DNA of 64,000 nt from Candidatus Contendobacter odensis Run_B_J11 (lineage in GTDB: Bacteria; Pseudomonadota; Gammaproteobacteria; Competibacterales; Competibacteraceae). Each line of letters opens with the position of its first letter. Positions within the stretch are counted from its first letter, which is position 1. The DNA lies in contig NZ_CBTK010000298.1 in NCBI RefSeq assembly GCF_000531125.1, positions 1 through 64,000 of the forward strand, in the 5' to 3' direction. The position numbers and the translations under genes were made by a program. Shown piece after piece: positions 1-64,000 of this stretch. The notes below the pieces were generated by a model that ran no database searches, was not told the origin of the DNA, and was given only the letters and a program-made list of their open reading frames with translations.

Positions 1-71
1 TGCCAAGCACAGGGATGCAGCAATATCTGAGAGTTAGTGCTTAAGTTGGCGCGTATGGGGTAAGGTGCAGC

Positions 72-272
72 ATTACTGATGCTGAAATTGAGGCTGATAA
101 TGATCACTGGGATACGCTACTGGCAACGGATGAAGCATAAAAATTATTAGATCGATTAGCAGAAGAGGCATTAGCTGAACATCGATCATCTAACACAAAA
201 CCAATGCGAACTCTGGCAAATCAATCGAACGGGGCCTACGCAAACCTACTGAATTTGAATATTCAGCAATAG
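72..272 (+). pseudogene. decayed antitoxin-like fragment
   Basis: One reading frame gives a short acidic stretch (ITDAEIEADNDHWDTLLATDEA), then TAA at 138-140, then resumes in the same frame as KLLDRLAEEALAEHRSSNTKPM before drifting into unrelated sequence and TAG at 270-272. The acidic, Leu/Glu-rich tail with a KPM-type end resembles short antitoxins of type II toxin-antitoxin pairs. A single base change from CAA to TAA would explain the internal stop. No start codon or partner toxin lies in the window. The family assignment is by resemblance only. Confidence 0.3.
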
Positions 273-358
273 CAGGTTGCTGGCGGGCGGCATTCTCAAT
301 GCAGCCACTGCGTCGCCAGCAACTCATAGTCTTCCAGCAACAGCAACCTCCCGCCCGG

Positions 359-1123
359 CTAATCCAACGCCTGACGAATAGCGCGCAGGCTGACCGCCGC
401 ACCTGAAGTCAACTTGTAATCCACAAAACGACTCACATGCGTCTCGCCGGGATTGATTTCCACGGTGGGGATGCCGGTCTGGCTGGCCTGTGCCACCGGG
501 CCAGCGATGTAAGGGAACACGCTGGTGGTGCCGATGCTGAACACCAGATCGAAGCCCTGATCCAGTTCCGCATATAAGTGCTGAATAGCGGCGGACGGCA
601 GCACCTCGCCGAATAACACCACCCGTGGCCGCACCGGCGCATGACAGCGCGGGCAAGATGGCGGCATCTCCAGCTCGCTATAGTCCGGCACGGTGGCCGC
701 GTAGTCGCAGCGGGTGCATAGCAGATCGTGGATGTCGCCGTGAATTTCAATCAGATTGCGGCTACCCGCGTCGCGGTGGAACCCGTCAATATTCTGCGTC
801 AGCACACAGACCTCAAAATGATCCTGCCACTCGGCGATAATGGTGTGCGCATCATTGAAGCGCGCCCCGCGACAGGAATACTCAATCTGATGCAGATATT
901 TCCAGGTGATGGCCGGGTTGGCTTCGAGCATCGAACCGGACAACGCGGTTTCGATGGGGAATTGGTCTTCGGTGGTCTGATCGTTGTACAGCCCGCCGAT
1001 GCCGCGATAGGTCGGCAGGCCGGAATCGGCGGAAATACCGGCGCCGGTGATAAACAGCAGCCGACGGGCGCGGCGCATTTCCTCGACAATTCGGGCGACA
1101 ATAGCGGGATTGGGGTCGGACAT
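359..1123 (-). CDS. Sir2-family NAD-dependent protein deacylase
   Basis: A 254-residue sirtuin that removes acyl groups from lysines using NAD+, probably in the cytoplasm. Visible motifs are the NAD-binding GAGIS at residues 27-31, TQNID at 109-113, HGD at 128-130 with H128 as the expected catalytic base, and a structural zinc site made of C136, C139, C157 and C160. The length fits a complete bacterial sirtuin. It is transcribed divergently from the glycosyltransferase at 1156, with only 32 bases between the two starts, so their promoters must overlap. The substrate cannot be read from sequence. Confidence 0.93.
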   Translation of the reverse strand: MSDPNPAIVARIVEEMRRARRLLFITGAGISADSGLPTYRGIGGLYNDQTTEDQFPIETALSGSMLEANPAITWKYLHQIEYSCRGARFNDAHTIIAEWQDHFEVCVLTQNIDGFHRDAGSRNLIEIHGDIHDLLCTRCDYAATVPDYSELEMPPSCPRCHAPVRPRVVLFGEVLPSAAIQHLYAELDQGFDLVFSIGTTSVFPYIAGPVAQASQTGIPTVEINPGETHVSRFVDYKLTSGAAVSLRAIRQALD

Positions 1124-1155
1124 GATGGAACCTCGCGGGAACGATTAGGGGCCTG

Positions 1156-2349
1156 ATGAAAATTCTAATGCTTTCGGACGTGTATTTTCCGCGTGTGAAC
1201 GGGGTTTCTACATCCATTCAAACTTTTCGCTGCGAATTGCAGCGCTTGGGGCACGAAATCTGGGTAGTCGCACCGGATTACGGCCAGCCGACTGCCGATG
1301 AAGACCGGATCTGCCGGGTGCCGTCCCGCCAGGTATTGCTTGATCCCGAAGATCGGATGATGCGGCCCAACTTGTTGTCGCGGCGGTTGGCGGAACTACG
1401 CGCCCATCAGTTTGACATCGTGCATATCCAGACCCCGTTCGTCGCCCATTATGCCGGCGTCCGACTGGCGCAGCAGTGGGGCGTGCCCTGCGTCGAGACC
1501 TATCACACCTTTTTCGAGGAATATCTGTTTCATTACTTGCCGGTGTTGCCGAAGCGTGGTTGGCGGGCAGTAGCCCGGCTGTTATCGCGCCGTCAGTGCA
1601 ATCAACTGAATGGGTTGGTGGTGCCGTCGCAAGCGATGCGCGAGGTGCTGGTCCAGTACGGAGTGCGAACCTCGATGCGAGTGATTCCGACCGGGATGCC
1701 GCTGGAATCTTTTCAGGAAGGCGACGGCGCCGCATTTCGGTCCCGCCACAACATCGCCATCGGACAACCGACTCTGGTGTTCGTGGGTCGAGTGGCGTTC
1801 GAGAAGAACATCGAGTTTCTGCTGCATGTGGTGCGGGAACTCCAGCAAACCACCCATCCCGATCTCGTGCTGATTATCGCTGGCGAGGGACCGGCAGAAA
1901 CGTCGTTGCGCCGGCTGGGAACCACCCTCGGGCTGGAGGCCAACCTGCGCTTTGTGCGCTATCTGGCGCGAGGCGTTGAATTGAGCAGTTGCTATCAGGC
2001 GGGTGATGTCTTCGTGTTTGCTTCGCGCACTGAGACTCAGGGACTGGTGTTGCTGGAGGCGATGAGTCTGGGGGTGCCGGTGGTGTCCACGGCGGTCATG
2101 GGCACCCGCGACATTCTGGCGGCGAACCAAGGCGCGCTGGTCGCCGAGGAAAATGTAGCGGGTTTCGCCACTCAGGTGCGCCGGGTGCTGGACGATGCCG
2201 AACTGCGCCGCCGCCTGTGTGCGGAAGGGCGGATTTATGCCCGGCAGTGGGCAGCAGAAGGTCCGGCCCAGGCGTTGCTGGCGTTCTACGCCGATCTCCG
2301 GGCCGGGCGAGTGACGGACAGCAACGCTCAGGAATTCAGCAAGCGGTAG
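1156..2349 (+). CDS. GT4-family glycosyltransferase
   Basis: A 397-residue GT-B fold glycosyltransferase. The N-terminus (MKILMLSDVYFPRVNGVSTS) carries the glycine-containing donor-domain opening typical of alpha-mannosyl/glucosyl transferases that act on glycolipids. The C-terminal half has the family E-x7-E region (ETQGLVLLEAMSLGVPVV, near residues 295-312) that binds the nucleotide-sugar donor. It probably works at the inner face of the cytoplasmic membrane. Its last 22 bases overlap the 3' end of the convergent parA-like gene. The acceptor and sugar are not determined. Confidence 0.88.
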   Translation: MKILMLSDVYFPRVNGVSTSIQTFRCELQRLGHEIWVVAPDYGQPTADEDRICRVPSRQVLLDPEDRMMRPNLLSRRLAELRAHQFDIVHIQTPFVAHYAGVRLAQQWGVPCVETYHTFFEEYLFHYLPVLPKRGWRAVARLLSRRQCNQLNGLVVPSQAMREVLVQYGVRTSMRVIPTGMPLESFQEGDGAAFRSRHNIAIGQPTLVFVGRVAFEKNIEFLLHVVRELQQTTHPDLVLIIAGEGPAETSLRRLGTTLGLEANLRFVRYLARGVELSSCYQAGDVFVFASRTETQGLVLLEAMSLGVPVVSTAVMGTRDILAANQGALVAEENVAGFATQVRRVLDDAELRRRLCAEGRIYARQWAAEGPAQALLAFYADLRAGRVTDSNAQEFSKR

Positions 2350-3092
2350 AGCGCCTCGAACTCCCGGCTCAATTTGTGTTTGGGGTCAAGATGAATCATC
2401 GGCAGCGCCTGAGCGTGTGATTCACGGATTTTGATCGAGGCCGAAAGAAATGCCTCCAGCACCGGCAAGCCCTCGGATCGCAGTTCTTCGACCAGGCGCA
2501 CCGGCAGGTTGGCGCGGGCCTGATAGTGGTTGACCACGATCCCTTCAATCCGCAGCGCGCGGTTATGGTCGGCCTGAATCTCGCGCACGCTGTCCATCAG
2601 CGTGTACAGGGCGCGGTGGGAAAAATCGTCGCAATCGAACGGGATCAGGCAGGTGTCAGCAGCGATCAATGCCGAACGGGTGTAGAAATTCAGCGCGGGC
2701 GGAGTGTCGATGAAAACATCGTCAAATTCGGTGAAGGTCTCCATCGCCTCCCGCAGCTTGTACATCTTGTAGCGTGATTCCAGCTTGATTTGCAGGTCTT
2801 CCAGCCGGGGATCGGAGGGCAGGACGCTGAGATTAGGAAACGGAGTTTGAACGATATAGGCAGCGGGTTTATCAGCAAACATCTTGTAGGTCAGGATGTC
2901 GTCGAAAAAATGGGCCAGGGTTTTCTTCTGCTCATCCAACATATTACCGAGCAGGTAGCGGGAAGCGTTGGCCTGCGGATCCAAATCTACGACCAGGGTT
3001 CGTCGACCCTGAGCGGCGCCGATGGCGGCCAGATTACAAGTAATGGTGGATTTGCCCACCCCTCCTTTCTGGTTGAAAACGACTCGGCGCAT
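2328..3092 (-). CDS. ParA/MinD-family ATPase, orphan
   Basis: A 254-residue P-loop ATPase with a deviant Walker A motif (KGGVGKST, residues 9-16), a Walker A' region DLDPQAN near residues 37-43 and a Walker B-type DTPP near 130. These are the hallmarks of ParA proteins, which position DNA or protein cargo by ATP-dependent cycling on the nucleoid. No ParB gene or parS-like cluster is visible next to it, so it is an orphan here. Its cargo could be a plasmid-derived locus, granules or a membrane machine. The gene converges on the glycosyltransferase with a 22-base overlap. Confidence 0.88.
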   Translation of the reverse strand: MRRVVFNQKGGVGKSTITCNLAAIGAAQGRRTLVVDLDPQANASRYLLGNMLDEQKKTLAHFFDDILTYKMFADKPAAYIVQTPFPNLSVLPSDPRLEDLQIKLESRYKMYKLREAMETFTEFDDVFIDTPPALNFYTRSALIAADTCLIPFDCDDFSHRALYTLMDSVREIQADHNRALRIEGIVVNHYQARANLPVRLVEELRSEGLPVLEAFLSASIKIRESHAQALPMIHLDPKHKLSREFEALYRLLNS

Positions 3093-3193
3093 GGCGGTTT
3101 CCGTGGTTGGGGCTTCAAATAAGTGTAATCAAGTGGCGGGAGAGCGTCGAGATTCATCTGGCTGGGAGACCTTAAGAAAAGTCGAGGAATGAA

Positions 3194-3222
3194 TTGACGC
3201 AGTGCAATATAAACTCTATACT
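3194..3222 (+). promoter_or_regulatory. sigma70-type promoter of small RNA candidate 1
   Basis: TTGACG at 3194-3199 and TATACT at 3217-3222 are separated by exactly 17 bases, which is a near-consensus sigma70 promoter. No ORF with a ribosome binding site starts before the terminator at 3278-3307. Confidence 0.7.
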
Positions 3223-3228
3223 GCAACG

Positions 3229-3307
3229 CAACATTCATCGTGAAAGTTGTCCTCCAATCCTCCTTTGGTGGTTCTTTGCCGAGGTCATCAACGACCTCGG
3301 CTTTTTT
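3229..3307 (+). ncRNA. candidate small RNA, copy 1 of a tandem pair
   Basis: A predicted transcript of about 79 nt runs from a start about 7 bases after the -10 box to the T tract of a strong terminator. It contains two CCTCC blocks (around 3251 and 3260) that could pair with Shine-Dalgarno sequences, followed by TTTGGTGGTT. The same layout recurs 133 bases downstream. The terminator stem differs between copies by a pair change that keeps pairing (A-T here, G-C there), which favours a functional RNA. No known RNA family was recognised. It lies between the divergent parA-like gene and msrQ. Confidence 0.55.
3278..3307 (+). terminator. Rho-independent terminator of small RNA 1
   Basis: A 9-bp stem (GCCGAGGTC at 3278-3286 with GACCTCGGC at 3293-3301) closes a 6-base loop and is followed by six T residues. 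Confidence 0.85.
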
Positions 3308-3326
3308 ATTGCGGTTGCAAAAAAAC

Positions 3327-3356
3327 TTGACGCACTGCAACATAATCGCTTATTTT
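3327..3356 (+). promoter_or_regulatory. promoter of small RNA candidate 2
   Basis: TTGACG at 3327-3332 is the counterpart of the first copy, exactly 133 bases downstream. The best -10 match is TATTTT at 3351-3356 with an 18-base spacer, weaker than in copy 1. The shared core GACGCA(G/C)TGCAA after the -35 box could be part of an operator common to both copies. Confidence 0.5.
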
Positions 3357-3362
3357 ACGCCC

Positions 3363-3437
3363 TAACATCGTTTAGATGTTGTTGTTCCCAACTTCCTTTG
3401 GTGGTTATTTGCCGGGGCCTAAACCCCCGGCTTTTTT
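3363..3437 (+). ncRNA. candidate small RNA, copy 2 of a tandem pair
   Basis: A predicted transcript of about 75 nt is homologous to the one 133 bases upstream. It keeps the CTTCCTTTGGTGGTTATTTGCC core and ends in a GC-rich terminator. The 5' part has diverged more than the core and terminator, as expected when the functional part is the C/T-rich segment plus the hairpin. It could act as an antisense RNA on ribosome binding sites; this is inference. Confidence 0.5.
3411..3437 (+). terminator. Rho-independent terminator of small RNA 2
   Basis: A 7-bp stem (GCCGGGG at 3411-3417 with CCCCGGC at 3425-3431) is followed by six T residues. It is the counterpart of the terminator at 3278-3307. Confidence 0.85.
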
Positions 3438-3535
3438 ATGGCTGCGACGCAGAGCCGCAATCGGGAGAGCGATGATCCAGGAACTTTCTGGATACCCCTG
3501 TTCCGATAGTTTGGCAAGCCTACTAAACGCTCTGG

Positions 3536-4168
3536 ATGTTTTCCCTCATGACTCCGCAGCAACCCCGCCTGATTTCGCGACTGGGCAAACCGCTGGTATT
3601 CATAGCCAGCTTGTTGCCTCTTGTTTGGCTGTGCTGGTTGATTAGGCAGGGACAGTTGGGCGCCAATCCGGTTGAGACCCTCAGCCACCATAGCGGCGAC
3701 TGGAGCCTGCGCTTTCTGCTATTGACGCTGGCGGTGACGCCATTGCGGCGGTTAACCGGCTGGAACCGCCTGCAACAGTTTCGACGGATGCTAGGCTTAT
3801 TTACTTTCTTCTATGTCTGCCTGCACTTTGGCGTCTATTTGATTTTTGACCAGTTTTTTGATCTGCGGGCGATCATCGAGGATGTCGCTCAACGACCCTA
3901 TATCACGGTGGGCTTCGCCGGTTGGCTGCTGCTGATTCCTCTGGCCGTGACCTCAACCCACACGATGATCAAGCGACTGGGACGGAATTGGCAGCGATTG
4001 CACCGGCTGGTTTATGTTATTGGTGCACTGGGTGTCCTGCATTATCTATGGCTGGTCAAGGCCGATCTGACCGAACCGCTGGTTTATGCCGGAGTGTTGG
4101 CGGTGTTGCTGGGCTATCGGCTGTGGTGGTGGACTCGCTCGGCCAGGATCGCCCGCTCCATCCGCTAA
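3536..4168 (+). CDS. msrQ: MsrQ (YedZ) heme-binding membrane subunit of methionine sulfoxide reductase
   Basis: A 210-residue polytopic membrane protein of the ferric reductase-like family. MsrQ passes electrons through heme to the periplasmic molybdoenzyme MsrP, which repairs oxidised methionines. Five or six hydrophobic segments are visible, with family-typical histidines in YVCLHFGVY (near residue 101), TSTHTMIKRLGRNWQRLHRL (near 143 and 157) and GVLHYLW (near 169). The start at 3536 could be replaced by the ATG at 3551. The msrP gene normally found beside it is missing here, so the partner must lie elsewhere or be lost. Confidence 0.9.
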   Translation: MFSLMTPQQPRLISRLGKPLVFIASLLPLVWLCWLIRQGQLGANPVETLSHHSGDWSLRFLLLTLAVTPLRRLTGWNRLQQFRRMLGLFTFFYVCLHFGVYLIFDQFFDLRAIIEDVAQRPYITVGFAGWLLLIPLAVTSTHTMIKRLGRNWQRLHRLVYVIGALGVLHYLWLVKADLTEPLVYAGVLAVLLGYRLWWWTRSARIARSIR

Positions 4169-4293
4169 AAGCCACGCGACAACAGCTTAGGAATTCAAGC
4201 CCGTTACTAACGGAAAGTGGCGCTGTTTTCGCTGAGACCGCCATGAACGGTCTGCTAGACTGACATCATTGCTGACCGCCGGATCGCTACGCC

Positions 4294-5160
4294 ATGACCC
4301 CTGAATCGCTGGTGAAAATCACCCGCACCTTGTTTTCCCTTCCCGATGTCGTAAAGCGGATCAATGAACTCATTGATAATCCTGCTACTCAGGTTTCCGA
4401 TCTCGCCGAGGTGATTCTTTGCGATCCCGCGCTGTCAGCCCGACTGTTACGACTGGTCAATAGCGCCTATTACGGACGCCCCCATCGGGTGGACTCCATC
4501 CCGCAAGCAATTCTCCTGGTTGGAGAACGGGGATTACGTGACCTGATCCTTGCCACCGCTGCTGTCACTCTGTTCAAAGGGCTGCCACCGGAACAAGTGA
4601 ATATGGATTTATTTTGGTTCCGAAGTATTGCCTGTGGCATCGCCGCACGACTGCTCGCCCGGCGCAAGCATCTCTATGAGGGAGAACGGCTGTTCATCGC
4701 GGGCCTGCTACACAATATTGGCCGGCTGATTTTCTACAGCCAGTGCCCGGACTTGTATCGCGAGGCGTTGGGTCGCGTTGAACGAGGCGAATGCGAAATC
4801 GCCATAGCTGAGCGGCAGGTCTTTGGTTTTACCTATGCGGATTTAAGCGCCGAACTCCTCAAAGCCTGGCGGCTTCCCGAACCCCTGCGGATCGCGGTTG
4901 CCTACCATTTGAAACCGGCCAAGGCACCCAACTACCCGTTGGAAGCCAAAATCATTCATGTCGCTGCCCGAATCACCTGCGATCTGCAAATCGACGCTGA
5001 ATTCGTCGCCACTATCGAATATAGCCATGAAATGCTCGAAGAATTCTCCAGCCTGCTGAGCTTGCCGGTGGCGACATTGGTTGCGCTGCCCGAGGAAATC
5101 AACCGGCAAGGTCATGAGGTTTTTCAGATTGTTCGTTCAGGGAAAGCTCCGATCTGCTGA
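4294..5160 (+). CDS. HDOD-domain protein
   Basis: A 288-residue protein made almost wholly of an HDOD domain, a degenerate HD-type fold used in bacterial signalling. The opening (LPDVVKRINELIDNPATQVS, near residues 17-36), ILCDPALSARLLRLVNSAYYG (42-62) and FIAGLLHNIGRLIFY (near 130-144) match the family layout. These proteins usually have no enzyme activity of their own and relay signals with receiver, GGDEF or kinase partners. No extra output domain and no two-component gene is adjacent, so its partner is unknown. Confidence 0.87.
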   Translation: MTPESLVKITRTLFSLPDVVKRINELIDNPATQVSDLAEVILCDPALSARLLRLVNSAYYGRPHRVDSIPQAILLVGERGLRDLILATAAVTLFKGLPPEQVNMDLFWFRSIACGIAARLLARRKHLYEGERLFIAGLLHNIGRLIFYSQCPDLYREALGRVERGECEIAIAERQVFGFTYADLSAELLKAWRLPEPLRIAVAYHLKPAKAPNYPLEAKIIHVAARITCDLQIDAEFVATIEYSHEMLEEFSSLLSLPVATLVALPEEINRQGHEVFQIVRSGKAPIC

Positions 5161-5202
5161 GAATGATCCAATGCGGCGCCTTCATCCATGGCAGTTCCGA
5201 AC

Positions 5203-5880
5203 TCACGACCGAAATAACCGCGAGTACTGGGTTTCGTGCAATATGCCGGCTAACGCTAATCCCGGTGCAGCCGCGCCAATCTCCTCATCCGCCAGCGTCA
5301 AACCATCAACGACCGCCGCCGCAATCGCCGATCCGGCAGCGACCAACAAGCGCTGACTGGCGGTTTGGCCGAGTGGAATCAGGCGGGTAGCGGCGATGAT
5401 CTGGTTCTCGGTCCAGGCCCAGGCATAACCGGTCGCCGCTTCCGGCAGTGGAATCTCCCAGCGCACCGCCGCCAGACTGAACAGGGTGGCGAAGCAGACC
5501 TGTGGTGCATTCCGCCACGATGTTGCTTCATTCAAACCGAGATCGACCAGCAACCGGGCCAGCGCGGTGCCAAGATGGCGGTCCTCCTGCTGCAATTCTG
5601 CTGCTTCGCGTGAGGCATACAAGCGAGCGTTCCAGCGTTGCACCGCCTCTGCATCGGTCTCCTGCCAACCGCGATACAAGCGGGCAAGCACCGGCACATC
5701 CAGCCGCCGCACACTATGGTTCAGCAGACCGAGAATCCATTCACCAGCGCTGGTTTCATCCCGCACCCAACCGCGATCCACCGCGTATTCCAGCCCTTGC
5801 GAATAGGCATACGCGCCCACCGGCAGGGTGGGACTGCACAATTGCAACAGCCGCAGCAGGCTGGGGAGAGTGAGGGGCAT
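5203..5880 (-). CDS. ureF: urease accessory protein UreF
   Basis: A 225-residue UreF, the GTPase-gating chaperone that with UreD/UreH and UreG loads nickel into apo-urease. The start at 5880 (MPLTLPSLLRLLQLCSPTLP) is preferred because the family signature PTLPVGAYAYSQGLE follows at once; the open frame upstream is only read-through of ureE sequence. It lies 34 bases after ureE in the same direction. The next operon member, ureG, is not found: the convergent HDOD gene ends at 5160. The structural genes ureABC and ureD lie 52 kb away. Confidence 0.93.
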   Translation of the reverse strand: MPLTLPSLLRLLQLCSPTLPVGAYAYSQGLEYAVDRGWVRDETSAGEWILGLLNHSVRRLDVPVLARLYRGWQETDAEAVQRWNARLYASREAAELQQEDRHLGTALARLLVDLGLNEATSWRNAPQVCFATLFSLAAVRWEIPLPEAATGYAWAWTENQIIAATRLIPLGQTASQRLLVAAGSAIAAAVVDGLTLADEEIGAAAPGLALAGILHETQYSRLFRS

Positions 5881-5914
5881 ACGGGGCAGAGGCGTTGAAG
5901 GACTTGGCTGATAA

Positions 5915-6388
5915 CTATGGGTGCGAGTGATGCCCGCCGCTGTAAGCCCCGGTTTCCGGCTCGAACGGGGCTTGCTCGCACACCACCTCCAGCCCCAGTT
6001 CCCGCACCATCCTGTCCAGTACATGATCGTGCAAATAACGTAGCCAGCCCAGGCCGAGTTGCAGGGCGATGTGGCGGTTACCGAGATGGTAGGCGGCCCG
6101 CGCCAGCAGCAGTGGGTCAGCAGCGCGGGCGGTGGACACGGCTTCCGTGGCTGCGCGTACTTCGACGATCAGACCGCAGGTGGCGCGCAGTCGGTCGCTG
6201 TGGCGCAATACCGTGCCGCGCGGCAGGAACAATCCTACCTCCGCGCCGTTGTCCAACCACGTTCGCAATCGGCTCTTCTGGCGCAGTTCGAACGGTAGGG
6301 TAAGAGTGGCCTGAGCAGGAAGCGCGTCATGTAGGCGTTCGATGATTTGCAATTCCAGGCGGTCGTCGCCGGTCATTTTGGTAAGCAT
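5915..6388 (-). CDS. ureE: urease accessory protein UreE
   Basis: A 157-residue nickel metallochaperone that delivers Ni2+ to the urease maturation complex. The N-terminal domain has [20 protein letters not shown] and [13 protein letters not shown], and the C-terminal metal-binding domain has [13 protein letters not shown] (the conserved metal-site histidine region) and a short His-rich tail GGHHSHP. The tail is much shorter than in enteric UreE proteins. ATG 6388 is chosen over TTG 6394. It is the first gene of the ureEF fragment; ureC, its normal upstream neighbour, ends at 58472. Confidence 0.93.
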
Positions 6389-6522
6389 GGTCAAGGTCTA
6401 TCAGATCGATCATAATCGCACGATTTTTGGATGGCAGCGTTTTCAGTACGCGAAGTTGGTGGAAATCGTACTGAGAGCATTGCGCAACTCCAAAGTCACT
6501 TTAGCAGCCCATCGGATTCAAT

Positions 6523-7056
6523 ATGCCTTCAATTTCTGCATCTCCAATAGGGTCGTTCCATTGTGCAAAATTTCGCCTGTCGATTGGGTTCGCCATGCTG
6601 GCGCTCATCGCGGCGAGTAGCGCCCGATCCAGCATTTTTGAAGAGGGCGATATGCTGATGGTGCAAGTAGCGCCGGGCGCTATTCATTTTAACTATAGTC
6701 CCGATCACGCTGATTTTTCCTGGCTGGTCGGTCTGGAGTGGCAGTCTTCTTCGCGCTGGCTAGTGGGCGCATCCTATTTCAACAATAGCTTCGACCAAAA
6801 ATGCGAGTATTTCTACTTCGGGAAATCCTGGCCGCTGGAATTCATCAGCAGCAACGTCTATTTCAAGCTGACCGGCGGTCTGCTGCTCGGCTACAAGGAG
6901 CCTTACGAGGACAAAATACCCTTTAACAACGATGGAGTGGCGCCGGGCGTTGTACCGGGACTCGGTTACCAGTATGGCGACTTCAACGTACAGATCAATG
7001 CGCTCGGCGGAGCGGGAATCATGTTTACCTTCGGTTACAATCTAATCAAATGGTGA
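6523..7056 (+). CDS. outer-membrane beta-barrel-like protein of unknown function
   Basis: A 177-residue protein with a hydrophobic N-terminal signal-like segment (FAMLALIAASSARS, near residues 24-37) followed by alternating aromatic/polar strands (WLVGLEWQSSSRWLVGASYF, VYFKLTGGLLLGYK, FGYNLIKW) typical of a small outer-membrane barrel. The last residues form a plausible barrel-ending strand. ATG 6595 is a shorter possible start. Its stop codon overlaps the start of the glycan gene at 7050, so it is probably translated with that cluster. I do not recognise a specific family. Confidence 0.65.
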   Translation: MPSISASPIGSFHCAKFRLSIGFAMLALIAASSARSSIFEEGDMLMVQVAPGAIHFNYSPDHADFSWLVGLEWQSSSRWLVGASYFNNSFDQKCEYFYFGKSWPLEFISSNVYFKLTGGLLLGYKEPYEDKIPFNNDGVAPGVVPGLGYQYGDFNVQINALGGAGIMFTFGYNLIKW

Positions 7057-9089
7057 TGGACCGGCGAATGACGGTACTACAGCAATCCGCAAACTCGCCG
7101 ATGAATGGGGCGGCTGACAGAGTTCGTCGGGCTGCTTTAGGTCTGCTGGGGTTTGTCGTTGACCTTGTGGTCGTTAATCTTCTTTACAGCCAAGATTTTT
7201 CGTTAAGTTCTGCCCAACTTTCAGGCTTTTTAATCGCAGCCGGAACCGGTTATTTTTTAAGTTCCACCCGGCTTCTTAAAGACAGTACCACCCAAAAGGC
7301 ATCTGATCGGCTGATTAATTTCATTATCACTGTCCTGTTGATCCTGTTTTTACGCGGCGGGATTTTGCTGACCCTGATCCAGTTTCTGAATTTATCGCCC
7401 CAATTAGCACTGCTGATCAGTATTGCTGCCTCATCAATCTTGAATCAAATAGGTCATGCCTACCCTGTATTTTCACCGGGAACGATCTATTTTAACTCTG
7501 AAATCAAGTGGTATTACTTTTCTATAGGCATGGTTATTTATGCCGTATTACTACGGTTTTTTTATTTAGGGTCGCTAGAGCTTTTTTTTGAAGAAGCTTA
7601 TTATTGGAATTATGCCAAGCACCTGGATATCGGGTATCTGGACCATCCGCCAATGGTGGCTTGGATTATAGCGTTGTTTATTAAATTGATGGGTGACAAT
7701 GAGTTTGCTGTTCGATTTGGCGCCTTTATCTGCTGGTTTATTACCGCTTATTTTTCATATCAACTGACCTCCGAGGTATCCGGTAAGCCCAGAGCGAATC
7801 AATCTATCGTATTAGTGGCAGTATTGCCTGCCTATTTTGCTGTTGGATTGGTAATGACTCCAGATGCTCCGCTCATGGCCTGTTGGGCGATGGCAATTTA
7901 CTTTTTTTATCAAGCATTGATCCGTGAACGACGCAGAGCCTGGATAGGATTGGGATTTGCTATTGGACTGGGCATGCTTTCAAAATATACGATAATTCTA
8001 TTAGGTATCGCTGCGTTGTTATTCATGCTTATGGATCGCAATTCGAGAAAGTGGTTGTTGCGATGGGAGCCTTATTTAGCAATTGTAATTGCTCTTATTT
8101 TATTTTCACCGGTTATTGTTTGGAATGCTGAACATGCCTGGGCCTCATTTTTGTTTCAAGGCCACGACCGGGCTGCGGGTAATTTTGATTTCTCCTTGCC
8201 GGAATTTGTTGGTGGCATCCTCCTACTAATTACACCTACCGGAATATTGTCAGTAGTTGCCATCCTGCTATTCAAAAGGAGTTTTTTATCCGGCTGCGAT
8301 GACAGTTGCAGGAGCATGAGTCGTGGCTATATCTTGTTAATGACGTTCGCTTTATTCCCAACTACAGTATTCGCCGCGCTCAGCCTGTTCAGAGAAACCA
8401 AATTCCACTGGACGGGACCATGCTGGCTGGCAATACTGCCTTACCTGGCGCTGGTTTCAATCCAGCATCCACATATCAACACGCATCCATGGCTTAGATG
8501 GAGTCAACGCGCCTGGCCGGCAACGCTGGTGATTTGTCTGCTCGGTTACGGCGCTTTTTTGTATTATCTGGTATTGGGGTTTCCGGGTGTTCCCTATCCA
8601 CAGCGTCTTTATCTATTAGGATGGCAAAATTTTGGGCATGACATTGAAGCGCTGGCCGATCAGTTTGAGCGCGATACCGGCGAAAAACCGCTAGTGGTTG
8701 GCATGGATAGAAACAGGATCGCCAGTGGGCTGGCTTTTTATCGCACCAAAGCTGTCCAAGTCTCAACTGAACTGGCAAAAGAACCGATAAGCCATCAACC
8801 GGCGCTTCAAACTGCAAGTTGGCATCTGTTTGATGGAAGAGGTCTGATGTATGAGCGCTGGTTTCCGGTCGCGGAACAAAATAATAAGAGCCTGTTATTG
8901 GTCAGCAAGGATATTTCCAATCTAACCAGCGATCATGTCCGTTCGCGCACCCAGCAAGCCAGTGAAATTGGCAAGATCATGATCTGGAAAAATGGTAAAT
9001 CGGCGGGTTTTTATTATTATTGTTTGGTGAAAGGCTACCAAAACCAGCCAGTCAACAACAGTAGTTCCATTATTAAAATGACTGATTAA
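7050..9089 (+). CDS. GtrA-like domain fused to GT39-type membrane glycosyltransferase
   Basis: A 679-residue membrane protein. Residues about 25-140 look like a GtrA-type four-helix region (LLGFVVDLVVVNLL at 33-46), a family linked to moving polyprenyl-linked sugars. From residue 150 on it is a GT-C transferase of the ArnT/PMT_2 kind, with the catalytic loop FFEEAYYWNYAKHLDIGYLDHPP near residues 180-202 and a later KFHWTGP motif near 450. It probably transfers a sugar from a lipid carrier to lipid A or a glycan in the periplasm. The gene is AT-rich compared with flanking housekeeping genes, a sign of acquisition. It overlaps the barrel gene by 7 bases. Confidence 0.85.
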   Translation: MVMDRRMTVLQQSANSPMNGAADRVRRAALGLLGFVVDLVVVNLLYSQDFSLSSAQLSGFLIAAGTGYFLSSTRLLKDSTTQKASDRLINFIITVLLILFLRGGILLTLIQFLNLSPQLALLISIAASSILNQIGHAYPVFSPGTIYFNSEIKWYYFSIGMVIYAVLLRFFYLGSLELFFEEAYYWNYAKHLDIGYLDHPPMVAWIIALFIKLMGDNEFAVRFGAFICWFITAYFSYQLTSEVSGKPRANQSIVLVAVLPAYFAVGLVMTPDAPLMACWAMAIYFFYQALIRERRRAWIGLGFAIGLGMLSKYTIILLGIAALLFMLMDRNSRKWLLRWEPYLAIVIALILFSPVIVWNAEHAWASFLFQGHDRAAGNFDFSLPEFVGGILLLITPTGILSVVAILLFKRSFLSGCDDSCRSMSRGYILLMTFALFPTTVFAALSLFRETKFHWTGPCWLAILPYLALVSIQHPHINTHPWLRWSQRAWPATLVICLLGYGAFLYYLVLGFPGVPYPQRLYLLGWQNFGHDIEALADQFERDTGEKPLVVGMDRNRIASGLAFYRTKAVQVSTELAKEPISHQPALQTASWHLFDGRGLMYERWFPVAEQNNKSLLLVSKDISNLTSDHVRSRTQQASEIGKIMIWKNGKSAGFYYYCLVKGYQNQPVNNSSSIIKMTD

Positions 9090-9091
9090 AT

Positions 9092-10081
9092 GTGCTGATT
9101 GACATGTTTTTACCTGACCCAGTGAATAATTTTTTTGTCTCGGTGAATTCGATCAAGTTGTGGATTAGAGTCTTGATTACGCTATCGATATTTGCACTTA
9201 TTTTGCGTTCGATCCATCTCCATGAAATTTGGAAGATACTGAAACAAGCCAGGCTGGATCTGCTGTTGGCGGCGCTACTCATGCAATTCAGCAGCACTAC
9301 AGTTTCAGCCTATCGCTGGCAACTGATCATGCAGAATCTTCACTTCGGCCAATCTTTTTCCTTTTACTGGCGCAGTTATTTTAAGGCGATGTTTTTTAAC
9401 CAGGGATTGCCAACCAGCATCGGCGGCGATGCGTTGCGGGTGCTGGATGTAGCCGGTCAAGGATTTCGCAAACGCGATGTCTTGTACGGGGTTATGCTGG
9501 ACCGAATCACTGGGCTTGGCGCGTTAATGTTGCTGAACCTTATCGCGTATGGGTTCGATCCTGATTTGTTGCCCATTAAAGTGGGCTACCTGATTTTGTT
9601 GTTGGTGATGATAGGTCTGCTCAGTTTTGTAGGTATCGTATCGTTAAGGCGGCTGCAATGGCTTGATGCTTATCCCAAACTGGTGATGGTAAAGATATTG
9701 TCAACAAGGTTGCATCAAGCTTTTTTAACCCATCGAATTCTGCTCCTTACCTCATCGCTGCTGATTCCGTTTCTAGCCATGATGGGTTTCTTTGCCACCG
9801 GTTGGGCATTGGGCCTACGCTATGATCCAATCACCTATGTGATCATTGTGCCGCCCGCAATTTTTTTAACCATTATTCCGGTTTCCCTGGCCGGATGGGG
9901 CGTGCGTGAAGGCGCATTAGTGGGGTTATTTTCCTTGATTGGCGCTGATAAGGCGACGGTTTTAGCAATGTCTATTTTATATGGACTGACGCTGCTTGCG
10001 GTCAGCTTGCCTGGTTTTGTAATCTATCTTAGCGGTCGTCAACATCTGATTTCAAGAAAACCGGTAAAACAGGATCAGTAG
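9092..10081 (+). CDS. flippase-like integral membrane protein (UPF0104/AglD type)
   Basis: A 329-residue polytopic protein with the lysylphosphatidylglycerol synthase-like transmembrane fold. Family features are SSTTVSAYRWQLIMQ (near residues 68-82), FFNQGLPTSIGGDALRV (near 103-119) and a C-terminal VSLAGWGVREGALVGLFSL. It is usually found with glycan genes and is thought to help move lipid-linked sugars. GTG 9092 and ATG 9104 are both possible starts. It follows the GtrA-GT39 gene by two bases and shares its AT-rich composition. Confidence 0.82.
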   Translation: MLIDMFLPDPVNNFFVSVNSIKLWIRVLITLSIFALILRSIHLHEIWKILKQARLDLLLAALLMQFSSTTVSAYRWQLIMQNLHFGQSFSFYWRSYFKAMFFNQGLPTSIGGDALRVLDVAGQGFRKRDVLYGVMLDRITGLGALMLLNLIAYGFDPDLLPIKVGYLILLLVMIGLLSFVGIVSLRRLQWLDAYPKLVMVKILSTRLHQAFLTHRILLLTSSLLIPFLAMMGFFATGWALGLRYDPITYVIIVPPAIFLTIIPVSLAGWGVREGALVGLFSLIGADKATVLAMSILYGLTLLAVSLPGFVIYLSGRQHLISRKPVKQDQ

Positions 10082-10139
10082 ATGAGATTAAAACCTATGC
10101 TACCGGGCATGACTTAATGTGCAACAGTAGGCGGGCATT

Positions 10140-11372
10140 ATGAAAATTGACACCATGCGTAAAGTGGATTACTTCGCTGGAATTCCGCTTTGCGTTCTAG
10201 CGACCTTGCTCGTCCGCTTGATGAGTCTATTTTTCAAGCGGCGAACCCAGCGTCCCTGTAAGGTATTGTTTATTGAACTCTCAGAGATGGGCAGCGCTAT
10301 TCTGGCTGATCCCGCCATGAGAAAGATGCAGCGGGCGGGCAATGCGGAACTGTATTTTCTTATTTTCAAATGTAATGCAGCCAGTCTGCATCTATTGAAT
10401 ACGGTGCCGGAGTCCAATGTTTTTACCATTCGTGAAGATGGCATATTGAATCTCGCAGTAGATAGCCTGCGTTTTCTATTCTGGGCACGTCGGCGCGGAA
10501 TTGATACGATTATCGATCTGGAATTGTTCTCACGGTACAGCGCCTTATTGACCGGTTTATCGGGTGCAGTCAACCGGATTGGCTTTCATTCGTTTTACAA
10601 TGAGGGATTGTATCGGGGAGCGATGTTAACTCACCGAGTGGCCTATAATCCACATCTGCATATTGCGAAAAACTTTATCGCGCTGGTTAATGCCGCCTTG
10701 ACAAACAGGGAAGAACTGCCTTTTTCAAAAACCCGGGTTGATGACCGCGAAATTGGATTAGCCCGTGCCGAAGTGAGTGAAAACGCCATTGCGACAATGC
10801 GTGATCGCATCCGCAATGAATATCCGCTTTACGATGAGAAACGCCATCGAATTGTGTTGATCAATCCGAACGCCAGCGACCTATTGCCACAACGACGCTG
10901 GATGCCTGAATATTTCGTCGCAGTCATGCGCGGTTTGCTGGCGGATGACGAAAATCTTCTGGTTTTGATCACTGGCGCTCCAACGGAATGTCAAGAAGCG
11001 GGGCAACTGCAACAGCAGGTGCGCCATCAGCGTTGCGTGAATTTTGCGGGTCGCCAACAGTTGGAAGAATTACCAGCGCTGTACCGGATCGCCGAAATCA
11101 TGCTGACCAATGATTCGGGGCCAGGTCATTTTTCGGCGGTGACTGATCTCCGCACCTTCGTTCTGTTTGGACCAGAGTCGCCACATCTATACGGTTCGCT
11201 CGGTCATAGCACGCCCATTTACGCCGGTCTGGCCTGTTCGCCCTGTGTGAGTGCGGCCAACCATCGCAAAACTCCCTGCGCCGACAATGTGTGCCTGCAA
11301 GTCATCAAACCGGATGTGGTTCTGGAACAGTTGCGCGCCGCATTGAAGAAGAAGACACATGCTGCGAAATAA
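10140..11372 (+). CDS. GT9-family (heptosyltransferase-like) glycosyltransferase
   Basis: A 410-residue GT-B enzyme of the ADP-heptose:LPS heptosyltransferase family. After a short hydrophobic N-terminus it shows KVLFIELSEMGSAILADP (near residues 41-58), an INPNASDLLPQRRW segment (near 242-255) in place of the usual phosphate-binding loop, and TNDSGPGHFSAVTDLRTFVLFGP (near 322-344), the C-terminal donor-site signature. A Cys-rich tail (LACSPCVSAANHRKTPCADNVC) is common in this family. It probably adds a core sugar to LPS. Its end overlaps the start of arnT by 14 bases. Confidence 0.86.
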   Translation: MKIDTMRKVDYFAGIPLCVLATLLVRLMSLFFKRRTQRPCKVLFIELSEMGSAILADPAMRKMQRAGNAELYFLIFKCNAASLHLLNTVPESNVFTIREDGILNLAVDSLRFLFWARRRGIDTIIDLELFSRYSALLTGLSGAVNRIGFHSFYNEGLYRGAMLTHRVAYNPHLHIAKNFIALVNAALTNREELPFSKTRVDDREIGLARAEVSENAIATMRDRIRNEYPLYDEKRHRIVLINPNASDLLPQRRWMPEYFVAVMRGLLADDENLLVLITGAPTECQEAGQLQQQVRHQRCVNFAGRQQLEELPALYRIAEIMLTNDSGPGHFSAVTDLRTFVLFGPESPHLYGSLGHSTPIYAGLACSPCVSAANHRKTPCADNVCLQVIKPDVVLEQLRAALKKKTHAAK

Positions 11373-13047
11373 ATCTCATGCACTAAGCTCCTTCTCCCGG
11401 TTTTACTGGCTGGGATTGTTGATCATTTTCACCCTCATTTGGTTCAGCAACCTGGAGTACCGCAAGCTGGTTCGACCGGATGAAGGGCGTTACGCCGAGA
11501 TTTCGCGCGAGATGGCTGTGTCCGGGGACTGGGTGACGCCCCGATTAAACGACCTCAAATACTTTGAGAAACCGCCCTTGCAATACTGGGCGACGGCGGC
11601 GGTGTTTCGAGCGTTCGGCGATAGTCACTGGGGCGCGCGCTGGTGGCCGGCAGCGACGACTTTTGGTTGTGTGCTGCTGATGTTCTGGGTGGGTCGCCGG
11701 CTGTTTGGCGTCGAGGTCGGTTTGGCGGCGGCGGCGGCGCTGGGCGGGTGCAGCGGCTTTGTTATCAACTCCCACATCAACACGCTGGACGCTGGGCTGA
11801 CCGCGTTTCTGACGGTGGCTTTACTCGGTTTTCTGCTGGCCCAACACCCCGACGCAACACGGAAGGAAAATCGGAACTGGATGCGGGTGGTCTGGGCGGC
11901 GCTGGCGCTGGCGGTACTGAGCAAAGGATTGATCGGCGTCGTATTGCCTGGCGCGGTGCTGGCGATCTATATCCTGATCGAGCGCGACTGGCGGCGGTTG
12001 ACGCGCCTGCATATCGCTGAAGGCGTCATTATCCTGTTGCTGATCGCTGTTCCGTGGTTTGTCGCCGTATCACTGGCTAATCACGAGTTCGCCCGTTTCT
12101 TCTTCATTCACGAGCATCTGGAGCGGTTTTTAACTCACGTTCATAGGCGTGAGGGCGCTTGGTGGTACTTTGTTCCCATTCTATTGTTCGGGGTAATGCC
12201 GTGGACACCGTTTATTGCGGTCCGATTGCGGGACGGCTGGCGACGTGAGGGCGAACCGGGAACATTGCAACCGTTAAGATTGTTGCTGATTTGGGTGGCG
12301 TTCATCTTCCTGTTCTTCAGCGCGTCTAGTTCCAAGCTGCCGTTCTATATCCTGCCGGTATTTCCCGCACTGGCGCTATTCGCAGCGGTTGAAATGCAGC
12401 GGATGGAACCGAAAACGCTCAGCCGTTTCACTTGGGGATTGGCGGCAGTCAGCGGCGTGCTGCTGGTTGTTCTGATAGGCGGCGAGCGTATGGCTCGCGT
12501 GTTCTCGAAGGAAGCATCATTGTTCGAGATCGCGCGTCATTATGTCCCTTGGATTCAGGCTTCAGTGTTCAGCTTTACCATCGGCGCACTCGCGGCAGCC
12601 TGGTTATTCCGCAGTCATGCCCGATCCACCGGCATCGTTGCGCTAGCTTTCGGCAGCCTGGTGGCCGGTATTGTGGCGCTGAACGGTCACGATCAACTGT
12701 CCCGTCTGTTCTCGGCTTATCACCTTGTCCGCGAAACCGAAGCGGAATACGGGCCATTTGACCCTACCGCCCCCTTTTACAGCGTCCAAATGTATGATCA
12801 AACCTTGCCGTTCTATCTCAAACGCCCGGTGACGCTGGTGCAGTACATTGATGAATTCGCCCTCGGGCTGGATGCGGAGCCGCAGAAAGGCATTGCCCAG
12901 GTCGAGGACTGGAAACAACGCTGGATTGTACTCGACAAAGGTTATGCCATCATGAATCTCACCCACTACGAACGCTTCGTCAGCGAGGGTTTACCGATGC
13001 GAGTACTGACTCGTGACCCACGCCGGGTGATCGTCAGTCGCCAATGA
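11359..13047 (+). CDS. arnT: ArnT-like lipid A aminoarabinose transferase (GT83)
   Basis: A 562-residue GT-C membrane glycosyltransferase, close to the usual length of ArnT. It moves 4-amino-4-deoxy-L-arabinose from undecaprenyl phosphate to lipid A in the periplasm, which lowers affinity for cationic peptides. The signature VRPDEGRYAEISREM (near residues 37-51) with YFEKPPLQYW (near 70-79) forms the metal and substrate loop, and FSASSSKLPFYILPVFPALA follows near 314-333. It sits in one run with an SMR-like carrier, arnB and arnC, which supports the specific assignment. It overlaps the next gene by four bases. Confidence 0.9.
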   Translation: MLRNKSHALSSFSRFYWLGLLIIFTLIWFSNLEYRKLVRPDEGRYAEISREMAVSGDWVTPRLNDLKYFEKPPLQYWATAAVFRAFGDSHWGARWWPAATTFGCVLLMFWVGRRLFGVEVGLAAAAALGGCSGFVINSHINTLDAGLTAFLTVALLGFLLAQHPDATRKENRNWMRVVWAALALAVLSKGLIGVVLPGAVLAIYILIERDWRRLTRLHIAEGVIILLLIAVPWFVAVSLANHEFARFFFIHEHLERFLTHVHRREGAWWYFVPILLFGVMPWTPFIAVRLRDGWRREGEPGTLQPLRLLLIWVAFIFLFFSASSSKLPFYILPVFPALALFAAVEMQRMEPKTLSRFTWGLAAVSGVLLVVLIGGERMARVFSKEASLFEIARHYVPWIQASVFSFTIGALAAAWLFRSHARSTGIVALAFGSLVAGIVALNGHDQLSRLFSAYHLVRETEAEYGPFDPTAPFYSVQMYDQTLPFYLKRPVTLVQYIDEFALGLDAEPQKGIAQVEDWKQRWIVLDKGYAIMNLTHYERFVSEGLPMRVLTRDPRRVIVSRQ

Positions 13048-13415
13048 CTGCCTCCAGCTTCGGTTTAATTCTAGTCGGCGTATTGCTCAACGCCGTTGCG
13101 CAGTTATTGTTGAAGGCGGGAACCAATGCGCTCGGCGTGATTACGCCCACGGTTGCTAACGTATTGCCGCTGGCTGGGGCAATTGCTACCAATCCGCATT
13201 TTCTCGGCGGTTTTGCCTGTTACGGGATCAGCGTCCTGGTCTGGATTCTGGCGTTGTCCCGCGTCCCGGTCAGCATCGCTTATCCCATGCTGTCTATTGG
13301 CTACGTCGTTAACGCCTTCGCTGCTTGGTATCTGTTCGGCGAAATGCTGAGCAGTGGGCGCTGGCTCGGCATCGGTTTTATCATCGTTGGCGTTTATCTG
13401 CTTGCGAGACACTGA
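13044..13415 (+). CDS. SMR/EamA-like small membrane carrier (ArnE/ArnF-like)
   Basis: A 123-residue protein with four predicted membrane helices, beginning with FGLILVGVLLNAVAQLLLKAG and ending WLGIGFIIVGVYLLARH. The segment LSRVPVSIAYPMLSIGYVVNAF is typical of the small multidrug resistance superfamily and of ArnE/ArnF, the pair that flips undecaprenyl-phospho-aminoarabinose. Only one such gene is present. Position between arnT and arnB makes the flippase role likely, but one subunit alone does not prove it. ATGA overlap with arnT suggests translational coupling. Confidence 0.82.
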   Translation: MTASSFGLILVGVLLNAVAQLLLKAGTNALGVITPTVANVLPLAGAIATNPHFLGGFACYGISVLVWILALSRVPVSIAYPMLSIGYVVNAFAAWYLFGEMLSSGRWLGIGFIIVGVYLLARH

Positions 13416-13417
13416 AT

Positions 13418-14563
13418 GTGGCATCGCTTCCTTATCTCCCATTCGCCCGCCCGACTCTGGATGAAGACACTATTGCCGGTGTGGTCGAGGTGCTGCGTTC
13501 CGGCTGGATTACCACCGGGCCGCAAGTGCAAAAATTCGAGGCGGCGCTGTCCGCTTATCTGGGTGGACGGCCGGTGCGCGTATTGAACTCGGCGACCGCT
13601 GCGCTGGAAGTGGCGCTTCAGCTTTGTGGTATTGGTCCCGGCGATGAAGTTATTACCCCGTCGCAAACTTTCTTTGCCGCGCCTAATATGATCGCCAAGG
13701 TTGGCGCAACGCCGGTTTTTGTGGATGTTGAACTCGCCAGCCGCAATTTGGACCTTGACGCCGTGGAGTGGGCGATCACGCCGCGCACCAAGGCGATTAT
13801 GCCGACGCACTTTGCCGGACTGCCAGTGGCTATGGATCGGCTGTATGAAATCGCCGGGCGGCACCGATTAAGAGTCATTGAGGATGCAGCGCTGGCGATA
13901 GGTTCAAGCTGGCGTGGGCAGCGGATCGGCAGTTTCGGCGATCTGACTGTATTCAGCTTTCACCCCAATAAAAACATGACTACGATTGAAGGCGGTGCCT
14001 TGGTTTTATCCGACGAAGCAGAAGTGCGTGAAGTAGAAAAACTGCGCTTTCATGGCATTACCCGCTTACCTGATGGCACCCGCGATGTGGCTTTTCCCGG
14101 TGGCAAATTTAATCTGCCCGATGTGAATGCTCGAATCGGTCTGAGTCAATTGGCGCGGCTGGAGGAATTTAATACTCGCCGTCGTGAATTTGTGGCTGAT
14201 TATTTCCAGTTATTGCAAACCGATCCGCCTTGTCTGTTGCCGCATCCCGGTTATACGGGCGATGAAGCTGGACACAGTTGGAATATGTTTGCGCCGCTGT
14301 TGCCGCTGGAGCAGATGAGCATTGACCGTAAGCAATTCCGCGCCGCATTGGAAGCGCGTGGTATTGGCACCGGCATTTCCTATGAAGCGGCCCATCTCAC
14401 GACGCTATTCCGCCGTTATGGTTATTGCGAGGGTGAACTGCCGAACACTGAGCAGATTGCCCGCGAGACCGTGACATTGCCGCTGTTCCCAACCATGAGC
14501 GGTGCTGATGTCGAGCGGGTCTGCACGGCGGTGAGTGAAGTGCTGCTGGAGGCGAAAATCTGA
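13418..14563 (+). CDS. arnB: ArnB-like UDP-4-amino-4-deoxy-L-arabinose aminotransferase
   Basis: A 381-residue PLP-dependent aminotransferase of the DegT/DnrJ/EryC1 family. The catalytic lysine is K185 in FHPNKNMTT, the cofactor-binding acid lies in VIEDAA (near residue 156), and ITPSQTFFAAPN is the phosphate-side loop. It converts the 4-keto UDP-sugar made by the ArnA decarboxylase to the 4-amino sugar. GTG 13418, three bases after the SMR-like gene stop, is chosen because the family N-terminus (LPFARPTLDED) follows directly; the open frame upstream overlaps the previous gene. Confidence 0.92.
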   Translation: MASLPYLPFARPTLDEDTIAGVVEVLRSGWITTGPQVQKFEAALSAYLGGRPVRVLNSATAALEVALQLCGIGPGDEVITPSQTFFAAPNMIAKVGATPVFVDVELASRNLDLDAVEWAITPRTKAIMPTHFAGLPVAMDRLYEIAGRHRLRVIEDAALAIGSSWRGQRIGSFGDLTVFSFHPNKNMTTIEGGALVLSDEAEVREVEKLRFHGITRLPDGTRDVAFPGGKFNLPDVNARIGLSQLARLEEFNTRRREFVADYFQLLQTDPPCLLPHPGYTGDEAGHSWNMFAPLLPLEQMSIDRKQFRAALEARGIGTGISYEAAHLTTLFRRYGYCEGELPNTEQIARETVTLPLFPTMSGADVERVCTAVSEVLLEAKI

Positions 14564-15517
14564 ATGAGCGCATTGCTGCTGTCTGTCATTATTCCCGTCT
14601 ATAACGAAGAAGCGATGTTGCCGGCGTTATTCGCACGCCTTTACCCGGCGCTGGACGCACTGGGTGTAAATTACGAAGTGCTGTTCATCAACGATGGCAG
14701 CCGCGACCACTCGGCGGCGCTGCTGAAAGACCAGTTTCTGGCTCGGCCTGAGGTGACGCGGGTGATCCTGTTCAACGCCAATTATGGTCAGCATTTGGCG
14801 ATCATGGCGGGCTTTGAGTATTGCCGGGGGGAGCGAGTGGTGACGCTGGATGCTGATTTGCAGAATCCGCCAGAGGAAATTGGCAAGCTGCTGGAAGCCA
14901 TGGATCGCGGTCACGATTACGTCGGCAGCATCCGCGAGAGCCGTGAAGATAGTTTATGGCGGCATATCGCTTCCCGGTTAATGAATCGGCTGCGTGAGCG
15001 CATTACTAAAATTCGGATGACGGATCAGGGCTGTATGTTGCGCGCCTACAGCCGCGCCATCGTCAAGGCGATTGCGTCTACTCATGAGGTGAGTACCTAT
15101 ATTCCGGCATTGGCTTACACCTTCGCCGCTTATCCGACCGAGGTCACGGTCGCTCATGCCGAACGTGCCGCCGGCGAATCGAAATATCCGCTGTACAAGC
15201 TGATCCGATTGAACTTTGATTTAGTGACCGGCTTTTCACTGATGCCGCTGCAACTGTTTTCGCTGGTGGGTATTGCGTTATCGCTGGCGTCGGCGGCATT
15301 TGTCGTCTTTCTCGTCATCCGGCGGTTGATCATCGGCCCGGAGGCGGAAGGGCTATTCACCCTATTCAGTATCAATTTCTTTCTGATCGGCATTCTGCTG
15401 TTTGGTATTGGCCTGTTGGGCGAATACGTTGGACGGATTTATCAGCAGGTGCGTGATCACCCGCGCTTCACCATTCAGGCGATTTTGGAACAGCGCCAGG
15501 GCGAAGATGAAAAGTGA
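14564..15517 (+). CDS. arnC: ArnC undecaprenyl-phosphate 4-formamido-arabinose transferase
   Basis: A 317-residue GT2-family enzyme with an N-terminal catalytic domain and two C-terminal membrane helices. Visible are SVIIPVYNEEAMLPALF (residues 8-24), the donor site VLFINDGSRDHS and VVTLDADLQNPPEEI with the DAD metal motif, and the RMTDQGCMLRAY loop near residue 155. It loads the formylated aminoarabinose onto the lipid carrier. It directly follows arnB. Its stop codon overlaps a GTG that opens a truncated DNA methyltransferase frame. The expected next genes, arnA and arnD, lie 38 kb downstream. Confidence 0.93.
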   Translation: MSALLLSVIIPVYNEEAMLPALFARLYPALDALGVNYEVLFINDGSRDHSAALLKDQFLARPEVTRVILFNANYGQHLAIMAGFEYCRGERVVTLDADLQNPPEEIGKLLEAMDRGHDYVGSIRESREDSLWRHIASRLMNRLRERITKIRMTDQGCMLRAYSRAIVKAIASTHEVSTYIPALAYTFAAYPTEVTVAHAERAAGESKYPLYKLIRLNFDLVTGFSLMPLQLFSLVGIALSLASAAFVVFLVIRRLIIGPEAEGLFTLFSINFFLIGILLFGIGLLGEYVGRIYQQVRDHPRFTIQAILEQRQGEDEK

Positions 15518-15675
15518 ACCGACTCATTCTCGGTGATTGCCTTGAAGTACTCAAAACGCTGGAAACGGAGAGCGTTGATCTGGTTTATCCCGACCCGCCG
15601 TTTTTTTCCAATCGCAACCCCTGTACATATAGTGTACCCCTCAGTCAAGACCACAGAACGGGCGATTTAAGATAG
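15514..15675 (+). pseudogene. truncated N-terminus of a DNA methyltransferase
   Basis: A GTG overlapping the arnC stop opens a frame reading VNRLILGDCLEVLKTLETES then VDLVYPDPPFFSNRN through 15618. This is the N-terminus of beta-class N4/N6 DNA methyltransferases, including the catalytic DPPF motif. After base 15618 the similarity stops and 18 unrelated codons lead to TAG at 15675. The break coincides with the start of IS-like sequence, so the gene was cut by the rearrangement. The proline before DPPF (usually I or L) is a further sign of decay. Confidence 0.72.
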
Positions 15676-16060
15676 AAGCCACATGGGTTAGAAACTGTTG
15701 CTGGCCCAGTTAGTTATTGGGGTGGCTGGGCGCTACGATAGACTTGTTCCGGGGTCCGATCGTCGAGTGACTGGTGCGGACGGTCGGTGTTATAGAATCG
15801 GAAGTAGACCGACAATTCGGTCTGAGCCTCACGCAGGCTTTGATAGTGTTTGGAGTACACCTCCTCGTATGTGAGGGAGCGCCACAGGCGCTCGATGAAA
15901 ATGTTATCCAGGGCACGGCCCTGAATCTCCAGCGTGAAGCGCTGGCTACCGTCAGTTGGACAGGAAGTCACGCCGGTGGAGAGAGAAGGTGCTGGCGTCG
16001 GTCGCAAGACCGCCGTGAAACCGGCCTCGGTGAAGCAGGAAGTTAGCCATACAATAAACG
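15632..16060 (-). mobile_element. IS3-family insertion sequence remnant
   Basis: On the minus strand, 15714-15920 encodes the C-terminal end of an IS3-type OrfB transposase: GRALDNIFIERLWRSLTYEE with the last catalytic glutamate of the DDE triad, then FYNTDRPHQSLDDRTPEQVY. The N-terminal helix-turn-helix, the first two catalytic acids and OrfA are absent, and the sequence upstream of about 15950 no longer fits well. TGTACCCCTCAG near 15632 could be one element end. The fragment sits exactly where the arn cluster is interrupted. Confidence 0.75.
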
Positions 16061-16137
16061 CTATGGTTGATGCAACGGTACTAGCATCTTAAGCGGTGGG
16101 CTGTATTGCAAAATTCTCGCTGGTCATGGTCAGCAGG

Positions 16138-16169
16138 CAAAAGAAAAGGCATCCAGAGGATGCCTTTTA
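16138..16169 (-). terminator. Rho-independent terminator of rpmE2
   Basis: An 11-bp perfect stem (16145-16155 with 16159-16169, AAAAGGCATCC paired with GGATGCCTTTT) closes a 3-base loop. On the minus strand it is followed by a T-rich run (TTTTCTTTT). It lies 19 bases past the rpmE2 stop. Confidence 0.85.
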
Positions 16170-16187
16170 GCAATGATCCGGGATGAC

Positions 16188-16433
16188 TCAGGACAGACCA
16201 TACTTACGACGGAAACGATCCACGCGCCCGGCGGTATCCACGATTTTCTGTTTGCCGGTGTAGAACGGATGAGAATGGCTGGATACTTCCACCTTGACCA
16301 GCGGATAGTCCTTGCCATCGGTCCACTGAATGGTTTCCTTAGTGGAAATCGTGGAGCGGGTGAGAAAGGTGAAGTCGCTGGAGATGTCCTGAAACACGAC
16401 TTCACGGTAAACAGGATGGGTATCTTTCTTCAT
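16188..16433 (-). CDS. rpmE2: 50S ribosomal protein L31 type B
   Basis: An 81-residue L31 of the zinc-free type: [20 protein letters not shown], then [20 protein letters not shown] and [11 protein letters not shown] at the end. It has none of the CxxC zinc ligands of the type A protein. In many bacteria this paralogue replaces zinc-bound L31 under zinc limitation and is controlled by Zur, but no convincing Zur box was seen upstream. ATG 16433 is chosen because the conserved MKKDIHP-type start falls there. It has its own terminator, so it is probably transcribed alone. Confidence 0.94.
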
Positions 16434-16632
16434 GACGGCTGAAACCTTGGTAATGCTGTGGGTTGATCCGTGTCGCACAGGAGAGGGCGCAGGTATAGGT
16501 ACTTGATAGGTTGTTAAAACGTTAAACTATAGCGAGTTTCGGTGATCCGCCGCAAGCCAGATTCCAGGGTTATTCGTCCCATGCGTCAGCGGCGCCGTTT
16601 CCTACTGAACTTTCATTGCATGGAAAATAGGA

Positions 16633-17991
16633 ATGAACCATGAACCCAAGATCGGTTTCGTCAGCCTCGGCTGCCCCAAGGCGCTGGTAGATTCCGAGCA
16701 GATTTTGACCCGGTTGCGCGCTGAAGGCTACGCCATCGTACCGAGTTATCAGGATGCAGAACTGGTGGTGGTCAACACCTGCGGGTTCATTGATGCTGCG
16801 GTAGCAGAATCGCTGGACGCCATCGGCGAGGCGCTGACCGAGAACGGCAAGGTGATCGTTACCGGCTGTCTGGGGGCCAAGGGCCATGTGGTGCGGGACA
16901 TGCACCCGAGGGTGCTGGCGGTCACCGGGCCTCATGCCTGCGAGGAGGTGATGACGGCGGTTCATTTGCATCTGCCCAAACCGCACGATCCATTTGTCGA
17001 TCTGGTCCCGCCGCAGGGAATCAAGCTCACGCCCCGCCACTACGCCTATCTGAAAATCGCCGAGGGCTGCAATCACCGCTGTACCTTCTGCATCATCCCG
17101 CAATTGCGCGGTGATCTGGTCAGTCGGCCTATCGGCGAGGTGCTGCAAGAGGCGGAAAACCTGGTTCGCGCTGGATGTCGGGAATTATTGATCGTCTCCC
17201 AGGATACCAGTGCCTACGGAGTAGACCTGCGCTATCGCACCGGTTTCTGGAACGGGCGTCCGCTCAAAACCCACATGACCCCGCTGGCTGCTGCGCTGGG
17301 CGAACTGGGGGTATGGGTACGGCTGCATTATGTCTATCCCTATCCGCATGTAGACGAGGTGGTGCCGCTGATGGCGGAAGGCCGGGTGTTGCCTTATCTG
17401 GATGTACCGCTGCAACATGCCAGCCCGCGCATTTTGAAAGCGATGAAGCGCCCCGCTAATGCCGACGACACCCTGGCGCGCATCCGGCGCTGGCGCGAGA
17501 TTTGTCCCGACATCACCCTGCGCAGCACCTTTATTGTCGGGTTTCCCGGCGAGACCGAGGATGATTTCCAACACTTGCTGGAGTTCTTGCAAACGGCAAC
17601 GCTGGATCGGGTCGGCTGTTTCAGCTACTCAGCGGTGGACGGCGCTCCCGCTAATGCCTTAGTCAATCCGGTGCCGGAAGCGGTGAAGCAGGAACGGCAG
17701 GCGCGATTGATGGAAATGCAGGCCGCGATTAGTGCCGAACGGCTACAACGCAAGGTCGGGCGTACCTTGCAAGTCTTGGTGGACGCGCATAATGAGGAGG
17801 GCGAAGCCGTCGCCCGATCCAGCGCTGATGCGCCGGATATTGACGGCGTAGTGTATATCGAGGGTGGAATGGTATTGCCAGTCGGGGAGTTTGCTGAGGT
17901 GCGGATTGTGGATGCCGACCAGCACGATCTTTATGCTGAGCGCTGCGAGACGGTCCGATCCAAACGAAAAAATCACAGGAGCAACCATTGA
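16633..17991 (+). CDS. rimO: RimO, ribosomal protein S12 methylthiotransferase
   Basis: A 452-residue radical SAM methylthiotransferase that modifies the conserved aspartate of ribosomal protein S12. The N-terminal UPF0004 domain has [18 protein letters not shown] and GCLG, giving the three cysteines of the auxiliary cluster. The radical SAM motif CNHRCTFC is near residues 152-159. The RPIGEV and SQDTSAYG segments and the C-terminal TRAM domain are present. Length fits a complete RimO. It is followed by a hairpin terminator, then hslVU. Confidence 0.95.
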
Positions 17992-18098
17992 ACTTTTAGC
18001 GGGCGACCTTATCTCAGCCTATAAGCGTAAGCCCTTACGCCTGTCCGCTTCCCTCCCTGAGCGGACTATGTCCGGGCAACAAGCCGGATATCCTATTG

Positions 18099-18138
18099 GC
18101 CCCGGTTTCACTCCCCCTTGTGACCGGGGCTTCTTTTT
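18099..18138 (+). terminator. Rho-independent terminator after rimO
   Basis: GCCCCGGT at 18099-18106 pairs with ACCGGGGC at 18123-18130, with CAC/GTG extending the stem inside, followed by TTCTTTTT. Confidence 0.85.
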
Positions 18139-18148
18139 GGGCGCGAAT

Positions 18149-18176
18149 CTTGAGAATTCTGGATTCACCCCCATCT
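18149..18176 (+). promoter_or_regulatory. sigma32-like heat-shock promoter of hslVU
   Basis: CTTGAG at 18149-18154 and CCCCATCT at 18169-18176 are separated by 14 bases, close to the heat-shock consensus CTTGAAA-N(13-15)-CCCCATNT. The site is 50 bases before hslV and just after the rimO terminator. hslVU is a known sigma32 regulon member in enteric bacteria, so position and sequence agree. Confidence 0.75.
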
Positions 18177-18226
18177 CCGCCGCTATCAGTTGTGTACAAT
18201 CCCGCGCAAAACCAAGAGGCAACCGC

Positions 18227-18769
18227 ATGGAATCATTGCATGGCACCACGGTGATCGCGGTGCGCCGCAACGGTCGGGTCGTGATCGGCGGCGACGGCCA
18301 AGTCACATTGGGTAATACCGTAATGAAGGGCAACGCCCGCAAGGTGCGGCGGCTTTATCAGAACAAGGTGATCGCCGGTTTCGCGGGTGGTACTGCAGAT
18401 GCATTTACCCTGTTTGAACGCTTTGAAGGCAAACTGGAAAAGCACGGCGGCAACTTGACCCGTGCTGCGGTGGAGCTGGCGAAAGACTGGCGCACCGACC
18501 GGATGCTGCGACGGTTGGAGGCGTTGCTGATTGTCGCTGACCTCAGCGTGACCCTGGTGATCTCCGGCAATGGCGATGTGATCGAGCCGGAACGCGACCT
18601 GGCGGCGATTGGATCAGGCGGCGCTTATGCCCAGGCCGCAGCTCAGGCGCTGTTGGAACACACCGAACTCGATGCCCGAACCATCGTCGAGCAAGCCTTG
18701 AAAATCGCTGCGGGCATCTGCATCTATACCAACGAAAATCTGACGTTTGAAGAACTGGCGGGCGCATGA
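18227..18769 (+). CDS. hslV: HslV (ClpQ) proteasome-like peptidase subunit
   Basis: A 180-residue threonine peptidase of the HslUV complex, the bacterial proteasome relative that degrades misfolded proteins. The sequence [16 protein letters not shown] places the catalytic threonine at residue 7, so a short propeptide must be removed. [31 protein letters not shown] and [20 protein letters not shown] are highly conserved. ATG 18227 has a GAGG site 8 bases upstream; the longer open frame overlaps rimO and the terminator and is not coding. Confidence 0.96.
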
Positions 18770-18836
18770 TCCAGTATTGCAACCAAGCTGCCCTCCCCCC
18801 TGTTTTCACCTTATTCCCCAGTACGGTAGCCGCGCC

Positions 18837-20171
18837 ATGTCAGAGATGACCCCGCGAGAAATCGCCCAGGAACTGGACAAACACATCATCGGCCAGGATG
18901 CCGCCAAGCGCGCCGTGGCTATCGCCTTGCGCAATCGCTGGCGGCGGATGCGGGTGAGTCCAGAACTGCGTAACGAGATTACCCCCAAGAATATCCTGAT
19001 GATCGGCCCAACCGGAGTGGGCAAAACCGAAATTGCCCGCCGTTTGGCCAAGCTGGCTAATGCCCCTTTCATCAAAGTCGAGGCGACCAAGTTTACCGAG
19101 GTCGGCTACGTCGGTCGCGACGTAGAATCCATTATCCGCGACCTGATGGACGGAGCGGTGAAGATGGTGCGGGAAGAAGAGATGCACAAAGTCTGTCACC
19201 GTGCCGAAGAAGCGGCTCAGGAACGAGTGCTGGATACACTGCTGCCGCGTCCGCGCAGCGTCGGCTTCGCCAATGAACCGCAAGCGCCGGATCATTCGGT
19301 GACCCGGCAGAAGATGCGCGAGCGCCTGCTCAAGAGTGATCTGGACGACCGGGAGATTGAAGTCGAAGTTTCGGCGCGGACGGTCGGGGTGGAAATCATG
19401 GCACCGCCCGGCATGGAAGAAATGACCAATCAGTTACAGAGCCTGTTCCAGAATCTCAACAGCGGCCGCACTCGCACCCGCAAGCTCAAGGTCAAGGATG
19501 CCCTCAAGCTGTTGCAGGAAGAAGAAGCCGCCAAAATGGTTAATGAGGAAGAACTCAAACTTCAGGCGCTGGAGTCGGTCGAGCAGAACGGCATTGTCTT
19601 CATTGACGAAATTGACAAGGTGGCTAAGCGCGGCGAGTACGGTGGCCCGGATGTCTCCCGCGAGGGAGTGCAGCGCGATCTGCTGCCGCTGGTAGAAGGC
19701 TGCACCGTCTCGACTAAATACGGTATGGTGCGCACCGACCATATTTTATTCATCGCTTCCGGCGCGTTTCATCTGGCCAAACCCTCTGATCTGATTCCCG
19801 AGCTGCAAGGCCGCTTACCGATCCGGGTGGAACTCAGCGCGTTGAGTACTGAAGATTTCGTGCGGATACTGACCGAGCCGGATGCGTCGCTGACCGAACA
19901 GTATGCGGCACTGCTGGAAACTGAAGAGGTCAAGCTGGATTTTGCAGCGGATGGGGTTCGGCGTATTGCTGAGGTGGCTTGTCAGGTCAACGAACGCACC
20001 GAAAATATCGGCGCCCGCCGCTTGCATACGGTGATGGAACGGCTGTTGGAAACCTTGTCCTTTGAGGCGCCTGATCGTGCCCACGAGGCGTTGACTGTGG
20101 ATTGCGCCTATGTGGATGCCCATTTGGGCGAGTTGATCAAGGATGAAGATCTGACCCGCTATATTCTGTGA
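18837..20171 (+). CDS. hslU: HslU (ClpY) unfoldase ATPase
   Basis: A 444-residue AAA+ ATPase that unfolds substrates for HslV. Visible are [20 protein letters not shown] at the N-terminus, Walker [10 protein letters not shown] (near residues 58-66), the pore loop GYVGRDV (near 90-96), the intermediate I domain, Walker [11 protein letters not shown] (near 252-261) and the C-terminal tail ending DLTRYIL, which inserts into HslV. It follows hslV by 67 bases and shares its heat-shock promoter. Length is normal for the family. Confidence 0.97.
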
Positions 20172-20180
20172 GACTCCGCC

Positions 20181-20537
20181 ATGCGCACCTATCCCACTGA
20201 AATCAAGCTGCATCAAGCCTCCCGGATTCTGGAAGTCGCCTTTGGCGATGACGCCCGCTTCCAGTTACCCTGCGAGTACCTGCGGGTGTTCTCGCCCTCC
20301 GCCGAGGTGCGGGGTCACGGTCCTGGCCCTGGGGTGTTGGTCACCGGCAAGGAAACGGTGAATATCACCGCCATCGAGCCGATAGGGAACTACGCAGTCA
20401 AGCTGGTATTTGACGATGGACATTCAACCGGCCTGTATTCCTGGGATGTCCTGCATGATCTGAGCGTGAATCAGGACACTCACTGGCAGGATTATCTGCG
20501 GCGGCTGGCCGAAGTCGGCTACCAGCGCCACGTTTGA
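20181..20537 (+). CDS. DUF971-domain protein
   Basis: A 118-residue protein with the DUF971 domain (gamma-butyrobetaine hydroxylase N-terminal-like fold): [40 protein letters not shown] and the closing [24 protein letters not shown]. The domain also occurs fused to Mrp-type Fe-S carriers, so a link to iron-sulfur handling is possible but unproven. A position between hslU and ubiE is common in gammaproteobacteria. It starts 9 bases after hslU and is probably co-transcribed. Confidence 0.9.
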
Positions 20538-20566
20538 ATCGCCTCCGTCCAAGGAATGCCGCGAGC

Positions 20567-21316
20567 ATGGAACCCTCCGAAACAACCCATTTTGGCTATC
20601 AGAAAGTGGCCGCTGGCGAAAAATCCCGCAAGGTGGCCGGGGTCTTTGATTCCGTCGCCAGCCAATATGATCTGATGAATGATCTGATGTCGCTGGGCGC
20701 TCACCGGCTATGGAAGCGCTTTGCTATCAGTGTCAGCGGAGTGCGAGCCGGAGATTGGGTGCTGGATCTGGCCGGTGGCACCGGCGATCTGAGCAGTCGG
20801 TTGCTGCCGCTGGTCGGGTCAAAAGGACAGGTGGTGCTGTCCGATATTAACGCCAGCATGTTGAGCGAAGGTCGGCGGCGGCTGATTGACGAGGGTGCAG
20901 TCGGCAATATCACCTATGCCCAGATTGACGCCGAGCAATTACCTTTTTCCGACAATACCTTTGACTGCATCACCATCGGCTTTGGTCTGCGCAATGTCAC
21001 CGACCAGGATCAGGCACTGGTATCCATGTATCGGGCGCTTAAACCGGGTGGACGAGCGGTGATTCTGGAATTTTCCCATCCGGTGGCGCCGGGGTTGAAA
21101 CCGGTCTATGACCTGTACTCGTTCGCGGTGCTGCCGATTCTGGGCAAGCTGGTGGCTAATGATGCCGCCAGCTACCGCTATCTGGCCGAATCCATTCGCG
21201 TACACCCGAATCAGGATACCCTGCTTAAAATGATGGAAACCGCCGGCTTCGAACGCTGCCAGTATTTCAACCTGACGGGTGGCGTCGTTGCGGTGCATCG
21301 CGGCTACAAATTCTGA
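20567..21316 (+). CDS. ubiE: UbiE demethylmenaquinone/2-polyprenyl-benzoquinol methyltransferase
   Basis: A 249-residue SAM-dependent C-methyltransferase of ubiquinone and menaquinone synthesis. The SAM site is [15 protein letters not shown] (near residues 65-79), with [14 protein letters not shown] following. The UbiE signatures [18 protein letters not shown] and [24 protein letters not shown] are clear. ATG 20567 is chosen because the family N-terminus (TTHFGYQKV) follows; the upstream TTG would overlap the DUF971 gene. It leads a ubiE-ubiJ-ubiB run. Confidence 0.95.
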
Positions 21317-21355
21317 TTCTGATAGCGCTCCCTTTTTCGCTAGGAGAGGACTGGG

Positions 21356-21997
21356 GTGAGGGTTGTTAATCTTGAGGACTTCCGTGTGACGCCCGATCTT
21401 ATCGCTGCTGGCTTGGAAACTGCCTTCAACGCAATGTTGCGGCTCGATCCCGAAACCCAGTCCCGGTTGGCGGCGCTGGAAGGTTGCGTAATTGCCATCG
21501 AACCCGAAGGACTGGGGCTGACTTTTTATCTGTTGCCCGGTGTCAGTAGCATCCGGGTCATGGATCACTATGAAGGTGAACCGACCGTCTCCATTCGAGG
21601 TACGCCTCTAGCGTTGGCTCGGCAATGGCGCGGCCAGCGTTCGACCAATAGTGGGATCACGGTCGAGGGTGATACTGCCGTTGGTTCGGAATTTCAGGTG
21701 GCGCTGGCGCAGTTGGACATTGACTGGGAAGAACTGCTTTCCAGGGTAGTCGGCGATGCCGCCGCTCACCAAATCGGCCAGTTCTGGCGGGGTTTCCGCG
21801 ACTGGAGCCGATGTACCGGTGATCTGCTGCTGCGTGACGGCACTGAATATCTCCAGCAAGAACGACAGGTGTTGCCGCCGCGCCATGCGATTGAAAGGTT
21901 CCTGAGCGCGGTGGATATTCTGCGTGAGGATGCCGACCGGCTGGCGGTACGGATCGAACGCCTGCGTCGGCAATTATCGTCCGCCGATCCCGTCTAA
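21356..21997 (+). CDS. ubiJ: UbiJ (SCP2-domain ubiquinone biosynthesis accessory factor)
   Basis: A 213-residue protein with an N-terminal SCP2 lipid-binding domain and a helical C-terminus. UbiJ helps hold ubiquinone intermediates in the soluble Ubi complex. The segment [24 protein letters not shown] near residues 22-45, followed by [14 protein letters not shown] and [14 protein letters not shown]-like sequence, matches the family pattern, and the gene lies between ubiE and ubiB as in Escherichia coli. The start is GTG 21356 with TAGGAGAGGA just upstream. Confidence 0.88.
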
Positions 21998-22028
21998 ATT
22001 CCGCTCTCCGCCGAGACCTTCAAACGGC

Positions 22029-23702
22029 ATGTTCGGTCCTGCTCAACTGCTTCGCCTGTTGCATATCAACCGGGTACTGGTTCGTCATGGTCTGGATGAC
22101 ATCGTGCTGGCGACCCATCTGTTCCGTCCCGTGGGTTTCTTACGCCATCTGTTCCCATGGAACTGGGTACCCCGTCAGCAGTTGAATCTGCCGCGCGGCG
22201 CCCGTATCCGGCTGACTTTGGAGGATCTAGGGCCGATCTTCGTCAAATTTGGTCAAATGTTATCCACCCGTCGCGATCTGCTGCCGGATGATATCGCCCT
22301 GGAACTGGCTCGGTTACAGGATCGGGTGCCGTCATTTTCCGGCGAACAGGTGCGGATTATCATTGAGAAAGCCTATGGTCAGCCGCTGGAAACCATCTTC
22401 GACGATTTCGACTTTGAGCCGCTGGCATCGGCTTCCATCGCTCAGGTGCATATTGCCCGCTTGCGCAATGGCCGCGAAGTCGCAGTGAAAGTGGTGCGTC
22501 CCGCTATCGAAAAGACCATCCGCCGCGATGTGGAACTGCTGTATATCATTGCCCACTTAGCGCAACGCTACTGGAAGGAAGGACGCCGGCTGCGCCCGCT
22601 TGAGGTGGTGGCCGAGTATGAAAAGACCATTTTTGACGAACTGGATCTGATCCGTGAGGCTGCCAACGCCAGTCAATTGCGGCGCAACTTTCGCGATTCA
22701 CCCATGCTGTATGTCCCCGAAGTGTTTTGGCCGGAAACTCGCCGCAATGTGCTGGTAATGGAACGGATTTACGGCATTCCAGCGGGCGACATTGCTGAAT
22801 TGCGCCGACGCAAAGTGAATATGAAAAAGTTGTCGGAGCGGGGTGTGGAAATTTTCTTCACGCAGGTGTTCCGCGACAGCTTTTTCCACGCCGATATGCA
22901 CCCCGGTAATATCTTCGTTAATGCTGACAATCCCGATGATCCCCGTTACATCGCAGTGGATTTTGGCATCATCGGCACTCTAAGTCCGACCGATCAGCAT
23001 TATCTGGCCGAAAACTTCCTGGCCTTTTTTCACCGCGACTACCGGCGGGTGGCGGAGCTGCATATCGAATCGGGCTGGGTGCCACCGGAAACCCGGGTAG
23101 ACGAATTTGAATCGGCTATCCGCACCGTATCGGAGCCGATTTTCGACCGTCCGCTCAAGGACATTTCCTTCGGTGGGTTTCTGCTGGCGTTATTCCAGAC
23201 TGCACGGCGCTTCAATATGGAGGTGCAGCCGCAATTGGTGCTGCTGCAAAAAACTCTGCTCAATATCGAGGGATTGGGGCGACAGCTCGATCCTGAACTG
23301 GATTTGTGGAAAACGGCCAAGCCCTTTCTGGAAAACTGGATGCGTGATCGGGTGGGACCACGGGCGTTTATTAACCGGATTAAGCACTTTATCCCGCGCT
23401 GGATCGATCAGACGCCAGATTTGCCTAATCTGGTGCATAGCCTGTTGCGACAGGCGAATAGCGGCGGGCTGACGGTGCAGTTGCACAAACAGGAAATGGA
23501 ACAACTGCGGCGGGATTTGCGGCGGGCTAACCGGCGCAATTTTCATGCGGCGGTCGGCGCGGCGCTGATCATTAGCGCGGCGCTGATTCTGGGTCTGGAT
23601 GCGTTACACCCGGCAACTTTTGAACAGACGCCGCTGCTCACCTGGCTGTTGGGCGGAATCGGCGTCGGTCTGCTGCTCAGCGTCTGGCCAACCGATGCCT
23701 AG
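22029..23702 (+). CDS. ubiB: UbiB protein kinase-like ubiquinone biosynthesis protein
   Basis: A 557-residue atypical kinase/ATPase needed for aerobic ubiquinone synthesis, anchored by two C-terminal membrane helices (near residues 507-527 and 535-552). It has the KxGQ motif ([16 protein letters not shown], near residues 73-88), [10 protein letters not shown] in place of a glycine-rich loop, catalytic [12 protein letters not shown] and VDFGIIG. ATG 22029 is chosen since [12 protein letters not shown] is the usual UbiB opening; the longer frame runs through the end of ubiJ. Confidence 0.95.
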
Positions 23703-23924
23703 AAAATATCGCTGTTGAAGCCGGAAAATAGGTAGCTATTAAGCGGTAGTTCGCTTTCACGGTGTTGTCATCTGCACTCGTTAGCTTCCCACCTGGCGCC
23801 CAGGCCGGTTTGAGTGTGGCAAAAATGGCAGAATTCAGTTGGTAAGGCAGCGACGCCGGAACCGGTTGCGGAGCCTTTCGCTCGGCAATCACTTGAATGC
23901 ACGACAAAACACGGGAGGTGGCAG

Positions 23925-25046
23925 GTGCGGCGTTGGCTTGGACCTTTGCTTGGTATCTTGTTGCTGGGCGGCGTTGGGATTGGACTCTATTTCTCGGCTC
24001 ATGAACAACAACTGCTGACTCAGCAGGTCACGGTGCGCGGGGTGATCGGCTCGGAAAAGGAGGATTTCTTCCGCGATCCACGGGTGATCGAGGCGCTGCG
24101 AGCGCGTCGCCTGATCGTGAATGTGGAAAAAGCCGGTTCCCGCCAGATTGCGACGCTGCCCAACCTCACAAGCTATGATTTTGCCTTTCCGGCGGGATTG
24201 CCAGCGGCGGAGAAAATCGGTCGCCAGCGGCGGGCGCTGGCCAGTTATACCCCATTCTTTACTCCAATGGTGATTGCGTCCTGGCAGTTGATTGCCAAAG
24301 TGCTGGTGGCGAACAACCTTGCCCGGCAAGCAGAGGGTCACTACTTCCTTGACATGAAAAAACTGATCGAACTGATGAACGCCGGCAAGCGCTGGCGCGA
24401 TCTGGCTAATAATCCCGATTATGCCGTGGGCAAGAACATCCTGATCTCCTCGACCGACGCCCGCAAGTCCAACTCCGCTGCGATGTATCTGGCGCTGTTC
24501 AGCTTCGTGGCGAATGGCGATGAGGTAGTGCAGGACGAGAGCCAGATTTGCAAAATCTACCCGGCCTTTCGTGATGTTTTTCTGCGTCAGGGCTTCACCG
24601 AATACTCTTCCGAGGCCCCGTTCGAGGACTATCTGGTGATGGGTGTCGGCAAGTCCCCACTGGTGATGATCTACGAATCGCAGTTTCTTCAGCAGGCGGC
24701 GCATAACGGGCTGCGGCCAGAGATGGTGTTGCTGTACCCGGAACCCACCGTCTATACCAAGCATGTGCTGGTCGCTTTCACCGAAGCGGGCAAGCAGTTG
24801 GGCGAGGCGCTGGAGAGCGATCCGGCCTTGCGGCGGCTGGCGGTCGAATACGGTTTTCGCACCACCGACGTGGCCTATTTCCGCGAGTTCACCGGCAAGT
24901 ATAAGGCAGCGGTTGCCGATGCCCTGGTCAATGTGGCCGAACCGCCCAGCTACGACATTATTGAAGCGATGATCGGCTCCATCGAAGCGGCGCTGGATCG
25001 CAGCCGCCCTGACCCCTTCGGCCACTGCGGCCACCCTAAACCCTGA
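23925..25046 (+). CDS. membrane-anchored solute-binding-like protein of the TelA operon
   Basis: A 373-residue protein with one N-terminal membrane anchor (WLGPLLGILLLGGVGIGLYF, near residues 4-23) and a periplasmic domain like type 2 periplasmic binding proteins (VRGVIGSEKEDFFRDPRVIEAL, ISSTDARKSNSAAMYLAL, YPEPTVYTKHVLVAFTEAG). GTG 23925 is preferred over GTG 23814 because GGGAGG lies 6 bases upstream and the membrane anchor then starts the protein. It is first in a four-gene run with telA, a VWA lipoprotein and an XpaC-like membrane protein. The ligand is unknown; no ABC transporter subunits are nearby. Confidence 0.78.
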   Translation: MRRWLGPLLGILLLGGVGIGLYFSAHEQQLLTQQVTVRGVIGSEKEDFFRDPRVIEALRARRLIVNVEKAGSRQIATLPNLTSYDFAFPAGLPAAEKIGRQRRALASYTPFFTPMVIASWQLIAKVLVANNLARQAEGHYFLDMKKLIELMNAGKRWRDLANNPDYAVGKNILISSTDARKSNSAAMYLALFSFVANGDEVVQDESQICKIYPAFRDVFLRQGFTEYSSEAPFEDYLVMGVGKSPLVMIYESQFLQQAAHNGLRPEMVLLYPEPTVYTKHVLVAFTEAGKQLGEALESDPALRRLAVEYGFRTTDVAYFREFTGKYKAAVADALVNVAEPPSYDIIEAMIGSIEAALDRSRPDPFGHCGHPKP

Positions 25047-25123
25047 ATTTTCCGGCGTATGGCCGCCCGATCTACGCCGTCAATGCCCCGTTTCCACCAC
25101 AGAATGTCTACGGAGCGTATCTG

Positions 25124-26347
25124 ATGTCCGCTATCGAATTGACCCCGCCGGAACAGACCGTGATTGAACCACTGACCCCGCCCGCCCCGGTGGCGGCGGT
25201 CGCGCCCGATAAGGCGCACAGCATGGTCAAGCTGGAACCGGGGACGCTCACCAGCCTCAATGCCAAGGTGCAGGAATTTGTGTCCGCAGTGCTGACCCTG
25301 CATCCGCAGAGCGATGAGTTCAAGAACAAGGTCGCCAACATTCACAATCTGGGCAGCGCCGAAATTCGCTCCGCCGCCAGTGTTTCCAACCGGATGTTAC
25401 AGCGGCCGACCCAAGCACTGAGCAGTGGCCTATTTGATGACGGCGCACCCATCGCCCGCACCCTCACCGATTTGCGCAAGACGGTGGAAGACCTCGATCC
25501 GGGTCGTCAGGGCGATCTGTTCGCGCCTAAAAAGCTGTTCGGCATCATCCCGTTTGGCAATCGGCTGCGTGATTATTTTCTGCAATACCAGTCGGCGCAG
25601 AGCCACATCAACGCCATCCTGCAAGCGCTGTATAACGGTCAGGATGAATTGCGCAAGGACAACGCTGCCATTGAGCAGGAGAAAGCCAATCTCTGGGCGA
25701 TGATGCAGAAGCTGGAACAGTACGTTTATGTGGGTAAACAGCTTGATACCGAACTGGAAGGCCGCATCGGCCAGATCGAGGCTGAAAGTCAGGAGAAGGC
25801 GCGAATCATCAAGGAGGAAATGTTGTTCTATCTGCGGCAGAAGGTGCAGGACTTGCTGACCCAGTTGGCGGTCAGTATCCAGGGCTATCTGGCGCTGGAC
25901 ATGATCCGCAAAAATAATCTGGAACTGATCAAGGGCGTAGACCGAGCGACTACTACCACAGTTTCTGCCCTGCGCACCGCAGTCATCGTCGCTCAGGCGT
26001 TGGCGAATCAAAAGTTGGTGCTCGACCAGATCAACGCGCTCAATACCACTACCGGCAACCTGATCGAGTCCACTTCGGCCATGCTCAAGCAGCAGTCCGG
26101 GCAAATCCAGCAGCAGGCCGTGAGCGCCACCATCAGCCTCGACAAGCTCAAGACCGCGTTTTCCAACATCTATCAGACGATGGACATGATGGCCGACTAC
26201 AAAATCAAGGCGCTGGACAACATGCGCCAGACGGTGGAGGTTCTCTCCACCGAAGTGGACAAGGCCAAGAAATACGTCACGCAGGCGCGGGAGGCGGAAA
26301 CGATTATGGTCTCGTCCACTTCCGCCACCACTGACCTCGTGCTTTGA
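25124..26347 (+). CDS. telA: TelA/toxic anion resistance-family protein
   Basis: A 407-residue, largely helical and coiled-coil protein of the TelA (PF05816) family, named for links to tellurite resistance. Family segments include LFGIIPFGNRLRDYFLQYQSAQSHI (near residues 138-162), LQALYNGQDELRKDNAAIEQEK and the C-terminal MRQTVEVLSTEVDKAKKYV. There is no signal peptide, so it works in the cytoplasm, probably at the membrane. In Firmicutes the homologue pairs with XpaC. Here two solute-binding-type proteins flank it, which suggests sensing of an envelope signal rather than simple anion export. Confidence 0.9.
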   Translation: MSAIELTPPEQTVIEPLTPPAPVAAVAPDKAHSMVKLEPGTLTSLNAKVQEFVSAVLTLHPQSDEFKNKVANIHNLGSAEIRSAASVSNRMLQRPTQALSSGLFDDGAPIARTLTDLRKTVEDLDPGRQGDLFAPKKLFGIIPFGNRLRDYFLQYQSAQSHINAILQALYNGQDELRKDNAAIEQEKANLWAMMQKLEQYVYVGKQLDTELEGRIGQIEAESQEKARIIKEEMLFYLRQKVQDLLTQLAVSIQGYLALDMIRKNNLELIKGVDRATTTTVSALRTAVIVAQALANQKLVLDQINALNTTTGNLIESTSAMLKQQSGQIQQQAVSATISLDKLKTAFSNIYQTMDMMADYKIKALDNMRQTVEVLSTEVDKAKKYVTQAREAETIMVSSTSATTDLVL

Positions 26348-26390
26348 CGTGCTGGTGATCGAGACTATGGCCGGGGTGAAAGGGGGAAAT

Positions 26391-27962
26391 ATGGCAGCGG
26401 TGCGGAAAACAGGTTTCGGTGGGTGGGCATTGGCGCTGTGTCTGCTGCTGGTGTTGAGCGCCGGATGCAACCGCGAGCCGGAGACTACGCTCAAGGTGCT
26501 GGCCGGTTCCGAATTGCAGGATATGGAACCGGTGCTGCGCGATATGGAAGCGGCAACCGGCGTCCGGCTACAAATGGATTACGCCGGTTCGCTGGATGGG
26601 GCCGAGCGGCTGGCAGGCGGCGAGAAAGCGGATCTGGCCTGGTTTTCCCACGGCAAGTATCTCAGTCTGCTGGCCGGCTCGCGGGTCGCCGCCCAAGAGA
26701 AAATCATGTTGTCGCCGGTGGTGCTGGGGGTAAGGGAAAGTCAGGCGCGGATCTGGGGTTGGACTGACAATTCCAACCTGACCTGGCGCGACATCGCTGC
26801 CAAGGTCACCAGCGGTGAACTGCGTTACGCCATGACCGATCCCACATCCTCCAATACTGGCCTCACCGCGCTGATCGGGCTGGCGGCGGCTTTTTCCGGC
26901 AGCGGCGAAACCTTGAAACCGGAAACCATTGACAGCGCGGCGCTCAAGTCATTTTTCGCCGGGCAGGCGTTGACTGCGGGCAGTTCCGGCTGGCTGGCCG
27001 AGCGTTACCTTTCGGAGCAGGACCGGCTGAACGGCATGATCAACTACGAATCGGTGTTGCTGGGGCTGAACGCGGGCGGTCAGTTGCGGGAAAAGCTGGT
27101 TCTGGTTTATCCCAAGGAGGGCATCGTCACCGCTGATTATCCGTTGATGCTGCTGAATCCCGCTCAGCGCGAAGCCTATCGGAAAGTGGTGGATTACCTG
27201 CGCACGCCTGATACGCAGCGCAAAATCATGGATTTGACCCTGCGTCGCCCGGCGATAGCGGCAGTCAAGCCGGATGCGCGCTTTTCTGATCGCCTGCTGG
27301 TGGAATTGCCGTTCCCCAACAGTCTGGAAGTGATTGATCGGCTGCTGTTTGCTTACCTCGACGAGCAGCGCCGCCCCGGTCATGCCCTGTTTGTGCTGGA
27401 CACCAGCGGTTCGATGAGCGGCGAACGCATCCAGCAGCTCAAGACCGCCTTGGTGAATCTGGCCGGCGCTGACCGGAGTTTGAGCGGGCGCTTTGCCCGG
27501 TTCCGCAGCCGGGAGCGGATTACTTTCATCCCCTTTAGCAGCGACGTGCAGCCTGCTCAGAATTTCCAGGTGGGCGATACCGCCGCCGAGGGCAACGATA
27601 TGCGGGCGATCAGGCAAGCGGCGCTGACGCTTCAGCCAAGAGGTGGAACTGCGATTTTCTCGGCGTTGCAGCGAGCCTATGAAATCGCCGGGGAGGCGCA
27701 ACGCAACGATCTAAGCCGCTATTACTCCATTGTGCTGATGACCGACGGCGAGAGTAATGAAGGGCTGTCGGAAGCCGAGTTCATGTCCACCTATCGCAAG
27801 CTGCCGGAAGCGGTCCGGCAGGTCCGGGTTTTCCCGGTGCTGTTCGGCGAAGGCGATGTGAAAGTCATGAAACGATTGGCGGAAGCGACCGGAGGGCGGG
27901 TGTTTGATGGCCGTTCCGGCTCATTGAGCCAGGTGTTCAAGGTCATTCGTGGCTACCAGTGA
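26391..27962 (+). CDS. lipoprotein with solute-binding domain fused to a VWA domain
   Basis: A 523-residue protein with a lipoprotein signal (LCLLLVLSAGC, lipid-modified cysteine near residue 26). Residues about 30-320 resemble type 2 periplasmic binding proteins (LKVLAGSELQDMEPVLRDME; AMTDPTSSNTGLTALIGLAA). Residues about 335-520 form a von Willebrand factor A domain with an intact MIDAS: DTSGSMSGE near 337-345 and LMTDGESNEG near 450-459. VWA domains bind proteins through a metal ion. ATG 26391 has AGGGGGAA upstream. It starts 43 bases after telA. The fusion suggests ligand-dependent assembly in the periplasm. Confidence 0.85.
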   Translation: MAAVRKTGFGGWALALCLLLVLSAGCNREPETTLKVLAGSELQDMEPVLRDMEAATGVRLQMDYAGSLDGAERLAGGEKADLAWFSHGKYLSLLAGSRVAAQEKIMLSPVVLGVRESQARIWGWTDNSNLTWRDIAAKVTSGELRYAMTDPTSSNTGLTALIGLAAAFSGSGETLKPETIDSAALKSFFAGQALTAGSSGWLAERYLSEQDRLNGMINYESVLLGLNAGGQLREKLVLVYPKEGIVTADYPLMLLNPAQREAYRKVVDYLRTPDTQRKIMDLTLRRPAIAAVKPDARFSDRLLVELPFPNSLEVIDRLLFAYLDEQRRPGHALFVLDTSGSMSGERIQQLKTALVNLAGADRSLSGRFARFRSRERITFIPFSSDVQPAQNFQVGDTAAEGNDMRAIRQAALTLQPRGGTAIFSALQRAYEIAGEAQRNDLSRYYSIVLMTDGESNEGLSEAEFMSTYRKLPEAVRQVRVFPVLFGEGDVKVMKRLAEATGGRVFDGRSGSLSQVFKVIRGYQ

Positions 27963-27980
27963 GCGCGGAACGCCTGAATC

Positions 27981-28601
27981 ATGAAACGTCTGCTGCTGCT
28001 GTTTTTATATGGGACACCCAATATCGTTGGCTGCCTGCTGGGCTTGGGCGGATTGAGCTTGTACTTCGCCGGATTGATTCACAATTATTGGCTGCTGATT
28101 GTGGCCGGGCTTTATCTGGGCGGTTGGCTGGCGACGCCGCGCCCCGTGGGTCAGCAACTGGCTTTGAGCCACGAACTGGATAACGCGGCGTTGGCGGCCA
28201 GTTTGAACGAACTGATCGCTTCCATTCGGCGTCGGGTAGCAGCGGACATTCTGGCCAAGGTCGAAGCGATTGCCGCGACCATCCTGGAGGTGTTGCCGCG
28301 TTTGGGCGAATTCGACGGCGGTAGCCACAATACCCATGTTATCCGGCAGACCGTGCTGGACTATTTGCCCGCTGCCTTGCAGAGCTATTTGGCCTTGCCG
28401 CCGGCCTTTGCCCGACTGCACCCGCTGCGCGATGGTAAGAACGCCCATCAGATTTTGCTGGAACAACTCGAATTGCTCGATGGCAAGATGCGGGAAATCG
28501 CCGCCGACATCCACCATCGCGACAGTGAACAACTCCTGGTTCACGGACGCTTTCTGGAAGATAAGTTCCGCGATGGCGGGGTGTGGTTGGCTGGCAGATA
28601 A
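27981..28601 (+). CDS. XpaC-like membrane protein of the TelA operon
   Basis: A 206-residue protein with two N-terminal membrane helices (IVGCLLGLGGLSLYFAGLI near residues 15-33, and LLIVAGLYLGGWLA near 38-51) and a helical cytoplasmic domain. Family recognition is weak, but this two-helix plus helical-bundle plan and its place beside telA recall XpaC, the usual TelA partner in Firmicutes. It follows the VWA lipoprotein by 18 bases. Its role may be to tie TelA to the membrane; that is inference. Confidence 0.6.
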   Translation: MKRLLLLFLYGTPNIVGCLLGLGGLSLYFAGLIHNYWLLIVAGLYLGGWLATPRPVGQQLALSHELDNAALAASLNELIASIRRRVAADILAKVEAIAATILEVLPRLGEFDGGSHNTHVIRQTVLDYLPAALQSYLALPPAFARLHPLRDGKNAHQILLEQLELLDGKMREIAADIHHRDSEQLLVHGRFLEDKFRDGGVWLAGR

Positions 28602-28626
28602 AACGAGGCTGGGCGCTGCGGAAGAA

Positions 28627-29172
28627 TCAAGATCGTTGCAACGCTTTTTCAACGGTATCGCGTTGTTCGTGCCCGCACAGAATTTCAATCAGACTCAGAG
28701 TGAAATCGATGGCGGTGCCGGGGCCGCGTGAAGTAATAAAGGTGCCATCGCGCACCACCGCAGCACTGCTCAATCGAATCTCCGGCTGGTCGTCGAGAAT
28801 GCCCGGATAAGCCGTCGCTTCGCGATCTTTCAATAGCCCGGCGCTGACCAGCACTCGCGGCGCAGCGCAAATAGCAGCAACAAAACGGCCCTGTTCCGCC
28901 ATCCGGCGCAGCAACGCCGCAATCCGCCGGTCAGCTTCCAGCCGTTGCGCGCCGCCCAAGCCGCCCGGCAGTACCACCATATCGAAGTCCTGATCCAGAA
29001 TGTCGTTCAACGTGGTTTCGGGCAGCAGTACCACCCCCCGCGAAGCGGTCACGGGACCGGCTTCCAGCCCCGCCACCGTTACGCTTACGCCCGCCCGACG
29101 CAGCAAATCAATAACGGTAACAGCTTCCAGTTCCTCGCAGCCGTGAGCGAGGGGAACAAGCACAGTAGACAT
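28627..29172 (-). CDS. DJ-1/PfpI-family protein (YajL-like)
   Basis: A 181-residue DJ-1 superfamily protein. The nucleophile elbow FVAAICAAPRVL gives the reactive cysteine near residue 101, and GCEELEAVT supplies the conserved acidic residue that tunes it. DLVVLPGG-type sequence (MVVLPGGLGG) is also present. Members protect proteins against oxidative or glyoxal damage, though the reaction is debated. It converges on the TelA operon with 25 bases between stop codons and probably has its own promoter. Confidence 0.92.
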   Translation of the reverse strand: MSTVLVPLAHGCEELEAVTVIDLLRRAGVSVTVAGLEAGPVTASRGVVLLPETTLNDILDQDFDMVVLPGGLGGAQRLEADRRIAALLRRMAEQGRFVAAICAAPRVLVSAGLLKDREATAYPGILDDQPEIRLSSAAVVRDGTFITSRGPGTAIDFTLSLIEILCGHEQRDTVEKALQRS

Positions 29173-29215
29173 GGGGAATGGCTCCTCTGAGCGAATGCAG
29201 GTGACGAGCTGACGG

Positions 29216-30550
29216 TTAGCCGCTCTTACGGTTTTGCAACAGGATCATGCCCTTGAGCAGATTCAGGGCTTCGGAGAGTTGATAATCGCTTTGCGCCAGA
29301 TCACCGTCGGTTTTTGGCGTGGCGGCGCTGTCAGCCGGGGCGTTTTCAACTTTATCGCTGCGGTCGTTGCGCAGGTGGCCGGTCAAGTCGGCTTCCTTGG
29401 TGAAATCCGAGTCCGCGTTGTTGTCGCCCACCGTGATCTTGAGCGGCTTAACCTTAATGTCGGGTTCGATGCCTTCGGCCTGAATGGAGCGGCCATTTGG
29501 AGTGTAATAGCGAGCGGTGGTCAATTTGACTGCAGTACCGTTGCCCAGCGGCAGGATGGTTTGCACTGAGCCTTTGCCAAAGGTTCGCTCACCCAGGATG
29601 AGGGCGCGGCGGTGGTCTTGCAGTGCGCCGGCAACAATTTCTGAAGCTGATGCCGAACCGCCATTAACCAACACCACCAGCGGAGCACCTTTCAACAGGT
29701 CTTCGGGCGTAGCCTTGAAACTCTGGTCGGAATCACTGCCACGGCCTTTGGTTTGGACGATAACGCCGCTTTCGAGAAATTCGTCGGCGACTTCTACCGC
29801 GCCATTCAGTATGCCCCCCGGATTGTTGCGTAAATCCAGCACCATGCCCCGCAGTGGGCCTTTGTTCTGCTGTTCGAGTTCCTGAAACGCCTGCCGCAGA
29901 TTTTGGGCAGTCTTGGATTGGAATTGAGTGATGCGCACATAAGCGAAGCCTGGATCGAGCAGACGGTTCTTGACACTCTTGACTTGGATGATTTCGCGGA
30001 TCAGCTTAAATTTGAGCGGTTTTCGCACCCCTTCCCGCACGATAGTCAGAGTGATCGGTGTGTTGGGCTTACCGCGCATTCGCTGAATTGCATCCGCCAG
30101 CGACATTCCTTTAACCGAGGTGTCGTCCAACCGGATGATGAGATCGCCGGAGCGAATCCCGGCCCGCTGCGCCGGTGTATCGTCAATCGGGGCGATGACC
30201 TTGAGGAAGCCCTCTTCCTGGCTCACCTCAATACCGAGTCCGCCAAACTCGCCGGAAGTGCCGATCTGCAAATCCTGGAACGCCTCGGCGTCCAGATAAG
30301 CCGAATGCGGGTCGAGGTTGCTCAACATCCCGCGAATTGCATTTTCCAGCAGGTCCTTGTCTTTGACCGGCTCCACATAATCCTGTTTGACGGCGTCAAG
30401 TACACCGGTGAAGGTACGTAACTCATCCAGCGGTAGCCGGTTTTCCGGCAGCACTTCCTTTTCGGCCCAAACCGCATGAACCGCCGTCAGCGAAACCCCC
30501 GCCATAAAACTCAATGCCAGCGCCAGACCGTGTCGGGTTACAGCACTCAT
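29216..30550 (-). CDS. ctpA: C-terminal processing peptidase, S41 family
   Basis: A 444-residue periplasmic serine protease. A signal peptide (LALALSFMAGVSLTAVHAVWA) is followed by the GMLSNLDPHSAYLDAEAF segment, a PDZ domain (near residues 85-180, GGLGIEVSQEEGFLKVIAPI) and the peptidase domain with VNGGSASASEIVAGALQDH (catalytic Ser near residue 309) and GERTFGKGSVQT (catalytic Lys). ATG 30550 is preferred over 30568 because GGAG lies 7 bases upstream. Downstream of gpmA as in many gammaproteobacteria, but the envC gene often found between them is missing. Confidence 0.94.
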   Translation of the reverse strand: MSAVTRHGLALALSFMAGVSLTAVHAVWAEKEVLPENRLPLDELRTFTGVLDAVKQDYVEPVKDKDLLENAIRGMLSNLDPHSAYLDAEAFQDLQIGTSGEFGGLGIEVSQEEGFLKVIAPIDDTPAQRAGIRSGDLIIRLDDTSVKGMSLADAIQRMRGKPNTPITLTIVREGVRKPLKFKLIREIIQVKSVKNRLLDPGFAYVRITQFQSKTAQNLRQAFQELEQQNKGPLRGMVLDLRNNPGGILNGAVEVADEFLESGVIVQTKGRGSDSDQSFKATPEDLLKGAPLVVLVNGGSASASEIVAGALQDHRRALILGERTFGKGSVQTILPLGNGTAVKLTTARYYTPNGRSIQAEGIEPDIKVKPLKITVGDNNADSDFTKEADLTGHLRNDRSDKVENAPADSAATPKTDGDLAQSDYQLSEALNLLKGMILLQNRKSG

Positions 30551-30759
30551 CGTCACTCCAGAAACCATTTTTTGGTTGCAGCCAAGGATAACCAGGAATA
30601 GTTAGCCAATTCCTGACATGAGACAACAAGCGATTCTCGAAAATTGCGGGGCGGGAGGGGAAATCGTTACGAAAACAGGCAGATTTAACGGATTCCCGCA
30701 CGCCGGTTCTTTCAACCAGCGCCGGGTTATCGCAACTGCGGGGATCGGGGTTGCGTCGC

Positions 30760-31506
30760 TTACTTGGCTTTGCCTTGATTGGCAACAGCGTCCATCAGCT
30801 TCTTGAGTTCTTCGGGGTCAGCGAGGTAGTAGTGCTTGATGGGGCGCAGGTTGGCGTCCAGTTCATAGACCAGTGGGACGGCCGTCGGGATGTTCAGCGC
30901 AATGATATCCTCGTCGGACATGTTGTCGAGATACTTGACCAAGGCGCGCAGGCTATTGCCATGCGCGGCGATGACAACCCGCTTGCCGGCGCGGATTGCC
31001 GGAACGATATTGTCATGCCAGAACGGCAGTGCCCGATCAATGGTGGTCTTGAGGCTTTCAGTGCCTGGCAATACGCACGGGTCAAGACTGGCGTAGCGCG
31101 GGTCATGGACCGGATGACGCGGGTCACTCGGTTCAAGCGCCGGTGGCGGAACATCAAAACTGCGCCGCCAGATTTTGACTTGTTCCTCGCCGTGTTTGGC
31201 CGCAGTTTCGGATTTGTTCAGGCCGGCCAAGGCGCCGTAATGGCGTTCGTTCAGCCGCCAGCTCCGATGAACCGGAATCCAGGCCAGATCCATCTCATCC
31301 AGCACCGTCCACAGCGTGTGGATGGCGCGCTTGAGTACTGACGTGAAGGCCACATCGAAGACATAACCCTCTTTCTTGAGCGCTTGACCTCCTTTTTTGG
31401 CTTCCTCGCGGCCCTTGTCGGACAGGTCTACGTCCACCCAGCCGGTGAAGCGGTTTTCCATGTTCCACTGGCTTTCACCATGGCGGATGAGTACGATTTT
31501 GTACAT
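30760..31506 (-). CDS. gpmA: 2,3-bisphosphoglycerate-dependent phosphoglycerate mutase
   Basis: A 248-residue glycolytic mutase interconverting 3- and 2-phosphoglycerate. The catalytic [10 protein letters not shown] motif gives the phosphohistidine near residue 9, [13 protein letters not shown] follows, [15 protein letters not shown] carries the second active-site acid, and [17 protein letters not shown] has the second catalytic histidine. The AGAGG/AGG ribosome site just before the start is strong (GAGGAGG). Length is standard for the cofactor-dependent enzyme. It is upstream of ctpA on the same strand, 209 bases apart. Confidence 0.96.
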
Positions 31507-31691
31507 AAAAAATGCCTCCTCTAATTTCAGTTGTAGTGGTTGTCACGATGTGAGGTCGGTCTCGGTACCGACGGCATAGGGGTAAATTCTAGCATCGTAT
31601 GGAAATTTTGCGGCCTGATCATACGCCCGGTCCGCCGGTTTCGCCAGCCGCGCCCGGTGTTCCAACCTGGTGGAGAGTGTACGCAGTTTCT

Positions 31692-31707
31692 CAATATCGC
31701 TATATTC
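31692..31707 (+). promoter_or_regulatory. candidate operator of the ArsR-type regulator
   Basis: AATAT (31693-31697) and ATATT (31702-31706) form an AT-rich inverted repeat 46 bases before the ArsR-family start, in a position suitable for autoregulation. AT-rich palindromes are typical operators of the BigR/SqrR/YgaV group. No second site was seen. Confidence 0.4.
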
Positions 31708-31752
31708 AGTTATGCTGATTGATGAAATTTTTAGGCAAGGCTTGGTTGGAAC

Positions 31753-32112
31753 ATGGTACGTAATGAATACGCCATCGAGGCGCGAAAGAGTGCCAATACA
31801 GGGATGCCCCTGGATTTTCTGTTGACCCGCGATGACGATATCGAGCGAGCCTCGCGCTCGCTCAAGGCGATGTCGCATCCGTTGCGGCTCAAAATCCTCT
31901 GTACGCTGGGCGACCGGGAAGTCAGCGTTCAAGACATCGTTAGCCACGTCGGCACCTCCCAGAGCAACATCTCCCAGCATCTGGCGATTCTGCGCGACAA
32001 GGGAATTCTGACCTGCCGCAAGGATGCCAATCGTGTCTATTATCGGGTGGGCGATCCCGGCACCCTGCGCCTGCTCGGGATGATGCGGGAAATATTCTGT
32101 GCGCGAGATTGA
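31753..32112 (+). CDS. ArsR-family transcriptional regulator, BigR/SqrR/YgaV-like
   Basis: A 119-residue winged-helix repressor (MSHPLRLKILCTLGDREVSV; recognition helix VGTSQSNISQHLAILRDKGI). It lacks the metal-binding CVC box of metalloid ArsR proteins. It does have C50 in the LKILC helix and C116 at the C-terminus; this 66-residue spacing matches the persulfide-sensing cysteine pair known in SqrR-type sensors (C41 and C107). The genes that follow encode a DUF2892 membrane protein and a rhodanese, as in the sulfide-responsive ygaVP operon, which supports a sulfur-sensing role. Confidence 0.85.
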   Translation: MVRNEYAIEARKSANTGMPLDFLLTRDDDIERASRSLKAMSHPLRLKILCTLGDREVSVQDIVSHVGTSQSNISQHLAILRDKGILTCRKDANRVYYRVGDPGTLRLLGMMREIFCARD

Positions 32113-32148
32113 GTTCGATCCCGCCTCCTAACTTTGCGAGATCTATCG

Positions 32149-32382
32149 ATGAATAGTGAGCGGATTATCCGGATCATGGCTGGATCTTTCATTCTGTTGT
32201 CGCTGCTGCTGGGCGCGCCGGCCAGCCCGCTCTATCACAGCAGCTACTGGCTGTGGTTCACGGCTTTCGTCGGTTTCAACCTGTTCCAGAGCGGCTTCAC
32301 CCGCTTTTGTCCGGCGGAGATGATGTTGTGGAAGCTGGGCGTCAACAAGGCCAGCCCTGAGACTATGCCAAAGGAACTCTGA
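32149..32382 (+). CDS. DUF2892 (YgaP_TM-type) inner-membrane protein
   Basis: A 77-residue protein with two membrane helices (IMAGSFILLSLLLGAPASPL and WLWFTAFVGFNLFQSGFTRF) and the family ending CPAEMMLWKLGV. This domain is the membrane part of Escherichia coli YgaP, where it is fused to a rhodanese. Here the two parts are separate adjacent genes, one base apart. ATG 32149 is chosen over TTG 32134. It may carry sulfur-derived species across the membrane; the family function is not settled. Confidence 0.88.
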   Translation: MNSERIIRIMAGSFILLSLLLGAPASPLYHSSYWLWFTAFVGFNLFQSGFTRFCPAEMMLWKLGVNKASPETMPKEL

Positions 32383-32383
32383 G

Positions 32384-32815
32384 ATGAGAGATTTTATCGA
32401 ATTCGCCCTGCACAATTGGCTGTTATTTGTGGCAATGTTCGCTATCGCTGGTATGTTGGTCGGCAGTGAAGTCCTGCGCAAGGTGCGTGGGGTGAGCGCC
32501 CTTGACGCCGCTGGCGTCTTGCGGCTGCTCAACGATCAGGATGCGGTGATCGTGGATGTTGGCAATGTGGGTGAATACAAGGACGGCCATATCGCGCAGG
32601 CGCGGCATATTCCATTGAATGCGTTGCAGGAGCGGTTGGGTGAGTTGGCCAAGATCAAGGACAAGCCGATAGTTCTCTACTGCCGTACTGGCGCCACTTC
32701 GCAGTCGGCTTGCACCCTGCTCAAGAAAAACGGGTTTACCAATGTTCATAGCTTGAATGGGGGGTTACCGACTTGGTTGGATGCCAAGTTGCCGATCAGT
32801 CGCAAGAAATCCTGA
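32384..32815 (+). CDS. membrane-anchored rhodanese (sulfurtransferase)
   Basis: A 143-residue protein with one N-terminal membrane helix (WLLFVAMFAIAGMLVGSEVL) and a rhodanese domain. The active-site loop YCRTGATSQSA near residues 105-115 carries the persulfide-forming cysteine, with GHIAQARHIPL and GGLPTW as flanking family motifs. It transfers sulfane sulfur, and it starts one base after the DUF2892 gene. Together with the upstream ArsR-type regulator this looks like a split version of YgaP under sulfur control. The same arrangement precedes grxC-secB in other gammaproteobacteria. Confidence 0.9.
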   Translation: MRDFIEFALHNWLLFVAMFAIAGMLVGSEVLRKVRGVSALDAAGVLRLLNDQDAVIVDVGNVGEYKDGHIAQARHIPLNALQERLGELAKIKDKPIVLYCRTGATSQSACTLLKKNGFTNVHSLNGGLPTWLDAKLPISRKKS

Positions 32816-32835
32816 CCCCGCCTCGGAGTTCCGCG

Positions 32836-33093
32836 ATGCCCGATATTGTCATGTATGCTTCAGAGTCCTGCCCCTACTGTCGGCGGGCGCGGGCGCTGCT
32901 GGACCGCAAGGGCGCTGCTTACACGGTGCTGGATGTGAACCGCGATCCGCGCCTGTGGCCGGAAATGTCTGGGCGCACCGGCCGCGACACCGTGCCGCAA
33001 ATCTTCATCGGCGATCAGCACATTGGTGGTTGCGACGATCTATTCGCCCTGGATCAGCGCGGTGGATTGGAACCGTTGCTGAAAAACCCGTAA
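32836..33093 (+). CDS. grxC: glutaredoxin 3
   Basis: An 85-residue dithiol glutaredoxin with the CPYC active site near residues 12-15 (SESCPYCRRARALL), the cis-proline loop TVPQIFIGDQHIGGCDDL, and the expected full length. It reduces protein disulfides and glutathionylated cysteines with glutathione. ATG 32836 follows a GGAG-like site and begins the conserved MPDIVMYAS sequence; the upstream open frame overlaps the rhodanese gene. It lies between the rhodanese and secB, probably one transcript. Confidence 0.95.
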   Translation: MPDIVMYASESCPYCRRARALLDRKGAAYTVLDVNRDPRLWPEMSGRTGRDTVPQIFIGDQHIGGCDDLFALDQRGGLEPLLKNP

Positions 33094-33169
33094 ATCCGCT
33101 GCGGATCAATATTTCCCGCAGAGCTATCCGTTTTAATCAACCCCATCATTCACTGAACAAGGTATTGGC

Positions 33170-33634
33170 ATGAGCGAGCAACCGCAGGTTCCCCAGCATT
33201 TTGAAATCCAGAAGGTGTATCTCAAGGATGTCTCGCTGGAGACGCCAAATTCCCCGATGATTTTTACCGAGCAATGGCAGCCGCAGACCGAAGTACGGCT
33301 GGAAACGGGTGCTACACCGCTGACCGAGGACTTGTTTGAAGTCGTGTTGACGGTGACGGTGACCAGCAAGATCGGCGAACGCACCGCTTACTTGGCTGAA
33401 GTTCAGCAAGGAGGATTGTTTACCCTGCGAGGCTTTCCCGAACCACAGATGGGTCACATGCTGCACGCCTTTTGCCCAAACCTGCTGTTCCCGTTCGCCC
33501 GTGAAGAGCTGGCGTCCCTGATTGGTAAGGGGGGGTTTCCGGCGGTACTGCTCAATCCGATTAACTTCGACGGCATCTACATGCAGCGGTTGCAGCAGCA
33601 AGAGGCGGAGGCGGCTCCGGTGACGGCGCACTAA
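33170..33634 (+). CDS. secB: protein-export chaperone SecB
   Basis: A 154-residue export chaperone that keeps preproteins unfolded and hands them to SecA. The family signatures FEIQKVYLKDVSLETPNSP at the N-terminus, YLAEVQQGGLFTLRGFP and CPNLLFPFAREELASLIGKGGFP are complete. Ordering grxC-secB-gpsA is a classic gammaproteobacterial arrangement and supports taxonomic placement of the window. Confidence 0.97.
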   Translation: MSEQPQVPQHFEIQKVYLKDVSLETPNSPMIFTEQWQPQTEVRLETGATPLTEDLFEVVLTVTVTSKIGERTAYLAEVQQGGLFTLRGFPEPQMGHMLHAFCPNLLFPFAREELASLIGKGGFPAVLLNPINFDGIYMQRLQQQEAEAAPVTAH

Positions 33635-33637
33635 GGG

Positions 33638-34645
33638 ATGATTAGCGTCGCGACAGTCGCGGTACTCGGCCCGGGTTCCTGGGGTACCGCGCTGGCATTA
33701 TTACTGGTGCGTAACGGCCACACGGTTCGCTTGTGGGGTCACGATCCTGCTGAAATTGTGCCACTGCGCCGGGAGCGGGAGAACCGCCGCTATTTGCCCG
33801 GTATCCCCTTTCCACCGGCCCTGATGGTCAGCGCCGATCTGGCAGAAATTCTGGCAGGGGTTGAATTGGCGCTGATGGTCGTTCCCAGCCACGCCTACGC
33901 GGCGACACTGGCTCGGCTGCGGCCTCATTTGCCAGCGGATGCCGGTTTTGCTTGGGCCACCAAAGGTCTGGAACCGGGTGGCGGGCGGTTTCTGCACCAG
34001 GTCACGGCGGACATCCTCGGCGAGAGATGGCCTGCGGCGATTATTTCCGGCCCCAGTTTCGCCCGGGAAGTCGCTCTTGGCTTGCCGACCGCTGTTACCG
34101 TCGCCTCCCAGGACACTGATCATGCGCATCGGGTAGCGGCGCTGCTGCACGGTTCCAACCTGCGCGCTTACACCAGCGCCGATGTGATCGGCGTTGAGTT
34201 GGGGGGGGCCGTCAAGAATGTGCTGGCGATAGCCGCCGGTATCGCCGACGGTTTGGGCTTTGGCGCTAACGCCCGGGCGGCGTTGATCACCCGTGGACTG
34301 GCGGAAATGGTGCGGCTGGGACTGGCGGTGGGGGGGCAGCGCGAAACTTTCATGGGGCTGGCCGGCATTGGGGATCTGGTGTTGACCTGCACCGATGACC
34401 AGTCGCGCAACCGCCGGTTTGGTTTAGCGATAGGCCGGGGCGAAACCGCCGAGACCGCCTTCGCCATGATTGCCCAAGTGGTTGAAGGGGCAGTAACGGC
34501 GCATGAGGTCATGCGGCTGGCGCTGCAACATCGGGTGGAAATGCCGATTACGGAGCAAGTCGATCAAGTACTCCATCACAGTCAGAATCCGCGTCGGGCA
34601 GTGGAAATGTTGCTGGCGCGTGATCCGAAACCGGAAGCAGTCTGA
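33638..34645 (+). CDS. gpsA: glycerol-3-phosphate dehydrogenase [NAD(P)+]
   Basis: A 335-residue enzyme that makes sn-glycerol 3-phosphate for phospholipids. It has the nucleotide-binding loop VLGPGSWGTALALLL near residues 8-22, ISGPSFAREVALGLPTAV, the catalytic lysine in GAVKNVLAIAAGIADGLGFG, and GLAGIGDLVLTCT. The start follows secB by 3 bases, so translation is probably coupled. It appears to be the last gene of the sulfur-redox-secretion operon; repeats and inverted elements follow. Confidence 0.96.
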   Translation: MISVATVAVLGPGSWGTALALLLVRNGHTVRLWGHDPAEIVPLRRERENRRYLPGIPFPPALMVSADLAEILAGVELALMVVPSHAYAATLARLRPHLPADAGFAWATKGLEPGGGRFLHQVTADILGERWPAAIISGPSFAREVALGLPTAVTVASQDTDHAHRVAALLHGSNLRAYTSADVIGVELGGAVKNVLAIAAGIADGLGFGANARAALITRGLAEMVRLGLAVGGQRETFMGLAGIGDLVLTCTDDQSRNRRFGLAIGRGETAETAFAMIAQVVEGAVTAHEVMRLALQHRVEMPITEQVDQVLHHSQNPRRAVEMLLARDPKPEAV

Positions 34646-34694
34646 GCGCATGTAGCAACAGCGTTGTTCAACAGGACTTTCGCCAAGCCCCTTA

Positions 34695-34815
34695 GAGACT
34701 GTCTAAAAACTAAGTTATTGATCTGCTTAATGGTGGAGTCGGGTTAAAACTGGCTAGAAGCGGGTTCCGCGCTAAATTTTTGTTCAAAATCAATGGCGAG
34801 TTTTGCGACAGTCTC
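34695..34815. mobile_element. 121-bp MITE with GAGACTGTC ends
   Basis: GAGACTGTC at 34695-34703 and GACAGTCTC at 34807-34815 are perfect inverted ends. Each end is flanked by TTA (34692-34694 and 34816-34818), a 3-bp TNA target duplication of the kind made by IS5/IS1031-group transposases. No ORF is inside. Confidence 0.72.
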
Positions 34816-34822
34816 TTAAATT

Positions 34823-34894
34823 CGTCATACCCGCGAAAGCGGGTATCCATGCTTTTCAGTGGCTTACTGGATTCCCGCTGGTGCGGGAATGACG
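34823..34894. repeat. palindromic intergenic repeat, copy A
   Basis: CGTCAT (34823-34828) and ATGACG (34889-34894) bracket two hairpins: ACCCGCGAAAGCGGGT and ATTCCCGCTGGTGCGGGAAT. The second matches the 20-bp pattern ATTCCC-N8-GGGAAT of dRS3-like repeats. A related copy lies at 53428-53498. Confidence 0.75.
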
Positions 34895-34911
34895 GAAAGC
34901 GAAAGTCCTGT

Positions 34912-35520
34912 TCAAGTCAGACAATCATCCAGTAACGGTCGGTAGTGTTTGTCCGTCTCCCGATCCGGTCCGGTATAAACCTTCGGCCAGCGCTTTTTTA
35001 CCACCGCGCTATCGCTGGACAGGGCATGGCAGGTGTTCAGCACCGGCGGCGGCGGGCGATCCTCCGCTGATTTGGCATCATCCTCGTCGTAACGCTGACC
35101 GTACACCGTCTGGAACATCGTCGTGGCAACCGGGCCGAGCAGCTCGGTCATGTGAGTACAGCCCCGCACCCCGCCGAACAGTTCCCGCAGTTTGAGCGAC
35201 CACCCCGGCCCGATCCGTACCCCGATCAGTTGCTGATAGCGGCTAACGATAGCGGGACAGAGACCAAAGGGCGCGGCGTCAGTGCGAACATCAACCCCAT
35301 GGATGCAAAACTGATCGTCTACCGTCAGTCGAATCCACATGTCATGCAGCGGTTCTTCGGCCTGGATAGCGCCGCCCCGGTCTTCGTTAGGAAAAGGGTA
35401 GGTTTTGGTATCCACCATCTGACCTTCAATGTCCCACAGCCCATCGTCGCGATGGTAACCCCAACACTGCACGATACGCCGGTGTAGGAGTCGGCGTGGG
35501 ACGGGAGCGGAGAGCGGCAT
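34912..35520 (-). CDS. DUF2889-domain protein
   Basis: A 202-residue protein with the DUF2889 pattern: RRLLHRRIVQCWGYHRDDGLW near the N-terminus, WIRLTVDDQFCIHGVDVRTDAAPF in the middle, and GGVRGCTHMTELLGPVATTMFQT toward the end. The conserved His and Cys residues suggest a binding or catalytic pocket, but no function is established. It has no signal peptide. Its stop codon falls at the edge of the repeat element at 34670-34912. The DUF1289 gene lies 42 bases upstream on the same strand. Confidence 0.85.
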   Translation of the reverse strand: MPLSAPVPRRLLHRRIVQCWGYHRDDGLWDIEGQMVDTKTYPFPNEDRGGAIQAEEPLHDMWIRLTVDDQFCIHGVDVRTDAAPFGLCPAIVSRYQQLIGVRIGPGWSLKLRELFGGVRGCTHMTELLGPVATTMFQTVYGQRYDEDDAKSAEDRPPPPVLNTCHALSSDSAVVKKRWPKVYTGPDRETDKHYRPLLDDCLT

Positions 35521-35562
35521 GAATCCTCCAAAGAAATTTAGGTGAGCCAGCGACTGACGGTT

Positions 35563-35778
35563 TCAGTCGAAGAAGGCACCGCTCATCATCTGCGTCAGCC
35601 GTGTTTCCAACTGTTCGATCACCCTACGCTTCTGGTTCGGAGTGTAATCCCACCAGGCGGCGATTTCGTCCAAGGTGCGCGAGCAACCCTCGCAAAGTTG
35701 CGTTTGCGGATGAATGACGCAGACGCCAATGCAGGGGGAGGGCGGATCGTTAGGCGGGAACGAACAGTTGGCGGTCAT
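35563..35778 (-). CDS. DUF1289-domain small Fe-S-type protein
   Basis: A 71-residue protein with the DUF1289 motif PSPCIGVCVIHPQTQLCEGCSRTLDEIAAW, whose four cysteines (C-x3-C-x8-C-x2-C) are likely to bind an iron-sulfur cluster or zinc. The family is widespread in proteobacteria and poorly studied. ATG 35778 is preferred; ATG 35808 would add ten residues. It lies just upstream of the DUF2889 gene on the same strand and may be transcribed with it. Confidence 0.88.
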   Translation of the reverse strand: MTANCSFPPNDPPSPCIGVCVIHPQTQLCEGCSRTLDEIAAWWDYTPNQKRRVIEQLETRLTQMMSGAFFD

Positions 35779-35913
35779 GGCGGATATGAGGATTGCTCGC
35801 AGTGTCATGCAGTGATGATACCGCGCCGCCGCATGGCGAATCCAGGAACAATCAGGTCGCCAGGAGAAATGCCGCCCAGCCGGTTAAAGCTCCCCAGACG
35901 GGTCAGGAAATAA

Positions 35914-36078
35914 TTGACATCCTCCCCGCCCCCCGCCTACGCGGGGGCAGGCTCTGAAGGACGGGGATTCCTCTGTAGAGGGTATGATGCCCCATACCGA
36001 GAACACTGAATGCTCTCTGATCTCCCCTGTGTATCGCTACACAGGTGGTACAACCGACCGGCAACAGGTCGGCCTAAA
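35914..36078 (-). ncRNA. IS200/IS605 right end with omegaRNA-like structure, no tnpB
   Basis: Read on the minus strand, the segment has a chain of hairpins (CCGACC/GGTCGG, CTGTGTA/TACACAG, GGTATG/CATACC) and ends with AATCCCCGTCC...GGGGAGGATGTCAA. This is the layout found at the 3' end of many tnpB genes, where the right end encodes the guide-RNA scaffold. The expected tnpB frame is absent; the 150 bases above are AT-rich and non-coding. The sequence just below 35914 would be the guide if it is still transcribed. Confidence 0.55.
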
Positions 36079-36235
36079 CCCATGCTTTTGAACACGATTA
36101 AGATTTTACCTGCCCCTCTTTTGAGCAGAACCGCATCTCTTAAATTGCCAAAGAAGCTCTAACATCAGGGGCGCAATCGCCATATCCCGACCCGAGTATG
36201 ATAGCAGCGCTAATGGCTAACCCAAAGAAAAAGAC

Positions 36236-36307
36236 GGCGAACTTTGTTCGCCGCGCTATCCATCCCCGGCCTGAAGGCCGAGGCTTTTCGCGCAATTCGG
36301 GTAAAAA
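36236..36307. repeat. 72-bp two-hairpin repeat, copy 1
   Basis: GGCGAAC-TTT-GTTCGCC is followed by a CCCCGGCCTGAAGGCCGAGG hairpin and CAATTCGGGTAAAA. A closely related copy lies at 62303-62373. It may be the left end of the IS200/IS605 derivative that ends at 35914, or an independent terminator-like repeat. The bases from 36079 to 36235 contain no gene I can support. Confidence 0.65.
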
Positions 36308-36517
36308 ACCATTTCTTAATCTGGGGTTAGGCCAGTTTTGTCGCTTCAAGGTCGAAAATGGGATTAAGGGTAAAGATAATAGGGTCTATGCTTGTCTGGA
36401 CGCAGCGTCAGGTTTAACCTTTAATTGAAAGGATTCAGAAGTGATCGGGCCGTGCTTGGCCATGCTGTTGAACCGGGTTTGATCCTAACAACACCAAACG
36501 ATTAAGGAGGGAGCGTC

Positions 36518-36790
36518 ATGTTGACCTATCAAGATTGTGTGGAATTAAGCGACCTGACCGAGGAAGAGATTGAAGCCATCGCCCAACACGAGCATTTGCC
36601 GGAAATGGCGGCGCTGGAACTGGGTAGCTACATGGTGCATACCGAAGAAGGGGTGCCGATGATCAAGCGCATCATTCTGGATGACATTGATGAAGCACGC
36701 CGGCGCGGTCATGCCGAGAAAGCTTTGCAGTTAAAGCTGGTACTCAAGCATTTTGTGGAGACTCATCCGAACAACCGGGCCTCAGCGTGA
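36518..36790 (+). CDS. small acidic protein of unknown function
   Basis: A 90-residue acidic, helical protein (LTEEEIEAIAQHEHLPEMAALELGSY; later IKRIILDDIDEARRRGHAEKALQLKLVLKHFV). AAGGAGGGAG lies 8 bases before the ATG, a very strong ribosome site, and codon use is like the neighbours, so it is a real gene. No signal peptide or membrane segment is present. I do not recognise a named family. Confidence 0.75.
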   Translation: MLTYQDCVELSDLTEEEIEAIAQHEHLPEMAALELGSYMVHTEEGVPMIKRIILDDIDEARRRGHAEKALQLKLVLKHFVETHPNNRASA

Positions 36791-36832
36791 GTCAGTCGCA
36801 TCAGACGATTGGATCGGCCGCCCCGGTGGCGC

Positions 36833-37447
36833 TCAGGCGGGATCCCCAGCCAGCAAAGCCTGGACTTCAGCCAAGCCGGCCCGGCGCATGGGCCGGCCGT
36901 CCACTGGGCTGCGCGGTGCTTCCCGTTCAGCCAGCAGTGCGAAAATCGTGAGGTCAATGGGAGTGTCGCCAGCGGTGAAACTAAAAACCGGTTGGCAGAG
37001 GGGGGTGCCGTTGGCCATTTTGAGGCGGCGCTCCGATGTTTTGAATGGAATGCGATGTTCCATCAGAAATAGCGGTACCTCCTCGATGGGTTCGGCGAAC
37101 AGGTGCAGGTGGACGCCCGCATGAGAACTGGCAGCGCCACTCAGCACCGATCCGACCAGTCTGGGCCGGAAGCAGGCGAGGAAATGCATGGCTTCCAAGG
37201 CGGTTTCACGCAGGCCGCGCAAGCGAAGCGGCTGATGGTCGGCATGGAACAACCGCTGGCGGTCGATCAAAGCCTGTTCGACCGCCGTGTTGTCCGGTAG
37301 TACCGCTTTGTCAGGAATTCCAAGGCGCAGTGCGGCCTTGCGCTTGGCAGTCCCGAAATCCTGAATGCCTTCTTCGGTCATGATCCGGGCGCACTCTTGG
37401 GCCAGCAAGAGCGTGATGCGGTGGTGGGTACGGGGTCGGTGAGTCAT
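36833..37447 (-). CDS. conserved hypothetical protein, possibly nucleotidyltransferase-like
   Basis: A 204-residue protein with an N-terminal helical part (LLAQECARIMTEEGIQDFGTAKRKAA) and a segment FRPRLVGSVLSGAASSHAGVHLHLFAEPIEEV whose G-S loop followed by alternating H-x-H-x strand resembles the minimal nucleotidyltransferase fold. The catalytic acid pair (GSxxxGxxxxxSDxD) is not seen in standard form. It is divergent from pilM in the place where mrcA often lies in gammaproteobacteria. Function remains unassigned. Confidence 0.7.
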   Translation of the reverse strand: MTHRPRTHHRITLLLAQECARIMTEEGIQDFGTAKRKAALRLGIPDKAVLPDNTAVEQALIDRQRLFHADHQPLRLRGLRETALEAMHFLACFRPRLVGSVLSGAASSHAGVHLHLFAEPIEEVPLFLMEHRIPFKTSERRLKMANGTPLCQPVFSFTAGDTPIDLTIFALLAEREAPRSPVDGRPMRRAGLAEVQALLAGDPA

Positions 37448-37580
37448 GGATAGATCCCAGAGTAGGGTTAAACTTTAAGCCAAAAAATTGCGGTCTGACG
37501 CTTTGAGTGCGTTTGTTTGCTATATTTGGCAGAGATACCGGTTTGATTCGTCCACTCTGAATTGGTTGAGGAAGGGTAAC

Positions 37581-38681
37581 TTGGCTCTGTTTACGCGTAA
37601 AGAACCCATTCTGGGCATCGACATCAGTCCATCGGCGATCAAGCTGATCGAACTGAGCCGCTCTGGGCCACGCTTCCGGGTCGAGAGCTTCGCCATCGAA
37701 CCGCTGGGCGAGGGCATGATGGAAGATCGCAACCCGGTGGATACCGATCAAATGGCGGAGGCGATCAAGCGAGCCTGCCGCAAAGCGGGTACGCGCACCC
37801 GCCGTGCCGCTGTCGCCGTACCGACCTCCAGCGTGATTACGCGCACCGTGCCGATGCCAGCGGAGTTTAAGGAAAGCGACATTGAGACCAATATCTCGAT
37901 TGAAGCCGCCCAGTACATTCCCTATCCCATCGAAGAAATCTATCTGGATTTCGAGAACAAGGGTCTTTCTCGCGCCAGCAACGAGATGCAGGACATCATG
38001 CTGGTGGCTACCCGCAAGGAGAATGTGGATACCCGCGAAGCCGCCCTGAAGGAAGCGGGTCTGACTCCGGCGATTGTGGATGTTGAGGCTTACGCGCTGG
38101 AAAATACCTTTCGGCTGTTGCTGGAGAGTCTGCCCAAGGCGAGCAGCGGAGGGCAGATCAGCCTGGATAAGCCGCGAGACAGCTTGACGGCGCTGGTGGA
38201 TATCGGCGCCACCATCACCAATTTGTACATTCTGCAGGACGACCACATTATTTTTACCCGCGAACAGGGCTTTGGCTGCGACCAGCTTACTGTTCGAGTG
38301 GCTGAGGCTTATGGCCTGACCCGGGAGCAAGCTGAACAGGCCAAGCGTTCGGGGCAGGTCGCCGACGATTTTGCCACCACGATCCTGGAGCCGTTCAAAC
38401 AGATGCTCGCCGAGCAGATTGGTCATGGCTTGCAGTTCTTTTTTTCCTCCGACCAATTCGTTTCCGGTCGCTATAATGTAGATACCATTGCCCTGGTGGG
38501 CGGTGGCGCGATGATTATGGGGTTGGATCGGGTGGTGGCGGATATTCTTGGCATCACGGCGGTTGTGGCTAATCCCTTCAGAAATATGGGGAGCGCCTCG
38601 AAAGTGAACAGCAGTGCCTTGTTACGCGATGCGCCGTTATTGGCGGTCGCTTGCGGTCTGGCCCTGAGGAGCTTCGACTGA
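37581..38681 (+). CDS. pilM: type IV pilus assembly protein PilM
   Basis: A 366-residue actin-like ATPase of the inner-membrane alignment complex. It has ILGIDISPSAIKLIELS near the N-terminus, the ATP-binding region LVDIGATITNLYI near residue 216, and LVGGGAMIMGLDRVVADILG. PilM binds the short N-terminal tail of PilN. The start is TTG 37581, preceded by GAGGAAGGG, because the conserved ALFTRKEPILGID follows. It leads pilMNOPQ, each gene one base apart or overlapping by four. Confidence 0.95.
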   Translation: MALFTRKEPILGIDISPSAIKLIELSRSGPRFRVESFAIEPLGEGMMEDRNPVDTDQMAEAIKRACRKAGTRTRRAAVAVPTSSVITRTVPMPAEFKESDIETNISIEAAQYIPYPIEEIYLDFENKGLSRASNEMQDIMLVATRKENVDTREAALKEAGLTPAIVDVEAYALENTFRLLLESLPKASSGGQISLDKPRDSLTALVDIGATITNLYILQDDHIIFTREQGFGCDQLTVRVAEAYGLTREQAEQAKRSGQVADDFATTILEPFKQMLAEQIGHGLQFFFSSDQFVSGRYNVDTIALVGGGAMIMGLDRVVADILGITAVVANPFRNMGSASKVNSSALLRDAPLLAVACGLALRSFD

Positions 38682-38682
38682 G

Positions 38683-39255
38683 ATGACGCGCATTAATTTG
38701 TTGCCTTGGCGTGAAATGCGCCGCACTCAGCGGCAGCGAGAACTGTTCGGGATGCTGGCTGGAGCCGCCTTGATCGCTGCGGGTGCCGTGTTTCTGATAC
38801 AGACCGAGATCGCCCACCGCATTGACTACCAGCAGGAGCGCAACAACTATCTGCGTGGTGAGATCGCCCGGCTCAAGAAAGCGGCTGAGGAGTTGCAGGA
38901 GTTGCAGAAGACTCGGAACCAGTTGGTAGAACGTCTCAATGTCATCCAGAAATTGCAGACCAGCCGTCCGGGCATGGTGCGGATGCTGGATGAGATGGTT
39001 CGACTGATTCCTCAGGATATTTACCTGACCGCGTTCAAAACGGCCAATAATCAGGTCACGCTCAATGGTATCGCCCGCTCCGATAACATCATCTCCGAGT
39101 TTATGCGCGCTATTCGTAGCAACAAACTGTTTGGTGAGCCGGTGTTACAGATCATCGAGACCCGGAATGTGAACAACGTGCAAGCTCGAGTGTTCGAGCT
39201 GATTGTGCCATTAAAGCTGGAGCCAGGTTCAGACGCTGGGGGAGGTAAAACATGA
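38683..39255 (+). CDS. pilN: type IV pilus assembly protein PilN
   Basis: A 190-residue bitopic membrane protein. The cytoplasmic N-terminus INLLPWREMRRTQRQRE carries the conserved INLLPWRE motif that docks into PilM; a membrane helix (LAGAALIAAGAVFLI, near residues 24-38), a coiled coil and a periplasmic ferredoxin-like domain follow. It pairs with PilO. It starts one base after pilM and overlaps pilO by four bases. Confidence 0.94.
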   Translation: MTRINLLPWREMRRTQRQRELFGMLAGAALIAAGAVFLIQTEIAHRIDYQQERNNYLRGEIARLKKAAEELQELQKTRNQLVERLNVIQKLQTSRPGMVRMLDEMVRLIPQDIYLTAFKTANNQVTLNGIARSDNIISEFMRAIRSNKLFGEPVLQIIETRNVNNVQARVFELIVPLKLEPGSDAGGGKT

Positions 39256-39935
39256 ATTTGTCCAATATCAACCTCAGCGACATTGATCTGCGCGAGGCGG
39301 GCGATTGGCCGTTGGCGGGCAAGATTGTGTTGGTGGTTCTGGCTGTCGCCGCAGTGTTGGGCGCTGGTTATTATTTCTTCACCAGCGAACGGCTGGATGA
39401 GTTGGATCGAGTAACGCGCGAGGAACAGACGCTGCGACAGGAGTTCGTTGAGAAGCAGCGGGTGACGGCCAACATTGAAGCGTTCCGGGCGCAGCTCAAG
39501 CAGATGGAGGCTGATTTGGAGGTCATGCTGCGGCAGTTGCCGACCGGTACGGAAATGCCGGACTTGCTGGAAGATGTGTCTAATACCGGCAAAAAGAATG
39601 GTCTGGACTTTGAACTCTTCAAACCCGAGGCCGATCAGCCTCGGGACTTTTATGCGGCGAAGCCGATCACGATCAAGGCGCGAGGAACTTACCATCAGTT
39701 TGGCGCGTTTGTGAGCGGGGTCGCGGCGCTGTCGCGGATCGTGACGCTGGAGAATGCGACCCTGACCGGTGCGAGTGGCAAGGAGGTGAAGGGCGGCAAG
39801 GACGCGAAAGGCGTTAAAATCAATAATGAACCGCTCAACATTCAGGCGACGCTGCAAACCTATCGTTATGGGACTGATGTCGGTGCGCCGGCGGGCCAGG
39901 GCGGTCCGCCGCAGAAGGGGGCGACCAAGAAATGA
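39252..39935 (+). CDS. pilO: type IV pilus assembly protein PilO
   Basis: A 227-residue partner of PilN with one membrane helix (IVLVVLAVAAVLGAGYYFF, near residues 24-42), a coiled coil (ELDRVTREEQTLRQEFVEKQR) and the periplasmic domain with the typical MEADLEVMLRQLPTGTEMPDLLEDVS segment. It links PilMN to PilP and the PilQ secretin. It overlaps its neighbours by four bases on each side, which suggests coupled translation. Confidence 0.94.
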   Translation: MNLSNINLSDIDLREAGDWPLAGKIVLVVLAVAAVLGAGYYFFTSERLDELDRVTREEQTLRQEFVEKQRVTANIEAFRAQLKQMEADLEVMLRQLPTGTEMPDLLEDVSNTGKKNGLDFELFKPEADQPRDFYAAKPITIKARGTYHQFGAFVSGVAALSRIVTLENATLTGASGKEVKGGKDAKGVKINNEPLNIQATLQTYRYGTDVGAPAGQGGPPQKGATKK

Positions 39936-40531
39936 ACCTGCGTTTGTGGTGGGAGCGGGTAGTATCCGCACACGGCATGGTAGTGCCGGGGGTGATGGTC
40001 GCGGTGCTGGTGGGTTGCGCCCAGCCGGATTTGACCAAGGTGCAGCAGTTCGTGGAAACCACCAAGCGCACCACGCCGGTCAAAAAGCTCGATCCACCGC
40101 CGGAAATTAAAGCCTACACGCCTTTTTCCTATACGGCACAAGGGGGCAAGGATCCGTTTGTGGTGGCGGCGTGGGCCGGTGATCCCGACGAGCTGGGAGA
40201 AATATCGGCTAAGGTGCAGCAGAGTGGTGCCAATTACACCGGGCCGCGACCTGATCCAAACCGGGTTCGGGAGGAGTTGGAGAAATATTCGCTGGGTTCG
40301 CTCAAGATGATGGGTACGTTCCGCATGGGCAGCGGCAACGGCGGCGAGTTGTGGGCGCTGATTCTGGCGCCTGATGGTGTGGTGCATCGGGTTCAAAAGA
40401 ACAATTATCTGGGTATGAACCACGGCAAGATCACCGGTATTACGGAGCAGCGGGTCGAGTTGAAAGAGATTGTTCCGGACGGGCCCGGACGCTGGCAGGA
40501 GCGGGATTCGCTGCTGTCGCTTACCCAATGA
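39932..40531 (+). CDS. pilP: type IV pilus lipoprotein PilP
   Basis: A 199-residue inner-membrane lipoprotein with lipobox VAVLVGC (cysteine near residue 29), a disordered linker, and the C-terminal beta domain (YSLGSLKMMGTF; VHRVQKNNYLGMNHGKITGI) that contacts the N0 domain of PilQ. It bridges the PilN/PilO complex to the secretin. It is 15 bases from pilQ. Confidence 0.94.
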   Translation: MNLRLWWERVVSAHGMVVPGVMVAVLVGCAQPDLTKVQQFVETTKRTTPVKKLDPPPEIKAYTPFSYTAQGGKDPFVVAAWAGDPDELGEISAKVQQSGANYTGPRPDPNRVREELEKYSLGSLKMMGTFRMGSGNGGELWALILAPDGVVHRVQKNNYLGMNHGKITGITEQRVELKEIVPDGPGRWQERDSLLSLTQ

Positions 40532-40546
40532 TCGTAGGGGGAAGTC

Positions 40547-42799
40547 ATGATAAGCAGGTCCACGAGTGAAGGCCAACATGACCGACGGTCAGGCGGAGGC
40601 TGGTTGCCGCTTGGGTTGGCGGTGATCGGGTTGATCGGATGCATAGCGCTGGCGGGGGGCGGGCGAGTCGCGGTTGCCGCGGAAACCGATCCGGTGGTGT
40701 TGCAGGCGGTAGATATTAGTCCGCTGTCCGGTAATCGGTTGCAGATTCGCTTCCGACTGTCGGGGCCGCCCAAGGGGCCGCCGAGTAGTTTCACTATCAA
40801 TGAACCGGCGCGAATCGTGCTGGATTTTCTGGGGACTACCAACGGTCTGGATACCCGGCAGCAGCCGATCAATGTCGGAGTGGCCGACAAGATCAGTGTG
40901 CTGGAAGGCGCCGACCGGACTCGGGCTTCGCTCAATCTGGCGCGACTGGTGCCCTATAACGTGCAGGTGCAGGGTAACGCGGTGTTACTGACGCTGGAAA
41001 ACGCCGGCGCAACTGCCGCCAAGACTCCGGCGGCGACTCCGGTGACGTCGGTCAAGGCAGCGGCGAGTTCGCGGCAGGCCAATGCCGATGGGCCGGTGAC
41101 GACCCCGCGCAATGTCAGTGATGTCAATTTCAAGCGCGGGCCGGGCGGGCAGGGCGTGATTACGATCAGGCTGTCCAATCCCGGTATTCCAGTGGACGTG
41201 CGGCAGGAAGGCAACCAGATCATTGCTGATTTTCAGGGGGCAGCACTGAAACGTGGCCAGGAGCGGCGCCTGGATGTGACCGATTTTGCGACGCCGGTCA
41301 CGCTTTTGGAGGCGTTGAACCGGGGCGGCAACGCCCGCTTGACTATCAAACCTAATCCGCCGTTCGAGTTTTTGGCCTATCAGGCCAATGATCTTTATGT
41401 GATTGAGGTGCGCCCGCCGCAGAAATCCAAGGAAGAGGAAGATAAGGAGGCGAAGTTCGATCCGTCCAAGAAGAAGTACGTCGGCGATTTACTGTCGCTG
41501 AATTTCCAGGATATTGAGGTGCGGGCGATCCTGCAAATCCTGGCCGATTTCACCGGGCTGAACATTGTGGTCAGCGATAGCGTGAAGGGTAATTTGACCC
41601 TGCGCTTACAGAATGTGCCGTGGGATCAGGCGCTGGACATTATTTTGCGGACCAAGGGTCTGTCCATGCGCCAGAACGGTAATGTGATTTTCATTGCGCC
41701 GACCGAGGAAGTGGCGGCGCGAGAGAAGCTGGATTTGGAGTCGCGCAAGGTGGTGGATGAATTGATTCCGCTGCGCACTGAAATCATCCAGATCAATTAT
41801 GCCAAGGCCGGTGATTTGGCGAAATTGTTGAAAACGCAGGACAAGGATAAGGGAAGTATTCTGTCGCCGCGTGGCACCGTGGAGACGGATGAACGAACCA
41901 ATAGCTTGATCGTTAAGGACATTCCCGACAAGCTGGCGGAAATTCGCGATCTGGTGACCAAACTCGATGTGCCGACCCGCCAAGTGATGATTGATTCGCG
42001 GATAGTGATTGCGGTCGACAATTTTGCGCGGGATATCGGGGTGCGCTTTGGAGTGACCGGGGTTAATCAGGGTGGTAATACCTTAAATACGGTCAGTGGC
42101 AGTTTAGCCGGCACCAGTACCATTGTAGACAGCGCCGTCGGCAATCTGATTAGTACCGGGCAGCCGTTTCCGGTTGCGGTGCCGCCTCTGGCCCAGCGGT
42201 TGGGGGTGAATCTGGCGGCGGCGGGCGCGCCCAGCCTCGCCTACTCCATCCTCGGTGCGGATTATCTGCTTGATCTGGAATTGTCAGCGTTACAGAAGGA
42301 AGGCAATGGCGAGGTTCTTTCCAATCCACGGGTAGTGACGGCGGATAATCAGGAAGCCTCTATTCTGCAAGGCCGGGAAATCCCTTATACGGTGGCTCCT
42401 ACTACTATAGGTGCCGCAGCGACCACTGAATTCAAGAAAGCGGTTCTGGAGTTGAAAGTCACCCCGAAGATCACTCCTGATGATCGGGTTAGCATGAAGT
42501 TGGACATAAAGAAAGATGATGTAGGTGAGTTGGTTCCGCAACAAGGCGGGGGGTTCGTGCCCTCGATTGACACACGCCACGTGACGACCAATGTGCTGGT
42601 GAATAACGGCGAAACCGTAGTGCTGGGTGGTGTCTTCGAGCAGAACAAGAGCAAAGGCCAGAGTAAGGTGCCGTTGTTGGGCGATATTCCGCTGTTGGGC
42701 TATTTGTTCCAGGACAATACCACTTCAACCATCAAACGTGAGTTGCTGATTTTCGTGACGCCGCAGCTTCTGAAGAATGGCGCGGTCGCCGAGCGTTAA
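40547..42799 (+). CDS. pilQ: type IV pilus secretin PilQ
   Basis: A 750-residue outer-membrane secretin. After a signal peptide (LGLAVIGLIGCIALAGG, near residues 22-38) come AMIN domains that bind peptidoglycan (near 45-145 and 185-290), the N0 domain starting VGDLLSLNFQDIEVRAILQILADFTGLNIVV (near 308-338), an N1 domain, and the secretin core with VLSNPRVVTADNQEASILQGREIPY (near 590-614) and VPLLGDIPLLGYLFQ (near 708-722). Length is normal for the family. aroK and aroB, which usually follow, are replaced here by a 1620-residue Ig-like protein. Confidence 0.96.
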   Translation: MISRSTSEGQHDRRSGGGWLPLGLAVIGLIGCIALAGGGRVAVAAETDPVVLQAVDISPLSGNRLQIRFRLSGPPKGPPSSFTINEPARIVLDFLGTTNGLDTRQQPINVGVADKISVLEGADRTRASLNLARLVPYNVQVQGNAVLLTLENAGATAAKTPAATPVTSVKAAASSRQANADGPVTTPRNVSDVNFKRGPGGQGVITIRLSNPGIPVDVRQEGNQIIADFQGAALKRGQERRLDVTDFATPVTLLEALNRGGNARLTIKPNPPFEFLAYQANDLYVIEVRPPQKSKEEEDKEAKFDPSKKKYVGDLLSLNFQDIEVRAILQILADFTGLNIVVSDSVKGNLTLRLQNVPWDQALDIILRTKGLSMRQNGNVIFIAPTEEVAAREKLDLESRKVVDELIPLRTEIIQINYAKAGDLAKLLKTQDKDKGSILSPRGTVETDERTNSLIVKDIPDKLAEIRDLVTKLDVPTRQVMIDSRIVIAVDNFARDIGVRFGVTGVNQGGNTLNTVSGSLAGTSTIVDSAVGNLISTGQPFPVAVPPLAQRLGVNLAAAGAPSLAYSILGADYLLDLELSALQKEGNGEVLSNPRVVTADNQEASILQGREIPYTVAPTTIGAAATTEFKKAVLELKVTPKITPDDRVSMKLDIKKDDVGELVPQQGGGFVPSIDTRHVTTNVLVNNGETVVLGGVFEQNKSKGQSKVPLLGDIPLLGYLFQDNTTSTIKRELLIFVTPQLLKNGAVAER

Positions 42800-42838
42800 A
42801 ACATTTCAAGAAACACCATTGTCGCGGGGAGTGAAGCC

Positions 42839-45800
42839 ATGCGCGTGTTGCTGGATAGGCTGAAAGGGTTTGCTGAGTTGTTGCTGCTGGCCGTGATGCT
42901 GGTCAGTTGGGGGAGCAGCGATGCAGTTGCTCAGTTTTTTAGCAATCCGGGTGGCGGCAGCGGCGGTTTCACCGGACGGCCATTGATTACGGTCGAGATT
43001 TCTGCGGATAAGACCAGTGTGCCGGTTAATCTGGCCGGTTTTGGGCCGAATCCTAGCCTGCCTTATACCAGCACCCTCACGGCGGTGGTGAAACAGGATG
43101 GACGGTTGTTGCCAACGGATATTCAGTTCGATTTGGCGCCCAATCTGGCGCAAGGCACCCTGTTTGACCCGGCGGATCTGACCAAGGGTTTCCGCAGCCT
43201 GCCGGTGAAAGGCACCAGCGGCTTGTCTACCGTATTTTTCCAGGCTTCTGCCACGCCAGGCACGGTGACTATTACCGCCTCGGCACAAGATCCCAACACT
43301 AAACAAACAGTGAGTTCCAGCGTACAAATCACGGTAGTTGGCGAGAGCCGGCCAGCGACTTCGATAGCATTCACCGGGCCGTATGTGAACGCGGTGATCG
43401 CAGGGGAATCGCGCTTCGGTACGCCACCTATCCAGAATGGCGCTTACAGCCGGGTAGTCAGCGTCGTGGTCAATGATGCCAACGGCAATCCGACCAATCC
43501 CAATACCAAAATCAACTTCTTCCTGATTGATGCGCCGATCACCGGTTATCCGAACAATCCCGGTGCATTTTTTGTCGCCGGCAATAACGGCGATCCGCAG
43601 GAAAACGGCCTGAACTTCAGTGCGCTCGGCGGTCAATTCCTGACCAAAGGGGTGCGTCCATTCCAGCGACTGGTGCTGAATGGGGGCCAGTATCGCACGA
43701 TACAGACGGTGACCAGTGAGGAGAGCCTGACGATTCAGGCCAGCAAGCCGTTCGGGTCGGACAGTCGCGCCGCGATTCCCTACGTGATCGGTCATGCCGA
43801 AAATGCCGCGATTCTGTCGCCGTCGTTTACCGATCTCAGCGGAGTGGCCAGCACGATTCTGACCTATCCGGTCACCCGGGTCGGCCAGACGGCGATTTTG
43901 ATGGCGTGTACTGATGATTATGTCTACTGCGGGATGCTCAATACCTGCGATATCAACGGCGCTAATTGCAAATCGGTCTATCTGGGTGTGACCAATGGCT
44001 CCGACCGGGTGCTAACGGTTTCGGCAACCAGCTTGGGGCCGAACCGGACCACCAATGTGCAGATGTGCCTGCGGGACGTGAATTTCACTCCACTGCCGGC
44101 GACAGAAATCCGTTATGACATCGGATCGACCGGCCCGGCCAAAGTGACTGTCAATGATGTAGAGGGCAACAAGGGCAAGCTGTTGACCGGCGAAGAGGGT
44201 TGCACCACGGTTAAGATTGCCAGCAGCGGCCAGATTCCCGGTGGACTGCCGATTGATTTGAATTTTACGTCGGATTTTGTGGCGGCCCCGATCAAGGTGA
44301 CCATCAAGTCACCGGGCGCCGGCAAGATGGATGGCTTTTTCAACTGCGAGTTCGCAACGGACCAGGGCACAGCTAGCTGCAAGGGCACCTTGCGGTTGAC
44401 CGACGACGAAGGATCGCCGATGGCCGGGGTGCTGATAGCGGTGGGACAGGTGGTGGCACCCGGTGAGTTCGTGTTGACCTTTAATCCGGCGGAGGGCGTG
44501 TTCGGTAAGACCGATGAGAGCGGTCAGTTGCAGGTGTCGGTCGATATAAGGAGTCCGGGCCAATATACCTTCCCGTTCCAGACCGCAGCCGGCGGCACCG
44601 CAAAGTATGAGTTGAAAGTGGGTGTAGCAGTGCCGGGCACCTTGAAGATCACGCCGCCTACCACCGCCACTGCGACCGTTGGTCAGCCCTACAGTGGCGT
44701 GTTCCTGGCCGATGGCGGGGTGCCGCCGTACAGTTGGTCGCTGCTGGCGGGTCAGTTGCCGCAGGGTTTGAGCTTTAGCAGTAACGGTTCAATTACCGGA
44801 ACGCCGGCGGCAGGTTCCGATGGCGTGTACAGCATCTCGGTGCAGGCGACCGATAGCAAGAAGCAGACCGGCTTTGCGACGTTCACCCTCACAGTGGGAA
44901 GTGGTACCTCGCTAAAAGTCACTATGGTTGGCCCCACTACGGCGACTATCGGTACACTCTATAGCGCGGTTTTCCAGGCTGACAGTGGGATTCCACCGTA
45001 CACCTGGGAGTTGCTATCAGGCTTGGCGTCGTTGCCAAAGGGTTTGGTCTTTGACGCCAGTAAGGGCTTGATTACGGGAACGCCGACGACTGAGGGCACC
45101 TTTAGCTTCTCGGTGCAGGCGACCGATAGCAAGGGGCAGACCGGATCTGGCGCATTCACCATCACGGTGGGCGATGGCAGCACTGGCGACCCCTTGGCGA
45201 TTTCGACGTCGACACTGCCTGATGGAACTACAAGCACCTTTTATACCGCGTTGTTGCAAGCGACGGGGGGCAAGACGCCGTACATCTGGTCCATTTTCAG
45301 CGGGGTTTTACCTGCGGGTATCACCCTTGACGGCAGTAAAGGCGTGCTATCAGGTACGCCGACTTCGCCGGGCGTCTTCAATCTGATTATGCAGGTAGCG
45401 GATGGCGCGGGCAAAACCGCGCTGGCAAATTTAGCCTTGACCGTGAAGCAAAGCGGGGGGGGTGGAGGTTCCGTCACCCCTTCCGGCCTGATCTTGCTGG
45501 TGAGCAGCCCCGATTTGCCTTCTTCGGGCCAGCCGTCAGTGACGTTGACCGCTGTTGCGAGCGATAGCAAGGGAGTGGTGCTGAAAGATGTCGGTGTGCA
45601 ATTCCAGGTCAAGAGTACCGAGGCGGACGGTAAAACGCCCAATGGCACCATTCAAGTGATCACCAGTGTCACCGATGACAAAGGGGTTGCCACGGCCTCG
45701 CTTTCCACCGGCGGTAACAAGCGCAATCGCATTATCACGGTCGGCGCCGTCTCTGGCGAGATTGTGGCGAACCCGGTGAATGTGACGGTGACGGGCACCA

Positions 45801-47701
45801 CTTTGAAGGTGTCCGGGGTGGATTCTGGAGCGTCGGTGCTGGTCGGCGATACCTTGAAGCTGATCTTTGAACTGAAGGATTCGGCGAGTGTGGGCATTTC
45901 TGGAGCGACGTTGAGCGTGTCCTCGGTGCTGAATGGCTTGGCCCTACCACCGGCGAAATCCGATGCTAAGGGTTCAACGCTGTCGGTCACAACCAATTCC
46001 AGCGGCGTGGTCGAAGTCAATCTGAAGATTAATCAAAATGGTACGGATGAAATTAAAGCAAGTTGGGTTGGCGGTGGTGCTGAATCCATACCATTGTCTT
46101 TGACCGCTTCCTCCGACAAGATCACCATTGAAGTGGTGGATGCGAATACCAATCAACCAGATGTGATTGGTATTAATTCCAGCGGTAATATCCGGGTGAC
46201 TTGGACCAGTCTGGTGAATTGCGGCGATCCTAACGGCTGCTTGGTATCGCCGGCGGATATCAGTTTGGTAGTGACCAAGGGCACTCTGGTGGTGACGAAT
46301 CCCGGAGGTAATCCGCTGCTCGCTACGATTAGTTCCAGTGTGCCGGGGGGGGCTGTTATTACCGCGACCGGCAATACCACCAGGGATGGTCAGCCCGTCA
46401 AGGTGGCTTCAGCTCCGAAAAGCATCCAGTTTGTTTCGACAGAACCCCTGCCGAGCAAGTTTGTGGTGCAAGCCGATCCAGCGACGATTCCGGTTAATGT
46501 GCCGCCGTCGACATCCAGTCAGAGCACCATTACCGCGACCGTGCGTGACGCCAACGACAATCCCGTCCCTGGTATTCAGATCTCCTTTAAGGTGATCAAA
46601 GATGCCAGCGGCGGTACAGTAAGTGCGGCTTCGGCGGTAACGGATTTCTCTGGACAAGCCAGCGTTGTTTATTTTGCCGGTTCCAGTACCACCCCTGATA
46701 ATGGCGTGGAGATTCAGGCCACCGCAAGCAGTCCGGTCAACTTGACGGCGACCACTACATTGACCGTGTCCAAGCGTGAAGTCTTTATTACGCTCGGCAC
46801 CGGTAATACCATTACTGAGCCTGATCCCACGACTTATGCATTGCCCTACAACGTACTGGTGAATGACATTGTGGGCGGCGCGGTTCAAGGGGCAACGGTG
46901 ACCTTGAATACCGTTCCTTTGCAGTATCGCAAAGGACAGTATGTGTGGAATGGCGTAGTGTGGGTGCCGGTGGTTGCCATAAGTTGCCCCAATGAAGACA
47001 CTAACAATAATGGCATTCTTGATCCGGGCGAAGATGTGAATAACAACGGCCATTTGGATCCGGGCAATGTGGTAACCACCTCCGTGGCTGCCATCACCAC
47101 CGATAAAGATGGCTTCGGCAAGTTCGATGTACTGTACGCACAGCAATATGCGAGCTGGATCAATAACAACCTCACTGCACGGACTAAGGTGAACGGGAGT
47201 GAAGGTGAGCAAAGTTCCATCTTTGTGTTACCGCCCAGCGCAGCCGATGTCGGCAGTGAAAAGATATCGCCTCCCGGACAGCCCAGTCCGTTTGGCGTGT
47301 TGCCGAATTGCGCAGTTTCTGTTGAAAAGGAGGTTGCGCTGAAACTGAGTACGATCCCGCCGGCCAGTGTAGGGTTATCTATCCCTGTCGCTGGCGCTAG
47401 TCTTGGGCCTCTTGCGTCGGTAAGCAGTAGTGTGACCGTGACGGTTGAGTTACCGGGCTTCTCAGGTGATCTCACTGGAACAACTATAACGGCTCAGGGC
47501 AACTCGATTGTGTCCAATGTGAGTATTGCCGTCCCCTCATCCTTGGCTACCACGGGACCAACGGCACTGTTTAATGTGACGGTGACCAACACCAGCATAA
47601 CCAACAGTGTACCGGTGTCAGCCACTGGGACGCCGGTAGGGACAGTGACGTTTGCGGTTGGAAATGCGAAGGCTGTAGTGCCCATCAGGCTGGTACCCTA
47701 G
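42839..47701 (+). CDS. giant secreted Ig-like repeat protein
   Basis: A 1620-residue protein with a signal sequence (LLLLAVMLVSWGSSDAVA) and Ig-like domains throughout. Three He_PIG (putative Ig) domains lie near residues 600-690, 690-780 and 785-875, each with PPYSW or PYTW and a GTP turn. Big_1/invasin-like domains follow (near 890-985, 985-1090, 1200-1320). A calcium-loop segment, DTNNNGILDPGEDVNNNGHLDPGN, lies near 1385-1408. It starts 39 bases after pilQ and reads like an adhesin or pilus-associated surface protein; export through the pilus system is inference. No LPxTG or autotransporter barrel is seen. Confidence 0.85.
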   Translation: MRVLLDRLKGFAELLLLAVMLVSWGSSDAVAQFFSNPGGGSGGFTGRPLITVEISADKTSVPVNLAGFGPNPSLPYTSTLTAVVKQDGRLLPTDIQFDLAPNLAQGTLFDPADLTKGFRSLPVKGTSGLSTVFFQASATPGTVTITASAQDPNTKQTVSSSVQITVVGESRPATSIAFTGPYVNAVIAGESRFGTPPIQNGAYSRVVSVVVNDANGNPTNPNTKINFFLIDAPITGYPNNPGAFFVAGNNGDPQENGLNFSALGGQFLTKGVRPFQRLVLNGGQYRTIQTVTSEESLTIQASKPFGSDSRAAIPYVIGHAENAAILSPSFTDLSGVASTILTYPVTRVGQTAILMACTDDYVYCGMLNTCDINGANCKSVYLGVTNGSDRVLTVSATSLGPNRTTNVQMCLRDVNFTPLPATEIRYDIGSTGPAKVTVNDVEGNKGKLLTGEEGCTTVKIASSGQIPGGLPIDLNFTSDFVAAPIKVTIKSPGAGKMDGFFNCEFATDQGTASCKGTLRLTDDEGSPMAGVLIAVGQVVAPGEFVLTFNPAEGVFGKTDESGQLQVSVDIRSPGQYTFPFQTAAGGTAKYELKVGVAVPGTLKITPPTTATATVGQPYSGVFLADGGVPPYSWSLLAGQLPQGLSFSSNGSITGTPAAGSDGVYSISVQATDSKKQTGFATFTLTVGSGTSLKVTMVGPTTATIGTLYSAVFQADSGIPPYTWELLSGLASLPKGLVFDASKGLITGTPTTEGTFSFSVQATDSKGQTGSGAFTITVGDGSTGDPLAISTSTLPDGTTSTFYTALLQATGGKTPYIWSIFSGVLPAGITLDGSKGVLSGTPTSPGVFNLIMQVADGAGKTALANLALTVKQSGGGGGSVTPSGLILLVSSPDLPSSGQPSVTLTAVASDSKGVVLKDVGVQFQVKSTEADGKTPNGTIQVITSVTDDKGVATASLSTGGNKRNRIITVGAVSGEIVANPVNVTVTGTTLKVSGVDSGASVLVGDTLKLIFELKDSASVGISGATLSVSSVLNGLALPPAKSDAKGSTLSVTTNSSGVVEVNLKINQNGTDEIKASWVGGGAESIPLSLTASSDKITIEVVDANTNQPDVIGINSSGNIRVTWTSLVNCGDPNGCLVSPADISLVVTKGTLVVTNPGGNPLLATISSSVPGGAVITATGNTTRDGQPVKVASAPKSIQFVSTEPLPSKFVVQADPATIPVNVPPSTSSQSTITATVRDANDNPVPGIQISFKVIKDASGGTVSAASAVTDFSGQASVVYFAGSSTTPDNGVEIQATASSPVNLTATTTLTVSKREVFITLGTGNTITEPDPTTYALPYNVLVNDIVGGAVQGATVTLNTVPLQYRKGQYVWNGVVWVPVVAISCPNEDTNNNGILDPGEDVNNNGHLDPGNVVTTSVAAITTDKDGFGKFDVLYAQQYASWINNNLTARTKVNGSEGEQSSIFVLPPSAADVGSEKISPPGQPSPFGVLPNCAVSVEKEVALKLSTIPPASVGLSIPVAGASLGPLASVSSSVTVTVELPGFSGDLTGTTITAQGNSIVSNVSIAVPSSLATTGPTALFNVTVTNTSITNSVPVSATGTPVGTVTFAVGNAKAVVPIRLVP

Positions 47702-47711
47702 CAGTAGTTAA

Positions 47712-47742
47712 GTTGGGTTGCCGTCTTTATGGGCAACCCAAC
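47712..47742. other. strong hairpin after the giant Ig-like gene
   Basis: GTTGGGTTGCC at 47712-47722 pairs perfectly with GGCAACCCAAC at 47732-47742 across a 9-base loop. There is no T tract on either strand, so it is not a standard terminator; it may protect the 3' end of the long message. Confidence 0.6.
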
Positions 47743-47787
47743 ACCGCACAGTCTGCTGAAATATTAGGAATTTTGGCGGGGTATGAA

Positions 47788-48219
47788 ATGGCGACGCTTT
47801 ACCAGCAGGATGTGATTGCTTGGGCCAATCAACAGGCGGCTTTGCTGCGAGCAGGCCGGTTTGCTGAGATTGACTTGGAACAGGTGGCTGAGGAGATTAG
47901 CGATGTGGGCAAGAGCGAGCAGCGGGAATTGGCTCATCGCATGGCGGTATTGCTGGCACACCTGTTGAAGTGGCAGTTTCAATCCGAACGGCGCGGTCAC
48001 AGTGGGCGACAAACGATCGTGGTTCAGCGGCGTGCAATTGCCAAGCGTTTGCAACGAACCCCGAGTCTGAAAACTTCCTTGGCGGATGTGCAGTGGTGGG
48101 AGGAAGTTTGGGCGGATGGGGTGGCTTTGGCGACCGAAGAAACCGGGCTGGTTTTTCCAGAAGCCTGTCTGTGGTCCGCCGATCAGATCATGTCCGGGGA
48201 TTTCTGGCCGGATCCTTGA
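47788..48219 (+). CDS. DUF29-family protein
   Basis: A 143-residue helical protein with the DUF29 pattern YQQDVIAWANQQAALLRAGRFAEIDLEQVAEEISDVGKSEQRELAHR and LLAHLLKWQFQSERRG. The family is common and often multi-copy in cyanobacteria and proteobacteria; its role is unknown. ATG 47788 is chosen because the conserved start (MATLYQQDV) follows; the upstream frame passes through the hairpin. It sits between the two giant repeat proteins with no clear functional tie. Confidence 0.88.
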   Translation: MATLYQQDVIAWANQQAALLRAGRFAEIDLEQVAEEISDVGKSEQRELAHRMAVLLAHLLKWQFQSERRGHSGRQTIVVQRRAIAKRLQRTPSLKTSLADVQWWEEVWADGVALATEETGLVFPEACLWSADQIMSGDFWPDP

Positions 48220-48318
48220 TGGACGTTGATCAAGTTTATGTAGAGCAATTCAAAAAGCTCGACTAGTTGCTTTTATCCTTGATTCAGAATAGCGATAAGT
48301 GCCGTGAGGTTAACGATC

Positions 48319-51300
48319 ATGATCAGCAGTCAACGGGCATTCCGTAGTTGGGGGCGAGGGTTGCAGGCCGTGCTATTGGCGTTGGTCGCCAGCGTAATCC
48401 TGGGCCAGGGCGCGGCGTTGGCCGATGGGTTGCGTCCGGCAGCGACGGAACAGCGGGCGCGGTTGGTCGAGACCTTCGGGCGGTCGCCGCTGCATTTCGA
48501 GCCGAATCAGGGGCAGACGGCGGAATCCGTGAAGTTCCTGGCGCGGGCACCGGGCTATCAGTTGTTGTTGACCCCGAACGAGGCGGTGCTGGCGGTGCGG
48601 GCGCGGGCGGTGGATCAAGCGCCGTCGCTGGTGCGGATGCAGTTGATGGGCGCGGACGTGAATCCTCAGCCGGTTTTGGAGGCGCTGGAGGCTTTGACGG
48701 GTCGCAGTCATTATTACTTGGGCAACGATCCACAACGCTGGCAGACCGATATTCCGCATTTCGCCAAGGTGCGCTATTCGCAGGTGTATCCGGGAGTGGA
48801 TTGGGTGTTGTATGGCAATCCGCGCCAATTGGAATATGACTTTGTGGTGGCGCCGGGCGCCGACCCGAAACAGATTGCCGTGAGTTTTGCCGGAGCGGAT
48901 CAAGCACGGATCGCGGCCAATGGCGAGTTGGTGGTGTCGGTAGCCGGGCGGGAAGTGTTGCATTCTTCGCCGACGATCTATCAGGTGGTGAATGGCGAAC
49001 GGCAGATCGTGACTGGGCGCTATGTGCTGCGCGAGGCTGTTGGGGATGCACCCCTGGTGGGATTTGAGATTGCGGCGTATGACCGGCAATGGCCGCTGGT
49101 GATTGATCCTGTGGTGTATTTTACCTTTGTGGGCGGTGCGCCGGATGATAGTACCGGTGTCGGCGGTGATGATTTGGGTTTGAGTATTGCGGTGGATAGC
49201 TCTGGCAATGCCTATATCACCGGTTCGACTAGTACTAATAATGCGAATGTTGCCGCTGCGACTAAACAGTTTCCTACAACAAGTCTTGCCATTAATAAAA
49301 TTTTTAGTGGAGGCACGGATGTTTTTGTGACCCGGATGGATGCGACGGGCACCATTATTTATTCGACCTATCTTGGCGGGAGTGCTTTTGATGCTGGTTA
49401 TGGAATTGCTGTTGATGGCGGAAGTAATGCCTATGTCACCGGTTATACCAATTCGAGTGATTTTCCGATAAGAACGACAGCAACTCTGGTTGATGAGGGT
49501 ACTACGGTCAGGATTACCGGATCGCCATTGTCTAGCGCTACACCGGGAACAGCCTATACGACAACATTCGCTGCGACGGGCGGGCAGTGTACAGCAGTAG
49601 CGCCGGCGACATGTACGGTTACTTACACATGGAGCCTTGATTCAACAACGTTGGCTAATTTACCAGCCAGCCTAACGCTCGACCCTGCCAGTGGCGTGTT
49701 ATCGGGGACGCCAACCAATGCTGATGTCGGAACTTATAACTTTATCGTCAAGGTGGCTGATAACAATAGCACTCCCAATACGGCACGCAGGACTTTCAGG
49801 TTAACGGTGGTGGGTAGCCTTCTTCAAGGTACTCAAGATGCTTTTGTCGCTAAAATCAATGCCAGTGGCACATTAGGTTATTCAACTTATCTCGGTGGCA
49901 CCGGTAATGAAGCTGGTTATGGGATTGCGGTTAATACTTTGGGTGAGGCTTATGTGACTGGTTATACCAGTTCAAATGATTCAACGACACCTGCTAATAA
50001 TTTCCCCGGTGCGAATTTTTCAGCCATCACTCCCAAAGCGGCAGTTGGAGAAGACGCTTTTATCGTCAAAGTGAATGCAGCAGGTAATGGCTTGGTGTAC
50101 AGCAGTCTAACGGGCTTTGCCGGTAATGATCGCGGCCAAGGGATTGTGCTGGATTCAGCAGGGACCAGCGCTTATATCACCGGCTTCAGCACCACTGGAT
50201 CGAATGAAGCCGCTTTCATTTCCAAGGTGAGTACAACAGGTGCGCTTAGCTATGGTGCTGCCTTGGACGGCTCCAGCAGCAATGAGCGCGGTCTAGCGAT
50301 TGACCGGGACAACGCAAAAGCTATCTATATTACCGGTTATACCAGTTGTTCCTATACATCAATTCCCTGTAGCACCTCAACGGGTACAACCCCCGGTATA
50401 GCTACAACGGGTGCCTATGACACCACGTTTAATGGCCCCTCTGCATCACAAGATGCTTTTGTCGCCAAATATACGGATTCAGGATCAGCCTTCACGCTGA
50501 ATTACGCCACTTATCTAGGGGGTCAGGCTAATGATGTTGGCTATGGCATTACCGTAGATAGTTTCGGCAATGCCTATGTCGCTGGCGAAACCTTCTCTCC
50601 TGATTTTCCTTTGGTGAGTCCAGATGATGCTACCTTGGTCAAGGGCGAGGCGTTTCTGGCTAGACTGAACCAAGATGGAAAGGAGTTGACCTACTCCAGC
50701 TTCTGGGGCGGCGCTGAGAACGACTCCGGGCGGGGTCTCGCTAAGGATTTCTCTAATGACGTTTACATGGTGGGTTACACAAACTCACCCAAGGACGGTT
50801 TTTCACTCGGCACCATTACCCCTTATCGGGATTATTCTGGCGGTGCCGATGCGTTTGTAACCAAGTTCAGCATTCCCACCACCACTACCGACTTCAATCT
50901 GTCCGTCAAACTCCAAGGCAGCGGTTCTGGTGCAGTGACCAGCACCCCGCAGGGTATTGGTAAAACCGCTGAGTGTAAGCAGACAGAGGGTGTTCTAATC
51001 CCGAATGCTAATTGCGATGCCAACTATGCCACGGGAACCAAAGTCACTCTAACAGCGGTTCCGGCTACCGGATCCCTGTTTGTAGGTTGGAGCGGTAGTG
51101 GCAGCGGTACTTGCGCTGGCAGTTCTGCGTTGACCTGTGAAGTCACGATGGATGGCTCCAAACAGGTCGTGGCGAAATTTTCCCCGTCGCAAACACTGAC
51201 CGTGATTAAGACCGGCAGCGGCACGGTGACCAGCGGTGACAATCCACAGACCATCAACTGTGGCACAACGTGTAGTGCCAACTATGTAGGAAGCACCCAG

Positions 51301-52848
51301 GTTACCCTGACCGCCCAAGCGGCAGCCGGCTCAACCTTCACCGGATGGAGTGGTGCCTGCACCACTATCGCCGGTACCTGCGTGGTCACGATGGATGCGG
51401 CCAAGAGCGTCACCGCGACCTTTATTTCGGCGCCCGGCGACCTCCCGGATCTGAAAATCGAGACCCTAACGACTCCCAGCACCGGCCAAAATACCGGGCG
51501 CAACATTAACTATTCCCTAACCGTAAAAAATATTGGCAAGGTGGCGGCGGGCAGTTTCAAGGTAGGTCTCTACCTGCTGACCAGCCCTCGCAATGATCCC
51601 AGTAATTTCAGCCCCAATGGGGTAGGGGTGATCAGTGCGGGTGAATGCTTGTTTGACAGCTTGGCTGTGAATACCACTACGAGTTGCAGCCGCAATTTAG
51701 TTCTGCCCAACAGCCTTATTGCTGGTTCCTATTATCTGGGCGCTTACGCTGATCCCGACAATACCATTGCCGAGAGCGATGAGGCTAACAATGGGAAGGC
51801 CACCACTAACACCCTGCCGATTGTGATCCTGACCGTCAACAAGAGCGGTAATGGGCAAGGTGTAGTCACCGGTACACCCTTCTGGATCAACTGTGGTACT
51901 CAGTGCACCACCAACTTCCTTTCCAGCGCCACGACTAAGGTCACCCTCACCGCCGTCTCAGACCCCGGCTCAACCTTCACCGGATGGAGCAGCGCCGGTT
52001 GCAGCGGTACAGCCAGTTGCGAAGTGACCATGGACGCAACAAAGAGCGTGACTGCAACCTTTAGTAGTCAAACTTCTGCGGTGGGCGTGTTCCGGGAGGG
52101 CACCTGGTTCCTGGACGCTAACGGCAATGGAGCTTGGGATGGTTGCCAGCAGGACGGCGGGCAGGATCTCTGCCTGTTTAACAGCTTTGGACAGGCTGGT
52201 GATTTACCGGCGGCGGGCAACTGGGACGGCGGCGCAAAGAGTTCTATCGGTGTGTTGCGCTCCAGCAGCGGCCAATGGTTCATCGACCTCAACGGCAATC
52301 ACCAATGGGATGGCTGTGTGGCCGATGGCTGTTATGACGGCTTCGGCCAAGCCGGTGATCTGCCGGTGGCCGGGGATTGGAACGGCAGCGGCGTCGCTAA
52401 AATCGGCGTGTTCCGCAACGGCCAGTGGTTCCTGGATGCCAATGGCAACGGATCATGGGACGGCTGCGGCACCGAACTCTGCCTGAGCTTCGGCCAGACG
52501 GGCGATCTGCCGGTGGCGGGCAACTGGAACGGGGGGCTTCAAGCGGGCGTCGGGGTATTCCGCGCCGGCACTTGGTATCTGGACTACAACGGCAACGGAA
52601 AATGGGACGGCTGCGACATTGACCGCTGCTACTTCAGCAGTTTCGGCCAAGCCGGCGATCTGCCGGTGGCCGGCGATTGGAATGGTGACGGCAAAGCCAA
52701 GGTCGGAGTATTCCGCAATGGCACCTGGTATCTGGACTATGACGGTGACGGGAAATGGGGTGGCTGTCAGCAGGACGGCGGAAAGGATCGCTGCTACATC
52801 GGCAGCTTTGGTCAGCCAGGCGATTTGCCGGTGGCGGGGCGCTGGTAA
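48319..52848 (+). CDS. giant secreted SBBP beta-propeller protein with Ig, CARDB and C-terminal propeller-like repeats
   Basis: A 1509-residue exported protein. After a signal peptide comes a DUF7948-type domain (FEPNQGQTAESVKFLARAPG near residues 57-76), then SBBP beta-propeller repeats (STYLGGSAFDAGYGIAVDGG; NAYVTGYTNSSDFP). A He_PIG domain is inserted between blades (near 393-500). Three bacterial repeat domains with FxGWSG cores (near 865-1035 and 1170-1250) flank a CARDB domain (near 1045-1165). The last 255 residues are five repeats of about 50 residues, each VGVFR-G-W-LD-NGNG-WDGC followed by FGQAGDLPVAGDWNG. ATG 48319 is preferred over GTG 48304. Probably a surface structural or adhesion protein. 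Confidence 0.85.
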   Translation: MISSQRAFRSWGRGLQAVLLALVASVILGQGAALADGLRPAATEQRARLVETFGRSPLHFEPNQGQTAESVKFLARAPGYQLLLTPNEAVLAVRARAVDQAPSLVRMQLMGADVNPQPVLEALEALTGRSHYYLGNDPQRWQTDIPHFAKVRYSQVYPGVDWVLYGNPRQLEYDFVVAPGADPKQIAVSFAGADQARIAANGELVVSVAGREVLHSSPTIYQVVNGERQIVTGRYVLREAVGDAPLVGFEIAAYDRQWPLVIDPVVYFTFVGGAPDDSTGVGGDDLGLSIAVDSSGNAYITGSTSTNNANVAAATKQFPTTSLAINKIFSGGTDVFVTRMDATGTIIYSTYLGGSAFDAGYGIAVDGGSNAYVTGYTNSSDFPIRTTATLVDEGTTVRITGSPLSSATPGTAYTTTFAATGGQCTAVAPATCTVTYTWSLDSTTLANLPASLTLDPASGVLSGTPTNADVGTYNFIVKVADNNSTPNTARRTFRLTVVGSLLQGTQDAFVAKINASGTLGYSTYLGGTGNEAGYGIAVNTLGEAYVTGYTSSNDSTTPANNFPGANFSAITPKAAVGEDAFIVKVNAAGNGLVYSSLTGFAGNDRGQGIVLDSAGTSAYITGFSTTGSNEAAFISKVSTTGALSYGAALDGSSSNERGLAIDRDNAKAIYITGYTSCSYTSIPCSTSTGTTPGIATTGAYDTTFNGPSASQDAFVAKYTDSGSAFTLNYATYLGGQANDVGYGITVDSFGNAYVAGETFSPDFPLVSPDDATLVKGEAFLARLNQDGKELTYSSFWGGAENDSGRGLAKDFSNDVYMVGYTNSPKDGFSLGTITPYRDYSGGADAFVTKFSIPTTTTDFNLSVKLQGSGSGAVTSTPQGIGKTAECKQTEGVLIPNANCDANYATGTKVTLTAVPATGSLFVGWSGSGSGTCAGSSALTCEVTMDGSKQVVAKFSPSQTLTVIKTGSGTVTSGDNPQTINCGTTCSANYVGSTQVTLTAQAAAGSTFTGWSGACTTIAGTCVVTMDAAKSVTATFISAPGDLPDLKIETLTTPSTGQNTGRNINYSLTVKNIGKVAAGSFKVGLYLLTSPRNDPSNFSPNGVGVISAGECLFDSLAVNTTTSCSRNLVLPNSLIAGSYYLGAYADPDNTIAESDEANNGKATTNTLPIVILTVNKSGNGQGVVTGTPFWINCGTQCTTNFLSSATTKVTLTAVSDPGSTFTGWSSAGCSGTASCEVTMDATKSVTATFSSQTSAVGVFREGTWFLDANGNGAWDGCQQDGGQDLCLFNSFGQAGDLPAAGNWDGGAKSSIGVLRSSSGQWFIDLNGNHQWDGCVADGCYDGFGQAGDLPVAGDWNGSGVAKIGVFRNGQWFLDANGNGSWDGCGTELCLSFGQTGDLPVAGNWNGGLQAGVGVFRAGTWYLDYNGNGKWDGCDIDRCYFSSFGQAGDLPVAGDWNGDGKAKVGVFRNGTWYLDYDGDGKWGGCQQDGGKDRCYIGSFGQPGDLPVAGRW

Positions 52849-52889
52849 GCGGGGACCGACCTCATTTTAGATTCCACTAGGGCACGGAG

Positions 52890-53340
52890 GCACAGGGATC
52901 AAACCACGGTAAGCCACCTTTTGCGCCGAAAGGCGCTATGGCGCCGCCGGAACGCCATGGTGACCTTCCAGAGGAGGGGCGTGGAGAGCGGTCTCGGGAA
53001 AATCCGGCGAGGCGAGGTGTGGTTCCGGTTGGCGCGCGGGATCCTTCGGACGCTTGCGACCCCGCCGATGCCGTGGGCGACCCAGGTTCTTGAGACGCAC
53101 GCGGCCGCCTTTCGGCAACGTCTTGCGGGGACGGCCCCGCTTCCCGGTCTGCACTGTCTGGGTACACCCCCGTGTCAATCGCATCCCCTTCTAACATCCG
53201 TGGAATGAAGGTCTGGCACAACCCGTAGAGCCTCCCCGTCGGTTTCATCCCACCCCACCGGTGTTCCCACTAGGCCATCGTGTTCTTGTGCGCTCCCAGA
53301 ATCCGGGCTGTCGCCCGCAGTCCCATCCCTTCTCCGGTGA
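52890..53340 (-). pseudogene. broken IS1-like transposase gene
   Basis: On the minus strand, pieces in different frames match one IS1/ISNCY-type transposase in order: GLRATARILGAHKNTMA (helix-turn-helix, then an internal TAG) near 53330, RLYGLCQTFIPRMLEGDAID near 53225, GKRGRPRKTLPKGGRVRLKN near 53140, and MAFRRRHSAFRRKR near 52945. At least one stop and two frameshifts separate them, so it cannot make a working transposase. It marks the right edge of the block that splits the arn cluster. Confidence 0.65.
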
Positions 53341-53427
53341 GAATTTTATGACGGATAATTCAGCCGGTGTTGTTATACCGTTTCCCGATAGGTTTTGTTC
53401 TTTGCGGAGGCCAAAAACCACCCTGTT

Positions 53428-53498
53428 CGTCATACCCGCGAAAGCGGGTATCCAGTTTTTCAGCGGCTGCCTGGATTCCTGCATTCGCGGGAATAACG
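53428..53498. repeat. palindromic intergenic repeat, copy B
   Basis: The sequence shares CGTCATACCCGCGAAAGCGGGTATCCA and the following CAG...GGATTCC...CGCGGGAAT hairpin with the copy at 34823-34894. The ends (CGTCAT and ATAACG) are slightly diverged. Confidence 0.75.
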
Positions 53499-53512
53499 AA
53501 AACCTATTCAGA

Positions 53513-53680
53513 ATTGGTATTAAAACAACTTTTGAGGTAAATTTAGATAGTTCTAATGTCAAAATAGAGCATATAGAAGTTGATCAAGAAGGGTATTATC
53601 GAATTACCGTTAATAGCACAGAGTGCGGGACGTATTGCCATAAATGTGATCATTTTATTCAACGCCACCTCTTCTTGTAA
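53513..53680 (+). pseudogene. N-terminal fragment of an ISL3-like transposase
   Basis: The frame reads KTTFEVNLDSSNVKIEHIEV, then DQEGYYRITVNSTECGTYCHKCD and stops at TAA 53678. The beta-strand segment followed by a CxxC zinc finger is the usual opening of ISL3-family transposases. The catalytic domain is missing. AT-rich sequence follows to 53830. Confidence 0.5.
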
Positions 53681-53742
53681 TCGTGCTACCTTGTTTCAAT
53701 TTATTGATTTTAATCATTTTACTTTTCAAGCTAATTTTTGTC

Positions 53743-53838
53743 ATGTACAGAGAAGTGGTGGACAATGACGGGCTGGAAAATATGGAGGTGATCCGGTTAA
53801 AAGTGAATAGCATCATAGAACAGGAACTGCCCGCATGA
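53743..53838 (+). pseudogene. 3' gene remnant coupled to arnA
   Basis: The frame MYREVVDNDGLENMEVIRLK then VNSIIEQELPA ends in TGA 53836-53838, which overlaps the ATG of the formyltransferase gene (ATGA). Such overlap is typical of the true end of an upstream operon gene. The 5' part is missing, because IS debris precedes it. It might be the tail of the methyltransferase truncated at 15514, but similarity is not established. Confidence 0.35.
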
Positions 53839-54761
53839 CCCGCGCCGTTGTCTTCGCTTATCACCATGTCGGAGTGCGCTGCCTCAAAGTGCTGCTGGCG
53901 CATGGCGTGGATGTAGCGCTGGTGATCACTCACGCTGATAACCCCAAGGAACAGATTTGGTTTGACAGCGTGGCTGCGACGGCTGCGGATTACGATATTC
54001 CGACGATTATGCCGGACAATCCCAATACCCCGGATGAGTTGCAACGCATTCGTGATCTCACCCCAGATTTTCTGTTTTCGTTCTATTACCGGCAGATGTT
54101 AACGCCGGAACTTCTCGCCATCGCTCCACGCGGCGCGCTCAATATGCACGGTTCGCTGCTGCCGAAATATCGCGGGCGGGTCCCGGTCAATTGGGCGATT
54201 ATTCACGGCGAGAGCGAGACTGGGGCGACGCTGCATTATATGGTGGCGAAACCCGATGCCGGCGATATTGTGGCGCAAACCCCGGTGCCGATTTTGCCCG
54301 ATGACACCGCGCAAGAGGTATTTAACAAGGTAACGCTGGCCGCTGAACTTACCCTGCATCGAGCATTACCCGCATTGATCGCCGGAACAGCGCCGCGCAT
54401 TGTTCAAGACCTGGCGCAGGGCAGCTACTTCTCCGGTCGCGACCCGGAAGATGGACGGATTAACTGGAATGAATCGGCGGCGCAAATTCACAATCTGGTG
54501 CGCGCAGTTGCGCCACCGTATCCGGGCGCTTTTACGACCGTGATGGATCAGCCGGCGCGGATTTTAAGCACCCGGTTGATTGCAGTGGACTGTGGCAAGC
54601 GACCTACACCACTGCTTACTCTGGCTGATAACCGGCTGCTTGTGTATTGTGCTGATGGCGCTGTATTGCAGATCCTTACGCTGGAGATTGCTGGTGAACT
54701 TATTACACCAGCGACCCTAGTGCTGCGATTCGGCCTTGGCCCGTGGCGGATTGGGGATTGA
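53835..54761 (+). CDS. arnA: ArnA-type UDP-aminoarabinose formyltransferase
   Basis: A 308-residue formyltransferase equivalent to the N-terminal domain of Escherichia coli ArnA. It formylates UDP-4-amino-4-deoxy-L-arabinose using 10-formyltetrahydrofolate. Catalytic residues are N103 and H105 in ALNMHGSLLPKYRGR and D141 in KPDAGDIVAQ, one residue offset from the enteric enzyme. A C-terminal OB-like domain ends at GPWRIGD. Here it is a separate gene, 87 bases before the decarboxylase gene, not a fusion. It follows arnC functionally but is 38 kb away. Confidence 0.93.
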   Translation: MTRAVVFAYHHVGVRCLKVLLAHGVDVALVITHADNPKEQIWFDSVAATAADYDIPTIMPDNPNTPDELQRIRDLTPDFLFSFYYRQMLTPELLAIAPRGALNMHGSLLPKYRGRVPVNWAIIHGESETGATLHYMVAKPDAGDIVAQTPVPILPDDTAQEVFNKVTLAAELTLHRALPALIAGTAPRIVQDLAQGSYFSGRDPEDGRINWNESAAQIHNLVRAVAPPYPGAFTTVMDQPARILSTRLIAVDCGKRPTPLLTLADNRLLVYCADGAVLQILTLEIAGELITPATLVLRFGLGPWRIGD

Positions 54762-54848
54762 ATATCATCACGCAATTTCCTAGCCCCAACTCTTTCCAAG
54801 GATGAGAGGGGGCTTTTTCTTTTTTCAGATTTTGGACTCCTTCCCGCA

Positions 54849-55892
54849 ATGAAAAGAATCCTGATCCTCGGAGTTAACGGCTTCATCGGCCATCACTTGT
54901 CCAAGCGCATCCTGGCGAATACCGATTGGGATATTCACGGGATGGATATGCAAGACGACCGCATTCGCGATTTGACCGGCAACCCCCGCTTTCACTTCTT
55001 TGAAGGCGACATTACTATCAACCGCGAGTGGATTGAATACCATGTCAAAAAATGCGACGTGGTATTGCCGCTGGTCGCTATCGCCACGCCGGCCACCTAT
55101 GTGACTGAACCGTTGCGGGTGTTTGAACTCGACTTTGAAGCCAACCTGCCGGTGGTGCGCGCTTGCGTCAAATACCATAAGCGGCTGGTTTTTCCTTCCA
55201 CGTCGGAAGTTTATGGGATGTGCGCCGACGCTGAATTTGACTCCGAAAACTCGCCGCTGGTCTATGGGCCGATTAACAAGCCGCGCTGGATTTATGCCTG
55301 TGCCAAACAAATGATGGATCGGGTCATTTGGGCTTATGGGATGGAACAAGGGTTAGATTTTACTCTGTTTCGGCCCTTCAACTGGATCGGCGCTGGTCTC
55401 GATTCAATCAATACACCGAAGGAAGGCAGTTCGCGGGTGATTACGCAATTCCTCGGCCAGATTGTACGCGGTGAGCCGATTAAGCTGGTGGACGGTGGCG
55501 CACAACGGCGCTCGTTCACTTATGTAGACGATGGGATTGCCGCGCTGATCAAAATTATTGCCAACGTGGACGGCATCACCAGCGGCAGGATTTATAACAT
55601 CGGCAATCCCGGCAATAACCTGTCGGTGCGCGAACTGGCGACGCGGATGCTGGAACTGGCGGCGGATTACCCGGAATACCGCGACAATGCGGCAAAGGTT
55701 CGGTTAATCGAAACCACGGCGCTGGATTATTACGGCAAGGGTTATCAGGACATGCAGCAGCGAGTGCCGAACATCGCCAATACCTGCGCTGATCTCGACT
55801 GGCAGCCGACGGTGACGATGGACGATGCGCTGCGACAGATTTTCGAGGCGTACCGCGCTCATGTCGCTGACGCCAGCGCGCTGATTCAATAG
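54849..55892 (+). CDS. arnA: ArnA-type UDP-glucuronate C4-decarboxylase domain protein
   Basis: A 347-residue short-chain dehydrogenase equal to the C-terminal half of ArnA, which oxidises and decarboxylates UDP-glucuronate to the 4-keto pentose used by ArnB. The NAD loop is GVNGFIGHHLSKRIL (residues 8-22). The active site shows PSTSEVYGM (Ser/Glu pair), INKPRWIYACAKQMMDRVIWAYG (Tyr/Lys) and the conserved ALDYYGKGYQDMQQR near the C-terminus. Similarity along the whole length is strong. It is followed by arnD, 5 bases later. Confidence 0.94.
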   Translation: MKRILILGVNGFIGHHLSKRILANTDWDIHGMDMQDDRIRDLTGNPRFHFFEGDITINREWIEYHVKKCDVVLPLVAIATPATYVTEPLRVFELDFEANLPVVRACVKYHKRLVFPSTSEVYGMCADAEFDSENSPLVYGPINKPRWIYACAKQMMDRVIWAYGMEQGLDFTLFRPFNWIGAGLDSINTPKEGSSRVITQFLGQIVRGEPIKLVDGGAQRRSFTYVDDGIAALIKIIANVDGITSGRIYNIGNPGNNLSVRELATRMLELAADYPEYRDNAAKVRLIETTALDYYGKGYQDMQQRVPNIANTCADLDWQPTVTMDDALRQIFEAYRAHVADASALIQ

Positions 55893-55897
55893 CCGCC

Positions 55898-56827
55898 ATG
55901 TTATCGCCCACCCTGGCGCTGAAAGTAGATGTGGACACCCTGCGCGGGACGCTGGAAGGCGTACCACGATTGGTTGAAACGTTCCAGCGCCACCAAACCG
56001 ACGCGACATTTTTATTCAGCCTCGGTCCCGATCATACCGGCTGGGCAATCAAGCGGGTATTTCGGCGCGGGTTTCTCGGCAAGGTCAAACGAACCTCGGT
56101 GATCGAACACTATGGCCTGAAAACACTGCTCTATGGGACGTTATTGCCCAGCCCGGATATTGGCCGGCGGGCGGCGGGAGTGATGCAGGCGGTGCGCGAT
56201 ACCGGTTTCGAGACCGGTATTCACTGCTGGGATCATGTGCGGTGGCAGGATCATGTGGTCAACGCAAACGCTGAGTGGACGGCTGCTCAGATGCGCTTGG
56301 CGACCGACCGCTTTAGCGAGATTTTCGGCGCGACGGCGTGCGTCCATGGCGCTGCGGGCTGGCAAATGAACGGCCATGCGCTGCGGCTCAGCGAATCCCT
56401 GGGCTTTGCCTATGATTCTGACGCACGCGGAACCCATCCTTTTTTACCGGTGGTGGACGGGATAACGATCCGTTGTCCCCAGTTTCCGACCACGCTACCG
56501 ACGCTGGATGAATTGATTGGGATGAACGGAGTCACGCCGGATAACGTCGCCGACCGACTGCTGGCGTTGACTCAGACGGTGTCGGCCACCGGCCATGTTT
56601 TTACGCTCCATGCCGAACTCGAAGGCATGAAATTCCTGCCGGTACTCAATCAGCTTCTCAGCGGATGGCGCGCTCAAGGGTATCGCCTTGGCGCATTACG
56701 GTCGCTGGCCGCCGCGACGGCATTGGATGCTTTACCGCGCCATGAACTCATCTACGGCAGCGTACCGGGTCGAACCGGCACATTGCTGGTTCAGGGGCCG
56801 GCTTCTCTCACTACCCGACAGAGTTAA
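55898..56827 (+). CDS. arnD: ArnD-like 4-deoxy-4-formamido-L-arabinose-phosphoundecaprenol deformylase
   Basis: A 309-residue NodB-type polysaccharide deacetylase. It removes the formyl group from the lipid-linked sugar so that it can be flipped and transferred by ArnT. Visible are LKVDVDTLRGTLEGVPRLVE at the N-terminus (metal-binding aspartate), FLFSLGPDHTGWAIKR, and the metal-site GIHCWDHVRWQDH near residue 107. Length agrees with enteric ArnD. It completes the arn pathway of this window apart from UDP-glucose dehydrogenase, which is not here. Confidence 0.93.
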   Translation: MLSPTLALKVDVDTLRGTLEGVPRLVETFQRHQTDATFLFSLGPDHTGWAIKRVFRRGFLGKVKRTSVIEHYGLKTLLYGTLLPSPDIGRRAAGVMQAVRDTGFETGIHCWDHVRWQDHVVNANAEWTAAQMRLATDRFSEIFGATACVHGAAGWQMNGHALRLSESLGFAYDSDARGTHPFLPVVDGITIRCPQFPTTLPTLDELIGMNGVTPDNVADRLLALTQTVSATGHVFTLHAELEGMKFLPVLNQLLSGWRAQGYRLGALRSLAAATALDALPRHELIYGSVPGRTGTLLVQGPASLTTRQS

Positions 56828-56829
56828 TT

Positions 56830-58431
56830 ATGCCGATCAATAGCCTCAAGCTTTTTCCTGTGAATAAGGTTTTGATCGCTATATTGGCGATTGTAGTGAT
56901 AGCGGTACTCATACTTTTCATCACGCTATCGCTTTTTGACTATCCATCCGCCGATGATTTTTGTTATGCCGCCAAGGCCAAACAACTGGGTTTTATCGAG
57001 GCGCAGGTGTTCTGGTACCAACACTGGTCGGGCCGCTACACGCTGAATCTGGTCTATACCGCATTTACCCTGTCAGGGGATATTTTCAAAATCTACCGCT
57101 TCCCACCGATTATTCTTCTAGTATCTACGTGGCTGGGCTTTGCTTTTCTGACTGCGAAAATTACCCAAAGTAAGCTCTCGATACCTCTGGTTTTTCTTTT
57201 GGGAGGGGTATGCACGATACTGTTCATCGCCGGCGCTCCAGATGTTGCCCAGACCTTCTATTGGCCGGGCGGCAGCTTTACTTACCAAATACCCAATGTC
57301 CTCTTTGTTTTTCTGCTGGGCTTGCTGATTTGGCGGGAGACTACAGCAAAAAATAGCCTCCTGTAAATTTTCCTGTGATGGCGATGATTTGCGGCCTGGG
57401 CTAGAACATCGGCTTCATCTAACTCTTTGATCTTGCTGAGAGGTGTGCGTTGTACTCACCCAACCCGTCGTGCGAATCACAGGAAAATTTACAGGAGGAA
57501 AAATAGCAACCTGCGAATACTGCTTTTTCTTCTTTCCGGCTTATTAGTGATTATCATTATTGGCGCCAATGAAGTATCGTTAGCGCTAACCGTTACTCTC
57601 CTTGGTGGGGGTGTGATTTATTCGCTGTGGATGCGGCGGGACTCTGGCGTTTTCTGGATCGGGTTGCTGATGATCGCCATTGGCGCAGTGCTGGTCAGTG
57701 TGCTGGCGCCAGGCAACTACCAGCGTTACGCCGACATCGCGCATGATGAAACCACGCTACGTCCCTCCGCCTGGCTGGCAGCAGGTCTTTATTTACCTTG
57801 GGTGACACTACGGTTCCTGTATTGGCTTTCCAATCCAGGCGTGTGGGCGTCGGCGGTTATTCTGCTGGCAACTACATTCCATTTCGCCAGAACACAGCTT
57901 TATATCAATGGAAAATTCAAGCGGTGGTTTCTGGCGCTGCCCGCGCTCTGGATCAGCATGATTTTCATCCTCAGCGCACTTGGTTTTCTAATTAACCACC
58001 ATCCATTACCGGAGCGGGCAGAAAGCGTGGTTTATCTGTTATTCCTGCTCGGTTGGTATCCCTCATTTATCATCCTGGCTCATTTTCTGATTGGGGATAA
58101 AACCCAGCTTGACAATAACCATAACCGTCTGATCCTGCCAGCGATGGTATTGCTACTCATCAGCCTGCTGGGAGCGCCCAATATCTTTGAGGCTTATAAA
58201 GATGTGTACCGGGGTTATCGCTACGCTGGGGAGATGCGCGAAAGGATTAATACGATCCAGGCCGCCAAGAATCGGGGAGAAACAAAAATCGTGGTTGCCA
58301 GCGTCTCCAGACCACCGAGAACGCTATTCGCCACTGATCTCGAAACCGACCCGCGCAATTTTAGAAACACCTGTATGAGTGAATATTTCGGCATCGAGTC
58401 CATCCGGCTCGGTTCATCAACACCGCCTTAA
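56830..58431 (+). pseudogene. polytopic membrane protein gene (DUF6056-like) disrupted by a MITE
   Basis: Two open frames, 56830-57366 and the frame ending at 58431, are parts of one gene. Without the 142-bp insertion at 57357-57498 and one copy of its 8-bp target duplication, codons read AKNS-NLRILL without a break, giving a 483-residue protein with about ten membrane helices. The motif DYPSADDFCYAAKA and HWSGRYTLNLVY early in the protein is typical of DUF6056 membrane proteins, some linked to glycan transfer. It is three bases after arnD. The current first frame ends at a TAA within the insertion, so the protein is lost. Confidence 0.85.
57357..57498. mobile_element. 142-bp MITE with perfect 22-bp inverted ends
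   Basis: CCTCCTGTAAATTTTCCTGTGA (57357-57378) is matched by its exact reverse complement at 57477-57498. An 8-bp direct repeat, AAAAATAG, flanks both sides (57349-57356 and 57499-57506). There is no transposase gene inside. The perfect ends point to recent insertion. The parent transposase family is not identified; ISL3, IS66 and IS1595 elements also make 8-bp duplications. Confidence 0.93.
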
Positions 58432-58442
58432 TGCGCTGTAAC

Positions 58443-58464
58443 CTGCGGCTGGCATCAGCCGCAG
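58443..58464. terminator. bidirectional hairpin between convergent genes
   Basis: CTGCGGCTG at 58443-58451 pairs with CAGCCGCAG at 58456-58464 around a GCAT loop. It lies in the 40 bases between the convergent membrane gene and ureC. There is no T tract, so it is a weak terminator at best. Confidence 0.5.
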
Positions 58465-58471
58465 ACTGGTT

Positions 58472-60195
<1,724 letters not shown>

Positions 60196-60199
<4 letters not shown>

Positions 60200-60516
60200 G
60201 GCTTGGCCTCCAGCGATCCCATAATTTCAGCGCGAAAACCGTAGACTTCCCGCCCGCCTGCATAGGCGACTAATTCAACTTCACGTTCCTGGCCCGGCTC
60301 AAAGCGCACCGCAGTCCCGGCAGCGATGTCGAGCCGGTAGCCGTGCGCCCGCGCCCGGTCGAAGCGCAGGGCAGGATTGGTTTCAAAGAAGTGGTAATGC
60401 GAGCCGACCTGAATCGGGCGGTCGCCAGTGTTGGCCACCATGAGCGTAAGCGTTGGGCGTCCAACATTGAGTTCGATGTCACCCTCAGCAGTGAGCATTT
60501 CGCCGGGAATCATCAA
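60196..60516 (-). CDS. ureB: urease beta subunit UreB
   Basis: A 106-residue structural subunit: [20 protein letters not shown] at the start, [28 protein letters not shown] in the middle and [14 protein letters not shown] at the end. The start is the first or second methionine (60516 or 60513). It overlaps ureC by four bases and follows ureA by eight. Separate ureA and ureB genes are the normal bacterial form. Confidence 0.96.
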
Positions 60517-60524
60517 TAATCTCC

Positions 60525-60827
60525 TCAGGGAATCGGGTGGTGGACGGTGACCAGCTTGGTGCCGTCGGGAAAAGTCGCCTCGATTTGCACTTCCGGGATC
60601 AGTTCCGGGATGCCGTCCATCACTTCATCACGGGTCAGCAGAGTGCGACCGTAACCCATGAGGTCGGCGACGCTGCGGCCTTCCCGCGCCCCTTCCAGCA
60701 GGGCGCAGGAGAGATAGGCGACGGCTTCCGGGTAATTGAGTTTCAGGCCCTTGGCCTTGCGCCGTTCTGCCAGCAGGCCGGCGGTAAACAGCAGCAGCTT
60801 GTCTTTTTCGCGGGGCAATAATTCCAT
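60525..60827 (-). CDS. ureA: urease gamma subunit UreA
   Basis: A 100-residue structural subunit with the family sequence [43 protein letters not shown] and the ending [18 protein letters not shown] 60827 gives the standard 100-residue length. The open frame upstream runs into ureD and is not coding. It lies 20 bases after ureD and 8 before ureB. Confidence 0.97.
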
Positions 60828-60847
60828 AAGAACCTTCTCGTAGGTGG

Positions 60848-61720
60848 TCAGGTATTCCAGAAGCGGGAGGGACAGGCCGGGCGATTTAATATCGCTGGTC
60901 TGAGTACCTCCCATGCCAGAGTAAAAAGTCGCCGCGCCCGCACCGCCGATGGACCGAGATAGCGACCAATCAATACACCATCCAACTGAGTGACGGTTGC
61001 CAATTCTCCCGCACCCGTTGCGGGTAAAAGCGCCATGAGTTCCTCCCATCCAGCGCGAATGATGTTCACCCCGTCCGGTGGCGAACCGGCGCAAAGCAAG
61101 GTGGCGCTGACCGGCTGGTTTTGCAAACCCCATCGCGCCGCAAGCACCGGATCGCCGCCGTTATAGCGGCTATGTTCGAGATAGAGCGGCTCACCGTCGC
61201 GCCAGAGTTCAAAATTCTGGCGGTATTCGCCCGTCGTGAAAATTTCACCCGCCGCCGGGCGACCCAGACAGAGAATTTCCCAGCCGATGAAACGGGCATC
61301 GCCCTGGAGTTCAACGCGGGTGATAGCGTGGATTTTGGCGCCCGCGTAAACGATATTCTCCTGCGGCAGCCATTCCAGCACCGCGCCGGCCGCGACGGTA
61401 AGGCGCTGAGTCTGGTAAGCCATCGGGCCGGCACTGCGGTAGAACTTGCCAGCGGCGGGAGTCGTGATCAGCGCGTGGCTGTTAGCGTCGAGCGCAGCAT
61501 TGAACCGCAGTTCGTCGCCGCCGACCACGCCACCGGGGGGATGTAGAATAGCGACATGGCAAACGGCTTCACCTTCAGGATAAAACGGGCGCTGCACCTG
61601 TAAAGGGCCACGATGGAGGCATGACCCCAGGATGGTGCGCGAACCCTGCCGCTGGAAGCCGAGCGTCAGGCAAGCCTGCCAGCCTTTCGAGGGAGTGGGA
61701 ACTGTGGCCCGTAGCGGCAT
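60848..61720 (-). CDS. ureD: urease accessory protein UreD (UreH)
   Basis: A 290-residue scaffold protein that recruits UreF and UreG to apo-urease. [33 protein letters not shown] near the start, [41 protein letters not shown] and [17 protein letters not shown] are classic UreD segments. ATG 61720 is chosen because the frame upstream runs past the divergent gene at 61813. It leads ureDABC; the promoter must lie in the 92 bases to that gene. Confidence 0.95.
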
Positions 61721-61812
61721 CCGGTAGTCTTCCCCTGCGGAGTAGAATTTTTTTGCTAGGATAACAAGATAGCAAGCAGTGACTGAACTTGCCGAGGAGC
61801 CGCGCAAAGACC

Positions 61813-62286
61813 GTGATTCCCAATGACCCTGAATTTCGATCCAATCCCGAAGGGCTACTGTGCCTGCCCGCCGAACTCGATCATCTACCGGCATTTCTCA
61901 ATCATGTTCGCCAAATTGCCGAGGTCGCTGGTATGGCTGCCGTGCAGGCATCCCGCCTGGAGCTGGCGATTGAAGAAGCGCTGGTCAATGTTTGCAACTA
62001 TGCCTATATCGGTCAGACCCCGACGGGTGCGGTGCGCTGCCGGGTTGTCGTTCAGCCTGACGGCCTGCGGGTTGATATCGCGGATGAGGGGCCACCGTTC
62101 GATCCGCTGGCCCGGCCCGATCCTGATACAGCCCTCGACCTTGATCAACGCGAACCCGGCGGTCTCGGCATCCTGCTGATCAAAAGCCTGGTGAGCGAAG
62201 TCAGCTACCGCCGCGAAGATGGCCGGAACGTGCTGACTATCAGAATGGATAAAGCAGCGGCGGGGAAACCGGATGCTGCATCATGA
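61813..62286 (+). CDS. RsbW-like serine kinase/anti-sigma ATP-binding protein
   Basis: A 157-residue GHKL-type ATPase: RLELAIEEALVNVCNYAY (N box, near residues 48-65), VDIADEGPPFDPLA (G1 box) and EPGGLGILLIKSLVSEVSY (G2 box). Such proteins phosphorylate anti-sigma-factor antagonists or bind sigma factors in stress switching. No antagonist or sigma gene is adjacent. GTG 61813 with GAGGAG upstream is chosen; TTG 61789 would add eight residues. It is divergent from ureD. Confidence 0.85.
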   Translation: MIPNDPEFRSNPEGLLCLPAELDHLPAFLNHVRQIAEVAGMAAVQASRLELAIEEALVNVCNYAYIGQTPTGAVRCRVVVQPDGLRVDIADEGPPFDPLARPDPDTALDLDQREPGGLGILLIKSLVSEVSYRREDGRNVLTIRMDKAAAGKPDAAS

Positions 62287-62302
62287 GCATAGCTGAGAAG
62301 AA

Positions 62303-62373
62303 GGCAAACTTCGTTCGCCGCGCTCTCCATCCCCGGCTTGAAGGCCGAGGCTTTCCGCACGATTCGGGTAAAA
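62303..62373. repeat. 71-bp two-hairpin repeat, copy 2
   Basis: GGCAAACTTCGTTCGCC, CCCCGGCTTGAAGGCCGAGG and CGATTCGGGTAAAA match the copy at 36236-36307 with about ten changes. Located 16 bases after an ORF stop, it could serve as a transcription terminator. Confidence 0.7.
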
Positions 62374-62495
62374 TGCTGAGTGTCCGCTCAGGTTATTGAT
62401 CGCTGAGTTTATCAGTGATGGTCTGCGCCAACGACTGCGGTTCCCGGCATACGATGCGTGTATATTTTGCAAATCATCCCTCGCGAGAAACCACG

Positions 62496-63326
62496 ATGAC
62501 CCTGCCCGATCCTAATTCCACCGTCGCCCTGGCGCTGGCCGAAGATGTCGGCGGCGGCGATCTGACCGCCGCCCTGATTTCCGAACACGCCCAAGCGGAA
62601 GCCACCGTCATCAGCCGCGAGAACGCGGTGCTGTGCGGAATCGCCTGGTTCGACGCCGTTTTTCACCAACTCGATTCACGCATCAACACCCATTGGCAGG
62701 CGGCTGACGGCGACCGGATTGAACCCAACCAATTACTTTGCACTCTGCATGGCCCGGCCCGCGCCCTGCTGACCGGTGAACGCACCGCGCTGAATTTTCT
62801 ACAAATGCTATCCAGCACTGCCACGCTGGCCCGTCGTTACGCTGACACGGTAGCCGGCACTGGAGCCACGATCCTGGATACCCGCAAGACTCTGCCCGGT
62901 TTGCGGCTGGCGCAGAAGTACGCAGTTCGCTGCGGCGGTTGCCAGAATCACCGTATCGGTTTGTTCGACGCGGTGCTGATCAAGGAAAACCACATCATGG
63001 CCGCCGGATCGATCAGCAACGCCATTGCTGCGGCCCGCCGCCTGTACCCGGGCGTCACCGTTGAAGTCGAGGTGGAAACGCTCGCTGAACTGGACGAAGC
63101 CATCGCCGCCCGGCCCGATATTGTCATGCTGGATAATTTCGACCTGGCAACCATGGTCGAGGCAGTGAACATCACTGATAAGCGGGTCAAGCTGGAGGCG
63201 TCCGGCAATGTTAATTTCGACACGGTTCGCAACATTGCTAAAACCGGGGTGGATTATATTTCCATTGGCGGCTTGACCAAGGACGTGCGCGCCGTGGATC
63301 TATCGATGCGCTTCAAAACTGTTTGA
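62496..63326 (+). CDS. nadC: nicotinate-nucleotide pyrophosphorylase (quinolinate phosphoribosyltransferase)
   Basis: A 276-residue enzyme of de novo NAD synthesis that makes nicotinate mononucleotide from quinolinate and PRPP. Visible are [13 protein letters not shown] near the N-terminus, [61 protein letters not shown] and the phosphate-binding [13 protein letters not shown] and [14 protein letters not shown] 62496 gives the family N-terminus; the upstream frame is repeat sequence. It stands alone on the plus strand. Confidence 0.96.
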
Positions 63327-63369
63327 AAGACGGTTAGCTGCTCGGCGAAGCGATTGATTGGATCGATTT

Positions 63370-64000
63370 CTAATACTCCACCCTGGTGTAGATTTTCTCA
63401 GCCGCCTGGCGCGCATCGCGCAGCGTGTGAATGCCGTGAGCCGCCAGTAGCGGAATCATCCGCAGAAAAATTTCGCCCGTGACCAGGGCATCCCCTAACG
63501 CAGTATGTCGGGCGACGATAGTGACGCCCAGCCGCTCGGCAATGGCTTCCAGCGCATGAGATTCCTGGTGGGGATGCAGCACTTCCGACAGCAGCAAGGT
63601 ATCCAGCACCGGTTGGGTAAAACGAATACCCGTCCGGGCTTCCTTCAGTTGCAGAAAGCGCAGATCAAACGCGGCGTTATGACCCACCAGCACAGTGTCA
63701 GCGCAATACTCATGGAACTGGGGCAACACCTCATCAATCACGGGTTGCCCGCGTAACATCTGGTTGGAAATACCGTGAATCGCCTCTGATACTGCCGCAA
63801 TCGGTCGTTTCGGATCGACCAACTGCTCGTAGGTCTCGTACCGGAGCAAGCGACTATTCACGATGCGCACTGCGCCGATAGAAATGATCTCATCTCCCGC
63901 TGATGGATCGAGGCCGGTCGTCTCAGTATCCATCACGGTGTACGTCAAATCCGTGAGCGCAACATGATCAAACTCGGTGGCGGCAGCGGTCTGCTGAAAC
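63370..64000 (-). CDS. DnaQ-like DEDDh 3'-5' exonuclease, runs off the window
   Basis: An exonuclease domain with all acidic motifs: [25 protein letters not shown] (ExoI), [16 protein letters not shown] (ExoII) and [19 protein letters not shown] (ExoIII, with catalytic His and Asp). It is similar to the proofreading subunit of DNA polymerase III. The frame is open to the right edge ([19 protein letters not shown] before the first possible start TTG at 63948), so the gene probably has extra N-terminal sequence, possibly a CBS or regulatory domain. Only the last 210 or so residues are seen. Confidence 0.85.

Follow-up and report, generated by a model that had tools for sequence, protein, structure and literature searches.

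Tandem small-RNA genes of Candidatus Contendobacter odensis carry PhaR-type promoter boxes and a seed predicted to pair with lutA leaders

The window analysed here is a stretch of 64,000 nucleotides from Candidatus Contendobacter odensis Run_B_J11 (contig NZ_CBTK010000298.1, positions 1 to 64,000). Its positions 3194-3437 hold two tandem sRNA units spaced exactly 133 bases apart. Each unit begins with a TTGACG -35 box (at 3194 and 3327), which is followed after 17-18 nt by a -10-like hexamer, and ends in a terminator with a six-T run; the terminators start at 3278 and 3411, again a spacing of 133, and their stems have 9 and 7 pairs, respectively. A first-pass annotation made from the letters alone had reported this repeat with the same coordinates, and the A-T versus G-C difference that it noted at one pair of the terminator stems was confirmed.

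2328-3092, - strand: ParA-family gene, the other flank of the sRNA pair
3194..3222, + strand: promoter of sRNA 1 (TTGACG, 17 nt, TATACT), kept in relatives
3229..3307, + strand: sRNA 1, about 79 nt, start inferred; covariance model R1 E = 1.2e-14
sRNA 1 layout, + strand: 5′ hairpin 3229-3249, UCCUCC 3250-3255, seed, terminator
3263..3273, + strand: sRNA 1 seed CTTTGGTGGTT, near-invariant, with a conserved complement in lutA leaders
3278..3307, + strand: sRNA 1 intrinsic terminator with T run (fold and covariation)
3327..3356, + strand: promoter of sRNA 2 (TTGACG, 18 nt, TATTTT)
3362..3437, + strand: sRNA 2, about 76 nt, start inferred; 5′ hairpin, seed, terminator; R1 E = 5.9e-13
3396..3406, + strand: sRNA 2 seed CTTTGGTGGTT, near-invariant core
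3411..3437, + strand: sRNA 2 intrinsic terminator with T run (site scan and fold)
3536..4168, + strand: msrQ (NCBIfam MsrQ above cut-off), downstream context outside the mechanism

Both units combine an independent promoter with an intrinsic terminator carrying a U tail, as expected of a trans-acting Hfq-type sRNA. Two promoter-like sites were found against 1.1 expected, a count that alone is about that of chance, and five terminator-like sites against 2.0 expected, which alone is modestly above chance. The folding of both RNAs was better than that of 200 of 200 shuffles (z of -5.6 and -3.4). We conclude that the tandem units are two small-RNA genes, decisively because they are conserved in relatives.

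Performing BLASTN, we find that the closest relatives match the locus at E = 1e-61 to 8e-97, and that it is spread across the family Competibacteraceae, often with both units and an adjoining msrQ. A strict pattern search of GTDB genomes returned 35 named loci, mostly from Competibacteraceae; the others include Plasticicumulans acidivorans, Rappaport israeli, and other Cardiobacteriaceae. Covariance model R1 matched in 94 of 369 gammaproteobacterial genomes. The window's genome has three copies by this model, and of 16 other genomes of the family 15 have between one and seven. The usual class-wide form of these matches is CTCCTCCATCCTCCTTTGGTGGTT followed by a GC-rich terminator. A Competibacteraceae-type locus also turns up in L042 and L065, whose titles name Phycisphaerales GAO1 and Synechococcaceae SM1_2_3; both are probably mislabelled MAGs.

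The first-pass annotation had named an absence of conservation beyond the terminators as one outcome that would speak against it. We observed a near-invariant seed, a kept promoter, and a 5′ hairpin with paired changes. In unit 1, 97% of helix cells were paired and eight pairs had two-sided changes; none of 500 shuffles scored as high, and slid controls were 27-48% paired. This signal came mostly from the terminator, with paired changes in both hairpins. Pairing-preserving changes had been anticipated in the core; instead, the alignment shows a core with hardly any variation, and compensatory changes that fall in the 5′ hairpin and the terminator. The invariance of the core in alignment A1 arises partly by construction, because the model sequences were picked by their core. 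Unit 1 of three genus members (L010, L011, L014) has an inserted stretch between the 5′ hairpin and the seed, possibly an extra hairpin.

The units might instead not act in trans at all, serving as an msrQ leader or attenuator or as small coding genes. Mechanical ORFs do overlap the units, in which the first-pass annotation had seen no ORF with a ribosome site, and msrQ lies downstream in many genomes. However, these ORFs are broken by stops and frame changes in relatives, which led us to reject coding genes; each unit also has its own terminator, and relatives of the RNA occur at sites without msrQ. We regard such a leader or coding role as very improbable.

A shared operator after the -35 boxes had been suggested earlier. 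Our analysis supports it and gives it a name: the sRNA promoters share a PhaR-type box, to which PhaR would be expected to bind.

3198..3209, + strand: PhaR-type box 1 of sRNA 1, CGCAGTGCAATA, between -35 and -10; fits the relaxed consensus
3222..3233, + strand: PhaR-type box 2 of sRNA 1, TGCAACGCAACA, overlapping the -10 end and the inferred transcription start
3331..3342, + strand: PhaR-type box of sRNA 2, CGCACTGCAACA; fits the relaxed consensus

In Bradyrhizobium, footprinting gave TGCRNYGCASMA as the PhaR consensus (PMC6201568), and TGCGCCGCAACA forms part of the phaP1 site of R. eutropha (PMC3570403). Our relaxed pattern, [TC]GC[AG]N[CT]GCA[ACG][ACT]A, which was written after seeing the Competibacteraceae boxes, matches the 64 kb window at just these three boxes and a single further position. 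A box is present in 24 of 27 phasin upstream regions of the family, and some phasin promoters (e.g. L093) have a second box at the same position relative to the -10 as in unit 1. The phaR locus of the window's genome gave no match to the relaxed pattern.

PhaR (PF07879) was found in all 16 family genomes and in the one other member of the order searched, and also in Plasticicumulans, Rappaport, and three of four further Cardiobacteriaceae MAGs. We compared box and PhaR occurrence across 90 genomes of the class, Competibacteraceae included, taking the best sRNA hit of each. A box at the sRNA promoter (-90 to +15) was present in 11 of 27 PhaR-positive versus 1 of 63 PhaR-negative genomes (Fisher 3e-6). 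Within 300 nt upstream of the sRNA, the counts were 14 of 27 versus 1 of 63 (Fisher 3e-8), and the far upstream stretches of PhaR-negative genomes added no box. Collapsed to families, the comparison gave 7 or 8 of 16 versus 1 of 40 (Fisher 3e-4 and 7e-5). The one PhaR-negative genome with a box, G241, is a MAG of 86% completeness, and PhaR is present in its family-mate G118. Apart from the window's own family, boxes occur in f150 (probably Cardiobacteriaceae), f107, f88, f63, f108, f34, and f73. Counting against PhaR control, 16 of the 27 PhaR-positive genomes with the sRNA showed no promoter box by regex. In PhaR-negative genomes, most members of the sRNA family have box-free promoters, which would also suit constitutive or stress-controlled RNAs of the NmsR/RF02278 type that mask many Shine-Dalgarno sequences through CCTCC, the boxes being incidental or serving another regulator. 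The tracking of box presence with PhaR presence across families argues against that explanation, to which we return below.

Targets were searched by pattern, using AACCACCAAAGGAGGA in relatives and ACCACCAAAG shortly before an ATG in 31 family genomes; such scans miss wobble-rich sites. Among the matches listed, the recurrent site outside the sRNA genes precedes the start of a CCG-domain protein by about 17-28 nt. In the window's genome, this site heads the lactate-oxidation operon lutA-lutB-lutC (Pfam), followed by a FAD-linked oxidase. The complement of seed CUUUGGUGGUU, namely ACCACCAAA, was exact in 9 of 13 lutA leaders against a shuffle mean of 0.01. The likeness of these leaders among close relatives comes partly from shared ancestry. 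In G013, ACCACCAAA persists though the rest of the leader has diverged, and the duplex energy there is average; G008 and G005 have lutA without the exact site. The own-genome lutA duplex reached -25.0 kcal/mol with sRNA 1 and -23.7 kcal/mol with sRNA 2, which rank 2 and 1 among 59 starts; this background, made of the long-ORF starts in the window, is small and rough. In fold predictions, a weak hairpin takes up part of the seed, a point against the mechanism that we favor. Judged by these leader sites, lutA is the clearest candidate target of CUUUGGUGGUU, and repression of lutABC would be the predicted outcome.

Weaker candidates are two periplasmic binding proteins and the FAD oxidase. Another possible target is a 90-aa Cys-rich protein that matches nothing in Pfam or NCBIfam; in four genomes (L289, L290, L291, L298), ACCACCAAAG falls right at its ribosome site. 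Apart from this protein, a further class of hits in the pattern scan, beginning with ACCACCAAAGAGG, had no consistent downstream gene.

Two further copies of CTTTGGTGGTT occur in the genome, one inside an aldehyde-dehydrogenase-like reading frame and the other in a third sRNA paralogue (G000:C311:17709-17781; L004:1450-1560, minus strand), which has the same seed and no PhaR box. Because this paralogue shares the seed without the box, control of lutA need not depend on PhaR. The third paralogue is present in most family genomes and has a conserved stretch upstream, resembling TAGTATGTTTACTCTAAA, that is probably another operator.

The control logic suggested here is that of MmgR, which lowers phasin expression (PMC12542648, PMC9049629). 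PhaR-controlled sRNAs could then serve as a storage feedback whose main targets are the mRNAs of phasins or other PHA genes, and not carbon catabolism. Genome G014, which has seven sRNA copies, carries one (C12:104497-104562) about 170 bp upstream of a same-strand phasin gene (104729-105004), in line with such a feedback. Against it, nine phasin starts ranked 10-54 of 59 in duplex energy for sRNA 1 and sRNA 2, within the background, and ACCACCAAAG was not found in the phasin leaders examined. We rejected phasin mRNAs as targets of sRNA 1 and sRNA 2 on this test, which among PHA genes covered the phasins. One good duplex score was obtained between sRNA 3 and a phasin, that of L078. Altogether, we find a role directed mainly at phasin or other PHA mRNAs quite unlikely.

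The first-pass annotation knew of no named family that matches, and this is correct at Rfam gathering thresholds, where the locus has no match. Below threshold, RF02278, ncS16, and NmsRb matched. RF02278 gave 31.5 bits on unit 1 (a score of 19.1 was also obtained) and up to 40.2 in relatives, against a threshold of 50; NmsR (RF02877) gave 23.0 bits, with 35.1 in the best relative and a threshold of 52. These RF02278 scores favor the anti-Shine-Dalgarno explanation introduced above, as does the description of NmsRs as tandem siblings with CU-rich anti-SD segments (PMC5362039). Pairing of the CCTCC blocks with Shine-Dalgarno sequences, which had been proposed for this locus, is indeed possible in an NmsR-like manner. 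However, the conserved site in lutA leaders complements the seed CUUUGGUGGUU, pairing just upstream of the Shine-Dalgarno sequence, and not CCTCC. CCTCC is less supported as the main seed, for CTTTGGTGGTT is kept in both units and a full CCTCC is missing from unit 2. General anti-Shine-Dalgarno RNAs with boxes that are incidental or serve another regulator are, in our estimate, an unlikely explanation of the pair.

Among known systems, MmgR of Sinorhizobium meliloti (alpha-r8) is the closest in control. It is a 77-nt trans-acting sRNA linked to PHB storage, and its promoter holds a PhaR (AniA) site (PMC12542648, PMC9049629); PhaR represses it (PMC12542648). Here, likewise, a PhaR-type box lies in the sRNA promoter and PhaR is encoded in the genome. 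The likeness is one of regulation: MmgR is alphaproteobacterial, and the targets published for it are phasins, whereas no phasin is a predicted target of the two tandem copies here. NmsRA/NmsRB of Neisseria (RF02877 = NmsRb; PMC5362039) are the closest in layout, being tandem siblings with a 5′ hairpin, CU-rich anti-SD stretches, and a terminator; the sibling arrangement is found here in the two units 133 bp apart and also in many relatives. Like the action proposed for the Competibacter pair, NmsRs act on central-metabolism mRNAs around the SD, but they are linked to RelA rather than PhaR and silence TCA and methylcitrate genes, whereas our pattern scans point to lutA. RF02278 (Burkholderia ncS03, ncS05, ncS27, ncS62; PMC4603805, PMC5688073) is the closest in sequence, with a short double hairpin, UCCUCC blocks, and several copies per genome. 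Its consensus lacks CUUUGGUGGUU, and no PhaR link was found in PMC4603805 and PMC5688073; its members are described as toxic when cloned in E. coli (PMC4603805). The sRNA pair thus belongs to neither the MmgR nor the NmsR family, and it falls short of RF02278 as well. The PhaR-phasin regulon (Bradyrhizobium, Ralstonia; PMC6201568, PMC3570403) uses this 12-base box too, likewise overlapping the promoter. At our locus, the gene under the box encodes an sRNA, and the literature searched gave no gammaproteobacterial case.

According to PMC3079617 and PMC12542648, PhaR is bound to phasin promoters until PHB granules titrate it away. By analogy with this mechanism, we propose that each sRNA has a sigma-70-type promoter of its own, over which PhaR boxes lie, and that both would be made when forming granules titrate PhaR. 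The transcripts would end at the intrinsic terminators with U tails, and their seed CUUUGGUGGUU would pair with mRNAs bearing ACCACCAAA(G) shortly before the start codon. Such pairing would block lutA translation, silencing lutABC and other carbon-use mRNAs, and storage status would be fed back onto carbon use. Transcription, PhaR binding, the direction of control, lutABC repression, and any role of Hfq or ProQ are inferred parts of this scheme. Taken jointly, we consider it probable that the pair are trans-acting sibling sRNAs controlled by PhaR and silencing lutABC.

In feast-famine reactors, Competibacter and Plasticicumulans are important as bacteria that store PHA. To our knowledge, little is known about how their storage status feeds back on carbon use. 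In the literature searched, we found nothing relevant on Competibacter sRNAs or the core sequence. If the proposal is true, it would link PhaR directly through an sRNA to a lactate operon, add a second PhaR-controlled sRNA besides MmgR, and provide a describable RNA family carried by roughly one in four of the sampled gammaproteobacterial genomes. We give roughly even chances to a broader view, in which a widespread gammaproteobacterial sRNA family outside Rfam was put under PhaR in several PHB-storing lineages, with granule-induced shutdown of lactate oxidation and other carbon-use genes; this would be a post-transcriptional branch of PHB control with an origin independent of MmgR.

Elsewhere in the window, at 59761-60049, Rfam RF02514 (5′ ureB sRNA) matched with 117 bits, which may just mirror the conserved urease coding sequence.
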